Part shown: in pieces, positions 1 to 53,148 of the stretch
Layout of the letters: each line of letters opens with the position of its first letter
How positions within the stretch are numbered: the first letter of the stretch is position 1
Assembly (NCBI GenBank): GCA_039908345.1
Contig: JAMOBD010000027.1
Location: forward strand, 1 to 53,148
DNA: 53,148 nt
Direction of reading: 5' to 3'
Source: Magnetospirillum sp. WYHS-4
GTDB lineage: Bacteria; Pseudomonadota; Alphaproteobacteria; Rhodospirillales; GLO-3
Notes under the pieces: model-generated
What the model was told of the DNA's origin: nothing
What the model saw: the letters and a program-made list of their open reading frames with translations, nothing else
Database searches by the model: none
Position numbers and translations under genes: made by a program

Positions 1-861
1 GGGCACGCCGGGCGCCGGCCAATCGGGCACGGCGCGCCGGTCCAGGCCCAGACGCGCCAGCAGGCGGGCCATGCCGTACTGGGGGTGGGTGGGTTCCAGG
101 GCCGCCCAACTCTCGTCGTCCATCGAACGGTCGAGGCCAGGCAGCACCACGGCACCTTGGGGCAGGTCCGCCACCACGGCCAGCAGGTCGGCGGTGGCCG
201 GTACGGTGCCCGTGGAGCCGGCGGCAATCACCGGATGCTCCGGTGGCCGGGCGCGCCACAGGCCAGCCCTTGCCTCCAGCAGCCGGTTGCGGCGGTCGGC
301 GGGATCGAGCGCCCCCTCGCCTTCCAGCACCGCCGGCCAGCGTTCGGTGAGGATACAGAGGAATTCCAGCACCACCCGCCAGTGTTCCGAATGCCGGTAC
401 ATCTCGGGCACCAGGGCGGGCAGGCAGGCAAAGTCGAGACGCTCGGTCCGCACCTGATCCAGCAGCCGGGCCAGTTCGGCGGCCAGCAGGGCGGCCTGCT
501 CGGGCGGGATGCCGGGCCGCTTCTCGAAGGCCATCACCAATCGGGTAAGCAAAATCTGTCGCCGCAAGGGGGAAATCGCCGGCGCCACGTCCAGACCGCC
601 TTCGGCGTTCCAGGATTCGAGCGCCAGTTCGTCCTCGTCCAGGTCGCCCAGGGGCATCATGCGCGGCAGTAGCAGGGGCTGGCCGCCGCTGCGTCTGAGA
701 AAGGCCTCGCGCAGCGCCCGCCCGGCGCGCCGGGTCGGCAGCAGCAGCAGCACGCCCGCCAAGTCTTCCGGCGCCGGCCCGGCGATCCGGGCGGTACCGG
801 CCGCCAGGGCATCGACGAAAGGCGTCCCCGCCGGGATGCTGTAGACCCGCGGGGCCCCCAT
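1..861 (-). CDS. addB: AddB, double-strand break repair subunit (N-terminal part)
   Basis: The minus frame is open from an ATG at 861 to the window edge, giving 287 residues that start MGAPRVYSIPAGTPFVDALA. The opening is typical of alphaproteobacterial AddB, the non-AddA subunit of the AddAB helicase-nuclease that processes double-strand breaks. Early landmarks are a VLLLLPTRRAGRALREAF segment and an RMMPLGDLDEDEL segment. The C-terminal part, with the nuclease domain and Fe-S cysteines, lies outside the window. The ATG comes one base after the murU stop (TGACATG), so it sits at the end of the tsaE-amgK-murU run, an order common in this class. The shorter frame at 657-1268 is a shadow. Family assignment rests on the N-terminus and the gene order. 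Confidence 0.85.
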   Translation of the reverse strand, partial: MGAPRVYSIPAGTPFVDALAAGTARIAGPAPEDLAGVLLLLPTRRAGRALREAFLRRSGGQPLLLPRMMPLGDLDEDELALESWNAEGGLDVAPAISPLRRQILLTRLVMAFEKRPGIPPEQAALLAAELARLLDQVRTERLDFACLPALVPEMYRHSEHWRVVLEFLCILTERWPAVLEGEGALDPADRRNRLLEARAGLWRARPPEHPVIAAGSTGTVPATADLLAVVADLPQGAVVLPGLDRSMDDESWAALEPTHPQYGMARLLARLGLDRRAVPDWPAPGVP

Positions 862-862
862 G

Positions 863-1618
863 TCAGGTCGACCGCCGTTCGCGGCCGGGGTAGCGGTCGC
901 GCAGGTAGGTTTCCGCTTCGGCCAGGCCGTCCGGCGTGCCGATATGGAACCACTCGCCGTCGTGCTGCATGCCGAACAGGCGCCCGGCGGCGATGGCCCT
1001 GTCGTAGAGGAGGTTGAGGGAGAAGGGCCCTTCCGGCGCGCCCTGGAACAGGCGCGGATGGAGGATCTGCACGCCGGTATAGAGGTAAGGCGAGACCTCG
1101 CCTTCGGCCCGGCGCGCGATGCGGCCTTCGGGATCGAGCTGGAAGTCGCCGACGCCGTCGTAGCCATAGGCGTCCACGGTCGAATGGAGCATCAGCAGAG
1201 CGTCCATTCGGGCGCCATCCCAGGCTTCGGCCAGGCGGTGCAGGGCCGGCCGGTAGCCGTCCAGCCACAGCACGTCGCCGTTGGCGACGAAGAAGGGCGC
1301 CTCGCCCAGCAGCGGCAGGGCTTTCTTGACGCCGCCGCCGGTTTCCAGCAGTTCGCCGTCCTCGCGCGAAATCAGGATGCGCGGCAGAAGCCGTGACCGC
1401 AGGTGCTGGACGATCAGGTGGCCGAGGTGGTGGACGTTGACCACCGCGGTTTCGACGCCGGCGTCCTGCAGGCGGTCGAGGGCATGATCGAGCATGGAAC
1501 GGTCGCCGACCTTGATCAGCGGCTTGGGCAGGCGGTCGGTGATCGGGCGCATGCGCAGCCCCTTGCCGGCCGCCAGCACCATGCCGACCTTGGGAATCAC
1601 GGAATGGCGTTCGGGCAT
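863..1618 (-). CDS. murU: MurU-like nucleotidyltransferase (MurNAc-1-phosphate uridylyltransferase)
   Basis: A 251-residue sugar-phosphate nucleotidyltransferase. The nucleotide-binding signature LAAGKGLRMRP followed by TDRLPKPL lies at residues 15-34, and VANGDVLW carries the metal-site Asp typical of the fold. In peptidoglycan recycling MurU joins UTP and MurNAc-1-phosphate to make UDP-MurNAc, acting just after AmgK. The partner kinase lies immediately upstream and the two frames overlap by 22 bp (1597-1618), which indicates translational coupling. A general sugar-1-phosphate nucleotidyltransferase role cannot be excluded from sequence alone, but the amgK neighbour makes MurU the best reading. 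Confidence 0.85.
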   Translation of the reverse strand: MPERHSVIPKVGMVLAAGKGLRMRPITDRLPKPLIKVGDRSMLDHALDRLQDAGVETAVVNVHHLGHLIVQHLRSRLLPRILISREDGELLETGGGVKKALPLLGEAPFFVANGDVLWLDGYRPALHRLAEAWDGARMDALLMLHSTVDAYGYDGVGDFQLDPEGRIARRAEGEVSPYLYTGVQILHPRLFQGAPEGPFSLNLLYDRAIAAGRLFGMQHDGEWFHIGTPDGLAEAETYLRDRYPGRERRST

Positions 1619-2607
1619 GGCGGGATGATCCGTTTATCTTTGGGCAGATGCCGGTCGAGCCATGCGGCCACCGGCGCCATGACGGGATGTTGGCATGAAC
1701 GTTCCAGTAAGCGCCAGACCCTCGGGATATGGACCAGGTAGCCAGGCTTGCCGTCGCGGACGCAGAGCCGGGTGAAGATGCCGATCACCTTGGCGTGACG
1801 CTGGGCTCCCAGGATGGCGAAGGCATCGCGGAAAGCGCGGCGGTCGTGGGCCGGGAAGGCGGACAGATAACGTTCGACCATGCCATCGCGCAGCGAATCC
1901 GCGATGTCGCGCCGCGCATCCTCGACCAGGGACATCAGATCGTAGGCGCCGGCCCCCGCCACCGCGTCCTGGAAGTCGAGCAGGCCGCAGCGCGCCGTTC
2001 CCTCGCGTCCGGGCAGCCACATCAGGTTGTCGACGTGATAGTCGCGCAGCACCAGGACAGGCGGCTGGGCGCGGACGACGGGAAACAGATTTTTCCAAAC
2101 CCCGGCATAGTCCCGCCGCAGGTCCTCCGGCGTCGGATGGCCCAGAACAGCGGGCATGTACCAGTCGGTGACCAGGCAGGCTTCGGCAAGCAGCCTGTCG
2201 TCGTCGTAGGGCGGCAGGCCGTCGGGCAGGACGGCGGCCCGGCGGTGAAGGTCGATGAGCACATCGGTCGCCAGTTCGTAGAGCGCCCGCTCGTCGCCGC
2301 CGTTCGCCAGCATGCGGGTGTAGGTGTCGTCGCCCAGATCCTCCAGCAGCAGGAAACCCCGGTCCACGTCCTCGGCCAGGACGGCGGGGGCGCTGAGCCC
2401 CAGGCCGGACAGGTGGCGGGCCACCCGGACGAAGGGGCGCACGTCCTCCTGGGGCGGCGGGGCATCCATCAGCACGGCCCGCCGCCCGGCCAGGAAGACC
2501 CGGTCGTACTTGCGGAAGGACGCGTCGCCGGCCAGCTTGCGCCGTTCCGCCCCGCCCCATCCGGCGGCCTGAAGGAAATCGGCGATGGCTTGCTGCCTAT
2601 CGGACAA
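1597..2607 (-). CDS. amgK: AmgK-like sugar kinase (MurNAc/GlcNAc anomeric kinase)
   Basis: An aminoglycoside-phosphotransferase-fold kinase. The catalytic loop reads LRDYHVDNLMW (Asp and Asn of the HxDxxxxN type) and the metal-binding segment is GLLDFQDAVAG. AmgK phosphorylates MurNAc at C1 for the recycling shortcut to UDP-MurNAc that bypasses de novo synthesis. The frame extends upstream to an ATG at 2694, but that adds 29 Pro/Ala/Gly-rich residues lying wholly over tsaE. I prefer the TTG at 2607 (MSDRQQAIADFL, 336 aa), which overlaps the tsaE stop by 11 bp. The start is therefore inferred. It is flanked by tsaE and murU in one minus-strand operon. Confidence 0.85.
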   Translation of the reverse strand: MSDRQQAIADFLQAAGWGGAERRKLAGDASFRKYDRVFLAGRRAVLMDAPPPQEDVRPFVRVARHLSGLGLSAPAVLAEDVDRGFLLLEDLGDDTYTRMLANGGDERALYELATDVLIDLHRRAAVLPDGLPPYDDDRLLAEACLVTDWYMPAVLGHPTPEDLRRDYAGVWKNLFPVVRAQPPVLVLRDYHVDNLMWLPGREGTARCGLLDFQDAVAGAGAYDLMSLVEDARRDIADSLRDGMVERYLSAFPAHDRRAFRDAFAILGAQRHAKVIGIFTRLCVRDGKPGYLVHIPRVWRLLERSCQHPVMAPVAAWLDRHLPKDKRIIPPCPNAIP

Positions 2608-3079
2608 GTCCGGCCTCCTCGATGCGGGGTGCCCAGGCGGGGGGGCCGGACAGCACGGCCCGGCGGGCATCGCCCCCGGCATGGGCGAGCCCAACCGTCA
2701 GGGCGGAAGGGGGCAACAGGTGCCCCAGGCGCTCCGGCCATTCGATCAGGGATATGGCTTCGGCGAAGGCTTCCTCGATGTCCAGTTCGTAGGCGTCGTC
2801 CGGCCGCTCCAACCGGTAGAGGTCGAAATGATAAAGGGAACCGCGGCCGGTCTCGTAGGTCTGCACCAGGGTGAAGGTGGGGCTGGGGACTTCCTCGTCG
2901 TGGCCCTCGCAGGCGGCGATGAAGGCCCGGGCCAGCACCGTCTTGCCGCAACCCAGGTCGCCCGCCAGGGCGAAGACGTCGCCCGGCCGGCAGACGCCGG
3001 CCAGCCGACGCCCCAGGCGGCGGGTGGCTTCCTCGTCGGGCAGGTCGATGGCGGCAAGCGGGGCGGTCATGTCGTCCAA
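2597..3079 (-). CDS. tsaE: TsaE, tRNA N6-threonylcarbamoyladenosine ATPase
   Basis: A 160-residue P-loop protein. Walker A is GDLGCGKT at residues 40-47, followed by the family landmarks PSPTFTLVQTYE, HFDLYRL and IEWPERL. TsaE is the ATPase that works with TsaB and TsaD to transfer threonylcarbamoyl to A37 of ANN-decoding tRNAs in the cytoplasm. The length is usual for the family. It heads the run tsaE-amgK-murU-addB, where every junction overlaps or is 1 bp apart. Only about 30 bp separates it from the stop of the rhodanese gene upstream, so that gene's promoter may also serve this run. Confidence 0.95.
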   Translation of the reverse strand: MDDMTAPLAAIDLPDEEATRRLGRRLAGVCRPGDVFALAGDLGCGKTVLARAFIAACEGHDEEVPSPTFTLVQTYETGRGSLYHFDLYRLERPDDAYELDIEEAFAEAISLIEWPERLGHLLPPSALTVGLAHAGGDARRAVLSGPPAWAPRIEEAGLVR

Positions 3080-3109
3080 TCTAACCGCAGCCGCGGCGCG
3101 TTTCCACCC

Positions 3110-3559
3110 TCAGTACTGTACCCAGGGCAGGCCTTCCACCTTCCAGCCGCCCAGAAGGCCGCGGTGCTTGGCCTCGTCGGGCTTGCCCTCGAATCCGTCG
3201 GCCACGTTATAGCAGCAGCGGTAACCCTGCGCCGTCGCCGCCACCGCCGCGTGGCGGGACCGTTGGCCGATGCGGCAGATGAACAAGATGGGCGTATCCT
3301 TGTCCGGCACCGCCTTTTCCAGTTGGACGGCAAAGTCCGGATTGGCCGCCATGCCCGGGAAAAGCTGCCACTGAACGAACTTCAGTTCCTTGCCCAGGGA
3401 CGACAGGTCGGGATGCCCGACGAAATTCCATTCGGCTTCCGTCCGCACATCGACCATGACCAAGCGCGGGTCTGCCGCCAGCATCTGCCATGCGGCGAAA
3501 GGAGCGACATTCCCGGCAAAGCCTTCCTGGATCTGGATGAAGGGGCGAGCGTCGAACAT
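3110..3559 (-). CDS. Rhodanese-domain protein (sulfurtransferase-like)
   Basis: A single rhodanese domain of 149 residues. It has VMVDVRTEAEW near residues 34-44 and the active-site loop CRIGQRSR with the candidate catalytic Cys95. The frame is open to an ATG at 3706, but that extension crosses an AT-rich promoter-like stretch. A good -10/-35 pair at 3594-3621 would start transcription near 3587, so the ATG at 3559 (MFDARPFIQIQ) is the sensible start. The gene diverges from groESL. The substrate is unknown; thiosulfate or persulfide transfer is the family expectation. Its stop lies 30 bp before tsaE on the same strand. Confidence 0.85.
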   Translation of the reverse strand: MFDARPFIQIQEGFAGNVAPFAAWQMLAADPRLVMVDVRTEAEWNFVGHPDLSSLGKELKFVQWQLFPGMAANPDFAVQLEKAVPDKDTPILFICRIGQRSRHAAVAATAQGYRCCYNVADGFEGKPDEAKHRGLLGGWKVEGLPWVQY

Positions 3560-3593
3560 GGGCCTATCTTTCGCTTTGTCGAGCATAAAATAC

Positions 3594-3621
3594 AATATAT
3601 TGCATGTTATTGGATTGTAAA
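3594..3621 (-). promoter_or_regulatory. Probable sigma70-type promoter of the rhodanese gene
   Basis: On the minus strand TTTACA (3621-3616), a 16-base spacer and TATATT (3599-3594) each match the consensus hexamers at five of six positions. The surrounding AT-rich patch (about 3585-3650) contrasts with the GC-rich genome. A perfect 10-base palindrome, CAATATATTG, overlaps the -10 and could be a regulator site. Predicted transcription start is near 3587. Confidence 0.5.
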
Positions 3622-3665
3622 TAACAAAAACGGTGTATATTTCTGTGCGCCTCAACCTCACCCCC

Positions 3666-3694
3666 TTGACAGCGACGCCTACGCGGCCTAGATG
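3666..3694 (+). promoter_or_regulatory. groES: Probable groESL promoter
   Basis: TTGACA at 3666-3671, a 17-base spacer and TAGATG at 3689-3694 lie just before the CIRCE element. The pair CTTGAC ... CCTAGAT also resembles alphaproteobacterial RpoH promoters, so heat-shock sigma control in addition to HrcA is possible. The -10 is weak by the sigma70 standard. Confidence 0.5.
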
Positions 3695-3695
3695 G

Positions 3696-3722
3696 TTGGC
3701 ACTCATGCGGGGTGAGTGCTAG
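3696..3722 (+). promoter_or_regulatory. CIRCE operator (HrcA binding site)
   Basis: TTGGCACTC, a 9-base spacer and GAGTGCTAG form the CIRCE inverted repeat (consensus TTAGCACTC-N9-GAGTGCTAA), with one change in each arm. The two changes are independent, so the arms are still nearly self-complementary. It lies between the groES promoter and start codon, the usual place for HrcA repression of groESL. Confidence 0.93.
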
Positions 3723-3771
3723 CAGCCCGCCCCGTTCATTGGATTTTCAAGGGTTCGTGGAGGTCTATACC

Positions 3772-4092
3772 ATGAAGTTCAGGCCGCTGCATGACCGCGT
3801 CGTGGTCCGTCGCGTCGAGTCGGACACCAAGACCGCGGGTGGCATCATCATTCCCGACACCGCCAAGGAAAAGCCCATGGAGGGCGAAATCCTGGCCGTC
3901 GGTTCGGGCGTGCGGGACGAAAACGGCAAACTGCAACCGCTGGACGTGAAGGCCGGCGACCGGGTGCTGTTCGGCAAGTGGTCGGGCACCGAGGTCAAAC
4001 TCGATGGCGAGGAACTCCTCATCATGAAGGAGTCCGACATTCTCGGTATCGTTGAAGCCGACGCCAAGGCCGCCAAGGCCAAAAAGAAGTAA
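3772..4092 (+). CDS. groES: GroES co-chaperonin
   Basis: A 106-residue co-chaperonin starting [16 protein letters not shown], with the mobile-loop segment [15 protein letters not shown] and the [20 protein letters not shown] strand region, followed by a Lys/Ala tail. It caps the GroEL ring during folding in the cytoplasm. The frame extends 60 bp upstream to 3712, but the ATG at 3772 has a GTGGAGG ribosome site 6-10 bases before it and matches the family start. It lies upstream of groEL with a 33-bp gap, behind a CIRCE operator and a heat-shock-like promoter, so HrcA regulation is expected. Confidence 0.98.
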
Positions 4093-5784
<1,692 letters not shown>

Positions 5785-5810
5785 GCCCGTTCCTGCCGAA
5801 CGATGGATCG

Positions 5811-5848
5811 GGGCCGCGTCGGGCAACCGCCGCGGCCCTTCCTTTTTT
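5811..5848 (+). terminator. Rho-independent terminator after groEL
   Basis: GGGCCGCG (5811-5818) pairs with CGCGGCCC (5831-5838) around a 12-base loop, followed by TTCCTTTTTT. It lies just downstream of the groEL stop. Confidence 0.85.
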
Positions 5849-5876
5849 GCCGCTTCTTGTGGCGAGGTGTGCCGGA

Positions 5877-6281
5877 CTATCCCCCAGGCCGGAAGACCTT
5901 CTTGAAGGCCATGTCGTCTTCCATGATATGGAAGTGCAGCCAGTTCTTCAGGAAGGCCAGGAGTTCGAGGCAGAGGCCCGCTTGCTCCCCACGCCGGAAG
6001 CGTTCGTAGAATGCGACGACGTCCAGCCGCAGCGCCCGATGGGCGCAGACATGGGCGGCCAGACCGCCATAGCCGGCATCGCGCATCAGCCCTTCCTCGC
6101 GGACGAAATGGCGGTCCGTATAGGCAAGAAGAACGGAGAAGACCCTTTCCGGGTCGTGCGACGCCGATCCTCGCGCATAGGCTTCGTGGAACTGGTCGAT
6201 CAGGTCGAACAGCATCTTGTGGTCATCGTCCACTTCGGGAATGCCGATGCGGAATTTCTCCTGCCAGACGACGTAACTCAT
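5877..6281 (-). CDS. Bacteriohemerythrin
   Basis: A 134-residue single-domain hemerythrin. Visible di-iron ligands follow the family pattern: His21 in DDDHKML, His58 and Glu62 in HFVREE, His77 and His81 in HVCAHRAL, and His118 with Asp123 near the C-terminal HIMEDD. Hemerythrins bind O2 (or NO) at the non-haem di-iron centre. The ATG overlaps the cheR stop (ATGA, 6278-6281), so the two are translationally coupled, which points to a role in oxygen-related taxis or in supplying or sensing O2 near the chemotaxis machinery. The same frame runs on upstream inside cheR to 6779, but that part is a shadow. Confidence 0.9.
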   Translation of the reverse strand: MSYVVWQEKFRIGIPEVDDDHKMLFDLIDQFHEAYARGSASHDPERVFSVLLAYTDRHFVREEGLMRDAGYGGLAAHVCAHRALRLDVVAFYERFRRGEQAGLCLELLAFLKNWLHFHIMEDDMAFKKVFRPGG

Positions 6282-7096
6282 GGCCGGCCGTTGACTTGGT
6301 AGACGCCCCGCTCGCCGCTCAGGGCCTTGAAGCGTTCGGTGATGCCCAGCACGGTCTCCGCACCGCCAAGGAACAGGTGGGCGTCGTCGGCCATCTGGCG
6401 GCTCATGCGGTTCAGGATATCGGTCTTGGTCGGGATGTCGAAGTAGATCAGAACGTTGCGGCAAAACACCACGTCGAACCGTCCCAGCGATGCGAAAGGC
6501 ATCAGCAGGTTGAAAGACCGGAAGTCCACCATCGAGCGGACCTCGGGGCTGATCTCCCACATCTCGTCCTGCTTCTTGAAATACTTGACGAGAAGCTGGA
6601 TGGGTAAGCCGCGCTGCACCTCGAACTGCGAATAGCGGCCCATGCGGGCGCGCGCCAGGGACTCGGTGGAAATGTCGGTTGCGACGATTTCCAGCTTCCA
6701 ATCGGGAAGGCGCTTCAACTCCTCCCTGAGGATCATCGCCAGCGTGTAGGGCTCCTGGCCGGTGGAGGCGGCGGCACACCAGACCCGGAGACTACGGGTC
6801 TGGCTCCGGGAATCCGCCAAGGCGGGAATCAGGGTCTGGCGGAAAAAATCGAAGGGCTTGCCGTCGCGAAAGAAAAAGGTCTCGTTGGTGGTCATGGCGT
6901 CGGTGATTTCGTGCGCCAACGCCTCGTCGCGCCCGTCGCGCAGGCGGTCGATCAGGTAGTCCGTCGTGGCATGACCGTATTTCTTGGCGATGGGCGCCAG
7001 GCGGCTCTCGATCAGGTAGGCCTTGTCCACCGAAAGGACGAGCCCGGAGCGGTCCTTCAGAAGCTTGGTGACGAATTCGAACTTCTGCTGGTCCAT
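6278..7096 (-). CDS. cheR: CheR-type chemoreceptor methyltransferase
   Basis: A 272-residue SAM-dependent methyltransferase that methylates glutamates of chemoreceptors. It has an alpha-helical N-terminal domain, TTNETFFFRDGKPFDFF, the SAM-binding loop ASTGQEPYTLAM (usual family form is GEEPY, so Glu to Gln here) and FCRNVLIYFD. The frame extends to 7390, but the ATG at 7096 (MDQQKFEFVTKLL) has a GAGGAAGGG ribosome site and gives the family length. It is co-transcribed with a bacteriohemerythrin and lies divergent from a multi-PAS histidine kinase. No cheA, cheW or receptor gene is in the window. Confidence 0.92.
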   Translation of the reverse strand: MDQQKFEFVTKLLKDRSGLVLSVDKAYLIESRLAPIAKKYGHATTDYLIDRLRDGRDEALAHEITDAMTTNETFFFRDGKPFDFFRQTLIPALADSRSQTRSLRVWCAAASTGQEPYTLAMILREELKRLPDWKLEIVATDISTESLARARMGRYSQFEVQRGLPIQLLVKYFKKQDEMWEISPEVRSMVDFRSFNLLMPFASLGRFDVVFCRNVLIYFDIPTKTDILNRMSRQMADDAHLFLGGAETVLGITERFKALSGERGVYQVNGRP

Positions 7097-7298
7097 GGCC
7101 CGTCCCTTCCTCTCGGGGGCAAAGTCGGCCCTCGCCGTTTCCGAGTCAAGACGGATGTCGCCCGATCTCTCTCGGCCCTCGAAACGCTGGGAATGCGTCG
7201 CGACCTGAGGTAAGGTGACCGCAAACAGGGGGCGTCCGACCGCCTCGAAAGGGCATCTCGCCAGTCCATCTCGCACAAGCAATGGCGGCATCCGCACG

Positions 7299-9419
7299 AT
7301 GATGTCGAATGACGGGGATGAGAACCAGCGAACGCTGAGGTCGTTCGACCACCTGCGGGTCGGGCTGGCTTTGTTCGACCCTTCCGACACCCTTGTCTAC
7401 TGCAACGAACACTTTCGCTTCATCTATCGTTCGCTTCAGGAATTGGACGATGTCGTCGGCCTGAAGTTCGAGGATATTCTCAAGATTCTCGTGGCCAACG
7501 GCGAGATCGCCGGTTCGCTGGTCGTCGAGGCGCCCCATCGCTGGATCAAGGATCGCCTCAAGACCCATCGCGCCAAGGTGGGCGTCACCACCGAGCGCCT
7601 GACCGATGGCCGCTGGATCGACATCAAGGAACGCTTGCTGCCCGACGGCGGCGTGATCGGCTACTGGGCCGACGCCACCGAGCGCGTGCGCTATCAACTG
7701 CGCCTGGAAAGCGCCATGGACTGCATGGCCGACGGATTCGCCGCCTGGAACCAAGCCGGCCAGCTCGACATGTTCAATGCCAAGTTCGCCGAACGCTTTT
7801 CCAGCAAGAATGGCCCGCCACGACACGGCCAGCCTTATGCCGACGTCGTGACGGGGCTCGCCCATTCCGGATTCCTGAAACTGAACGAGGCGCCCGAGGA
7901 GTGGATCCGGCGGCGCCTGGACGAATGCCGCATGCCCGCGGCCCAGGGATTCCTGGAATACGAGGACGACCGCTACTTCATCGTCAACCAGAAGCGCACC
8001 CTGGAAGGCAGCATCGTCACCACGCTCACCGACGTCACCGAACTGAAGGAACAGCAGCGCGAACTGATCTATCGCGGGCAGTCCCTGCAGCGCGCCAACG
8101 CCGAACTGGAAATGGCCAAGGCGATCCTGGAGCAGCAAGGCCAGGAACTAGTCGCCATGGCCGAGGACATCGACTTGGCCCGCCAGGAGTTGGCCCGCCA
8201 GAAGCGGGACCTGGAGATCCTGGAAAGCCGGGAGCACGCCATCCTGGAGAACATCCCCGACGCCATGGTGGTCCTGGATGGGGAAGGTCGCGTCGAGGCA
8301 TTCAACCCCAAGGCGGAAGACGTGTTCGGCTACGCCAAGGATGAGATCCTGGGCGGGCCCGTCGAACGCTGGCTGCGCCACGAACTGGGGGGCACGTTCG
8401 TCGAGCGGCTGGGTAGCGCCGTTTGCCGCGATACTCCCTGCGAGATGATGGCGCTGCATCGGGACGCCACCACCACCGCGGTCGAGGTCGCGGCTTCGGC
8501 ATCCGAGGTGGCCGGGCGTCGATTCCTGGTTCTCACCGTACGCGACATCAGCCATCGCAAGGCGGCCGAGGAAACGCTGCGAAGATCCCATGACATGCTG
8601 GACGAACGGGTGCGCGAACGCACCGCGGCCCTGGTGCAGGAGATCGCCCACCACAAGCGAACCCTCGACAACTTCCGCCGAGCCAAGGAGGAAGCGGAGC
8701 TCGCCAACCGTACCAAGACCGAGTTCCTGGCCAACATGAGCCACGAATTGCGCACGCCGCTCAATGCCATCATCGGCTTTTCCGACGTCATTCTGCACGC
8801 CACCTTCGGCAGGCTGGAAAACCCGCGCTACGAGGAATACCTGGGCAACATCCAGGAAAGCGGCCAGCACCTGCTGGCGCTTATCAACGACATTCTCGAC
8901 GTTTCCACCATCGAGGCCGGAAAGCTGGAGCTGCATCCGGAAGCCGTCGACCCGGAAAAGCTGGTCGAGGAGACCCTGCGCCTCGTTCGGCCGCGTGCCG
9001 AGAAAGGACAGGTCGTCCTGGCATCTCACGTCGCCTCGGGCATGCGGCCGTTTCCGGCGGACCGGCGGCGGCTGAAGCAGATCCTAGTCAATCTTCTGAC
9101 CAACGCCGTGAAGTTCACGCCGGCCGGGGGGCAAGTCTCCCTGGATGTGGGACGGGACGGCATCGGCCGCGTGCAAATCACGGTGGTCGATACCGGCATC
9201 GGCATGGACGACACCGGGATCGCCAAAGCCCTGACACCTTTCGGACAGGTGGCCTCGGCGCTGACCCGCTCCCACGAAGGCACGGGACTGGGCCTGCCGC
9301 TCACCAAGGGCTTGGTGGAGGCCCACGGCGGAACCATGGAGATTGCGAGCGTCCCCGGCGGCGGCACCACCGTTACGGTTCGCCTCCCGGTCAGCGATGC
9401 TGCGGCGGCCCCTCGATGA
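7299..9419 (+). CDS. Soluble multi-PAS sensor histidine kinase
   Basis: A 706-residue kinase without membrane segments. In order: a PAS-like domain (about 15-120), a second PAS-like domain (about 135-250), a coiled coil (about 255-315), a third PAS (about 318-425), another short coiled coil, HisKA with NMSHELRTPLNAIIGF (phospho-His) and HATPase_c with NLLTNAVKFTPAGG, VDTGIGM and GTGLGLPLTKGLVEAHGG. It is expected to autophosphorylate in response to a cytoplasmic signal. No partner response regulator is visible. ATG pairs at 7299/7302 are chosen. A GTG at 7215 behind GAGG would add 28 basic, low-complexity residues and remains possible. It ends inside the convergent UPF0114 gene (29-bp overlap). 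Confidence 0.88.
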   Translation: MMSNDGDENQRTLRSFDHLRVGLALFDPSDTLVYCNEHFRFIYRSLQELDDVVGLKFEDILKILVANGEIAGSLVVEAPHRWIKDRLKTHRAKVGVTTERLTDGRWIDIKERLLPDGGVIGYWADATERVRYQLRLESAMDCMADGFAAWNQAGQLDMFNAKFAERFSSKNGPPRHGQPYADVVTGLAHSGFLKLNEAPEEWIRRRLDECRMPAAQGFLEYEDDRYFIVNQKRTLEGSIVTTLTDVTELKEQQRELIYRGQSLQRANAELEMAKAILEQQGQELVAMAEDIDLARQELARQKRDLEILESREHAILENIPDAMVVLDGEGRVEAFNPKAEDVFGYAKDEILGGPVERWLRHELGGTFVERLGSAVCRDTPCEMMALHRDATTTAVEVAASASEVAGRRFLVLTVRDISHRKAAEETLRRSHDMLDERVRERTAALVQEIAHHKRTLDNFRRAKEEAELANRTKTEFLANMSHELRTPLNAIIGFSDVILHATFGRLENPRYEEYLGNIQESGQHLLALINDILDVSTIEAGKLELHPEAVDPEKLVEETLRLVRPRAEKGQVVLASHVASGMRPFPADRRRLKQILVNLLTNAVKFTPAGGQVSLDVGRDGIGRVQITVVDTGIGMDDTGIAKALTPFGQVASALTRSHEGTGLGLPLTKGLVEAHGGTMEIASVPGGGTTVTVRLPVSDAAAAPR

Positions 9420-9897
9420 TGCGGTCCATCAGGGCCAGCAGCACGCCCGAAACCACGAACACCATGTGGATGCCGACCATCCAGGCGAGGCTTTCCTTCG
9501 ACATCGCCTCGACGTTCATGAAGGCCTTCAGCAAGTGGATGCCCGAGATGGCGACGATGGAGGCGATCAACTTGAGCTTCAGCCCACTGAAATCCACCTT
9601 GCCCATCCACTCGGGCCGGTCTTCGTGGCCGCCGGTATCGATCTTGGACACGAAGTTCTCGTAGCCGGCGAAAATCACCATCAAGAGCAGGTTTCCGGCC
9701 AGCGACAGGTCGATCAGCGACAGGACCGCCAGGATCATCTGGTTTTCGGTCAGGGCCAGGGTCTGCGGGACGATATGGATCAGTTCCTGCAGGAACTTGA
9801 CGGTCAACAGGCCCAGGCAGATCGTCAGGCCCAGATAGAAGGGTGCCATCAGCCACCGGCTGGCGAAAATGGTTTGTTCCAGCTTGCGTTCGATCAC
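9391..9897 (-). CDS. UPF0114 (YqhA-like) inner membrane protein
   Basis: A 168-residue protein with about four hydrophobic segments and the UPF0114 opening LEQTIFASRWLMAPFYLGL. Also family-like are DLSLAGNLLLMVIFAGYENFV and the KLKLIASIVAISGIHLLK segment. The function is not established; it is an integral inner membrane protein. The frame reaches an ATG at 9945, but the GTG at 9897 is preceded by TTGGAGGA at good spacing and gives the usual family N-terminus, so I prefer it. The last 29 bp are convergent with and overlap the histidine kinase gene. Confidence 0.85.
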   Translation of the reverse strand: MIERKLEQTIFASRWLMAPFYLGLTICLGLLTVKFLQELIHIVPQTLALTENQMILAVLSLIDLSLAGNLLLMVIFAGYENFVSKIDTGGHEDRPEWMGKVDFSGLKLKLIASIVAISGIHLLKAFMNVEAMSKESLAWMVGIHMVFVVSGVLLALMDRIIEGPPQHR

Positions 9898-10055
9898 GGG
9901 ACCGTCCTCCAAGGTGCGACGGGACGATTGCGCAGCGCCGGTCATATGTCAATCGTGGCTTTTCCCCATGGATCACGCGACGTTCATCCCAGGTTAAGGT
10001 ATGATGTGGCATCCCTTGGGACGGATATTGGGCCGATGAAGGGCGGGAGCCTGCG

Positions 10056-11219
10056 TTGAAACGTCTTCGTTATTTGACCGTCCTGCTAGTCGTCGCCGCG
10101 GCCGGCGGTGGCCTTTGGTGGCAGTTCGGCAAGGGCAAGGACGAAGCCGCCAAGCCCGCCGGACCGCCCGTGGTGCCGATCTTCGCCGTCCAGGCCGAAC
10201 GCCAGGTGGTGCCGCTCCGGGTGAGATCGGTGGGGACGGTGAAGGCCTCCGCCGTGGTGGCGGTCAAGTCGCGGGTCGACGGCGAGATCGTCCAGGTGGC
10301 CTTCACCGAAGGCCAGGACGTCAAGGCCGGCGACCTCCTGTTCACCCTCGACGCCCGCACGCTGCAGGCTCAGTTGCGCCAGGCCGAAGCCAATCTGGCG
10401 CGCAACCGCGCCCAGTTGTCGACCGCTCGCCACGACGTGGAACGATACGCCGAACTGGCCAAGAAGGACCACGTCTCGCGCCAGCAGTTCGAAAAGGCCC
10501 AGGCCACGCTGGGCACCCTGGAGGCCTCCATCCGTGCCGACGACGCGGCAGTGGAAGTGACCCGCGTGCAACTCGGCTACACCGCCATCCGCTCGCCCAT
10601 CGACGGCCGGGTCGGCGCCCTCCTGGTGGACAAGGGCAATTTGGTCAAGGCCAACGATACCGGTGCGCTGGTGGTGATCCACCGGCTGCAACCGGTTGAC
10701 GTTTCCTTCTCGGTCCCGGAACGCCACTTGGCCGACGTCCGCGCCCGCATGGCGGGTTCCCGGGGCGCCACGGTCACGGTAACCACTGCCGACGCAGAAG
10801 ACAGGGCCGTCCCAGGGGAGGTTACGTTCGTCGACAACACGGTGGACGTCAACACGGCCACCATCGGGCTCAAGGCCACCTTCGCCAACGAGGACCGCAT
10901 CCTCTGGCCTGGCCAGTTCGTCCGGGTCGCCCTGCAATTGGGCGGGGACGAACCGGTGCTCGCCGTGCCTGCCGAAGCGGTGCAGGAAAGTCAGAAGGGT
11001 ACCGTGGCCTACTTGGTCAAGGCGGACCAGACAGTTGAAGTCCGCCCGGTCAAGGTGCTGCGGGTGAACGATGGCAAGGCGGTGATCGGTGCCGGACTGG
11101 AGGCCGGAGACACGGTGGTCACCGAAGGTCATATCCGTCTGGCGCCGGGCACCAAGGTGGCGATCCGCGAAAAGGGCAAGCCGGCCGGCGCGGCCCCGGG
11201 CAACGGCAAGCCGGGATGA
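10056..11219 (+). CDS. RND efflux periplasmic adaptor (membrane fusion protein)
   Basis: A 387-residue HlyD/MdtA-like adaptor. It has an N-terminal membrane anchor (residues 1-22, LTVLLVVAAAGGGLWW), a lipoyl-like half with VDGEIVQVAFTEGQDVKAGDLLF, a helical hairpin, then YTAIRSPIDGRVGALLVDKG, and a C-terminal barrel/MP domain. It links the RND pump to an outer membrane channel. The start is a TTG at 10056 with GGGAG six bases upstream; no good ATG is available. The stop overlaps the pump gene start (ATGA, 11216-11219), so the pair is translationally coupled. No TolC gene is in this operon. The nearest TolC-type gene, 8 kb away, sits with a type I secretion set. Confidence 0.93.
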   Translation: MKRLRYLTVLLVVAAAGGGLWWQFGKGKDEAAKPAGPPVVPIFAVQAERQVVPLRVRSVGTVKASAVVAVKSRVDGEIVQVAFTEGQDVKAGDLLFTLDARTLQAQLRQAEANLARNRAQLSTARHDVERYAELAKKDHVSRQQFEKAQATLGTLEASIRADDAAVEVTRVQLGYTAIRSPIDGRVGALLVDKGNLVKANDTGALVVIHRLQPVDVSFSVPERHLADVRARMAGSRGATVTVTTADAEDRAVPGEVTFVDNTVDVNTATIGLKATFANEDRILWPGQFVRVALQLGGDEPVLAVPAEAVQESQKGTVAYLVKADQTVEVRPVKVLRVNDGKAVIGAGLEAGDTVVTEGHIRLAPGTKVAIREKGKPAGAAPGNGKPG

Positions 11220-14200
11220 ATCTCCCCGAACTCTCCATCCGCCGGCCGGTGATGACGACGCTGCTGATGGCGGCGATTCTCATATACGGCGCCATGGCCT
11301 ATAAGGCCCTGCCGGTGGCGGAATTGCCCTCGGTCGACTTCCCGACCATCAACGTTTCGGCCAAGCTGCCGGGCGCCAGCCCGGAGACCATGGCGGCTTC
11401 GGTGGCGACCCCCCTGGAAAAGCAGTTTTCCCTGATTTCCGGGCTGGACAGCATGACTTCGACCTCGGCTCTGGGAGCGACCAGCGTCACGCTTCAGTTC
11501 AAGCTGGACCGCGACATCGATGCGGCCGCCCAGGACGTGCAGGCCGCCATTTCCGCCTCGCTGCGCAGCCTGCCCAAGGAGATGCCTTCGCCGCCCTACT
11601 ACAGCAAGTCCAACCCGGCCGACATGCCGATCTTCTACCTGTCGATGAAGTCCGAGGTGTTGCCGCTGTCCCAGGTGGACGAGTTCGCCCAGACCATCGT
11701 CGCCCAGCGCATGTCGACCCTGAAGGGCGTCGCCCAGGTGGAAGTCTACGGCAGCCAGAAATACGCGGTGCGCATCCAGGTGGAACCGGAAGCCCTGGCA
11801 TCTCGCGGCATCGCCATCGACGAAGTGGCCAAGGCCGTTTCGCAGGGCAATTCCAACATCGCCAAGGGGTCTCTGGACGGCCCCCGCCAAGCCTACATCG
11901 TACAGTCCGACGGCCAGTTGCTGGACGCCGCGGGCTTTCGCCGGATCGTGGTCGCCTACCGCAACGGCGCACCGGTGCGCCTCGAGGAACTGGGCCGGGT
12001 GACCGACAGCGTCGCCAACGACAAGATCGCCAGTTGGCATCGCGAGACCCGCGCCATCGTGCTGGCCGTCAAGCGCCAGCCCAACACCAACACGGTGGCC
12101 ATCGTCGACGACATCCGCGCCATGTTGCCCCAGTTGCAGGCCCAGATGCCGGCGGCCATGGAGATGGAGGTGCTGTACGACCGCTCGGTTTCCATCCGGC
12201 ATTCGGTCCGCGACGTGCAGTTCACCCTGATCCTCGCCACGGTGCTGGTGGTGGCGGTGATTTTTCTGTTTCTGCGCTCGATCCCGGCCACGGTGATCCC
12301 CAGCCTGGCGATGCCCCTATCGGTGGTCGGCACCTTCGCCGCCATGTATTACCTGGGCTATACGCTGAACAACCTGACCCTGATGGCGCTGACGCTGGCC
12401 GTGGGATTCGTCATCGACGACGCCATCGTCATGCTGGAAAACATCCACCGCCACATCGAACAGGGCATGGCGCCCCGCGAAGCCGCCCTCAAGGGATCGG
12501 CCGAGATCGGCTTCACCATCCTGTCGATGACCGTCTCGCTGGCCGCCGTCTTCATTCCGGTACTGTTCATGCCGGGCGTGATCGGCCGCCTGATGCACGA
12601 ATTCGCGGTGACCATCTGCGTGGCCGTGCTGCTGTCGGGCTTCGTCTCGCTGACGCTCACCCCCATGCTCTGCGCGCGCTTCCTCAAGCCGGTGACCGAG
12701 GAGAGGCACGGTTCCGTCTACAACCTTCTGCAGCGATTCTTCGATGGCTGGCTCAGGCTCTACGAAGTCTCCCTGGTGGCGGCGATGCGCCACCGCTTCC
12801 TCACCCTTCTGGTGGCGCTCGGCACTCTGGTCCTGTCGGGCTGGATGTACGCCTCGGCCCCGAAGGGCTTCCTGCCCAACGACGACACGGGCCTGATCTT
12901 CGGTTTCACCGAGACCAACCCGGACACCTCGTTCGAGGCCATGATGGAGCGCCAGAAGCGGGTGGCCGCGGTCATCAACCAGCATCCGGACGTCCACGGT
13001 TTCATGTCGGCGGTGGGGGCGGGCGGCCCCAACGCGACTGGCAACACCGGGCGCGTCTTCCTGCAGCTCAAGCCCAAGCCGGAACGGCAGAAGAGCCCCG
13101 AGCAGATCATCGAGGAACTGAAGCCCAAACTGGGGCAGATCCCCGGCATTCGGGTCTTCCTGCAGAACCCGCCGCTGATCCGCTTGGGCGGGCGCCTGAC
13201 CAAGAGCCAGTATCAATACACCCTGCAGGCCAGCGACCTGGAGGAGTTGTTCGATTGGTCGGACCGCCTGCTGGTCCGGTTGCGCAAGATTCCCGAACTG
13301 ACCGACGTCACCACCGACTTGCAGATTTCCAGCCTCCAGGCTCGCGTGCTGATCGACCGCGACCGCGCTTCGGCCGCCGGCATTTCCGTGCAGCAGATCG
13401 AGGAGGCCCTATCCTATGCCTACAGCACCCGCCAGATCAGCACCATCTTCACCCCGACCAACGACTACGAGGTGGTCATGGGGGTGGTGCCGCGCGACCA
13501 ATCCGGTCCCGACGCCCTGGCGCTGCTGCACCTGCGCGGCACGGGCGGCAAACTGGTGCCGCTGGACGCCCTGGTGAAGGTGACCCGGACGACGGGGCCG
13601 TTGACCATCCAACACCAGGCACAGATGCCGGCCGTCACCCTGTCGTTCAACTTGAAGGAAGGCGTGGCGCTCAGCCAGGCCATCGACCGGATCAAGACCG
13701 CGGAAGCCGAGATGAACGTGCCCGGCACCATCATCACCAGCTTCCAGGGCACCGCGCAGGTTTTCCAGGAATCCAACCGGGGACTGCCGCTTTTGCTGCT
13801 GATGGCGGTGGTGGTGATCTATATCGTGCTGGGTGTGCTATACGAAAGTTTCATCCACCCGGTGACCATCCTGTCGGGCCTGCCGTCCGCCGCCATCGGC
13901 GCCCTGCTGGCCTTGAGCTACTTCAAGATGGAACTGTCGGTGACCGCCTTCGTCGGCATGATCATGCTGATCGGCATCGTCAAGAAGAACGCCATCATGA
14001 TGGTCGACTTCGCCATCGAGGCCCGGCGTAAGGAAGGCAAGGACGCCGAGACCGCGATCCTGGAAGCCTGCCTGCGCCGTTTCCGCCCCATCATGATGAC
14101 CACCATGGCGGCCCTGATGGGCACCCTGCCCATCGCCATGAAGTTCGGGGCGGGCGCCGAATCCCGACAGCCCCTGGGCATCGCGGTGGTGGGCGGACTG

Positions 14201-14320
14201 GTACTGTCCCAGTTCCTCACCCTTTACATCACGCCGGTGATCTACCTTTACCTGGACCGCTTGGCCGACCGCAGCCGGCGGCCCGTCCCGGCCGCGGTCA
14301 CTCCGGCGCCGGCAGAGTGA
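11216..14320 (+). CDS. RND multidrug efflux pump, inner membrane permease
   Basis: A 1034-residue AcrB/MdtB-type HAE1 transporter starting MNLPELSIRRPVMTTLLMAA. It has two repeats of six membrane helices with large periplasmic loops. The proton-relay Asp pair is in GFVIDDAIVMLENIHRHIE, and the second half has GMIMLIGIVKKNAIMMVDFA. It exports hydrophobic drugs or other amphiphiles by proton antiport with the adaptor upstream. The substrate cannot be read from the sequence. Its last 23 bp overlap the convergent Cache histidine kinase gene. Confidence 0.95.
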   Translation: MNLPELSIRRPVMTTLLMAAILIYGAMAYKALPVAELPSVDFPTINVSAKLPGASPETMAASVATPLEKQFSLISGLDSMTSTSALGATSVTLQFKLDRDIDAAAQDVQAAISASLRSLPKEMPSPPYYSKSNPADMPIFYLSMKSEVLPLSQVDEFAQTIVAQRMSTLKGVAQVEVYGSQKYAVRIQVEPEALASRGIAIDEVAKAVSQGNSNIAKGSLDGPRQAYIVQSDGQLLDAAGFRRIVVAYRNGAPVRLEELGRVTDSVANDKIASWHRETRAIVLAVKRQPNTNTVAIVDDIRAMLPQLQAQMPAAMEMEVLYDRSVSIRHSVRDVQFTLILATVLVVAVIFLFLRSIPATVIPSLAMPLSVVGTFAAMYYLGYTLNNLTLMALTLAVGFVIDDAIVMLENIHRHIEQGMAPREAALKGSAEIGFTILSMTVSLAAVFIPVLFMPGVIGRLMHEFAVTICVAVLLSGFVSLTLTPMLCARFLKPVTEERHGSVYNLLQRFFDGWLRLYEVSLVAAMRHRFLTLLVALGTLVLSGWMYASAPKGFLPNDDTGLIFGFTETNPDTSFEAMMERQKRVAAVINQHPDVHGFMSAVGAGGPNATGNTGRVFLQLKPKPERQKSPEQIIEELKPKLGQIPGIRVFLQNPPLIRLGGRLTKSQYQYTLQASDLEELFDWSDRLLVRLRKIPELTDVTTDLQISSLQARVLIDRDRASAAGISVQQIEEALSYAYSTRQISTIFTPTNDYEVVMGVVPRDQSGPDALALLHLRGTGGKLVPLDALVKVTRTTGPLTIQHQAQMPAVTLSFNLKEGVALSQAIDRIKTAEAEMNVPGTIITSFQGTAQVFQESNRGLPLLLLMAVVVIYIVLGVLYESFIHPVTILSGLPSAAIGALLALSYFKMELSVTAFVGMIMLIGIVKKNAIMMVDFAIEARRKEGKDAETAILEACLRRFRPIMMTTMAALMGTLPIAMKFGAGAESRQPLGIAVVGGLVLSQFLTLYITPVIYLYLDRLADRSRRPVPAAVTPAPAE

Positions 14321-16001
14321 AGAAGAACGTGCTCCCCTGGCCCTCGGCGGACTCGACCCAGATCCGACCGCCGTACCATTCGACGATCTTCTTGCAGAGC
14401 GCCAGGCCGATACCGGTGCCCTCGTAGGACTCCTGGGCGTGCAGCCGCTGGAAGATGCGAAAGATGCGATCATGGTAATCGGGATCGATGCCGATGCCGT
14501 TATCGGCCACCGAGAAGACCCACTCGCCTCCCTCCCGCACCGCCGATACATGGACGGCGGGCGGCTCGTCCGTCCGGCGGAAGATCAGGGCGTTGCGCAG
14601 GAGTTGCATGAGCAGCGTGCCCAACAGGGCCGCGTCGGCGACCACGGCCGGCAGGGAGTCGTGGGTGATCCGGGCCTGACTGGCCTCGATAGCCGGGGCC
14701 AGGGCGTCCAGGGCGTCGCGTAGCAGGCGGGCGACTTCGATCCGCTCCGCCGGCCGTTCGTGGACGCCGATTTCGCTGAACTCCTGCAGGTCACGGATCA
14801 GGCGATGCAGCCGGCGGCTGCCTTCGATGGCGATGTCGACGGCATCGCGGGCCTCGCCTTCCAGATGGGAGCCATGGCGCCTTTCCAGCAGACCCAGGTA
14901 GTTGGTGATGTTGCGCAAGGGTTCCTGCAGGTCGTGGGCGGCCACGTGGGATAGCTGGCGCAGTTCCGCGTTGGAGCGTTCCAAGGCCTCGGCGTGGCGG
15001 GTCAGTTCGGCCTGTTGATTCTCCAGCAGGGCCTGGGAACGCAAGCGCTCGTCCCGCCGACGGTCCAGAACGAAGGCGAGGGCGAAGGCAACGGCGGCCA
15101 GCAGGGCATTGACCAGGGCCGTGATCGCAGCGCTGCGCCGCCAAGCGGCCATGAAGCCGTCCAGCGGCACGCCGACGCCCACCACCAGGGGGTAGTGGGC
15201 CAGGGACCGGTAGGCGACGATCTGATCCAGCCCGTCGAAAGGCGACAACGCCCGGTAGGTTCCCGAGTCTGCCTTGGCGAGGGAAATCAACATGGGCGAA
15301 TTCACCATCTTCACCCCCAGGAACTTGTCCGGATCGGGCTCGCGGGCGTAGACCGTGCCATCGCGGTGCATCAACAGGCCGCGGGCACTGCCGCCGGCGG
15401 TGATCGACGCGACCGCTTCGAGGAAGAACCGCGGGTTCAAGGTGGCGACCACCACGCCTTTGAAGTCCCCGCCGTCGTCGACGATCGGCCGGGCGGCGAA
15501 GATCACCTTGGTGCCCAGGGCGCGGCTGGTCAGGGGCTCGCTGAGATAGAGGGACGGATCGTCCTTGCTGGCCCGGCTTTCCAGGAAATAGGCGCGGTCG
15601 GCGACATGAATGTTCGTCGATCCCGAGGCGGTCGCGTAACGGGATATCCCTTCCTGCCCGACCACGAAGACGGTCTTGGCTTCCGGATAGGCGGCGGCGC
15701 GCGCCGTCAAGTAGGCCGTGAAGGTGACCTCGTCGGGTAACGGCTGCGCAGCGACTTCCTTGGCGATATCCTGAAGCAGCAGGTCGATGCTGCGCAAGGA
15801 GCCGCCCACCCGCTCCTCCGCGGCGCGGACCAGGGCGGAGGCCAAGCGTTCGGCCGCCGCCATCTGGTCGTCGTGGTGGCTCCAGGTCTGCCAGCCGGAC
15901 AACACCATCACCGTCGCCGCTACCAGAGCGGCGGCCAGCCGGACTTCCCTCGACACCCGTTTGGCCAGTTCGACTCTCAGAACCCCACCTTCCTCCCCCA
16001 T
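14298..16001 (-). CDS. Membrane sensor histidine kinase with periplasmic Cache domain
   Basis: A 567-residue sensor. It has one TM helix near residues 22-38 (LAAALVAATVMVLSGW), a periplasmic dCache-like domain (about 45-275, with SGSTNIHVADRAYFLESRAS and LTSRALGTKVIFAARPIVDD), a second TM (about 290-312), a coiled linker, HisKA with HVAAHDLQEPLRNITNYLG, and HATPase_c ending in DNGIGIDPDYHDRIF and EGTGIGLALCKKIVEWYGG. This HisKA form is common in alphaproteobacterial and phytochrome-like kinases. Ligands of such Cache domains are often small organic acids or amino acids; nothing here identifies one. No response regulator is adjacent. Confidence 0.9.
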   Translation of the reverse strand: MGEEGGVLRVELAKRVSREVRLAAALVAATVMVLSGWQTWSHHDDQMAAAERLASALVRAAEERVGGSLRSIDLLLQDIAKEVAAQPLPDEVTFTAYLTARAAAYPEAKTVFVVGQEGISRYATASGSTNIHVADRAYFLESRASKDDPSLYLSEPLTSRALGTKVIFAARPIVDDGGDFKGVVVATLNPRFFLEAVASITAGGSARGLLMHRDGTVYAREPDPDKFLGVKMVNSPMLISLAKADSGTYRALSPFDGLDQIVAYRSLAHYPLVVGVGVPLDGFMAAWRRSAAITALVNALLAAVAFALAFVLDRRRDERLRSQALLENQQAELTRHAEALERSNAELRQLSHVAAHDLQEPLRNITNYLGLLERRHGSHLEGEARDAVDIAIEGSRRLHRLIRDLQEFSEIGVHERPAERIEVARLLRDALDALAPAIEASQARITHDSLPAVVADAALLGTLLMQLLRNALIFRRTDEPPAVHVSAVREGGEWVFSVADNGIGIDPDYHDRIFRIFQRLHAQESYEGTGIGLALCKKIVEWYGGRIWVESAEGQGSTFFFTLPAPE

Positions 16002-16054
16002 GGACGCCTATTGTAGAGCCCAGGGAAACTCTTTCCAGTTCAAAATTGCATACA

Positions 16055-16273
16055 CTATTGCACCCTAAGGTTATTCCGCTGGCTGCGGAAGGAGCGAACC
16101 TCGTCGCGCAGGCGCAGGCGTTCGGCCCGCGCCTGCGGACTGTCGATGGCGGCTGGCCGTTGCAGGGTGGCAACGCCGGGCAGCCGGACCTGGGCGATGC
16201 CCGGGCGGTCGGCGGCGAGGGCCACGCCTGCCAGGGTCGTCGCGACGATGAAGGCCAGAGCCTTTGGGATCAT
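16055..16273 (-). CDS. Small secreted or periplasmic protein, unknown
   Basis: A 72-residue ORF with a convincing signal peptide (MIPKALAFIVATTLAGVALA, cleavage after the Ala run before ADRPG). The mature part is about 50 residues, with a charged Arg-rich helix (QARAERLRLRDEVRSF). A weak GGAG site precedes the ATG. It lies between the type I secretion operon and the Cache kinase on the same strand. I do not recognise a family. It could be a small periplasmic helical protein; a link to the adjacent secretion system is only positional. Confidence 0.5.
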   Translation of the reverse strand: MIPKALAFIVATTLAGVALAADRPGIAQVRLPGVATLQRPAAIDSPQARAERLRLRDEVRSFRSQRNNLRVQ

Positions 16274-16340
16274 GACGGAGCCGTCTCCGATGCGCGTCCT
16301 CGGATTCGTATAGTCCGGTTTTGTGGCGAAGCTGTGGCGT

Positions 16341-17654
16341 CTACAGTTCCCGCATGGCCCCCTGGAAACCCGCCAGAAAGGACGACAGCAGGTACTCGAA
16401 GATGCTGCGGTCGCCGATCAGCACGTCGGCTGTGACCTGCACGCCCGGATAGAGCCGATAGGTGAGGGGCCCCGCCTCGAAGGCGTCGCGGTCGGTCTCG
16501 ATGCGGATCTCGTAGAAGGCTCCCTTGTCGGTGACCACGGCATCGGGGCTGACCAGGGTCAGGCGCCCGTCCAGGTGGCCGAAGCGGGCGGCGTCCGAAT
16601 AGGCGAGACGAATGCGCGCCGCCTGGCCCTCGCGCAGGTAGCCGATGTAGTAGGTGGGCATGCGGGCCTTGATGACCAGCCGGTCCTCGCCGGGAACGAT
16701 GTCGGCCACCGTCTTTCCGGCCTGCACCACGCCGCCCTTGGTCACCACGTAGAGCGTCTTGACCGTGCCGGCCACCGGCGAGCGCAGCACGGTGCGGCCC
16801 AGGTTGTCGGTGAACTTGCCCAGGCGCTGGCTCAATTCCTCCAGGTCGCGGCGGGCCTTGGACAGGTCGGTGGTCGCCTCCTCGACGAAGCGCTGGCGCA
16901 GGGAGGCCAGTTCGACCCGGGCTTCCTTCAGTGCCGAATCGGCGCGCTTCAGGCCGGCCGCATCCTCCTCGATACGTCCCTTCAGCACCGAAGATTCCTG
17001 CAACAGGCTCAGGTGGTTGAGGCGGCTGGACAGTTCCTGCTTGAGCATATGCTCGCTGATATCGATGCGCTCGCCCAGGAGCTTCAGGGTATTCTGCGAA
17101 TTCCTGAGCCGCGCCGCGATTTCCTGGACGGCGTGCTCGTGCTGCGTGATGGCCTCTTCCTGCTTGCGGACCGCATTGATCTTCCGGTCTCGGCGGGCCT
17201 GGAACAGTTCACGCGATTGCTTCACCAGGGCTGGGTGCTTCTCCGCCAGGTCGGCCGGATAGACCGGCTCCCCCTTGTCCGCGAGTTCCGCCTCCAGCCG
17301 GCCACGGTCGGCCGTCAAGGCGGCGAGGCGCAGGGTGAGTTCGTTCACGTCCGCTTCGCTGGCCGTGGTCTGCAGGGCCAGCAGGGGCTGATCGACCGCC
17401 ACCTTTTCGCCTTCCCGCACGAAGATCTCCGAGACGATCCCACCCTCCAGGTGCTGGATGCTCTTCACCTGGGTGGAGGGTATCACCTCCCCCGTCGCCA
17501 CCGCGACGATATCGAGCCGCCCGATGAAGCCGCTCAGCAGGACCGCCGCGAACAGCGCACCGCACAAGGCGACGAACAGGTGCGTCGGTCCCATCTCGGG
17601 GTCCCGGAACGCCGTCCGCAGCCTTTCGACATGCCGCAGGAAATCCTCACGCAT
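16341..17654 (-). CDS. Type I secretion membrane fusion protein (HlyD family)
   Basis: A 437-residue adaptor. It has a cytoplasmic N-terminus (1-27), one TM helix (HLFVALCGALFAAVLLSGFI), a first lipoyl half with GEVIPSTQVKSIQHLEGGIV, long coiled-coil helices (about 120-300), TVLRSPVAGTVKTLYVVTKG and a C-terminal beta domain. It bridges the ABC exporter and the TolC-like channel for one-step export. The ATG overlaps the ABC gene stop by 8 bp (17647-17654). A closely similar adaptor is encoded at 50037-51323. No RTX-type substrate gene is in the window. Confidence 0.92.
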   Translation of the reverse strand: MREDFLRHVERLRTAFRDPEMGPTHLFVALCGALFAAVLLSGFIGRLDIVAVATGEVIPSTQVKSIQHLEGGIVSEIFVREGEKVAVDQPLLALQTTASEADVNELTLRLAALTADRGRLEAELADKGEPVYPADLAEKHPALVKQSRELFQARRDRKINAVRKQEEAITQHEHAVQEIAARLRNSQNTLKLLGERIDISEHMLKQELSSRLNHLSLLQESSVLKGRIEEDAAGLKRADSALKEARVELASLRQRFVEEATTDLSKARRDLEELSQRLGKFTDNLGRTVLRSPVAGTVKTLYVVTKGGVVQAGKTVADIVPGEDRLVIKARMPTYYIGYLREGQAARIRLAYSDAARFGHLDGRLTLVSPDAVVTDKGAFYEIRIETDRDAFEAGPLTYRLYPGVQVTADVLIGDRSIFEYLLSSFLAGFQGAMREL

Positions 17655-19323
17655 CGCCTGGGACCTTTTCCCGTTGGGCGACGGCCGTCAACCTGGGTAC
17701 GGGCTTGACCCCCAGGTCCAGGACGAAGGTGGCACCCTTCATCGCGTTGGGATCGTGGGAGAACAGGATCAGGGTGGCCCCCCCGGCGGCCAGGGCGTTG
17801 ACCGCCTTGTGCAGGGCCGCCGTACCTTCCGCGTCCATGCCTTCGGTCGGTTCGTCCAGGATGGCGAGGCGGGACGGGTTGACCAGGGCCCGCGCCAGGG
17901 CCAGGCGCCGCCGCACCCCCACCGCCAAGGTACGTCCGCCGTCGACGATCGGGGTGTCGAGGCCGCGGGCCTGGCCGTCCACGAAGGCTTTGAGCCCGGC
18001 GGCGGCGATGACCTCGGTCATGCGCCGCTGATCCAGGCTCGGATCGATCGCCTTGAAGTTGTCGGCAATGCTGCCGGGAAGGAAGGAAGGCTCCTGCGGC
18101 AGGTAGGCGATCCGCCGCCGCCACCAGCCGGTGTCGATCTGGCGGAGGTCGATCCCGTCCACCAGAATCTGGCCGCGTTGCGGTTCCAGCAGTCCGACCA
18201 GCAGGCGGGCCAAGGTGGTCTTCCCCGCCCCGTTGGTTCCCACCACCAGCAGCACCTCGCCCGGAGCCAGCTTCAGGCTAAGGGATTCGAACAGGGGCAT
18301 CGGCGCGCCGGGAAAGGAAAAGGCGAGGTCGATCAGTTCCAGGTGTCCGGCATGGCGGTCCGGCAGGGTTCCTTCCCGGCGTTCGCGCGGCAGCTTTCCG
18401 AAGTCCTCCGCCAGACGGATCGCCTGATTGGCCTTGGAGATCGATTCCAGCATGGCGGCAAAGCGCGAAATCGGCTGCAGGGCCCGCCCCGCCAGGATAT
18501 TGGCGCCGATCATGGCCCCCGCCGTCAGGCTGCCCGTGACCACCAGGATACCGCCCAAGCAGATGATGGCGACTCCCTGCAGCCCGCCGATCATCCCGGA
18601 TAGGGTCATCACCAGGCCCTGCAGACCGCCCACGGTTTCCCGCCGCCCGGAAAGAACCTCGCGGTCGCGGCCCCAGCGTTGCTTGACGAACTCCGCCCCC
18701 AGGAAGGCGCGCACCGTGTCCGCGGCGCCCACGGCGGCGGCGATGGACTGGTTGACTTCGGCCTGCGCGTCGGCGACCTGGCGGGTCGGGTCGCGAAGAC
18801 GCATCTGGTTGTGCAACGTGGCGGCGATCTGGAGCGCCGATGCCAGAAAGGCGACCATTCCCAGGGCGGGATGCAGCAGGAACAAAGCCCCCAGGAACAA
18901 TAACGCGAAGGGAAGATCGGTCAGGGCCGCCAAGTTGGTCGCCGAATAAGTCTGCTCGACGGCATCCATGCCGCGCATGACCTCGCCGCGGTGGGACTGG
19001 GGCAATTTCTCCAGGCCGGCCAATCGGCTTTCCAGGAGGGTTTCCATGGTCCGCTCGGCGAGCACCCGGTTGGGTTCCCGGACGATCAGACGGGCGAGGC
19101 GCGTCCGCGCCTCGCGAAAGCCGGCTTCGAAAGCCACCGCGATGATGGCGACCACGGTCAGGGTCATCAAGGTGGCATCGACCCCGAAACCGATATAGCG
19201 GTTCATCACCTGCATCACATAGATGGTGCTGGTGAACCCCAGAAGATTGATGATGAAGCTCGCGGCCAGGATCTCGGCGACGATGCCCCGCCGTGCCGCC
19301 AGCCTTTGCAGAAGCTCGTTCAT
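17647..19323 (-). CDS. Type I secretion ABC transporter (permease-ATPase)
   Basis: A 558-residue half-transporter of the PrtD/LapB-like type. The TM domain covers residues about 15-300. The ATPase domain has Walker A VGTNGAGKTTLA, Q-loop IAYLPQEP, Walker B LAILDEPTEGMD and H-loop LFSHD. The ABC signature is unusual: TLAVGVRRRLALARAL replaces LSGGQ-RQR. It exports an unknown protein with the HlyD partner downstream and the TolC-like gene 11 bp upstream. There is no C39 peptidase domain. The paralogue at 51320-52822 shares the same odd signature but lacks the first 99 residues. Confidence 0.92.
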   Translation of the reverse strand: MNELLQRLAARRGIVAEILAASFIINLLGFTSTIYVMQVMNRYIGFGVDATLMTLTVVAIIAVAFEAGFREARTRLARLIVREPNRVLAERTMETLLESRLAGLEKLPQSHRGEVMRGMDAVEQTYSATNLAALTDLPFALLFLGALFLLHPALGMVAFLASALQIAATLHNQMRLRDPTRQVADAQAEVNQSIAAAVGAADTVRAFLGAEFVKQRWGRDREVLSGRRETVGGLQGLVMTLSGMIGGLQGVAIICLGGILVVTGSLTAGAMIGANILAGRALQPISRFAAMLESISKANQAIRLAEDFGKLPRERREGTLPDRHAGHLELIDLAFSFPGAPMPLFESLSLKLAPGEVLLVVGTNGAGKTTLARLLVGLLEPQRGQILVDGIDLRQIDTGWWRRRIAYLPQEPSFLPGSIADNFKAIDPSLDQRRMTEVIAAAGLKAFVDGQARGLDTPIVDGGRTLAVGVRRRLALARALVNPSRLAILDEPTEGMDAEGTAALHKAVNALAAGGATLILFSHDPNAMKGATFVLDLGVKPVPRLTAVAQREKVPGDA

Positions 19324-19334
19324 GGGCCGGCCCT

Positions 19335-20651
19335 CTATTTAGCGGCGGCGAGGCTCGTCATCTCCGCCCGGGTCAAGGTTCCCATTCGGTAAAGTAGGGT
19401 GACGGCCGCGATGGTGACGTCGGCTTCGGCCGACGAGGCGTCGCTCAGGGCATTGATCGCCGTCGTCTCGCCGTTCAGCACGTCCAGCAGCGAACGACTG
19501 CCCAGTTCGCGTTCCTTGCGCGCCAACTCGAGAAAGGCATTGGCCAGGGTCGCCTGATCCTGAAGATAGCGCCAGTTGGCCAGCGCCGTCTGCAACGACT
19601 GCCAGGCATTCCTCACTTGCTCCTCGGCTTGCTCAAGGGCCTGGCGTACCCGGCTTTCCGAGGCTGAAACCCCGCTTTCCGCCGCCCGGATGCTGTTGAG
19701 CGCGGTGAGGCCCAGGTTGAACGGCAGCTTGAGCTGAACCTTGACGGTGTCGGTTTCCTTATCCCCCATGGTTCCGTCGACATGGGTCTGCTTCTTGTGT
19801 TCGCCCACCGCCTCGATGACCGGCAGAAAGCCCTTTGCCGTGGCCGCCCGCACCTGCTCGCGCGAAATGTCGGCGGTTACCTTGGCCAGGCGGAGCGACG
19901 GGCTGCGGTCCAGCGTCAGGGCGAGGGCCTCGTCCACCGTCTTCGGCAGGACATTCATCTCGAGCTTCGGCTTGACCAGCTTGGCGATGTCCTTGGGCAA
20001 TTCCCCGAAAACGCTGCGAAACCGGTTGAGCGCCTGTTCGTACTGGCCCTCGGCGCGCACTTGGCGGGCCCGGGCGCCGGCCAGTTGGGACTTGGCCTGC
20101 AGGACGTCCGTCGTGTAGCCGCCGCCGCTCTGCACACGGGCTTCTTCCAGGCCGGTCTGGCTGCGTACGTTGGCCTCGGCCTGCCGGGCAAACTGCAGGG
20201 TTTCGTGCGCCCGGATCAAGTTGGCGTAGGCCGTGACCGCCTCCAGGAACAAGGCCTGTTCCCCGTCGATCACCGCCAAGTCGGCCCGCACTTCCTGCAG
20301 CGCCGCCGTGTCGATGGCCGCACCGGTCTTGCCGAAGTCGTAAAGGAGCTGGGTCACCGTGAGGCTGTGCTCGCGGGCCACCGTGTTGGTCTGGGTGCCC
20401 GCCGGCTGGTTCTGCTTCTGCCGCCCGCCCCAGGCATTGACCGAGGCCTCGGGGTACCAGTCGCTCCAGGCTTCCTTGGCCTTTTCCTGGGCGCCGACGC
20501 GGTCGTGGCGCAACGCCTCCAGCTTCGGGTCCCTGGCCTGAGCCGCGCCCAGAAATTCCTGGAGAGAGTCGGCGAGAACCGGCGTCGCCACCAGCCAAAC
20601 GGCTGCGACCAGCGACGCCCCATACCAGCCCCGTCCAATTTTTTCGGACAC
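19335..20651 (-). CDS. TolC-family outer membrane channel (type I secretion)
   Basis: About 438 residues. It has a signal peptide (WYGASLVAAVWLVATPVLA) and two TolC-like repeats of coiled-coil helices, with family landmarks such as LTVTQLLYDFGKTGAAID and LGLTALNSIRAAESGVSASE. It forms the outer membrane duct for the exporter encoded immediately downstream. The frame extends to an ATG at 20762, but the GTG at 20651 sits directly before the signal peptide with GGGGGA upstream, so it is preferred. It is the first gene of the tolC-ABC-HlyD operon. Confidence 0.9.
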   Translation of the reverse strand: MSEKIGRGWYGASLVAAVWLVATPVLADSLQEFLGAAQARDPKLEALRHDRVGAQEKAKEAWSDWYPEASVNAWGGRQKQNQPAGTQTNTVAREHSLTVTQLLYDFGKTGAAIDTAALQEVRADLAVIDGEQALFLEAVTAYANLIRAHETLQFARQAEANVRSQTGLEEARVQSGGGYTTDVLQAKSQLAGARARQVRAEGQYEQALNRFRSVFGELPKDIAKLVKPKLEMNVLPKTVDEALALTLDRSPSLRLAKVTADISREQVRAATAKGFLPVIEAVGEHKKQTHVDGTMGDKETDTVKVQLKLPFNLGLTALNSIRAAESGVSASESRVRQALEQAEEQVRNAWQSLQTALANWRYLQDQATLANAFLELARKERELGSRSLLDVLNGETTAINALSDASSAEADVTIAAVTLLYRMGTLTRAEMTSLAAAK

Positions 20652-20694
20652 GATTCCCCCAGTCCCCTCGCCCAACCGAGAGCCACCGAGGCCG

Positions 20695-20723
20695 ACTTTG
20701 CAGTGGTTCCTCCAGGCTGTCAA
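20695..20723 (-). promoter_or_regulatory. Possible promoter of the type I secretion operon
   Basis: On the minus strand TTGACA (20723-20718) is perfect, with a 17-base spacer and a weak CAAAGT -10 (20700-20695). It lies 44 bp before the GTG chosen for the TolC-like gene, in the 172-bp gap after draG. Confidence 0.35.
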
Positions 20724-20823
20724 CCGCGGCCCGGAAGGCGAGGCGGAGCTTAACCTTATCACCGCAGCGGATCGTCCTGTCGAAGGGATAACCTACCGGC
20801 GATTCGCCTTGGACCCCGCCCTT

Positions 20824-21714
20824 CTACGCGACCCCGGCCAGGTCAAGCAGCCGGTCGACCTGCTCTTCGATTTCGCGGGCGACGTTGCGGTCCAGCTTCT
20901 TCAGCCAGCGCGGCGGAATGTCACGCACGCCGTAGGCGGCACCTGCCACCATGCCGGCGATGGCGCCCGTGGTGTCCGCGTCGCCGCCCTGGTTGACCAC
21001 CGCCACCAGGCAGGGCTCGAAACCGTCTGTCGCGAAAAAATGGTGCAGAACCGTCTGCACCGTATCCACCACGTAGGCCGAACAGAGCCCCCGATAGGGG
21101 GTAAAGCGGAACTGCGGGTGTTCGGCGATCAGACGGTTGGATTCCTCGCGGGCGGCGACGATCATTTCGCCTTGGATCATCCGGCGCGTCATCCGCCCCA
21201 GAGCCAAGGTGGCGCCATCGGACAAGGGGTGATTATGGGTGGTGTGGCACTGGCCCAGAGTCCAGGCCGCGAAGGCCGCCTCGTCATGCAGGGTGGCGAG
21301 CACGACGGGAACGTTGCGCATGGCCGCACCGTTCCCGGCATCGCCGTCGCTGAAGGGACTTTCGAGGCTGCCGTTGGCCATGTAGCGGCGGATGCCGCGT
21401 CGGCAGGTGTTGCCGACATCCGCCGGCTTGGAGCGCAGCCAAGCGACAAATGCCTCGCAAACCGCCTGGGCGGAGAAGCCCTTCTCGGCCAGCAGTGCGC
21501 GGCCCAGGGCCAGGCTCATCTCGGTGTCGTCGGTCACTTGGCCGGGCTTCAGATTGAGCCAGCCGCCGCCGACCATGCGGTCATAAACCTTGTATTTGTG
21601 CGCGATCTCGCGCTGGGTGAGGAATTCGACCGTGGCGCCCAGTGCGTCGCCCACGGCAAGGCCCAGGTAGGCGCCCAGCGCCCGTTCGCGCAAGGTGGGT
21701 CGATGGTTTGGCAT
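20824..21714 (-). CDS. draG: DraG, ADP-ribosyl-dinitrogen reductase glycohydrolase
   Basis: A 296-residue ADP-ribosylglycohydrolase. The di-metal site motifs are LAVGDALGATVEF and TDDTEM (residues 61-66) and the C-terminal NQGGDADTTGAIAGM (from about 241). It removes ADP-ribose from the modified arginine of NifH and so restores nitrogenase activity. The length matches known DraG proteins. The ATG at 21714 follows AGGCGAGG and is preferred to the in-frame ATG at 21741, which lies inside draT. It is 10 bp downstream of draT in one operon divergent from nifHDK. Confidence 0.95.
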   Translation of the reverse strand: MPNHRPTLRERALGAYLGLAVGDALGATVEFLTQREIAHKYKVYDRMVGGGWLNLKPGQVTDDTEMSLALGRALLAEKGFSAQAVCEAFVAWLRSKPADVGNTCRRGIRRYMANGSLESPFSDGDAGNGAAMRNVPVVLATLHDEAAFAAWTLGQCHTTHNHPLSDGATLALGRMTRRMIQGEMIVAAREESNRLIAEHPQFRFTPYRGLCSAYVVDTVQTVLHHFFATDGFEPCLVAVVNQGGDADTTGAIAGMVAGAAYGVRDIPPRWLKKLDRNVAREIEEQVDRLLDLAGVA

Positions 21715-21724
21715 GGGCCCTCGC

Positions 21725-22552
21725 CTAGAGATAGCTGGCACGCACGCGGTAGTCGCCGCCGATGACGAGATATTCGTTCTCGCCCACCAGCGGCGCCCGC
21801 GGCAGCAGCTTGTTGAAGAACAGGATTTTCACCGTCGGCACCCGCGCTTCCAGGATGTGGTCGCCGAAGCAGCAGGCGATGTCGCGTTCCGAACTGAAGG
21901 AGACCAGGTTGTTGAGCCGCAGCACCACGGTGTCGCCGTCCTGGCGCTCGACCACGGGATGTTCCGCGAAGTCGTTGACCCCGCGATAGAGGATAGCGTG
22001 GTGCCGACCGACGGCGTGGAAGCGCTCCAGGCTCCACTGGCAATATTCGTACAGAAGATCGAGTTGGGTGTAGATGGCGTTGTTGTGGAAGCGGCTGGCC
22101 ATCTTTTCCTCGATGTAGGTAGTCCAGGCGGAGGTGGAGAAGCTTTCCAGGGGTTCTTTGTGAAAGGTGGGGTAAAGTCCGAAGCGGCTTTCCACCCAGC
22201 CCTTCAGCACCGCGCCTTCGCGTCCGTTGGCGTCGTAGCCCCAGCCCTTGAGCAGGCGCAGGTAGCTGGAGCGGTAGCGCCGCTTGCGCTCGCCGCGGTC
22301 CCCTTCCTGCAGTTCCGGGTCCAGCCCGAAGGCGGCCGCCATGTAGAGTTCGAAGGCCAGCGCGGCATCGTCGGCGGTGGGCGAATCGGCAAGCATTTGG
22401 AAGAAGGAGCGGTTGGTTTCGCGCACGCCGCCCAGCGAAAGCCGGATCGGATGGTCGTTGAACGCCGCGCTCGCCAGCAGCCCGGTGGGGATGCCCACCA
22501 AGTTGGTGCTGTGGCCCCGCCTGGCCAGAATCTCCGCCGTTTCGCGAACCAT
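21725..22552 (-). CDS. draT: DraT, NAD-dinitrogen-reductase ADP-ribosyltransferase
   Basis: A 275-residue enzyme starting MVRETAEILARRGHSTNLVG, the size of characterised DraT. It transfers ADP-ribose from NAD to the conserved arginine of NifH and switches nitrogenase off in response to ammonium or darkness/energy loss. Recognisable segments are HSTNLVGIPTGLLASAAFND and VSFSSERDIACCFGD. The frame extends to 22708, but GGGAGG lies seven bases before the ATG at 22552, which decides the start. It is divergent from nifH, as in Rhodospirillum rubrum. Confidence 0.93.
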   Translation of the reverse strand: MVRETAEILARRGHSTNLVGIPTGLLASAAFNDHPIRLSLGGVRETNRSFFQMLADSPTADDAALAFELYMAAAFGLDPELQEGDRGERKRRYRSSYLRLLKGWGYDANGREGAVLKGWVESRFGLYPTFHKEPLESFSTSAWTTYIEEKMASRFHNNAIYTQLDLLYEYCQWSLERFHAVGRHHAILYRGVNDFAEHPVVERQDGDTVVLRLNNLVSFSSERDIACCFGDHILEARVPTVKILFFNKLLPRAPLVGENEYLVIGGDYRVRASYL

Positions 22553-22639
22553 TCCATCCTCCCACCAGCCGGACCGTAGGAAGCAAGCGCCGTGCCTTGC
22601 CGGAAAGCGAAGGAATCCGCCGGCCGTTCTTCCGCTTCC

Positions 22640-22655
22640 TGTGCGGCCCGCGACA
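22640..22655 (+). promoter_or_regulatory. NifA upstream activator site 1
   Basis: Exact TGT-N10-ACA match, TGTGCGGCCCGCGACA. It lies 124 bp before the -24 box (centre to centre about 133 bp) and exactly 31 bp before a second site, so both would face the same side of the helix. Confidence 0.75.
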
Positions 22656-22670
22656 GGCTTGTCGGACGAT

Positions 22671-22686
22671 TGTCGGGACCGCGACA
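22671..22686 (+). promoter_or_regulatory. NifA upstream activator site 2
   Basis: Exact TGT-N10-ACA match, TGTCGGGACCGCGACA, ending 92 bp before the -24 box, a typical distance for NifA acting by DNA looping. Confidence 0.8.
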
Positions 22687-22778
22687 GCCCCCCAAGGCCA
22701 GATGCCATTGTAGGGAACGTCCTTCAGTCGCCTGATTCCACAGCCGGATTCTGAAAATTCCGGCGCGGACCGGAGACA

Positions 22779-22794
22779 TGGCACGACCGTTGCG
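22779..22794 (+). promoter_or_regulatory. Sigma54 (RpoN) -24/-12 promoter of nifHDK
   Basis: TGGCACGACCGTTGCG matches the TGGCAC-N5-TTGC core with the correct GG-N10-GC spacing. It lies 70 bp before the nifH ATG and downstream of two NifA sites. The whole draT-nifH spacer (22553-22864) is regulatory; no other gene is seen in it. Confidence 0.92.
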
Positions 22795-22798
22795 ATGA

Positions 22799-23752
<954 letters not shown>

Positions 23753-23772
23753 GCGCCAGACCGCCCCGCCTG

Positions 23773-23794
23773 CCACCCGCCTTCGGGCGGGTGG
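23773..23794 (+). promoter_or_regulatory. Intercistronic UUCG-capped hairpin between nifH and nifD
   Basis: CCACCCGCC (23773-23781) pairs perfectly with GGCGGGTGG (23786-23794) around a TTCG tetraloop closed by C-G, an exceptionally stable RNA hairpin. There is no T-run after it, so it is more likely an mRNA stability/processing or partial attenuation element than a full terminator. Confidence 0.75.
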
Positions 23795-23832
23795 GGGAAG
23801 GGGAGTGAAGGACCCCATCAAGGAGAACGGCC

Positions 23833-25287
23833 ATGAGCCTCGATCGCTCCACCACCGCCCAGTTCAACGAGGCCCTCATCAAGGAGGTTCTCGACCAGTA
23901 CCCGGAAAAGACGGCGAAAAAGCGCGCCCGCCACCTCAGCGTCAAGAAGACCGAAGAGGACGGCAACTCGTCTTGCGGCGTGAAGTCCAACATCAAATCG
24001 ATTCCGGGCGTGATGACCATCCGCGGCTGCGCCTACGCCGGTTCCAAGGGCGTGGTCTGGGGCCCCGTCAAGGACATGGTCCATATCAGCCACGGCCCCG
24101 TCGGCTGCGGCCAGTATTCCTGGTCCCAGCGCCGCAACTACTTCAACGGCACGGTCGGCATCGACAGCTTCGTCACCATGCAGGTGACTTCCGACTTCCA
24201 GGAACGCGACATCGTGTTCGGCGGCGACAAGAAACTGGAAAGGATGATCGACGAACTGGGCGAGATGTTTCCCCTGGCGCGCGGCGTCTCGGTGCAATCG
24301 GAATGTCCCATCGGCCTGATCGGCGACGACATCGAGGCGGTGGCCAAGAAGAAGGCCAAGGAGTCCGGCAAGACCATCGTGCCCGTGCGCTGCGAGGGCT
24401 TCCGTGGCGTCTCCCAGTCCCTGGGCCACCACATCGCCAACGACGCCATCCGCGACTGGGTCTTCAACAAGACCAAGCCGGAATGGGAAACCGGCCCCTA
24501 CGACGTCAACCTGATCGCCGACTACAACATCGGCGGCGACGCCTGGCCGTCGCGGAAGCTCCTTGAGGAAATGGGCCTCAGGGTCATCGGCTCCTGGTCG
24601 GGCGACGCCACCCTGGCGGAAATCGAACGCGCCCCCAAGGCCAAGCTGAACCTGATCCATTGCTACCGCTCGATGAACTACATCTGCCGGCACATGGAAG
24701 AAGCCTACGGCGTTCCCTGGGTCGAATACAACTTCTTCGGCCCGACGCAGATCGCCGCGTCCTTGCGAAAGATCGCCGATCAGTTCGACGACACCATCAA
24801 GGCCAACGCCGAGAAGGTGATCGCCAAGTACCAGCCGCTGGTCGATGAGGTGACGGCCAAGTTCAAGCCCCGGCTCGTCGGCAAGAAGGTGATGCTCTAC
24901 GTGGGCGGCCTGCGTCCGCGCCATGTCGCCACCGCTTACGAGGACCTGGGCATGGAAATCGCCGGCACCGGCTACGAATTCGCCCACGGCGACGACTACC
25001 AGCGCACCACCCACTATGTGAAGGACGGGACCCTGGTCTACGACGACGTCACCGGGTTCGAGCTGGAGAAGTTCATCGAGAAGATCCGCCCCGACCTGGT
25101 CGGGTCGGGCATCAAGGAGAAGTACGCCACCCAGAAGATGGGCGTGCCTTTCCGCCAGATGCATTCCTGGGACTACTCCGGCCCCTATCACGGCTACGAC
25201 GGCTTCGCCATCTTCGCCCGCGACATGGATATGGCCGTCAATGCGCCGGTGTGGAGCAAGTTCAAGGCGCCCTGGAAGGCGGCCTGA
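23833..25287 (+). CDS. nifD: NifD, nitrogenase molybdenum-iron protein alpha chain
   Basis: A 484-residue alpha subunit. P-cluster ligands Cys66 (RGCAYAG), Cys92 (PVGCGQYSW) and Cys158 ([11 protein letters not shown]), the FeMo-cofactor ligands Cys277 ([11 protein letters not shown]) and His444 ([17 protein letters not shown]) are all present. It binds FeMo-co and is the site of N2 reduction. AAGGAG precedes the ATG. It is the second gene of nifHDK, 80 bp after nifH with a hairpin in the gap. Confidence 0.99.
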
Positions 25288-25322
25288 GGCCCCTTCCCAA
25301 CCGCATGCAAGGAGAAAACGCC

Positions 25323-26855
25323 ATGCCCCAGAGCGCAGTCAAGGTCAAGGACCACGTCTCTTTGTTCCAGGAACCGGAATACAAGGAGATGTTCGCGGCC
25401 AAGAAAGCCGCCTACGAATGCCGGGCCACGGACGAGGAAGTCCGCAAGCAGGCCGAATACACCAAGACCTGGGAATACCGGGAAAAGAACTTCGCCCGCG
25501 AGGCGGCCTCGATCAACCCCGCCAAGGCCTGCCAGCCGCTGGGCGCGGTCTTCGCCGCCGCCGGCTTCGAGGGCACGCTGCCCTTCGTGCACGGCTCCCA
25601 GGGCTGCGTGGCCTACTTCCGCTCGCACCTCGCCCGCCACTTCAAGGAGGCCTCGGCCTGCGTGTCTTCGTCGATGACGGAAGACGCGGCGGTGTTCGGC
25701 GGCCTCAACAACATGGTGGAAGGGCTGCTCAACGCCTACACGCTCTACAAGCCCAAGATGATCGCCGTTTCCACCACCTGCATGGCGGAAGTGATCGGCG
25801 ACGATCTGTCGGCCTTCATCAGCACCTCGCGCGAGAAGGGCTCCATCCCGCAGGACTATCCGGTCCCCTTCGCCCATACCCCGTCCTTCGTCGGCAGCCA
25901 TCTGACCGGCTACGACAACATGATCAAGGGCATCCTCCAGTACTTCTGGGAACGCGAAAAGGGCGAGCTGACGCCCAGCCCCAAGGGGTCCATCAACATC
26001 ATCCCCGGCTTCGACGGCTACGCGGTCGCCAACAACCGGGAAATGAAGCGCTACCTGGACGCCATGGGGGTCGAGTACACGATCGTCTCCGACGTTTCCG
26101 ACGTGTTCGATACCCCGTCGGACGGCACCTACCGCATGTACGACGGCGGCACCACCATCGAGTCGGTGCGCGAGGCCATCAACGCCAAGGCCACCGTGGC
26201 CCTGCAGGAATTCTCCTCCAAGTCCTCCCTGGAATACGTGGCGGGCAAGGGCCAGCAAACGGCCGCCCTCAACTACCCCATGGGCATCGCCGCCACCGAC
26301 GCCTTCTTGATGACCATGTCCGAACTGTCGGGCAAGGCGATCCCGGAAGCCATCGAGAAGGAACGCGGCCGCCTGGTGGACGCGGTAGCCGACAGCCAGG
26401 CCTGGCTGCACGGCAAGAAGTTCGCCCTGTTCGGCGATCCCGACTTCGTCTACTCGATGGCTTCCTTCCTGATGGAACTGGGCTGCGAGCCCACCCACTG
26501 CCTGGCCACCAACGGCGGCAAGGAATGGGACGCCAAGATGAAGGAACTGCTGGCTTCCTCGCCCTTCGGCCGGGACTGCAAGGCTTACGCCGGCAAGGAT
26601 CTCTGGCACATGCGTTCGCTGCTGTTCACCGAGCCGGTGGACTTCCTGATCGGCTCGTCCTACGGCAAGTATCTGGAAAAGGACACCGGCATCCCCCTGA
26701 TCCGCCTCACCTTCCCGGTCTTCGACCGCCACCACCACCACCGCTTCCCCACCTTCGGCTACCAGGGGGCGCTCCGGGTGCTGGTGGAGATCCTGGACCG
26801 CATCTTCGAAACCACCGACGACGCCAGCGACATCTCGTTCGACTTGACCCGTTGA
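25323..26855 (+). CDS. nifK: NifK, nitrogenase molybdenum-iron protein beta chain
   Basis: A 510-residue beta subunit. P-cluster ligands Cys70 (AKACQPLGA), Cys95 (SQGCVAYFR) and Cys153 ([12 protein letters not shown]) are present, as is the C-terminal [20 protein letters not shown] region. It completes the alpha2-beta2 dinitrogenase. The ORF is open further upstream to 25251, but that lies inside nifD; the ATG at 25323 follows AAGGAG. It is the last gene of the operon, with a strong terminator after it. Cofactor genes (nifENB and others) are not in the window. Confidence 0.99.
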
Positions 26856-26882
26856 AGACTCCCTCCCTCGTTTGACGGGCCC

Positions 26883-26915
26883 GCCCCGGGGACGATCTCC
26901 CCGGGGCGCCTTTTT
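26883..26915 (+). terminator. Rho-independent terminator after nifK
   Basis: GCCCCGGGG (26883-26891) pairs with CCCCGGGGC (26899-26907) around a 7-base loop, then GCC and TTTTT. It ends nifHDK immediately before the convergent YqgE-like gene. Confidence 0.88.
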
Positions 26916-26918
26916 CGT

Positions 26919-27530
26919 CTACAGGGCGAGGCCGCCGCGCTTGCTGGCCCGTTGCCATTTACCGGCCTGGTCCCGATCGAAGACCAGCCCGATGTCGGAC
27001 GGCGCGGTGATCCAGTCGCCGCGCGCCATTTCCTTTTCCAACTGGCCGGGTCCCCAACCGGAATAGCCGGCGATCACCACGAATTCCTTCGGACCCTCCC
27101 TTTTGGCCAGGGCTTCCAGGATGTCCGGGGTCGTGGTCATGGACATGCCGCCAGCAAGGGATTCCGTAGCGGGGCCGCGCCAGTCGCCCTTGTGCAGGAT
27201 GAAGACCCGCCGGGTTTCGACCGGCCCGCCGATATGCAAGTCGATCTCGCCCTCCATGTCCTCGGGGGCGGCGATTCCCGCGTCGGCCAGCAGGTCCTTG
27301 AGCGGTCCCTTGCCCAGCACTTGGTTGACCACCAGCCCCAGGGCTCCCTGGCGGTCGTGGCTGACCATGTAGATGACGGTCTCGCGGAACCGGGGGTCCC
27401 GCATGCCGGGACCCGCGATCAGGAACTGGCCGCCCAGGAAGCGGGTCTGTTTGAGCGGCGCTTCCGTCTCTTCGGCCCCTACCGGCGGGGCCAGGGCCAG
27501 CCAGGCGAGCAGGAACGCCAGCATCCTCAT
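26919..27530 (-). CDS. YqgE/AlgH family protein with a signal peptide
   Basis: 203 residues. The body matches UPF0301 (YqgE/AlgH): GGQFLIAGPGMRDPRF, TVIYMVSHDRQGALGLVVNQ, GGPVETRRVFILHKGD and GYSGWGPGQLEKEM. Family members are normally cytoplasmic, yet this one opens with a clear signal peptide (MRMLAFLLAWLALAPPVGA) before EETEAPLKQ, suggesting a periplasmic protein. The biochemical function of the family is unknown. The ATG overlaps the stop of the DUF2125 gene (ATGA, 27527-27530), so expression is coupled. The long frame upstream (to 28703) is a shadow of that gene. Confidence 0.88.
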   Translation of the reverse strand: MRMLAFLLAWLALAPPVGAEETEAPLKQTRFLGGQFLIAGPGMRDPRFRETVIYMVSHDRQGALGLVVNQVLGKGPLKDLLADAGIAAPEDMEGEIDLHIGGPVETRRVFILHKGDWRGPATESLAGGMSMTTTPDILEALAKREGPKEFVVIAGYSGWGPGQLEKEMARGDWITAPSDIGLVFDRDQAGKWQRASKRGGLAL

Positions 27531-28687
27531 AGCCGTTCCTCCCTGACGGGAGCGGGGCCGGGGGCGCCCCAGGTGCCGGCCGGAGTGCCCGGCCAGACGA
27601 CGGGCTCCAGCTTGATGAGCGGCACCGGGCCGGCGAAGATCCGGCGTTCCTGGAGGCTCAGGGGGAATTCCAGCACCGGCTTTCCGCCCCCGTCCGGCCG
27701 TTTGGCCAGGGCTCCCATGACCAGCTTGACCGTGGCCGCGTCGCGCGGCTGCACCAGGCCGCGTCTTTCCAGGACGGCCAGGGTCTCGAAGAATCCCTCC
27801 GCCTGGGCGGCGAAGGAACCGATGGGCTGCATGCGGCCGTCGAGCGCCAGGGTGCCATTGGCCCGGAGGGCCAGCGGTCCGTAGACGACGGCAAGCGAGC
27901 CCACTTCCACCGTGCCGCCTTCGTCCCGCCAAGCGAGCAGGGGGGCGTAGGCCAGGGTGGCGGGCAGAGGGCCGGTCAGTTCGGCAACGAACGCCAAGTC
28001 CTCGACATGACGGCCCAACGGCAGGTCGAAAGAGCCGTTGGGCAGGTCGAGGCCCACCGTCTCCAGCCGCAAGCCGGCTTGCGACTTGCCGTCGGTGCGC
28101 CGCTCCAGGACCAGATGGGCCCGCTTGGCGGCCAAGTCCAGACGGGGTTCGACCGCCGCCAGGGCCACTCCCTCCGCCATCGCGTCCATGGCGATCGCCA
28201 TGCCGCCCGACAGGGTCAGATCGACCGCCAACCGGGTGGCGCTGCCGGTGAATTCCGTCGTCCGTCCCTGCCAGGGCACGGCAATCCGCTGGGCGCCGGG
28301 CGCCCGCAAGGTCAACCGGGTCCAGTTCCAGGGACGCCCCTCGACGAACAGCCGCTCGCCCGCCCAGCGCCAACCGCCTTGGGCTTCCGGGGCGGCCAGG
28401 GCGGGCGAATCGACGGTCGCCCGCACCAGGAAGGGGAAGCCGTCGATTCGCGGCTGTCCGTGGACGACATCGAAGCCTTCGGCGCGCCGCTGGGCGCTCC
28501 AGCCGTCGATACCCTGCCCAAGGGCGCGGCTGGCCCCGTACCAGAGGGCGGAATAGGCGGCGCCGGCCATCGCCAAGCCGCCCAGGACGGCCAGCCCGCG
28601 GCGGAGACCACGGCCCCGCCGCGGGGCGTCGCCGTGGTCGGAAAAGGGACCCGGACGCGGTCCCGATGTCAGATGGCCTTGCTGCAT
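27527..28687 (-). CDS. DUF2125 domain protein
   Basis: 386 residues with one N-terminal TM helix (about 33-52, LAVLGGLAMAGAAYSALWYG) and a long beta-rich domain expected on the periplasmic side. The landmark GFDVVHGQPRIDGFPF just after the helix is typical of alphaproteobacterial DUF2125 proteins, whose role is unknown. The ORF opens at 28819, but AGGAG lies right before the ATG at 28687 (MQQGHLTSG), which I take as the start. It is translationally coupled to the YqgE-like gene downstream. Confidence 0.85.
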   Translation of the reverse strand: MQQGHLTSGPRPGPFSDHGDAPRRGRGLRRGLAVLGGLAMAGAAYSALWYGASRALGQGIDGWSAQRRAEGFDVVHGQPRIDGFPFLVRATVDSPALAAPEAQGGWRWAGERLFVEGRPWNWTRLTLRAPGAQRIAVPWQGRTTEFTGSATRLAVDLTLSGGMAIAMDAMAEGVALAAVEPRLDLAAKRAHLVLERRTDGKSQAGLRLETVGLDLPNGSFDLPLGRHVEDLAFVAELTGPLPATLAYAPLLAWRDEGGTVEVGSLAVVYGPLALRANGTLALDGRMQPIGSFAAQAEGFFETLAVLERRGLVQPRDAATVKLVMGALAKRPDGGGKPVLEFPLSLQERRIFAGPVPLIKLEPVVWPGTPAGTWGAPGPAPVREERL

Positions 28688-28805
28688 GACTCCTATATAG
28701 CAAATCCGCCGGGCCGGGGCAGCGGCAAACGCCCCTTTATTGGCGAGGTCTTCTAAGTTACCATTCCGCCTTCCAGACGATGTCCGTCGACAGGAGACGT
28801 TTCCC

Positions 28806-29825
28806 ATGGCAGCGGTCAAGGACGACTACCGGAGCCTGACGGGCCCCAAGAAGGCGGCAATCTTCATGCTGGCCCTGGGCGACGAGCACGCAAGCAAGCT
28901 TTTCGAGATGATGGATGACGAGGAAATCCGCGAGATTTCCCAGAACATGGCCACCCTGGGGTCGATCGGTTCCAACGTCGTCGAGCGCCTGTTCACCGAG
29001 TTTGCCGGACAGTTGTCCTCGGGCGGCTCGCTGGTGGGCAGCTTCGATTCGACCGAACGGCTTCTGCTCAAGACGCTGCCGGCCGACCGCGTGTCGACCA
29101 TCATGGAGGAAATCCGCGGTCCGGCGGGTCGCACCATGTGGGACAAGCTGGGCAATGTGAACGAGGCCGTGCTCGCCAACTACCTGAAGAACGAATACCC
29201 CCAGACCGTCGCCGTGGTGCTGTCCAAGGTGAAGCCCGACCATGCCGCCCGCGTTCTGGCCATGCTGCCCGAGAATTTCGCCCTTGAGGTCATCATGCGC
29301 ATGCTGCGCATGGAAGTCGTGCAGAAGGACATCCTCGATCAGGTGGAGCGGACGCTGCGCAACGAATTCATGACCAACCTGGCACGCACCGCCCGGCGCG
29401 ACAGCCACGAGATGATCGCCGACATCTTCAACAACCTGGACCGCAACACGGAAAACCGCTTCATCTCGGCCCTCGAGGAACGCAACCGCGAGAGCGCCGA
29501 CAAGATCAAGGCCCTCATGTTCACCTTCGACGACCTCATCCGCGTCGATTCCAGCGGCATCCAGCTCTTGCTGCGCCAAGTGGAGAAGGAACAGCTGGGC
29601 ATGGCACTGAAGGGCGGCAACGACCAAGTCAAGGAACTGTTCTTCAAGAACATGTCGGAACGCGCCGGCAAGATGCTGAAGGAGGACATGGAGGCCATGG
29701 GCGCCGTCCGCCTCAAGGACGTGGACGAGGCCCAGGCCGCCATCGTCCAGGTCGCCAAGGCCCTGGCCGATTCCGGCGAAATCGTCATCGCCGGTTCCGG
29801 CGAGGAGGAACAGCTCATTTACTAG
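28806..29825 (+). CDS. fliG: FliG, flagellar motor switch protein
   Basis: 339 residues covering FliG N, middle and C domains. Visible are [20 protein letters not shown], the middle-domain EYPQT motif (130-134; EHPQ in many species), [12 protein letters not shown] and the C-terminal charged motor helix [19 protein letters not shown]. It sits in the switch complex, contacts MotA stators and sets rotation direction. The ATG at 28806 follows CAGGAGA; the in-frame start at 28740 lacks such a site. It is not next to other flagellar genes here. It is followed by ferredoxin and iscX genes on the same strand. Confidence 0.96.
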
Positions 29826-29901
29826 AGGCGGGATCAGGGAAGACTTGCCCCGCCGGCCCCGAACCACTAAATGGAGGGCGCGGAACAACGAGGACGAGTC
29901 C

Positions 29902-30237
29902 ATGCCCAAGATGACCTTCATCTCCCCCGACGGGATGCGCCATGAAGTCGAGGCGCCGGTCGGCCTGTCGGTGCTCGAGATCGCCCACAAGAACAAGATT
30001 TCCCTGGAAGGGGCTTGCGAGGGATCGCTGGCTTGTTCCACCTGCCATGTGATCGTCGATCCGGAATGGTATGACCAACTCGACGAGGCCAAGGAGGAGG
30101 AAGAGGACATGCTCGACCTCGCCTTCGGACTGGCCCATACTTCCCGGCTCGGCTGCCAGATCCGCATGACCGCCGATTTGGACGGCCTTGTCGTCCGGCT
30201 GCCCGAGGCTACACGCAACATGATGGTGGACAAGTAG
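29902..30237 (+). CDS. 2Fe-2S ferredoxin, ISC/adrenodoxin type
   Basis: 111 residues. Cluster ligands are Cys39, Cys45 and Cys48 ([10 protein letters not shown]) and Cys85 (SRLGCQI), the C-x5-C-x2-C...C pattern of ISC ferredoxins. It supplies electrons for Fe-S cluster assembly or related redox enzymes. The ATG at 29902 starts [16 protein letters not shown]. It lies 11 bp upstream of iscX, supporting an Fe-S biogenesis role. Other isc genes are not in the window. Confidence 0.93.
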
Positions 30238-30248
30238 GGGGGCGTCCC

Positions 30249-30449
30249 ATGGGCCTTAAGTGGACCGACGTCCGCCATATCGCCATCGAGTTGGAAGACC
30301 TCCATCCCGACGCCGACGTGGCCAATCTGCGCTTCACCGATCTTTGGAAGTGGGTGCGGGAGCTGTCCAATTTCGCCGACGATCCGGAACGGGCCAACGA
30401 AAAGGTTCTGGAAGCCATCCAGGCCGCCTGGCTCGATGAACGTGGTTGA
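30249..30449 (+). CDS. iscX: IscX, Fe-S cluster assembly regulator
   Basis: 66 residues starting MGLKWTDVRHIAIELEDLHP with the typical C-terminal EAIQAAWLDE. IscX binds the desulfurase IscS and iron and modulates cluster assembly. The length and the acidic, Trp-containing sequence fit the family. It directly follows the ISC-type ferredoxin. Confidence 0.92.
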   Translation: MGLKWTDVRHIAIELEDLHPDADVANLRFTDLWKWVRELSNFADDPERANEKVLEAIQAAWLDERG

Positions 30450-30510
30450 CGAACCCGGCCCGCTTCTGTCCTAACCAAGGCGGGAAGGGGGCCGGCTTCG
30501 GAGGCCCGAC

Positions 30511-30903
30511 ATGCCACGCATCGAATGGCAGCCCCAGATGGTCATCGACGATGGGGTGATCGACGGCGATCATCGCTTTCTGGCCAATCCGCGGGTGGCC
30601 GTGGATGCGGTGATGGCGCCCTACGGGGGCGAGCTTCTGGCGCGGGCGGCCGGGGCGGAGCGGCATGTGGTGCTGATGATCGATCAGAGCCAGGCCACGG
30701 ATCGCCACCAGAGGGTGATGGTGAGCGTGCGCATCGGCGGGCGGGCGCTGCCGCTGGCTTGGCGGGTCAAGGAGACCCAGGGCGCCATCGGCTTCGCCGG
30801 CCAGCGGACAGCCCTCGCCCTGCCCGGTTTCGGGCAGCCGGCCACCGCCGCAACGGCAACCTCAACCCGGAGTCAGCCCTTCGCCGCACGGCAAGCCTTG
30901 TGA
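30511..30903 (+). pseudogene. Hybrid ORF: hemerythrin N-terminus joined to a transposase fragment
   Basis: 130-residue frame with two unrelated parts. Residues 1-23 (IEWQPQMVIDDGVIDGDHRF) look like the start of a bacteriohemerythrin, including the first ligand His. From about RFLANPRV on, it resembles the N-terminal part of an IS4-type transposase: VLMIDQSQATDRHQ and GRALPLAWRVKETQGAIGF. The end is frame noise and no DDE domain remains. It is best read as an insertion-sequence remnant that disrupted a hemerythrin gene, at the left edge of an accessory stretch (30.5-32.4 kb). A 155-bp gap with no gene follows. Confidence 0.6.
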
Positions 30904-31002
30904 TAGCGCCACCTCCATATCCCGCGCGACATCGCGCAAGCACCTACGCAGGAACTGGAAAGCTGAACCACAGTGGCTACCCAACTGGCTCCCCGCATTT
31001 AA

Positions 31003-31031
31003 TTGCACGGAGTTCCGGCCGCCACTATAAT
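31003..31031 (+). promoter_or_regulatory. Near-consensus sigma70 promoter of the Fic gene
   Basis: TTGCAC (31003-31008), exactly 17 bases, then a perfect TATAAT (31026-31031). This is unusually close to the E. coli consensus for this GC-rich genome. Transcription would start near 31038, 21 bp before the ATG at 31059. Confidence 0.75.
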
Positions 31032-31058
31032 CCGAGCAGCCGCCTAACGACTAACTGC

Positions 31059-31937
31059 ATGGAACGCAAAGAAGAATCTCCCGACGCCATGAACACAGGC
31101 TCCCTCTCGACCCCGGCCGGTTTTGAAGTGACGGAAAGCCCGTCACTGACTTCCTTGTTGCATCAAGTGGAAGCGCAGCGGGCCGAGATTGACCGGCAAA
31201 GGTCAGAGCGGCCAGACCTCTGGCCGACGGTGCAGGAGAAGCTCAAGTTCACCTGGACCTACGATTCCAACGCCATCGAAGGAAGCACCCTGTCCCTGGG
31301 CGATACGATCTTCTACCTCAAGGAAGGCCTGACGGTGGAAGGCAAACCACTCAAGGACTTTCTCGATGCCCGCAATCACGCGGAGGCAGTGGATCTCCTT
31401 GGTGACGTGGTGGCTGCCCGCCGAGCGATTACCGAAGGCCTGCTCAAGGAAATCAACGCCCTGCTGCTTCTGGGAGTGAGGGCTACACCGGCGATTAACG
31501 AGCGGGGTGAGCGGATCGAAAAGGAGGCCCGGCCTGGGGAGTACAAGCGACTGCCTAACCATGTCCTCCAGCCCGACGGGACGATTCATCGCTACGTTGA
31601 CCCGCTTCAGGTTCCGGGAGGGATGGCCGCCCTCTGTGGATGGATTGCCACGCAGGAAGGTCGGACGCATCCAGTGACCGTCGCGGCCATCGCTCATCAC
31701 GACCTGGTCCGCATCCATCCGTTCGATGACGGCAACGGGAGAGGTGCGCGGCTCCTAATGAACCTGATCCTGATGAAGGCCGGTTACCCTCCGGCGGTCG
31801 TCAGGAATGAACGCCGACGGCAGTATCTCGCCGCACTGAAAGACGCTGACAGCGGAGCGCTAGCCCCCTTCATCGAGTTCATTGCTTCATCACTAGCGGA
31901 GACCCAGGCGGTGATCCTGGCGGACCTCCGCCGTTGA
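31059..31937 (+). CDS. Fic-domain protein (probable AMP transferase)
   Basis: 292 residues. The Fic active-site motif is HPFDDGNGRGAR (catalytic His220). An N-terminal inhibitory-helix motif SNAIEG (70-75, [ST]xxxE[GN]) precedes it, so this is a class II, self-inhibited Fic enzyme that usually transfers AMP from ATP to a target protein. A C-terminal helical region follows. The start at 31059 fits the promoter; an ATG at 31089 is also possible. No separate antitoxin is visible. It stands alone between a transposase remnant and a truncated integrase, so horizontal acquisition is likely. The target is unknown. Confidence 0.85.
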   Translation: MERKEESPDAMNTGSLSTPAGFEVTESPSLTSLLHQVEAQRAEIDRQRSERPDLWPTVQEKLKFTWTYDSNAIEGSTLSLGDTIFYLKEGLTVEGKPLKDFLDARNHAEAVDLLGDVVAARRAITEGLLKEINALLLLGVRATPAINERGERIEKEARPGEYKRLPNHVLQPDGTIHRYVDPLQVPGGMAALCGWIATQEGRTHPVTVAAIAHHDLVRIHPFDDGNGRGARLLMNLILMKAGYPPAVVRNERRRQYLAALKDADSGALAPFIEFIASSLAETQAVILADLRR

Positions 31938-31953
31938 TCCCTGACCTTGCCTT

Positions 31954-32226
31954 TCACCCCCTCCGGTCTTCCTGGCTGCGTTTTTGAAGATCGCTAAATT
32001 CTGTTCCAAACCTGACGCAATCCGCGACGGAAAGTGGCAATCGGACAGCGAGAGTCAGCACCTCCGCCGAGCCCAGGCCATGGTAGCGCTGCTTCTGTCC
32101 GACCTTGAAACGGTAGACCCACGATTTGGTTCCCGTGGGCGTGACTTTGAGGTACAGCCCGCCGCCGTCCCCGAGAAGTCCCGGAGCCTTCGCAGATTGA
32201 ACGGTCTTGGCGGTGAGTTTGCCCAT
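31954..32226 (-). pseudogene. Truncated tyrosine integrase (N-terminal arm-binding domain only)
   Basis: 90 residues. The first about 57 (GKLTAKTVQSAKAPGLLGDG, then GLYLKVTPTGTKSWVYRF) are the N-terminal DNA-binding domain of DUF4102-type phage/island integrases. After GLGSAEVLTLA the similarity stops and the frame ends, so the catalytic Arg/His/Arg/Tyr domain is gone. It is on the same strand as tRNA-Ala, 163 bp from the tRNA 3' end, the classic position of an island integrase. It marks the scar of an element once integrated at that tRNA. Confidence 0.75.
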
Positions 32227-32306
32227 AGATCAAAAAACCAGGAATTAGACCTGCCAGTCCACACCTGAGTCCACACCATAATTCCGAAAATGGGCGAACG
32301 CAAGCG

Positions 32307-32331
32307 AACCCTGGCGAAAGCCGCCAGGGTT
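32307..32331. terminator. Strong hairpin between integrase remnant and tRNA-Ala
   Basis: AACCCTGGCG pairs perfectly with CGCCAGGGTT around AAAGC. A T-rich stretch with two runs of six T follows within 30 bases on the plus strand. It could end plus-strand transcription, or fold in the minus-strand transcript past the tRNA. The direction is uncertain. Confidence 0.45.
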
Positions 32332-32389
32332 CAAGCTTTTGTTTTTTGGCTGTTTTTTCAGGCTTCCCGAACAGGCCCGAACAGATAAA

Positions 32390-32465
32390 TGGTGGAGCCG
32401 AGGGGATTCGAACCCCTGACCTACGCATTGCGAACGCGTCGCTCTCCCAACTGAGCTACGGCCCC
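32390..32465 (-). tRNA. tRNA-Ala (anticodon CGC)
   Basis: On the minus strand a full cloverleaf is readable. Acceptor GGGGCCG pairs with CGGCTCC, containing the G3-U70 alanine identity pair. The D-arm starts GCTCAGTTGGGAGAGC, the anticodon loop is TTCGCAA with anticodon CGC, the T-arm is AGGGGTTCGAATCCCCT, and the 3' CCA is encoded (32390-32392). It decodes GCG. An integrase remnant lies just beyond its 3' end. Confidence 0.97.
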
Positions 32466-32577
32466 TCGAAAAGGGTGGCGGATAATGGCGGGAGGGTCAG
32501 GCTCCTGTCAAGCTTGAACCCGACGCCATTTCGGGGCAAGGTGGCCGCGCTTTTTTACCCGGACAGGAACCGCCCCC

Positions 32578-32880
32578 ATGGACATGATCGTCGGCCCCGT
32601 CGTCAAGCTGCTGGTCACGGTGATCGATCTCTATGTTTGGGTCGTGGTGGCCGGCGTCGTCCTGAGTTGGCTGGTTAACTTCGGCGTTCTCAACAGCAGC
32701 AACCGGGTAGTCTACGCGATCGGGGACTTCGTGTTTCGCGCTACGGAGCCGGCGCTCCGGCCGATTCGCAACGCCCTGCCCAGCCTGGGCACTTTCGACA
32801 TCTCGCCGATCATCCTGGTGCTGGGCTTGGTACTGCTGCGCGACATCCTGGTCGAGGCGGCGGTCCGCCTTGTCGGCTGA
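32578..32880 (+). CDS. YggT family membrane protein
   Basis: 100 residues with two hydrophobic segments (about 5-35 and 75-98) and the YggT landmark FVFRATEPALRPIRNALP between them. The family is linked to membrane/cell-division related functions in some bacteria, but the role is not settled. It precedes the DUF167 gene with an 11-bp overlap, the usual yggT-yggU pairing. Confidence 0.9.
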   Translation: MDMIVGPVVKLLVTVIDLYVWVVVAGVVLSWLVNFGVLNSSNRVVYAIGDFVFRATEPALRPIRNALPSLGTFDISPIILVLGLVLLRDILVEAAVRLVG

Positions 32881-33199
32881 GGCTTTCTTCACCGCCGTCG
32901 AAGACGGCGTGACGATCCGGCTCCGGGCGACGCCGCGCGGTCCTTACGACCGCATTCACGGGACCCATCCCGACGCCGAGGGGCGGTCGGTGCTGAAGGT
33001 CACGGTCACCGCGCCGGCCGAGGACGGCAAGGCCAACGCGGCGGTGGTCAAGCTGCTCGCGAAGGCATGGAAACTGCCCAAGAGCGCCTTCTCGGTGCAC
33101 CTGGGTGCCACGGACCGCAACAAGGTGCTGCGCGTAGTGGGCGATCCGGCGGAATTGGTGCGGCGGCTCGGCCGCTGGATGGAGGATAGTCATGGTTGA
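32870..33199 (+). CDS. DUF167 (YggU) family protein
   Basis: 109 residues with the family core [33 protein letters not shown] and [13 protein letters not shown]. It is a small cytoplasmic protein of unknown function. The start appears to be a TTG at 32870, overlapping the yggT stop; no ATG fits before the conserved core. It overlaps folD by 8 bp (33192-33199), so yggT-DUF167-folD is one coupled unit. Confidence 0.9.
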
Positions 33200-34085
33200 G
33201 ATCATTGACGGCAAGGCCTTCGCGGAAGAACTGCGCAAGCGGGTGGCGAAGCAGGTGGCCCGGCTCGCCGCCGACCATGGGCTGACCCCAGGTCTGGCCG
33301 TCGTCCTGGTGGGCGAGGACCCGGCCAGCCAAGTCTATGTGCGCAACAAGGGCAAGCAAACCCTGGAGACCGGCATGCGGTCCTTCGAGCACAAGCTTCC
33401 CGCCGACACCTCCCAGGAAACCCTGCTGGCCCTGGTGAAGGAATTGAACGGGCGGGCCGACGTCAACGGCATCCTGGTGCAGTTGCCGCTCCCGAGGCAG
33501 ATCGACGAGAAGGCGATCCTGGACGCCATCGACCCGGCCAAGGACGTGGACGGCTTCCATGTGGTGAACGCCGGAAAGCTGGCGGTGGGCGCCGACGATG
33601 CCTTGGTGCCCTGCACGCCCCTGGGGTGCCTGATGCTGCTCAAGGACCGACTGGGCAGCCTGTCGGGCAAGCGGGCCATCGTGGTCGGACGTTCCAACAT
33701 CGTCGGAAAACCCATGGCAGCTCTTCTGCTCAAAGAAAGCTGCACGGTTACCATCGCTCATTCCCGGACTCACGATCTGGCCGGAGAATGCCGGCGGGCG
33801 GACATTCTGGTCGCCGCCGTCGGCAGGGCGCGCATGATCCAGGGCGACTGGATCAAGCCGGGCGCGGTGGTGATCGACGTCGGCATCAATCGCATCGAGG
33901 CCCCGGAAAAGGGGCCTGGCCAGACGCGTCTGGTGGGCGACGTGGACTTCGAGGCCGCCTCGGCCGTGGCCGGCGCCATCACCCCGGTGCCGGGAGGCGT
34001 CGGCCCGATGACCATCGCCTGCCTGCTGCGCAACACGGTGGTCGCCGCCTGCCGCCAGCAGGGGATCGAAGTCCCCGACCTCTGA
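33192..34085 (+). CDS. folD: FolD, methylenetetrahydrofolate dehydrogenase/cyclohydrolase
   Basis: 297 residues. It has the catalytic region [11 protein letters not shown] (Tyr49, Lys53), [11 protein letters not shown], the dinucleotide site [13 protein letters not shown] and the C-terminal [18 protein letters not shown]. It interconverts 5,10-methylene- and 10-formyl-tetrahydrofolate using NADP. The ATG overlaps the DUF167 frame, and its stop overlaps the NnrU start by one base (TGATG). Confidence 0.98.
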
Positions 34086-34768
34086 TGGGCGAACTGTTCG
34101 CCGCCACGGCCGTCTTCATTCTGGCCCATGCCATCCCGGCCTGGCGGCCCATCCGGGAGGGGCTGGTGCGGCGCATGGGCGAGGTGGCCTACGTGATCGC
34201 CTATACGGCGCTCACCCTGGCGATCGTCGTCTGGCTGGGCATTGCCTACGCCCGCGCGCCCTACATCGAAGTCTGGCCCTTCGCCACGTCTTTGCGCTGG
34301 GTGCCTTTGGCGGTCATGCCCTTCGCCTGCATCCTGCTGGTGGCGGGCCTGAGCGCTCCCAACCCCCTGTCGGTAGGGGCCGGGAGCAAGGGCTACGATC
34401 CGGTGCGGCCGGGCATCGTGACCATCACCCGCCATCCCCTGATGTGGGCCTTCATCCTGTGGGCGGCGGCTCATCTGGCACCCAACGGCGATCTGGCCTC
34501 GATTCTGCTGTTCGGCCTGCTGCTCGGCCTGGGATCGATGGGACCGGCCAGCCTGGACGCCAAGCGCCGCCGCCACCTGGGCGAGGAGGAATGGCTCCGC
34601 CTGGCAATCGGGACATCGAATATCCCCTTCGCGGCGGTATTGGCCGGACGGGCGCGGCTTCACGGGACTGGCATCGGCCTCTGGCGCCTTCTGGGCGGCT
34701 TGGCGCTCTACGGCCTGATCCTCTGGGGCCACGAGGCGGCGATCGGCGTCTCACCCTACCCCTTCTGA
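34085..34768 (+). CDS. NnrU-family membrane protein
   Basis: 227 residues with about six hydrophobic segments and the NnrU/isoprenylcysteine-methyltransferase-like stretch ITRHPLMWAFILWAAAHL. NnrU was named for denitrification gene regions, but many members lie elsewhere and the activity is not proven. The start is the ATG of TGATG at the folD stop. The frame is open far upstream inside folD; that part is a shadow. It converges with the unknown gene at 34756-35613, with a 13-bp overlap. Confidence 0.88.
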   Translation: MGELFAATAVFILAHAIPAWRPIREGLVRRMGEVAYVIAYTALTLAIVVWLGIAYARAPYIEVWPFATSLRWVPLAVMPFACILLVAGLSAPNPLSVGAGSKGYDPVRPGIVTITRHPLMWAFILWAAAHLAPNGDLASILLFGLLLGLGSMGPASLDAKRRRHLGEEEWLRLAIGTSNIPFAAVLAGRARLHGTGIGLWRLLGGLALYGLILWGHEAAIGVSPYPF

Positions 34769-35613
34769 CGATAGAAGGCGACATCGCCGTCGACGGGAAA
34801 TACCAGATCGTAGACCCCGACATGAGCAGGGAACAATTGGGCCATACGGCCCATCAGGGCCGATTCCTCGGGCCCCAAGGCCAGCGAGCGCCCCAGGACC
34901 TCGGCCGCGTCGCGATAGCAGGGCATGGCCAATTCCATGCGAACCCGGTCCCCGTCCGTTCCGGCCACCAGGTAGCCGGCAGAAAAGCTGTCTTCCACGG
35001 GAACCAGGACATGGCCTGAAATGGGCTGCAAATAGGGGCCGCCGGGAAGGCGCGGCCCCGGAAAATTCAGGTAACGGCAGGGGCAGTAGAGGCTCCATTG
35101 CCGTCCGGACAGTCCAAAGCGGGCGCGAACGAAAAGATCGCGGACCGGAACCGCCTTTCGGTGCAAATCGGCCGAAAGCTGGGAGAAGGAGACTTCCTCG
35201 CCTTCTCCCCAGGAACAGGAGACCCGCGATGCCCAATCCTCCTGGGAGTGGGGCCGGAAGACGAATCCGCCGTCGACATCGATGCGCCGGGTTCCCCGGG
35301 TCAAGGATTCGCCGAACAAAGTGTCGGGCTGGGGAATATGGAAGAAGCGCCCGTTCCGGGTGAACGTCAGAAAGGAAAAGGGCTGGCGGCGCTTGATCAG
35401 GGTCTCGCCTTCCGCGGGCGGTTCCGGCCCGAAGGCCACGGACTCGAATCGGCACTCATGGGACAGGTACAGCGTCTCCCCGTCCTCCCCTACCAGGACG
35501 CATTGGATTTCCGTGGTCCAAAGGTTTCCATCGTCCCTGCCATTGACGATACTGCCGCCCCGCAGGTCGGGGCAGGGAAGAATCCGCGATAGTGCATCCG
35601 AACCGGGGGCCAT
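34756..35613 (-). CDS. Hypothetical protein, 285 aa
   Basis: I do not recognise this family. The protein is soluble-looking and rich in aromatic and beta-type residues, with no signal peptide or membrane helix. Landmarks are FSFLTFTRNGRFFHIPQPD, SLYCPCRYLNFPGPRLPGG and VYDLVFPVDGDVAFYRQ. The reading frame is full length, has codon use like the neighbours, and the alternative frames are poorer, so it is probably real. The final segment overlaps the 3' end of the NnrU gene in convergent orientation. It is the last chromosomal gene before the prophage region. Confidence 0.7.
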   Translation of the reverse strand: MAPGSDALSRILPCPDLRGGSIVNGRDDGNLWTTEIQCVLVGEDGETLYLSHECRFESVAFGPEPPAEGETLIKRRQPFSFLTFTRNGRFFHIPQPDTLFGESLTRGTRRIDVDGGFVFRPHSQEDWASRVSCSWGEGEEVSFSQLSADLHRKAVPVRDLFVRARFGLSGRQWSLYCPCRYLNFPGPRLPGGPYLQPISGHVLVPVEDSFSAGYLVAGTDGDRVRMELAMPCYRDAAEVLGRSLALGPEESALMGRMAQLFPAHVGVYDLVFPVDGDVAFYRQKG

Positions 35614-35778
35614 GACAGTGGATGCTAGAGGAAGCCGAGGCCTCGGGCAACGCCCCAGCAGTTCTCATTATGGCGTCGATCGGCGGCTTCTGGGGTTGCG
35701 GGGAAAGGCGGGGGTTGGTTTCGGTCGATCAAGTGGTCTGTGGCGGCGGGACTCCGGTTCGGATGGACCGGAAGAGAC

Positions 35779-35980
35779 GGCTGCAAGTATCCGTTCGTGG
35801 TAAGGTCGTGCCGACACCGTTCGCAGGAGAACCGGCCATGGCCCGCGTGACATCGACGCGCATCGTCTGCGGCTTCTTCGTACCGGAGATTTCCGGCCCC
35901 TTGACCTACAACTTCTGCGAAAACGGAGTCCACACCCATGGACAAGCGAAATAACCCGGCCGCCGCCCTCGAGCAGGGCG
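35779..35980 (+). repeat. Phage repeat copy 1 (deleted version of 37206-37924)
   Basis: Two blocks match copy 2. 35779-35824 matches 37206-37251 (46 bp, one mismatch), and 35860-35980 matches 37804-37924 (121 bp, about four mismatches). The roughly 550 bp between these blocks in copy 2 is replaced here by 35 unrelated bases. The second block carries the dead 5' end of the next phage gene (MDKRNNPAAALEQGAR then stop). Confidence 0.9.
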
Positions 35981-36056
35981 CCAGGTAGCCGGACCGGTGC
36001 GTTTCCCCAAAAGGTTCGATAGAATTCCTTCCGTCAGGTCAGGCGAAGAGGGCGGC

Positions 36057-36560
36057 ATGCGGTTCCTGGGATTGGCGATGGCGACGGTTCTGGCGGCGGG
36101 GGCGGCCCTGGCGGCGGGCGACGATCTGCCGCCCCCGGACACCCGTCCTCTCGGCAAGTTCGGCTGCCCGACGGTGATCGAGGGCAAATGGGTGCCCTTT
36201 TCGCGCGGCACCGACGAGGAAATGGGAGACCTCGAAGTGAAGGAGAATTCCGTCGTCCTGGGCGCCCACGGCGAAATCCCCTTCAAGCGCCATTATGACG
36301 ACAAGGGACGGGAATACTGGGAACTGCTCACGCCCTTCAAGGCGGGGACCTATATGTCCAAGATGGGAAAGTGGGCACGCCTGCATTTCCCGGAGGATTG
36401 GCAGACGGATCCCATCTCTGCCTGCCTTCTTGCCTTCGAGGTATTTTTTTCGGAAGTCGATGCCTTGAAGCAACTCCAGGGACGGCGTGATTATTATGGG
36501 ACGCAACATAATTTCATATCTCCACAACGACACTACGACCTGATGCACCTCAGACGATAG
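36057..36560 (+). CDS. Putative secreted protein, unknown (prophage region)
   Basis: 167 residues with a signal peptide (MRFLGLAMATVLAAGAALA) before AGDDLPPPDTRP. The mature part is mixed alpha/beta with Trp/Tyr-rich stretches and ends HYDLMHLRR. GAGGG precedes the ATG; a GTG at 35997 in the same frame is less likely because it would bury the signal peptide. It is followed by a hairpin terminator. It lies between two phage repeat copies, so it could be a phage-borne accessory (moron) gene. The family is not recognised. Confidence 0.6.
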   Translation: MRFLGLAMATVLAAGAALAAGDDLPPPDTRPLGKFGCPTVIEGKWVPFSRGTDEEMGDLEVKENSVVLGAHGEIPFKRHYDDKGREYWELLTPFKAGTYMSKMGKWARLHFPEDWQTDPISACLLAFEVFFSEVDALKQLQGRRDYYGTQHNFISPQRHYDLMHLRR

Positions 36561-36590
36561 ATTTCGTTAGGTTCATTTCGAACCGATTCC

Positions 36591-36619
36591 GGCGGCGCCA
36601 AGGGTGCCGCCTTCTTTTT
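36591..36619 (+). terminator. Hairpin terminator after the secreted-protein gene
   Basis: GGCGGCGCC (36591-36599) pairs with GGTGCCGCC (36603-36611) with one G-U pair and a 3-base loop, then TTCTTTTT. Confidence 0.75.
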
Positions 36620-36646
36620 GTCCACATCAAGCACGGGAGGCCCGTC

Positions 36647-37025
36647 ATGGGAAAGCGTGAGGAAGCGATTGCGTCCTATACCAAGTGGCTGGCAAGGCAT
36701 GAATTCCCGAAGCCATCCTTCTACAACCTCGACACCCGTTCTCCGGCCATCGGCCTGGGCTACCTGCCGATCATGCCGGACGGGCGTCTGCGTCCGAACG
36801 TGCGCGAGCAGTTCCAGGCTGCGGCCCCTGTCGGCGGAAGAATACGAAGCTCTTGCGGCGGTCGCCGGCGGCGTCCCGGCCTCGCCCGCCCCCGGAGCGG
36901 CGCCTTCCGCGGCCCGGCAGGACTACGAAAGGGCTGGGCTAGCGCCTGAAGCTCACCCACGACGAACCGAAGGCCCTGTACGTCGCCTGGGGCACCGACG
37001 AATACCGCCACGCCTTCGGGCCGTG
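36647..37025 (+). pseudogene. Broken phage gene sharing a C-terminus with the 37882 gene
   Basis: An intact start (ATG at 36647 behind GGGAGG, MGKREEAIASYTKWLARHEF) runs to about VREQFQ. There the coherent sequence shifts to another frame (LRPLSAEEYEALAAVAGG). The tail (36934-37019) aligns with 39370-39494 of the next phage gene but has CAG to TAG and a 39-bp in-frame deletion, and ends HAFGP-stop. At least one frameshift plus one nonsense change make it a pseudogene. Confidence 0.75.
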
Positions 37026-37146
37026 AGCGCTATCGAGCGCGAACACGGAGAAGAAAATCGTTGTGTTCGAATAAATATCTTGACCACGGCCCGCGGCGGC
37101 CATAAAGTCGCGACGTGACCGGGACAACTGCGCCCGCCGCCTTCCC

Positions 37147-37176
37147 GCCGCCCCGGCGATCGCCGCGGCGGCTTTT
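37147..37176 (+). terminator. Hairpin terminator in the prophage left part
   Basis: GCCGCC (37147-37152) pairs with GGCGGC (37167-37172); the enclosed bases contain the palindrome GGCGATCGCC. TTTT follows. Confidence 0.6.
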
Positions 37177-37205
37177 CCATGTCCGCAACCTTGAATGACC
37201 CATGA

Positions 37206-37251
37206 GGCTGCAAGTATCCGTTCATGGTAAGGTCGTGCCGACACCGTTCGC
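37206..37251 (+). repeat. Phage repeat copy 2, left block
   Basis: 46 bp, one mismatch to 35779-35824 in the same orientation. It spans the start codon region of the 37224 ORF. Confidence 0.9.
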
Positions 37252-37898
37252 TTTTGGCGGCGGCGCTGTGGCTTGCCGAGGCGCTGCGCTCGCCCTTCGA
37301 CCATACCGACAGCATGAAGATCGCCGAATTCGACGTGATGGGGCGCAGGTTCCGCATTCCCCGCGCCTACCTGTCCCTGCGGGAGCAGTGGTTCGGCGCC
37401 AAGTCTCCCGGCCCGATCCTGATGGGCGCCCTGCTGCCCGACCTGGGGCCCTATACCAGGGACAAGGCGGTAAAAGTCGACTTCTACCTGCAAGCGATAA
37501 AGTTCAATCCGGGGGCTTTCGTCAAGTATTACGCCCCCGAGTTCCTCGCCACCTGCCAGGGCGAAGTTGCCGGATTCCTCCGCTGTCCCGATTGGCAAGC
37601 GGAGCATGAGATTCTGGTGCGGATCGATGGCGAAAGGAAAGTGGCTCTCGACTGTGACCAGCAGCGCGGGCGAAGTGCCACGGGCGAGGAACTTAACGCT
37701 CTTTGCGAGGGACAGTTCCCCTTGGTCGATAACGTGAAGCTTTCGCTTCGCTTCGAACGCATGCACCTGGAACGGACCGACGAGATCGTCGCCCGCGTCT
37801 TCGGCATCGTCTGCGGCTTCTTCGTGCCGGAGCTTTCCGGCCCCTTGACCTACAACTTCTGCGAAAACGGAGTCTACACCCATGGACAAGCGAAATAA
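37224..37898 (+). CDS. Hypothetical prophage-region protein, 224 aa
   Basis: A frame starting MVRSCRHRSLLAAALWLAEA, with a hydrophobic N-terminus that may be a signal anchor, then MGRRFRIPRAYLSLREQWFG and a mixed alpha/beta body ending CENGVYTHGQAK. Its 3' end overlaps the start of the next phage gene by 17 bp. A deleted copy exists at 35779-35980. The family is not recognised; position upstream of tail genes and repeat structure suggest a phage or phage-carried gene. The start is uncertain: the ATG lies inside a repeat block, and MKIAEFDVMGRR at 37314 is an alternative. Confidence 0.6.
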   Translation: MVRSCRHRSLLAAALWLAEALRSPFDHTDSMKIAEFDVMGRRFRIPRAYLSLREQWFGAKSPGPILMGALLPDLGPYTRDKAVKVDFYLQAIKFNPGAFVKYYAPEFLATCQGEVAGFLRCPDWQAEHEILVRIDGERKVALDCDQQRGRSATGEELNALCEGQFPLVDNVKLSLRFERMHLERTDEIVARVFGIVCGFFVPELSGPLTYNFCENGVYTHGQAK

Positions 37899-37924
37899 TC
37901 CGGCCGCCGCCCTCGAGCAGGGCG
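37804..37924 (+). repeat. Phage repeat copy 2, right block
   Basis: 121 bp, about four mismatches to 35860-35980, same orientation. It covers the end of the 37224 gene and the first 14 codons of the 37882 gene. Confidence 0.9.
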
Positions 37925-40143
37925 GCCGGCTGCTGGCCGACGGCGACCTGCAGGGCTACTGGCGCCTGATGGGCCGGCACGATCCCTATGCCAACCTGGC
38001 CGCCGACGTGCAGGCCAACCGGGGCGTCGCCGGCGTGGTCGCCAACCGCCGCCTCGACCAGGCCTTCCAGGTCTCCCAGGGGCGCCTGCCCACCGAGGAG
38101 GAGCGCCAGGCCATCCAGGCCCAGATCGCCCAGGCGGACCTGCGCACACGACAGGCAAACTTCCACGAATATGGCGATATCCGGGTCAAATCCGGGCAAA
38201 CCGTTGAATACCACCGGAAGGTCTTTGAGAAAAAAAAGCTCCCCGAAGGCACCTACACTCCCGAGTACCTGCAGAAGGTGATGGGCGGAGGCTGGAGCCT
38301 TTACGCCGGGGCGCCGACCAAGGACGTATCCGGCGAGTCCTTCTGGGAGTCCTATATCGAACATAAGGCCAACGACATCAAGGGTTTCGTCTCCGATCCC
38401 GCCGGCTATCTGAAAAACATCATGAACGCCGGCGGCGTGCTCAAGGACGCCGGCGGGGCGCTGGCCGACGAACTGGACAAGCGCTTCTTCGAATGGGGCG
38501 AGGAAAAGCGGCGGCAACTGTTGCCGTCCCAAAGCCCGCCGGAAGGGGCGGAAGACTCCCGGCCCCCTCAGCCGGGGAAGGACCTGTTTCCCGGCCGCGA
38601 CCGCCGGTCGGAAGCCCCCGAGGCGGCCCCGGTCCCCAAGCTTTGGCAGCAGGCCGAGCGGAACGAGGAAAAGCAGGAGGCACCGGCAGGTCTCTGGCAA
38701 CAAGAGGAACGGGAGCGGCCGGAGGAAGAGAAATCCCCCGACCTGCAGCCCCTGCAAATGGCCGCCGATGCGGCCCCCCGGCAGGACGAGGACAATCCCT
38801 TCGGTCTTCTCTTCCACCGGGGCGGCGAGGTGCCGGCCGACGGCGATCCCCGGACCGCGGTCCGCCCGGCCATCGTCCAGGAAGGGGAATTCGTGCTGGC
38901 CCCCGTCACGGTGCGGGCCGTCGACACCGCCCTGGTGGCGGGGATGAACCGCCTGGCCCGCTCGCCCGAGACGGTGCGGCGCCTGCGCGACAAGCTGGCG
39001 GAAATCGTCGGCGACGGCCCGCCGCTGGCGGAAGAGGTGCTCAAGAAGCGCATGGCCGCCGACCGCGACTACTGGAACCCTTGCCCGACCTGCGACAAGA
39101 CGCGGTCGCGCTACGCCACCGAATATCGCTTCGCCTTCCCCGAGGACGCCGCCGGCCGCACGCCGCGGACCGCGGGCGGCCTTGTCGCGGACGGCGACTG
39201 GGCGCGGCGTCAGGACGACCTGCCGGCCGAACTGCCCGAAGGCGCCTTCGTCTTGTCGCGGGACGCGGTGCGCGCCTTCGGGCCCCATCTGCTGGGCCGC
39301 CTGAACGCGGCCGGCCTGGCCGAGAACGCTCCGGCGCTGACCGAGGTCCGCCGCGCACTCGCCGCCGCCCTGGGCCAGCGCCTGAAGCTCACCCACGACG
39401 AACTGAAGGCCCTGCAAAGGGACCCCCGCTACTGGACATACCAGGACCCCAAGTACGTCGCCTGGGTCACCGACGAATACCGCCACACCTTCGGTTCACG
39501 ATACCGGCGCTCCGGTGCCGTTCGTCCACCCCGCTCCGGCGGGGTTTTTCTTTGTCAAACGAGGAGACATCCCATGGCTCTCAGCGCCATCGCCCTTTGT
39601 TCGCGCGCCCTGCTGAAGTTGGGCGCCAACAGCATCGCATCCTTCGACGAAGGGACGGCGGAAGCGGAAATCGCCGCCAACCTGTACCCCCCTGTCCGCG
39701 ACGCCCTGCTGTCCAGCCACCCTTGGAATTTCGCCACCGGCCAGGTCACCCTGCCCCGCCTGGTGGCGGAACCGGTGGCCGACTTCGCCTATGCCTACCA
39801 GCTTCCGGCCGACTTCCTGCGTGCCCTTTCGGCGGGCACCGAAGGCCGGGGCCACGGCGTCGGCTACCGCATCGCGGAGAACCGCCTGCATACGGATTCT
39901 CCCGACGTGGTGCTGACCTACATCTTCCGGCCGGCCGAGCAGGAATTCCCCCCCTTCTTCGATCAGACCCTGATCGCGCGCCTGGCGGCCGAATTCTGCA
40001 TTCCGCTGACCGACAGCACGACCCGCTCCGAGGCTCTCTACAAGATGGCCGAAAACGAGTTCTCGCGCGCCAAGCAGATCGACGCGCAACAGGACACGCC
40101 GGGGCGCATCGAGGACTTCACCCTGATCAATGCGAGGTACTGA
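37882..40143 (+). CDS. Phage structural protein reading through into tail tubular protein A
   Basis: 753-residue open frame. Residues 1-564 are a phage protein I cannot name. It begins MDKRNNPAAALEQGGRLLAD, is rich in Glu/Gln/Pro in the middle (about 215-300), has GGEVPADGDPRTAVRPAIVQ and ends in DEYRHTFGSRY. The frame then runs without a stop through a hairpin terminator and a ribosome site into the tail tubular A gene (Met565). The related pseudogene at 36647 has a TGA two codons after the shared YRH-FG end, so stop loss is the likely explanation. Whether the long fusion is made is unknown. Confidence 0.6.
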   Translation: MDKRNNPAAALEQGGRLLADGDLQGYWRLMGRHDPYANLAADVQANRGVAGVVANRRLDQAFQVSQGRLPTEEERQAIQAQIAQADLRTRQANFHEYGDIRVKSGQTVEYHRKVFEKKKLPEGTYTPEYLQKVMGGGWSLYAGAPTKDVSGESFWESYIEHKANDIKGFVSDPAGYLKNIMNAGGVLKDAGGALADELDKRFFEWGEEKRRQLLPSQSPPEGAEDSRPPQPGKDLFPGRDRRSEAPEAAPVPKLWQQAERNEEKQEAPAGLWQQEERERPEEEKSPDLQPLQMAADAAPRQDEDNPFGLLFHRGGEVPADGDPRTAVRPAIVQEGEFVLAPVTVRAVDTALVAGMNRLARSPETVRRLRDKLAEIVGDGPPLAEEVLKKRMAADRDYWNPCPTCDKTRSRYATEYRFAFPEDAAGRTPRTAGGLVADGDWARRQDDLPAELPEGAFVLSRDAVRAFGPHLLGRLNAAGLAENAPALTEVRRALAAALGQRLKLTHDELKALQRDPRYWTYQDPKYVAWVTDEYRHTFGSRYRRSGAVRPPRSGGVFLCQTRRHPMALSAIALCSRALLKLGANSIASFDEGTAEAEIAANLYPPVRDALLSSHPWNFATGQVTLPRLVAEPVADFAYAYQLPADFLRALSAGTEGRGHGVGYRIAENRLHTDSPDVVLTYIFRPAEQEFPPFFDQTLIARLAAEFCIPLTDSTTRSEALYKMAENEFSRAKQIDAQQDTPGRIEDFTLINARY
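39529..39549 (+). terminator. Hairpin terminator inside the fused phage ORF
   Basis: CCCCGC (39529-39534) and GCGGGG (39539-39544) around TCCG, then TTTTT. The same 16-base hairpin recurs at 46602-46617. Here it lies within an open frame, supporting loss of the upstream stop. Confidence 0.7.
39574..40143 (+). CDS. Tail tubular protein A (T7 gp11-like)
   Basis: 189 residues from the ATG at 39574, behind a good GAGGAG site. MALSAIALCSRALLKLGANS followed by LYPPVRDALLSSHPWNFAT is the recognisable head-to-tail gatekeeper opening of podoviruses. YQLPADFLRAL and a helical C-terminus fit. The protein forms the ring joining the portal to the tail nozzle. It is the C-terminal part of the longer open frame from 37882, but its own start signals argue for separate translation. 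Confidence 0.82.
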   Translation: MALSAIALCSRALLKLGANSIASFDEGTAEAEIAANLYPPVRDALLSSHPWNFATGQVTLPRLVAEPVADFAYAYQLPADFLRALSAGTEGRGHGVGYRIAENRLHTDSPDVVLTYIFRPAEQEFPPFFDQTLIARLAAEFCIPLTDSTTRSEALYKMAENEFSRAKQIDAQQDTPGRIEDFTLINARY

Positions 40144-40144
40144 C

Positions 40145-42067
40145 ATGGCACTCCTGCGCGTCGAGAAGACCCAGTTCACCAGCGGCGAGATCACGTCCCG
40201 CCTGCTGGGGCGCGGCGACCTTTCGGCCTACGAGAACGGCGCCGCCAAGCTGCGTAACGTCTTCGTCCATGCGACCGGCGGCGTCAGCCGGCGCGACGGA
40301 CTGCGCTACGTGGAGACGGCGAGGGGCCTGGGCCGCCTCGTCGCGTTCGAGTTCAACACCGAGCAGGTCTATCTTCTGCTGTTCACCGACCAGCACCTGG
40401 ACGTCTACAAGGACGGCATCCGGATCGCCGATATCGCGACTCCCTGGACCGCCGCCCAGTTGCCCCAGATCTACTGGACGCAGACGGCCGATACCCTGCT
40501 GGTCACCCATCCGGAGGTCAAGCCGAGGAAGATCACCCGCGCGCCCGGAGAAGTCTGGAGCATCGTCGACTGGGTCTTCGTATCCGAAAAGGACAAGGAT
40601 ACCGATACCTACGACGTCATCCGCCAGCCGTACCACAAGTTCGCGGCCGACGAGGTGACGCTGCAGCCCAACACCACCTCGGGGACCATCACCCTGACCG
40701 CGTCGGCGTCCGTCTTCGACGCGGCCCATGTGGGGACGCGCTTTCGCCTGCAGAAGAAGGAGGTGGAGATCACCGCCGTGGCCTCGGCGACCCAGGCCAC
40801 GGCAACGGCCAAGCAGAACCTCGTTGACACCAAGGCGACCAAGGATTGGGAGGAGCAGGCCTTTTCCTCGCTGCGCGGCTGGCCGGCCACCGTCTGCTTC
40901 CACCAGGACCGCATGGTGATCGGCGGGGCGCGCGATCTGCCCAACCGGCTGTGGCTGTCCAAATCGTCCGACCTGTTCAATTTCGATCTGGGGGAAGGCC
41001 TGGACGACGAGGCGATCGAATTCGCCATCCTGTCCGATCACGTCAATGCCATCCGCGCCGTCTTCTCCGGCCGGCACCTGCAGGTCTTCACCTCGGGCGC
41101 CGAATGGATGGTCACCGGCGATCCGCTGACCCCCGGCAAGGTGCAGTTGAACCGGCAGACCCGGATCGGGTCGCCCATCGACCGCACCGTGCCGCCCCGC
41201 GACGTGGACGGCGCCACCTTGTTCGTCGCCCGCAGCGGGCACGAACTGCGGGAATTCCTGTTCGCCGACGTGGAACAGGCCTACCAGGCCCTCGATCTGG
41301 CCCTGCTGGCCGACCACTTGGTGATCGACCCGCTGGCCGCCGACTACGACAATGGGCGCCGCCTGTTCCATCTGGTGATGGAAGACGGGACGCTGGGCAC
41401 GGTGACGGTCTACCGGGCGGAGAAGGTGACCGCCTGGAGTCTCCAGCAAACCCCGGGCAGCTTCAAGTCGCTCGCCATGGTGGGCAAGACGCTCTACCTG
41501 CTGGTGGAACGGGCCAACGGGGTTTTCATCGAAAGGCTCGACGGGACGCTCAACGTCGATTCGGGTCTCACCCTGTCCAGCGCGACCCCGACATCCACCT
41601 GGGAGGGCTTCGACCACCTCGACGGCCAGACCGTCAGCATCGTGGCGGACGGGTCCATCCGCCCGCCTGCCGTGGTTTCTGATGGCACCGTGATTCTCGA
41701 CGAGGCCGCCAGCGACGTCCAGATCGGGCTGCCCTATAGCCATCTGATCGAGCCCCTGGTCCCCGCCTTGGCGGGGCAGGGGGGTAATATCCAGGGCACG
41801 CGTATCCGTCCCGTGGCGATCACGCTGCGCATGGAGGATACCGCCTCCCTGCGCATCGATGTCGGGCGCGGATTCGTCCGCGTTCCGTTCAAGCGCTTCG
41901 GGGACGCCGTGCTCGACGCCCCCGCCCCCGTCTTCACGGGCGACAAGAAGATCCGTGCCTACGGCTGGCGCCGGGGCGGGATCGAACCCTTGTGGCGCAT
42001 CGAGGACGACGCCCCGCTGGCCTTCAACCTGCTGTCGGTGACCACCGAACTGGCCGCCAACAGCTGA
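40145..42067 (+). CDS. Phage tail nozzle / stabilisation protein (tail tubular B-like)
   Basis: 640 residues. The opening QFTSGEITSRLLGRGDLSAY and RDGLRYVETARGLGRLVAFE is the common start of podovirus stabilisation / gp12-like proteins. SGAEWMVTGDPLTPGKVQLN and the RTVPPRDVDGATLFVARSG segment are further landmarks. It forms the tail tube or nozzle after tail tubular A. The ATG at 40145 is immediately after the previous stop (TGACATG); the in-frame start at 40130 lies inside that gene. Confidence 0.82.
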   Translation: MALLRVEKTQFTSGEITSRLLGRGDLSAYENGAAKLRNVFVHATGGVSRRDGLRYVETARGLGRLVAFEFNTEQVYLLLFTDQHLDVYKDGIRIADIATPWTAAQLPQIYWTQTADTLLVTHPEVKPRKITRAPGEVWSIVDWVFVSEKDKDTDTYDVIRQPYHKFAADEVTLQPNTTSGTITLTASASVFDAAHVGTRFRLQKKEVEITAVASATQATATAKQNLVDTKATKDWEEQAFSSLRGWPATVCFHQDRMVIGGARDLPNRLWLSKSSDLFNFDLGEGLDDEAIEFAILSDHVNAIRAVFSGRHLQVFTSGAEWMVTGDPLTPGKVQLNRQTRIGSPIDRTVPPRDVDGATLFVARSGHELREFLFADVEQAYQALDLALLADHLVIDPLAADYDNGRRLFHLVMEDGTLGTVTVYRAEKVTAWSLQQTPGSFKSLAMVGKTLYLLVERANGVFIERLDGTLNVDSGLTLSSATPTSTWEGFDHLDGQTVSIVADGSIRPPAVVSDGTVILDEAASDVQIGLPYSHLIEPLVPALAGQGGNIQGTRIRPVAITLRMEDTASLRIDVGRGFVRVPFKRFGDAVLDAPAPVFTGDKKIRAYGWRRGGIEPLWRIEDDAPLAFNLLSVTTELAANS

Positions 42068-42099
42068 TTTCCATCCACCCGCAACCTAAGGAGTGACTT

Positions 42100-42546
42100 A
42101 TGGGGAACATGAACCCCCTCGAGGCCGCGATGGACATTGCCGATCTGTTCAAGGGCGACCGGTCGGCCAAGCTGCAAGGGCGCGCCATCGCCGCCGAAGC
42201 CGAGGCCAAGGCCCAGCAGATCCAGCAGGCCACGGCCATGAAGAACCAGCGTCTGGCGGCGCAGCAGCGCCAGGCGCTCGGCACCCAGCGCGCCCGGTTC
42301 GGCGCCATGGGGCTCGATTCCGGCTCCGGCTCCGGCCAGGCGGTCCTGGACGGCCTCGCCTCTACCTTCGACGACGAGGCGGAAGCCAACCGCAGCCTGG
42401 CCCAGATGCGCCTGGACGAGATCGGTGAAAGCACCGCCTACAAGCGCCAGCAGAACCTACTCGATGCCTCCCACCGGCGCATGCAGTGGCTGTTTTCCAA
42501 CGCCAAGCGGTTCCTGCCCAGCAAGAACCTTCTCTCTCAGCAATAG
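42100..42546 (+). CDS. Phage internal virion protein, T7 gp14-like
   Basis: 148 residues, almost wholly helical and Ala/Gln-rich (AIAAEAEAKAQQIQQATAMK), with GAMGLDSGSGSGQAVLDGL in the middle. This matches small podovirus internal or ejection proteins found between the nozzle and tail fibre genes. TAAGGAGTG precedes the ATG. The gp15/gp16 equivalents that normally follow are absent, the fibre gene coming next. The assignment rests on composition and position. Confidence 0.65.
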   Translation: MGNMNPLEAAMDIADLFKGDRSAKLQGRAIAAEAEAKAQQIQQATAMKNQRLAAQQRQALGTQRARFGAMGLDSGSGSGQAVLDGLASTFDDEAEANRSLAQMRLDEIGESTAYKRQQNLLDASHRRMQWLFSNAKRFLPSKNLLSQQ

Positions 42547-42558
42547 GGAATTCCGGAA

Positions 42559-44337
42559 ATGACCGAACACATCCAGATCGGGGACGTTTCCCCCCGCATC
42601 CAGTACGTCGCGGACGGGGTACAGACCCTGTTTACCTACCCCTTTCCCGTCTTCGCCGTCGCCGATATCGAGGTCTACGTTGATACGGTGAAGAAGGTGC
42701 TGAACGCCGACTATTCGGTGACCGGCGCCGGCACGTCCAACGGCGGCACCATCGGACTTTCCGCCGCGCCCGTCGGCGGGGCGGTGGTGACCCTGCGGCG
42801 CAAGCTGGCCATTCAACGGTCCACCGATTTCCAAGAATCTGGTGACTTCCGTGCCAAGACCATCAACGATGAACTTGATCGCCAAACGGCTTTCGCCCAG
42901 CAAGTGGCGGACGATCTCGGCCGCTCGATCCGCCTGGGCGATACCGACGTGGCCGCAACGCTGACCTTGCCGGCCAAGGCGGCACGGTCGATGAAGATAA
43001 TGGCCTTCGACGTCGACGGAAACGTCGCGGTATCGTCACGCAGCTTGGCCGAGATCGAGACCGATGCCGCCAATGCCTCGCTTCATGCGGCCAACGCGGC
43101 ATCTAGCGCGGCGGCGGCAGCGGTTGCGGAAGGCTCCGCCGCCTCCGCACGCGACGGGGCGGAACAGGCCCGCGACGAGGCTCAGGCGGCAGTCGGGGGT
43201 ATCAAGGTTTCGGCCAACGACACCATGATCGGGAATCTTGAGGCCAAGCTACTGGCCAGCGGGTTGGCGGGACTGACTACCCAGAACGACGGCGGCAACG
43301 AGACCCGAACCCTGGACGTGCCCATCGCCTCCCAGGCCGAAGCCGAAGCCGGCACCGACAACGGCGTCGCGATGACGCCGCTCCGCGTCGCGCAGGCCAT
43401 TGCGTTTCAGACCGGCGGCACGTCGGAAAACGACCGTCTGTTCGCCCTGTCCATCGCCGAGTTGAAGGGCGACCGCTACAACATGGTCGACGGCATCGCC
43501 GATCCCTTCGCCGACGAGACCGACGTGGCCACCAAGACAGGCGCCACCTACGACGCAACCGAAGATTACTACCACAACACCGCTTCGGGATACGGCATCA
43601 ACCTGTTCACCACGGGGAATGGCTCCGCTTCGTCTCCGGCGGGAACGCCCGGCAATTTGATTGACGGCAACGAGGCGACTTGGTGGACCGGTACCGCAGC
43701 GCCGCAATACTGGACTTATACCTTCTCGGGTTCCGGCGAGGTGATCTCCAAGTTCTCGCTGTCGAACTCTTCATCGTCCGGCAACTACGGTCCCGGCGCC
43801 CTCTCGCTCAAGGCCAGCAATACCGGGGCGTTCGCCGGGGAGGAGGTGACGTTCCTCGACCTGTCCGGCTTGTCGAACTGGGCTATCCCTGAGACCCGTG
43901 AGTGGACGTTCGCGAATTCGACGACCTACAAGTACTGGCGGCTTACCGTTACGCAGATTCTCGGCGGATCGTCGGTCACTCTCGGCGAGGCCAAGGCCTA
44001 CGCCGCCGCGTCTCCGTCGGACATGACCCTCGTCTCGTCCGCCTTCACGGCCGACGCCGTGCCCGCCACGGCCCGGCTGGCGATCCAAACCAAGCCCATC
44101 GACGGCATCACGATCAACACCGATCTCGTCGGCAAGGTCGGCCGCGACGGCGGCACGACCTGGACGGCCGCGACCCTGATGGCCGTCGAAACCCTGGCCG
44201 ACGGCACGACCCTTTACGAGGACGCCGACATCGACATTTCCGCCCAACCGTCGGGGTCGGCGATGAAGTACCGGATCGAAACCGCCAACGGCAAGCAAAT
44301 CCAGGTCCACGGCGTGGTCCTGCAATGGAAGGATTGA
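42559..44337 (+). CDS. Phage tail fibre with T7-type N-terminus and discoidin-like C-terminal region
   Basis: 592 residues. The N-terminus (about 1-140) is the T7 fibre attachment domain: QYVADGVQTLFTYPFPVFAV, then RTDFQ-type RKLAIQRSTDFQESGDF. An Ala-rich coiled coil follows (about 170-215). Residues about 345-480 resemble a discoidin (F5/8 C) carbohydrate-binding fold, with LIDGNEATWWTG, YWTYTFSG and WRLTVTQILGG. A beta-rich tail ends VHGVVLQWKD. It should bind the host surface, probably a glycan. It directly precedes small genes and the terminase. Confidence 0.82.
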   Translation: MTEHIQIGDVSPRIQYVADGVQTLFTYPFPVFAVADIEVYVDTVKKVLNADYSVTGAGTSNGGTIGLSAAPVGGAVVTLRRKLAIQRSTDFQESGDFRAKTINDELDRQTAFAQQVADDLGRSIRLGDTDVAATLTLPAKAARSMKIMAFDVDGNVAVSSRSLAEIETDAANASLHAANAASSAAAAAVAEGSAASARDGAEQARDEAQAAVGGIKVSANDTMIGNLEAKLLASGLAGLTTQNDGGNETRTLDVPIASQAEAEAGTDNGVAMTPLRVAQAIAFQTGGTSENDRLFALSIAELKGDRYNMVDGIADPFADETDVATKTGATYDATEDYYHNTASGYGINLFTTGNGSASSPAGTPGNLIDGNEATWWTGTAAPQYWTYTFSGSGEVISKFSLSNSSSSGNYGPGALSLKASNTGAFAGEEVTFLDLSGLSNWAIPETREWTFANSTTYKYWRLTVTQILGGSSVTLGEAKAYAAASPSDMTLVSSAFTADAVPATARLAIQTKPIDGITINTDLVGKVGRDGGTTWTAATLMAVETLADGTTLYEDADIDISAQPSGSAMKYRIETANGKQIQVHGVVLQWKD

Positions 44338-44341
44338 TGCG

Positions 44342-44644
44342 ATGACCGCTAGAAGAATGAAGAAGCCGCTTTCCCCCGTCTTGCGGGTGAAGGCGGAGGC
44401 CCGTCGGCGTATCAACGCCCGCTTTCCGGAGTGGAGGCAGGCCAACATGACGGCACGTGCCGTTGAACTGATACGCCGCGGCGAGGCGACCTGGACCGAG
44501 GCCGAACAGGCCGAAGCGGCCTTGATCGATGCCGCCTGGGCCTGGATCAAGTCGGTGCGCGCGGCGTCCGACGCCATTGAGGTTCGGCTTGCCGCCGAGC
44601 CCGGTTTGGAGATCGGCGACGACGATCTGTGGCCGGACTTTTGA
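44342..44644 (+). CDS. Small phage protein, possible fibre-associated
   Basis: 100 residues, basic N-terminus (MTARRMKKPLSPVLRVKAEA) and helical body with paired Trp (DAAWAWIKSVRAASDAIE), ending DDDLWPDF. It starts 4 bp after the tail fibre stop and ends 2 bp before the next gene, so it belongs to the phage operon. The family is not identified. The position suggests a fibre assembly or packaging accessory, but this is inference. Confidence 0.65.
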   Translation: MTARRMKKPLSPVLRVKAEARRRINARFPEWRQANMTARAVELIRRGEATWTEAEQAEAALIDAAWAWIKSVRAASDAIEVRLAAEPGLEIGDDDLWPDF

Positions 44645-44646
44645 CC

Positions 44647-44982
44647 ATGGCGGGTTCACGTAAGAAGGCCAGCGGTCCGGCCACCATCGAAGAGGCGCGG
44701 GGGGTGCTGTCCCTGCGCTTGCCCGCCCTCATCGCGGCGGCCATGGCCGGTTACGAGGCCCTGGCCAAGGACCCGCCGCCTGCCGATGCCAAGGAGGCGG
44801 CGCAATACCATGCCGCCTGCCGGGCCGCCCTAGGCCACCTGGACCTGCTGGCCAAGCTGGCCCGCTGGGTCGACGGGTCGGACAGGATGTCCGGTCCGGG
44901 CGGGCCTGCCGACGAAGACCCCTCGTCCCTGATCGCCCGCGCGCGGGCCGCCCTGGGCGAGGGGGAAGACCCAGAAGCTTGA
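44647..44982 (+). CDS. Probable terminase small subunit
   Basis: 111 residues, basic start (MAGSRKKASGPATIEEARGV) and a helical core (RLPALIAAAMAGYEALAKDP) with an acidic tail ending GEGEDPEA. It lies just upstream of the terminase large subunit, which is the T7 gp18/gp19 arrangement. There is no firm sequence motif, so the call is mainly positional. Confidence 0.55.
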   Translation: MAGSRKKASGPATIEEARGVLSLRLPALIAAAMAGYEALAKDPPPADAKEAAQYHAACRAALGHLDLLAKLARWVDGSDRMSGPGGPADEDPSSLIARARAALGEGEDPEA

Positions 44983-45040
44983 ACCAGGAGAGCGCCGCAG
45001 CCGAGGGGCGGCGCCCTCTTCCTTTCGAGGGAAAATTCCG

Positions 45041-46540
45041 ATGACCGATCCCCAAGCCGACTTTTCCGCCTTCGTCTGGATCTGGAACGAACGCCAGTCG
45101 CTCAAGACCCCAGACCTTCACATCCGCATGGCGCGCTGGCTCGACGAAAGCTGGCGGGCGCGCCATCATCACCTGCTGCTCATGGCCTTCCGCAACAGCG
45201 GCAAGTCCACCCTGGTCGGCCTGTTCTGTGCCTGGCTGCTCGGGCGCGATCCCAACCTCCGCATCCTCGTGATGGCCGCCGATCTGGCTTTGGCCCGCAA
45301 GATGGTGCGCAACGTCAAGCGGATCATCGAACGCCACCCGCTGACCAAGGGCTTGAAGCCCGAACGAGCCGACCAATGGGCCTCCGACCAGTTCACCGTC
45401 AAGCGCCCGGCCGAACTGCGCGATCCTTCCATGCTCGCCAAAGGCATCGGGGCGAACGTCACCGGTTCGCGCGCCGACGTCATCATCTGCGACGACGTCG
45501 AGGTGCCCAATACCTGCGACAGCGTCAACAAGCGCGCCGACCTGCGCGAACGCCTGCACGAATTGGACTACGTCCTGGTGCCGGGCGGTCTGCAGCTCTA
45601 TGTCGGTACACCCCACACCTTCTACACCATCTACGCCGAGGAGGTGCGGCGGGAGACCGGCGAGGAAGCGCCCTTCCTGGCCGGGTTCCGTCGTCTGGAA
45701 CTGGCTGTCGTCGACGAGAAGGGCGAAAGCCGGTGGCCGGAACGCTTCCCTGCCGCGAAGATCGAGGCCATCCGGCGTCGTACCGGTCCCAACAAGTTCG
45801 ACAGCCAGATGATGCTCAGGCCCACCAGCTTGGCGGAAGGCCGGCTCGATCCCGATAAGCTGCGGGAATACACCGACGATCTTGTCTATGCCGAAGGCAA
45901 CGGCGAAGCCACCCTCTCTCTGGGCGGGCACCGACTAGTCTCGGCCTCCTGCTGGTGGGACCCCGCGTACGGGTCTCCCGGCAAGGGAGATGCCAGCGTC
46001 GTCGCCGCCGTCTTCACCGATGCCGACGGCGACTACTGGCTGCACCGCATACGCTACCTGCGCCATGATCCGGCCAAGCTTGCCGAGGTCGACGAGGCGA
46101 CTCAGCTTTGCCGCCAGGTTGCCGCCTTCGCCGACGAATTCTTCCTGCCGGCCGTACGTCTGGAAAGCAACGGTCTCGGTAAGTTCCTTCCGGGCCTGTT
46201 GCGCCGCGAGTTGCGTGCCGCCGGCCTGGCCTGCGCGGTCGTCGAAATGACGAGCACGCGGAACAAGGAACTGCGAATCATCGACGCCTTCGATGCGGTC
46301 CTGGCAGCCGGACGGCTGCATGTTCACCGCGAGGTCTGGTCGACGCCCTTCATCACCGAGATGCGGGAATGGACCGCCCAAGGGTCAGGTCCCGACGATG
46401 GCCTGGACGCGGTAGCCGGCTGCCTGCTTACCGAACCGGTCCGCCTGGCGCGCCTGGCCGACCCCGACGACATCCGCTCGCGGGGTCGATGGCGGCCAGG
46501 CACCGCGGGATGGAAGGCGGGCCTCGATTTCGAGATCTGA
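45041..46540 (+). CDS. Phage terminase large subunit
   Basis: 499 residues. The ATPase half has Walker A AFRNSGKST (49-57) and Walker B DVIICDDVE. The nuclease half is RNase H-like with WDPAYGSPGKGDAS (first acidic ligand), ESNGLGKF and a C-terminal DDGLDAVAGCL (acidic ligand). It cuts and pumps concatemeric DNA into the prohead. It is full length with all key residues visible, although no portal or capsid gene remains in the window. It is followed by a hairpin terminator. Confidence 0.9.
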   Translation: MTDPQADFSAFVWIWNERQSLKTPDLHIRMARWLDESWRARHHHLLLMAFRNSGKSTLVGLFCAWLLGRDPNLRILVMAADLALARKMVRNVKRIIERHPLTKGLKPERADQWASDQFTVKRPAELRDPSMLAKGIGANVTGSRADVIICDDVEVPNTCDSVNKRADLRERLHELDYVLVPGGLQLYVGTPHTFYTIYAEEVRRETGEEAPFLAGFRRLELAVVDEKGESRWPERFPAAKIEAIRRRTGPNKFDSQMMLRPTSLAEGRLDPDKLREYTDDLVYAEGNGEATLSLGGHRLVSASCWWDPAYGSPGKGDASVVAAVFTDADGDYWLHRIRYLRHDPAKLAEVDEATQLCRQVAAFADEFFLPAVRLESNGLGKFLPGLLRRELRAAGLACAVVEMTSTRNKELRIIDAFDAVLAAGRLHVHREVWSTPFITEMREWTAQGSGPDDGLDAVAGCLLTEPVRLARLADPDDIRSRGRWRPGTAGWKAGLDFEI

Positions 46541-46599
46541 ATACGAGGCAACAGATTTCCTCATCGTCGGGGAAATCGGCACCATCGGTGCCCTCACGA

Positions 46600-46622
46600 A
46601 GCCCCGCTCCGGCGGGGCTTTT
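46600..46622 (+). terminator. Hairpin terminator after terminase
   Basis: AGCCCCGC (46600-46607) pairs with GCGGGGCT (46612-46619) around TCCG, then TTTCC. Its core matches the hairpin at 39529. Confidence 0.75.
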
Positions 46623-46651
46623 CCTTTCCAACCAACCACGGAGTCACGTCC

Positions 46652-46966
46652 ATGAAGGAAACCTGGACCGTCGACCTGATCTGGTGGATCACGGTCGTCG
46701 AGCTTCCTGCGCTCGCGGGACTGTTCTGGATGATCTGGCGCAACCGCCAGGATCTGGATCAGTCTTTCGACGCGTGTCGGCAACGTTGCGATGCCGATGT
46801 CGCCGCTCAGAAGGAACGGCTGTCGGCCTATAAGCTGGAGGTAGCGCAGCACTATGCTTCCATCTCCTATCTCAAGGAAGTGGAGAAGCGCCTCACCGAA
46901 CATCTGGTGCGGATCGAGGACAAGCTCGACCGTAGCCCCCGCGACCACAAGGGAGCTTGGTCATGA
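46652..46966 (+). CDS. Small phage membrane protein (lysis-module candidate)
   Basis: 104 residues with one N-terminal hydrophobic helix (LIWWITVVELPALAGLFWMIW, written as residues about 9-29) followed by a long charged coiled coil (QRCDADVAAQKERLSAYKLE). The topology fits an i-spanin or pinholin-like protein. It overlaps the cell-wall hydrolase start (ATGA, 46963-46966), supporting a lysis role. Holin versus spanin cannot be decided. Confidence 0.65.
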   Translation: MKETWTVDLIWWITVVELPALAGLFWMIWRNRQDLDQSFDACRQRCDADVAAQKERLSAYKLEVAQHYASISYLKEVEKRLTEHLVRIEDKLDRSPRDHKGAWS

Positions 46967-47397
46967 CCGGGCCCCAGCCGCAAAGCGAGGCCATCGACGT
47001 TCTCGCCCGCACTCTCTACGGCGAGGCCCGCGGCGAGCCGGCCGAAGGCAGGGAAGCCATCGCTTGCCTGGTGATGAACCGGGTTCGCAAGGCGCGCGGA
47101 CGCAAGGGTGGCTACTGGTGGGGCAACACGGTGGCCGAAGTGTGCCGCAAGCCCTGGCAATTCTCGTGCTGGAACGCGGACGATCCCAACCGCGAGGCGC
47201 TGCTGAAGGCCACCGCGCGAAACAAGGTCTTCGCCGTCTGCCTGCGCATCGCCCGCGACGCCATCGAAGGTCGGCTCTCCGATCCCACGGGCGGTGCCAC
47301 CCATTACCACGCCCGGGGTATTACTCCTCCCTGGGCCAGGCGGCGCTCGCCCAAGATCGTCATCGGCGACCACCTGTTCTACGTCGACGTGGAATAA
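46963..47397 (+). CDS. SleB-type cell-wall hydrolase (phage endolysin)
   Basis: 144 residues of the Hydrolase_2/SleB family: DVLARTLYGEARGEPAEGRE (catalytic Glu in GEARGE), ACLVMNRVRKARG, VCRKPWQFSCWN and GATHYHARG. It is expected to cleave peptidoglycan glycan strands at lysis. The ATG at 46963 overlaps the membrane-protein stop; a TTG six bases upstream is in frame but unnecessary. No signal peptide, so export would need the membrane partner. Confidence 0.85.
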   Translation: MTGPQPQSEAIDVLARTLYGEARGEPAEGREAIACLVMNRVRKARGRKGGYWWGNTVAEVCRKPWQFSCWNADDPNREALLKATARNKVFAVCLRIARDAIEGRLSDPTGGATHYHARGITPPWARRRSPKIVIGDHLFYVDVE

Positions 47398-47402
47398 TCC
47401 GT

Positions 47403-47439
47403 CGGACGGGCCCGTGCTCCACCGGGGAGGGCCCGTCCG
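47403..47439. repeat. Perfect 11-bp inverted repeat at prophage right end
   Basis: CGGACGGGCCC (47403-47413) and GGGCCCGTCCG (47429-47439) around 15 bases, just after the hydrolase stop. No T-run follows, so it is either a factor-dependent terminator or an end structure of the element. Confidence 0.7.
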
Positions 47440-47783
47440 GCATCCCCGCCCCGAAATTGCGCAGGTGGCCATGGATTTCCGGCGTAGGCATGCCGGGGGC
47501 GTACGTCGAGACGATCTTGTCGGCGAAGCCGGGAACCCGACAGGATGAAGCCGAGAAACAGGCCGCGTGGAGCGCCGAACCGCCCCGCTTGGTGGTCAGG
47601 AACTGGCGGGAGCCAGGGTGCGGCTAACTCCGCCCGAGGTCTGCGGAGAGAACCAGGTCCCCGATTGGGCATCTCGACCGAATCAGGCGGAAAGGTGGAG
47701 TGCCAGGCATTGACACCGGTTAGAGAACCAACCGGCCAACGAGTCATTTCAAGGGTTGGCCAGTATCACACGAGAAATCCGGA
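47440..47783. other. Gene-free stretch between prophage and amidase
   Basis: I see no convincing gene in this interval. Candidate frames have no start site or coherent sequence. Small complementary pairs occur, such as GGCCAAC/GTTGGCC near 47730-47762. It may be worn-down element DNA. Confidence 0.5.
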
Positions 47784-48446
47784 TTAGATCGCCAAGGCCG
47801 CTAACAGGCCGACGGTCTCCGGGTCCGGGTGGCCGTCGCAACGGGTCGGCCGGAAGTGGCGCTGAAAGGCAGTCAGGCTGGCGGCCGGGTCTTCGGTCTC
47901 GTAGCCGCAGGCGGCCAGCCAGGCCTTCACCTCGTCGGGCGGGGCCATTCGCAAGCGGGCGCCCGTGGGCCAGCGCCCGATGCCCTTGGCCGCCAGGCGG
48001 CGCCAGTCGAACATCTCGCCCGGATCGGCCTTGCGTCGCGGCGCCACGTCCGCATGGCCCACCACGTTGGCGGGCGGGATCGCGTGGCGGTCCAGGATGT
48101 CCCGGCACAAGGCTTCCAGCACCGCCATCTGGGCCTCGGGAAAGGGGCGGTAGCCGAACTCGTGGCCGGGATTGACCAGTTCGATGCCCAGCGAGCGGGT
48201 GTTGACGTCGCTTCGCCCGCCCCAGGAAGCCAAGCCCGCATGCCAGGCCCGCTTATCCTCCGGCACCAGACGATAGAGTGTTCCGTCCTCGTCGACGACG
48301 TAATGGGCGCTGACCTCGGCCGCCGGATCGCACAGCCTCGCCAGAGCCTCGGCGGCGGTCCGCATGCCGGTGTAGTGCAGCACCAGCATATCGACAGCGA
48401 TTCCTGCCGGGCGGTTGTTCCAGTTGGGGGACGGCAGATCGATCAT
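47784..48446 (-). CDS. N-acetylmuramoyl-L-alanine amidase (AmpD/AmiD type)
   Basis: 220 residues. The amidase_2 domain has zinc-ligand-type motifs MLVLHYTGM and VVGHADVAPRRKADPG with FDW, SLGIELVNPGHEFGY and RAWHAGLASWGG. A C-terminal peptidoglycan-binding-like segment follows (about 170-215). It splits anhydro- or MurNAc-L-Ala bonds in peptidoglycan turnover. There is no obvious signal peptide. Its ATG overlaps the stop of the DMT transporter gene (48443-48446), so it is the last gene of a coupled chromosomal operon and not part of the adjacent prophage lysis module. Confidence 0.9.
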   Translation of the reverse strand: MIDLPSPNWNNRPAGIAVDMLVLHYTGMRTAAEALARLCDPAAEVSAHYVVDEDGTLYRLVPEDKRAWHAGLASWGGRSDVNTRSLGIELVNPGHEFGYRPFPEAQMAVLEALCRDILDRHAIPPANVVGHADVAPRRKADPGEMFDWRRLAAKGIGRWPTGARLRMAPPDEVKAWLAACGYETEDPAASLTAFQRHFRPTRCDGHPDPETVGLLAALAI

Positions 48447-49300
48447 CGCGCGGCTCTCGCCTGGAAGACCTGGATGGCGGCCACGCCGCCCAGCGTCATG
48501 GCCCCGCCCAGCAGCAAACGCAAGCCCAAGGGCTCATCCAGCAGCCAAGCGGCGAACAGCGCCGCCAGCACCGGCGACAGCAAGGTGGGCGGCACGGTGA
48601 CGTTCACCGGGTAGCGCTTGACCAGATGATACCACAGGCCGTGGCCGACGATGGTCCCCCCGACGGCCATGAAGGCGGTGGCGCCCCAGCCCCGCCAGTC
48701 GGCGGCCGCCAGCGCCGGCAGGTGGCCGCTTTCGACCACCAGGGAGACGGCGAGCAGTTGCGGCGCCCCCAACAGCGCGATCCAGGCGTTCAGGGCCATG
48801 GGATGGACGTCGCCCAGCCGCTTGATGCGGATGGTGGCGTAGGCCAGCGTGAAGGCGGCGGCCACCACCATCAGGAAGGAGGGAGCGTCACGGCCGTCGG
48901 GCGCCTCGCCGGCCAGCACGGCGACCCCGGCGAAGGCCAGGGCCATGCCGGCGATCTGCAAGGGCCGCAGCTTCTCCCGGTAGAACAGCCAGGCCAGCAC
49001 GGCGCCCCAGACCACGAAAGTCTGGGAGGCCATGGAGGCCGGTCCGGCACCCACGCCTTCCAGGCCCTTGAACAACAGTCCGAAATGGACGACGCCCACC
49101 AGGCCGGACAGGATCGCCAGTTCCCTCATCGACGTCGGCGGACGGCGCAGGTAGGGCGCCAGCAGCAGTGCCACCAGGACGAAGCGGAGCGCGATCATCA
49201 GCAAGGCGGGAATCTGGGCCAGCCCGGCCTTGGCGAAGACCATGTTGAGCGCCCAGACCACCAGGACGGTCGCCAGCAGCCAGCCGTCCCGGGGCTTCAT
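48443..49300 (-). CDS. EamA/DMT-family transporter
   Basis: 285 residues with ten predicted helices in two EamA repeats. It has MVFAKAGLAQIPALLMIALR in the first repeat, and SPVLAALFAAWLLDEPLGL and a final GGVAAIQVF helix in the second. DMT transporters export or exchange small metabolites such as amino acids; the substrate is unknown. It is coupled by ATGA overlaps at both ends (49297-49300 and 48443-48446). Confidence 0.9.
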   Translation of the reverse strand: MKPRDGWLLATVLVVWALNMVFAKAGLAQIPALLMIALRFVLVALLLAPYLRRPPTSMRELAILSGLVGVVHFGLLFKGLEGVGAGPASMASQTFVVWGAVLAWLFYREKLRPLQIAGMALAFAGVAVLAGEAPDGRDAPSFLMVVAAAFTLAYATIRIKRLGDVHPMALNAWIALLGAPQLLAVSLVVESGHLPALAAADWRGWGATAFMAVGGTIVGHGLWYHLVKRYPVNVTVPPTLLSPVLAALFAAWLLDEPLGLRLLLGGAMTLGGVAAIQVFQARAAR

Positions 49301-50037
49301 TTCATGCCCCGTTCCTTGGCGATGCGGTCGTAGGCGGCGTTGATGGCGGCCATGCGACGGTTGGCCTGTTCGGCGAACTCGGGCGGCAGGCCTTGGGCGA
49401 CCAGGCGGTCGGGGTGGTTTTCGCGGCTGAGCTTCCGCCAGGCCGCCTTGATCGCGGCATCGGCGGCACCCCGTTCGACGCCAAGGATTTCGTAAGGGTC
49501 CGCTTCCTGGGGCGGCATGTGGGCTTGGCGGATGCGTTCGAAGGCCTGCGGCCCGAAGCCGAAGATCGCCGCCACCCGGCGCAGGAAGTCCAGTTCGGCC
49601 TCGTGGATCGCGCCGTCCGCCTTGGCGATGGCGAACAGGCCGTCCAGAAGTTCCACCAGCACCGCCGGCTGACCCGCGAACAGGCTGGCGATCTGGGCGG
49701 CGTAGGGCTCGAAGCCGGCGGCGTCGGCCCGCGCCTCGTCGAACAGGCGGCCGACATTGCCGATCTCGTCGGGCGGAATGTGGAACAGGCCGCGGAAGGC
49801 GGCGATCTCGTCGCGGCTGACCACCCCGTCGGCCTTGGCCATCTTGGCGGCCAGCACGATCACCGCCATGGTGAAGGCGAGTTGGCGTTCGGCATCGTAG
49901 CCCAGCGCGGGCGGAGCCTCTTCCTCCCGCCGCTTGTCGAAGAAGGCATGCCCGGCCACCGCGCCGGCCAGGGCCCCCAGGGGCCCGCCCATGGCGAAGC
50001 CCGCCACGCCGCCGATCACTTTGCCCCAGATACTCAT
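49297..50037 (-). CDS. TerB-domain and J-domain protein (DjlA-like)
   Basis: 246 residues. A Gly-rich N-terminus (VIGGVAGFAMGGPLGALAGA) may contact the membrane. A TerB-like helical domain follows (about 45-165; AKMAKADGVVSRDEIAAF and AIAKADGAIHEAELDFLRRV), then a C-terminal J domain (DPYEILGVERGA, HPD in SRENHPDRLV), which stimulates DnaK. This is the DjlA arrangement. The ATG at 50037 overlaps the HlyD stop by one base, and its stop overlaps the DMT transporter start. Confidence 0.88.
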   Translation of the reverse strand: MSIWGKVIGGVAGFAMGGPLGALAGAVAGHAFFDKRREEEAPPALGYDAERQLAFTMAVIVLAAKMAKADGVVSRDEIAAFRGLFHIPPDEIGNVGRLFDEARADAAGFEPYAAQIASLFAGQPAVLVELLDGLFAIAKADGAIHEAELDFLRRVAAIFGFGPQAFERIRQAHMPPQEADPYEILGVERGAADAAIKAAWRKLSRENHPDRLVAQGLPPEFAEQANRRMAAINAAYDRIAKERGMK

Positions 50038-51323
50038 CAGCGCTCCCTGAGTGCCATGTGGTAGGTGCCGAGGAACGGCTCCAGCAGGTATTCCATCACC
50101 GTGCGCTGGCCGATCCGGATGTTGCATTGGACCTGGACGCCGGGCACCAGGCTGTAGCGCAACTGCTTGCGTTCGAAGTAGTCGCGGCCGGTTTCGATCC
50201 GCACCCGGTAATAGGCGCCGCCCTTTTCCTGCTGGAAGGCGTCGGGGCTGACCTGGACCACCTTGCCTTCGATGTCGCCCAGCCGCACCGCGTCGGCGGA
50301 AGCGAGGCGCACCACCGCAGTCTGGCCGGGATGGACGTAGCCCACGTCCTGCACCGGCAGCTTGGCCTCGATGACCAAGCGGTCGCCTTCCGGCACCAGA
50401 TCGACAACCGAGCCGCCGGCCTTCACCACCCCGCCCAAGGTGGCGACGTAAAGGGTCTTGACCAGCCCCGCCACCGGGGCGCGCAGCACCGTGCGGGTCA
50501 GGCTGTCTTCGAACTTGCGGAAGCGGGCGGAAAGTTCTTCCAGGTCGCGGCGCTTCTTTTCCAGATCGCCGTGAACTTCCTCGTGGAAGCCGGTGCGGAT
50601 GTTTTCCATCTGCTGGCGGGCCTCGCGGATCGAGGCCTGAAGGCGCGGCAGGGCGGCTTCGTCCTCGGCCACCGAACTGCGCAGGCCCGACTGCTCCTTC
50701 AAGAGGTTGAGATGCACCATGCGATTGGTCAGGTCGTCCTTGAGCAGTTCCTCGCTGATCTTCACCTGCTCGTTCAGGTGCTTCAGCTTGTCGCGGGTAT
50801 TGCCCAGCCGGGCGGAGATTTCCCGCACCTGCTGCTCGCGCTGGGCGACGGTTTCCTGGGATTGGGCGATCTGGCCCTCGATGCGGGCGCGGCGGGCATC
50901 GAAAAGGCTCCTGGCCTCGCGCACGGCGCCCGGATGATCGGCGGCGAAGTCGGCGGGAAAGGCGATCTGCGTGGCCCCCGCGGCTTCCGCTTCCAGGCGG
51001 ACGATGTCGGCCTTCAGCGAGGCCAGGCGGGCGGTCAACTCGCCCACGTCGGCGCCGGTCGATGTGGGTTCCAGGCTGACCAGGGGCTGGCCGGCTTCGA
51101 CCCGGTCGCCTTCGGCGACATGGATCTCGCGCACGATGCCGCCTTCCAGGTGCTGGACGCTTTTCAACTGGGTGGAGGGGATGACCTCGCCCATGGCGGT
51201 GCTCACCACCTCCAGGGTGCCGATGCCGGCCCAGGCGAGAAACCCGCCCACCAGGGCCACGCAAAGCCAAAAGAAGGCCCGCGTCGCGGCGCCGACGGCG
51301 TCTTCCGGCCCTTCCCCGTTCAT
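50037..51323 (-). CDS. Type I secretion membrane fusion protein (HlyD family), second copy
   Basis: 428 residues, clearly paralogous to the adaptor at 16341-17654. It has one TM (FFWLCVALVGGFLAWAGIG), the shared GEVIPSTQLKSVQHLEGGIV, long coiled coils (about 110-290), TVLRAPVAGLVKTLYVATLG and a C-terminal beta domain. The ATG at 51323 overlaps the ABC gene stop (ATGA). No outer membrane channel gene is beside this pair, so it may share the TolC-like protein at 19335-20651. Confidence 0.9.
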   Translation of the reverse strand: MNGEGPEDAVGAATRAFFWLCVALVGGFLAWAGIGTLEVVSTAMGEVIPSTQLKSVQHLEGGIVREIHVAEGDRVEAGQPLVSLEPTSTGADVGELTARLASLKADIVRLEAEAAGATQIAFPADFAADHPGAVREARSLFDARRARIEGQIAQSQETVAQREQQVREISARLGNTRDKLKHLNEQVKISEELLKDDLTNRMVHLNLLKEQSGLRSSVAEDEAALPRLQASIREARQQMENIRTGFHEEVHGDLEKKRRDLEELSARFRKFEDSLTRTVLRAPVAGLVKTLYVATLGGVVKAGGSVVDLVPEGDRLVIEAKLPVQDVGYVHPGQTAVVRLASADAVRLGDIEGKVVQVSPDAFQQEKGGAYYRVRIETGRDYFERKQLRYSLVPGVQVQCNIRIGQRTVMEYLLEPFLGTYHMALRER

Positions 51324-52822
51324 GGCGTGTCCCCCGCCTGGACGCGCGGCACCGGCTTGGCGTTCAGATCGACCACCCAGCGGGCGCCCCGGATCGTCGA
51401 CGGATCGTGGGTCAGCACCACGATGGTGCGCCCGCGCCGGGCCAGGTCCATCAGCACCGCGTTGACCCTTGCGACGCCTTCCTTGTCCAGACCCTCGCCC
51501 GGTTCGTCGATCACCGCCAGCATGCCGTCGTGGGCGAGGGCCCGGGCGAGGGCGAGGCGGCGGCGGATACCCAGCGCCAGGTTGTCGCCGTGGCCCGTGA
51601 TTTCGCTCGCCAAGCCTGCGGCGCTGCGGGACACGAAGTCGCGAAGGCCCGCCTGGTCGATCAGGGCCGACAGGGCCTCGTCGTCCAGGTCCGGATTGAC
51701 CGCCCGGATGTTTTCCGCCAGCGTTCCGTTGAGGAAGCGGGGCTCCTGCGGCAGGTAGATCACTTGGCGGCGCCACCATTCGGGCAGGACTTGGGCCAGG
51801 TCGACGCCGTCGATGAAGATCTGGCCGCGCGTCGGTTCCACCAGGCCCAGCAGCAGGCGGGCCAGGGTCGTCTTGCCGGTGCCGTTGCCTCCCGACGCCA
51901 CCAGCAGGCTGCCCGGCTCCAGGCGCAGGGTGAGGGATTCGAACAAAGGCCCCTTGGCGTTGGGATAGGCGAAGGCCAGGTCGCGGAATTCCAGGGCGCC
52001 CGCGTAATGGGCAAGCTTGGACCCCTGCAGGCGTTCCATGGGCAGGCGGGCGAATTCGCCGATCATGGCCCCGGCGTGGCCCGCCTTGGCGAAGGCCTCG
52101 GCCAGCTTGGCGAAGGAGACGATGGGCCCCAGGGCCTTGCCGGCCAGGATGTTGCAGCCGATCAGGGCGCCGATGTTCAACTCGCCCTTGACCACCAACA
52201 CGGCGCCCAGGGCCATCACGGCCACCGCCATCAGGGCCTGGCCGGTCTGGGTGGCGGATTGCAGGAGGCCCTGGCGCAGGCCGATGACGGTCGCCAGGCG
52301 GCGCTGGCGCGCGTCTTCCGTTTCCCAGGCCTGGCGGACGAACCCGCCCAGATTGAAGGCGCGTATGGTGTCCGCGGCGACGATGGCCGATGCGATCAGG
52401 CCGCCGCGCCTGCCGCCCGCCACCGCCAGGTCCTTCATGCGGGAAGCCAGGCTGGCGGAAGACGCCAGGCTGCCCAGCAGCACCAGCGTGATGACGGTGG
52501 AGGCCACGACGGCGATGGGCGGGCTCAGCAGGAACAGCATGCCGACGAAAACGAGGGCGAAAGGCAGGTCCAGCAGGGTGGCGACGTTGCCTGCGGTGTA
52601 GGCGCCGCGGATCTTGTCGACGCCGTCCACCACCTCGCGCCGCATGCCGGGCGAGATCATTTCCAGGGTGCCGGTCCGGGCGCCGGCGAGCACGCCGAAG
52701 GCGGCTGCCAGCGACGCGAGCTGGGGGATATCGAGCGACTTGGCGACGTCGCCCTTGCGGCGCGCGTCCTCGAGCTTCTTGGGTGTCGGCTCTTCTGTCT
52801 TGGAGGCGGCGTCTTCGGCCAT
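51320..52822 (-). CDS. Type I secretion ABC transporter with FlhB-like N-terminus (chimera)
   Basis: 500 residues. From residue 49 on it aligns without gaps to the other ABC exporter (its Arg100 onward). It has the remaining TM helices, Walker A GGNGTGKTTLA, PQEPRFLNG, signature LALGIRRRLALARAL (not LSGGQ), Walker B LAVIDEPGEGLD and H-loop LTHD. Residues 1-48 instead read like the start of the flagellar export protein FlhB (SKTEEPTPKKLEDARRKGDV then AKS). The first two TM helices of the exporter are therefore missing. It is either a real fusion, a misassembly or a truncated gene that picked up a new start. Confidence 0.8.
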   Translation of the reverse strand: MAEDAASKTEEPTPKKLEDARRKGDVAKSLDIPQLASLAAAFGVLAGARTGTLEMISPGMRREVVDGVDKIRGAYTAGNVATLLDLPFALVFVGMLFLLSPPIAVVASTVITLVLLGSLASSASLASRMKDLAVAGGRRGGLIASAIVAADTIRAFNLGGFVRQAWETEDARQRRLATVIGLRQGLLQSATQTGQALMAVAVMALGAVLVVKGELNIGALIGCNILAGKALGPIVSFAKLAEAFAKAGHAGAMIGEFARLPMERLQGSKLAHYAGALEFRDLAFAYPNAKGPLFESLTLRLEPGSLLVASGGNGTGKTTLARLLLGLVEPTRGQIFIDGVDLAQVLPEWWRRQVIYLPQEPRFLNGTLAENIRAVNPDLDDEALSALIDQAGLRDFVSRSAAGLASEITGHGDNLALGIRRRLALARALAHDGMLAVIDEPGEGLDKEGVARVNAVLMDLARRGRTIVVLTHDPSTIRGARWVVDLNAKPVPRVQAGDTP

Positions 52823-53148
52823 CTAGCTGAAGACCTCCAGCACCTCGCGGAAGCGCGAGAACACCTCGCCCAGCGCCGAGGCCATGCCCCAGCGCGCGCC
52901 CGGCATCCGCGCACGCAACTCGCGACCCGCGGTCAGGTGGTCGGCGTGCGCGTGCGTGTCGAGAATCCAGTGTACGTTGAGATCGAGGTCACGGACCAGG
53001 CGGCTCACGCGATCGAGCGAGTGCGCGCTCGTCAAGTGCGTCGCGGGATCGTAGTCGAGCACGGGGTCGATCACGACCGCGTCGCGTGTGAGTTCATCCC
53101 ACGCGACGTACGTCAGAGACGAAGTCGCCGGATCGAAGAAGGCGTGCA
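52823..53148 (-). CDS. Metallo-beta-lactamase-fold hydrolase, partial
   Basis: The frame is open at the window edge, so the first residues are outside. The visible 107 residues run from HAFFDPATSSLTYVAWDEL to a TAG directly abutting the next ATG. They include VVIDPVLDYDP and the metal motif THAHADHL, typical of ETHE1/persulfide-dioxygenase-like MBL proteins. The domain is cut off early: a full protein needs well over 200 residues. Codon style (frequent CGCG, ACGTACGTC) differs from the rest of the window, suggesting foreign DNA or a contig-end join. Confidence 0.65.
   Translation of the reverse strand, partial: HAFFDPATSSLTYVAWDELTRDAVVIDPVLDYDPATHLTSAHSLDRVSRLVRDLDLNVHWILDTHAHADHLTAGRELRARMPGARWGMASALGEVFSRFREVLEVFS

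Follow-up and report, generated by a model that had tools for sequence, protein, structure and literature searches.

An FlhB-like start on a type I exporter gene at a contig end is very probably an assembly artefact

The stretch of DNA analysed here (the window) is the whole of contig C27 (G000:C27), 53148 bases long, from a draft genome of 3.65 Mb in 172 contigs that appears to be metagenome-assembled. Near its right end the minus strand carries an open frame (51320-52822) that runs from ATG to stop and encodes 500 amino acids; as a first-pass annotation had reported, it opens like FlhB and then continues as an ABC exporter of type I secretion. The anomaly is confined to the last ~460 bases of C27, where the contig end is a mosaic of three pieces: exporter sequence from about 52705 inward, a fragment spanning the end of fliR and the start of flhB, and a truncated fragment of a metallo-hydrolase gene. 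All lie on the minus strand. The genuine exporter part (permease/ATPase; 51320-52705) makes up approximately residues 40-500 of the frame and is without the first ~90 residues of such a protein. It is preceded by 46 codons of a Caulobacteraceae-like flhB 5' end (52685-52822), and these in turn by the 3' end of fliR (52823-52855), whose TAG stop abuts the flhB ATG. From there to the contig end lies an internal fragment of a Blh-type MBL-fold sulfur dioxygenase gene (52850-53148), which is cut on one side by the end of the contig and on the other by the join to fliR. The foreign stretch therefore does not begin at the gene start. Nor is there a sharp join at residue 48/49, as had been proposed, because the frame is FlhB-like to about residue 46 and exporter-like from about residue 40. 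Codons 40-46 (AAFGVLA) fit flhB and exporter alike and define a misjoin zone of ~21 bases at 52685-52705, whose limits come from a codon-by-codon comparison with three flhB and eight exporter relatives and from the limits of the DNA matches. Base composition was tried as a marker of the window's foreign pieces and rejected, since none stands out (GC is 0.68 in the fliR-flhB piece and 0.675 in the hydrolase piece, against 0.657 for the window).

The exporter portion of the frame has a Pfam ABC_tran domain at residues 295-441 (E 1e-21) and an ABC_membrane domain at residues 66-226 (E 4e-12). The latter corresponds to model positions 106-266 of 274, so that the first 105 positions are missing and the N-terminal membrane region is incomplete. 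An HlyD-type adaptor gene (50037-51320, minus strand; HlyD_3; TIGR01843 at 408.6 bits with a cut-off of 208.65) abuts the exporter. A search with the exporter gave a match at E <= 1e-90 in 24 of 60 genomes, its own counted in both figures, and we aligned one locus from each of 19 of the 23 other matching genomes, together with a complete paralogue from the window (17647-19323, minus strand). The 19 relatives are 46-57% identical to the window protein (P0001), and their alignments begin at its residues 26-42, except that of L034, which has N in the region and starts at residue 89. Little N-terminal information is provided by three of these loci: L027 (shortened, with an odd start), L031 (whose frame starts late, close to the edge of a contig) and L034 (N). 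The alignment with the paralogue, previously described as gap-free, is nearly so: residues 48-496 match 99-547 with 46% identity, although with 450 columns for 449 residues. The reported loss of two membrane helices agrees with a simple hydropathy scan, in which the window frame has nothing that corresponds to the paralogue's first two hydrophobic segments, at 12-32 and 43-70. The curated NCBIfam cut-offs for LssB (TIGR03375) and PrtD (TIGR01842) are reached by neither protein; for LssB the window exporter scores 292.9 bits and the complete paralogue 357.8 bits, both below the cut-off of 693.1. The paralogue belongs to a complete type I secretion set at 16341-20762 (minus strand), with an OEP-family outer membrane protein, the ABC exporter and an HlyD-type adaptor, and this set is paralogous to the broken exporter at the contig end. 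Elsewhere in the window are phage-like genes at 45041-47397 on the plus strand (one with a terminase RNaseH-like domain, at 45041-46540, and one for a cell wall hydrolase, at 46957-47397), possibly a prophage remnant or part of a gene transfer agent.

When the first 48 residues of the frame are scanned alone, Bac_export_2 (FlhB family, PF01312) matches residues 7-46 with an E value of 5e-11, so the FlhB match is not due to chance. The frame thus resembles FlhB and SctU (PF01312) over its first ~46 residues and differs from them thereafter: NPTH, a motif of FlhB, is absent from 51320-52822, and the remaining FlhB helices and cytoplasmic domain have no counterpart there, an ABC exporter standing in their place. 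The flhB start is 80% identical in amino acid sequence to FlhB of two Caulobacter MAGs (L041/L042), and over 52685-52855 (~171 bp, the fliR end plus the flhB start) the DNA is 84 and 83% identical to theirs. Within a sample of 299 genomes of the family to which these MAGs belong, 33, both MAGs included, match the flhB fragment at E <= 1e-20. One such locus (L166) has the FlhB start MAEDAASKTEEPTPKKLED, the same as the window, and in two others (L167, L171) FliR tails such as SRYRELLEVFS (then stop) lie directly 5' of flhB. In six of the eight best loci (L164 and L170 were left out when lengths were taken) flhB is intact, with 362-367 codons and NPTH present. The first-pass annotation had regarded the same stretch in an intact flhB elsewhere, together with a complete copy of the exporter, as the sign of an artefact; there is indeed an intact flhB on contig C28, but it is a different one, 55% identical over 31 amino acids to the window fragment. 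Because the C28 gene differs in this way, another organism is the most likely source of the fragment. A second flagellar system of the same genome was considered as its source and set aside, as the FlhB N-terminus query matches only the window and the C28 flhB. Near-identical donor DNA for the fliR-flhB piece was not found, the best match being 84%.

The outermost fragment matches NCBIfam NF040641 (sulfur transferase/dioxygenase Blh), its residues 1-97 corresponding to model positions 145-240 of 423 with 81 bits, where the cut-off for the whole protein is 625; Lactamase_B of Pfam matches it as well. That it is the genome's own gene was considered and rejected, a second homologue being absent from the genome at E <= 10. 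In a phylum sample of 398 genomes, including its own, the window alone matches the fragment at E <= 1e-25. All 360 matching plasmid records are under 60% identity (up to 48.9% among the 12 matches listed), and relatives were found in six of the seven genomes reached through FlhB loci, the best at 46%. A donor was thus not found in the genome itself, the phylum sample, the plasmid records or the seven FlhB-locus genomes.

We also looked for the same fusion from both of its sides. Of 114 confirmed FlhB-type loci, the best 80 were inspected, a sample in which rarer fusions could be missed, and in none of the 80 does FlhB continue into an ABC domain (exporter part at E <= 1). In 77 of these 80 loci the frame, counted from the match, is complete and has 344-379 codons, the other three being cut by the end of the locus; NPTH is present in 74, and two of the remaining six are likewise cut by the locus end. 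On the exporter side, no aligned sequence with a readable N-terminus, among the 19 relatives and the paralogue, has an FlhB-like start (L027, L031 and L034 say little on this point).

The exporter's N-terminal half (residues 1-90) is present in the same genome, at positions 3707-3976 of contig C111 (L139; 4440 bases). When the N-terminus of a relative is used as query, its best match in the genome is C111:3707-4009 (61% identity, E 5e-33), ahead of the paralogue. Eight N-terminus matches were obtained in the genome at E <= 1, and six of them lie directly 5' of their own exporter match; the exceptions are C111, which has the N-terminal part only, and the window, which is matched by query residues 81-118 only. 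Moreover, 18 exporters (the paralogue and 17 relatives) have a match to both pieces, and in all 18 of them the positions that correspond to residue 90 of the C111 piece and residue 40 of the window frame are next to each other (L027 and L031 have no match to the C111 piece, and L034 was extrapolated over its N stretch). C111 carries, in this order, an RTX-repeat gene with an open end (HemolysinCabind), a gene with a PIN domain and the first part of an exporter, which opens with MKELIRRL. Similarity to exporters stops after about residue 90, and the tail of the contig, from 3977 to its end at 4440, is an antisense fragment of a pseudouridine-synthase gene (PF00849, E 5e-12; TIGR00093) with only 36 and 40% identity to the genome's two other matches. 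This tail does stand out in composition, with a GC content of 0.57 against 0.67 before it. C111 is thus also chimeric, its end being the second in this genome to look like a chimera. The two contigs have no word of 19 or more bases in common, and the 17- and 15-base matches listed between them (the first 12 for each size) are not at the join, so their joining rests on the tiling along relatives. The PIN-domain gene that separates the RTX gene from the exporter is VapC-like (C111 3294-3707, plus strand), and inspection by eye of the 2960-3710 region shows an antitoxin-like gene before it. Upstream neighbours vary among relatives: at L135 the exporter is preceded by a large gene that was considered as an RTX gene and rejected, Pfam giving a FecR domain only and no RTX hit, and at L136 by a divergent, putatively gyrase-like gene. 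Because the L135 gene has only a FecR domain, gene order was not used as support beyond the exporter-HlyD pair.

Since the missing front half of the exporter lies on another contig of the genome, we judge the FlhB-exporter frame to be a misassembly, and we put the probability that it is an artefact at the contig end and not a real gene at about 0.96. An ordinary type I exporter gene would have been broken by the assembly near codon 90. C27 would then have been extended wrongly through the ~171-bp Caulobacteraceae-like fliR/flhB fragment and on into the metallo-hydrolase fragment, and C111, on the other side of the break, into the antisense pseudouridine-synthase fragment; the C27 and C111 halves would be one gene. 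The joins were probably made where short words were shared, in the course of a metagenome assembly from short reads. The ~21-base zone that fits both parents suggests such a word as the cause of the misjoin; since near-identical donor DNA was not found, a shared word at each join is something we infer. Interspecies chimeric contigs have been documented in short-read metagenome assembly, at least in the simulated data that PMC3100316 describes. The present case is alike in that pieces of different organisms stand in one contig, and differs in that gene anatomy and the matching contig, instead of known reads, are the basis on which their origin is deduced. Observed directly are the mosaic, the other exporter half on C111 with the odd tail of that contig, and the absence of the fusion from the relatives examined. 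Counting against an artefact are a frame that is open across both joins (by our estimate about 1 in 9 by chance if the joins are independent), the unremarkable GC of the fliR-flhB and hydrolase pieces within the window, the lack of direct overlap between C27 and C111, a best donor DNA of only 84%, and the varied neighbours that relatives have upstream of the exporter (FecR at L135 and gyrase-like at L136, against RTX plus PIN on C111). Among other contig ends, 20 left ends (C28-C47) were viewed by GC and open frames and allow no clear general statement on tails. Two pairs of ends have a translated stretch in common, L141/L142 (the left ends of C29 and C30) and L151/L154 (C39 and C42), which suggests repeats at contig breaks; in L141 the GC falls from ~0.75 to ~0.45 within the first 600 bases.

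The first-pass annotation had also entertained a genuine domain-swapped exporter, in which recombination put the FlhB N-terminus, a flagellar export signal region, in place of the first two membrane helices. In its favour are a start codon and 500 codons in one unbroken frame, an FlhB match well above chance and a GC content that does not change at the join. The donor piece, however, also contains the end of fliR with its stop and is itself joined to a truncated metallo-hydrolase; all of this is crowded into the ~460 bases next to a contig end; the missing half of the exporter is on C111; and the fusion is in none of the best 80 of 114 FlhB loci and in no aligned exporter relative with a readable N-terminus. 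We therefore consider a swap highly improbable, and equally so a real fusion of the FlhB signal region to the exporter that arose once, by transfer of fliR-flhB from a Caulobacteraceae-like donor. The notion of an FlhB start spliced onto an exporter thus finds no support, the fusion being in no relative examined. The alternative reading of that annotation, a chimera, is strongly supported by the exporter half on C111 and by the identity of the FlhB stretch as a Caulobacteraceae-like fliR-flhB junction fragment; the exporter it had thought might be complete on another contig is not complete there, but the absent half is.

A real rearrangement in the cell, through illegitimate recombination with acquired Caulobacteraceae DNA, would leave a dead, truncated exporter with its other half on C111, and would be consistent with the presence in the genome of both gene halves, each beside foreign-looking DNA. 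It would need at least three fragments (fliR-flhB, hydrolase and pseudouridine synthase) inserted at one codon, each of them meeting a contig end within ~460 bases, whereas breakage during assembly is one step; we give it as little credence as the domain swap. Two wrong extensions at one assembly break are the simplest account of two contigs that break at the same codon. Chimeric DNA formed before assembly, during amplification or library construction, and then faithfully assembled would look the same, as it too would consist of short pieces from several organisms that meet where they are briefly similar. In a consensus, however, the true path should normally prevail over a rare molecule, and we regard this origin as the least probable of all.

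A chimera at a contig end can thus pass as a domain swap when it is in frame and matched in GC, with a Pfam match for each half, and the terminal ~460 bases of C27, like those of C111, should not be annotated in their present form. The two contigs are probably neighbours in the genome. The real gene is then most likely a type I exporter of the ordinary kind, with the gene of its HlyD partner after it: it is like the LssB (TIGR03375) and PrtD (TIGR01842) exporters in its membrane and ATPase domains, in the HlyD adaptor next to it and in the RTX-repeat gene near the C111 half, and the window copy differs from them in being without the first ~90 residues. With this adaptor the exporter presumably pumps the product of the RTX-repeat gene that precedes it on C111, a putative role that we assign from knowledge of the family.
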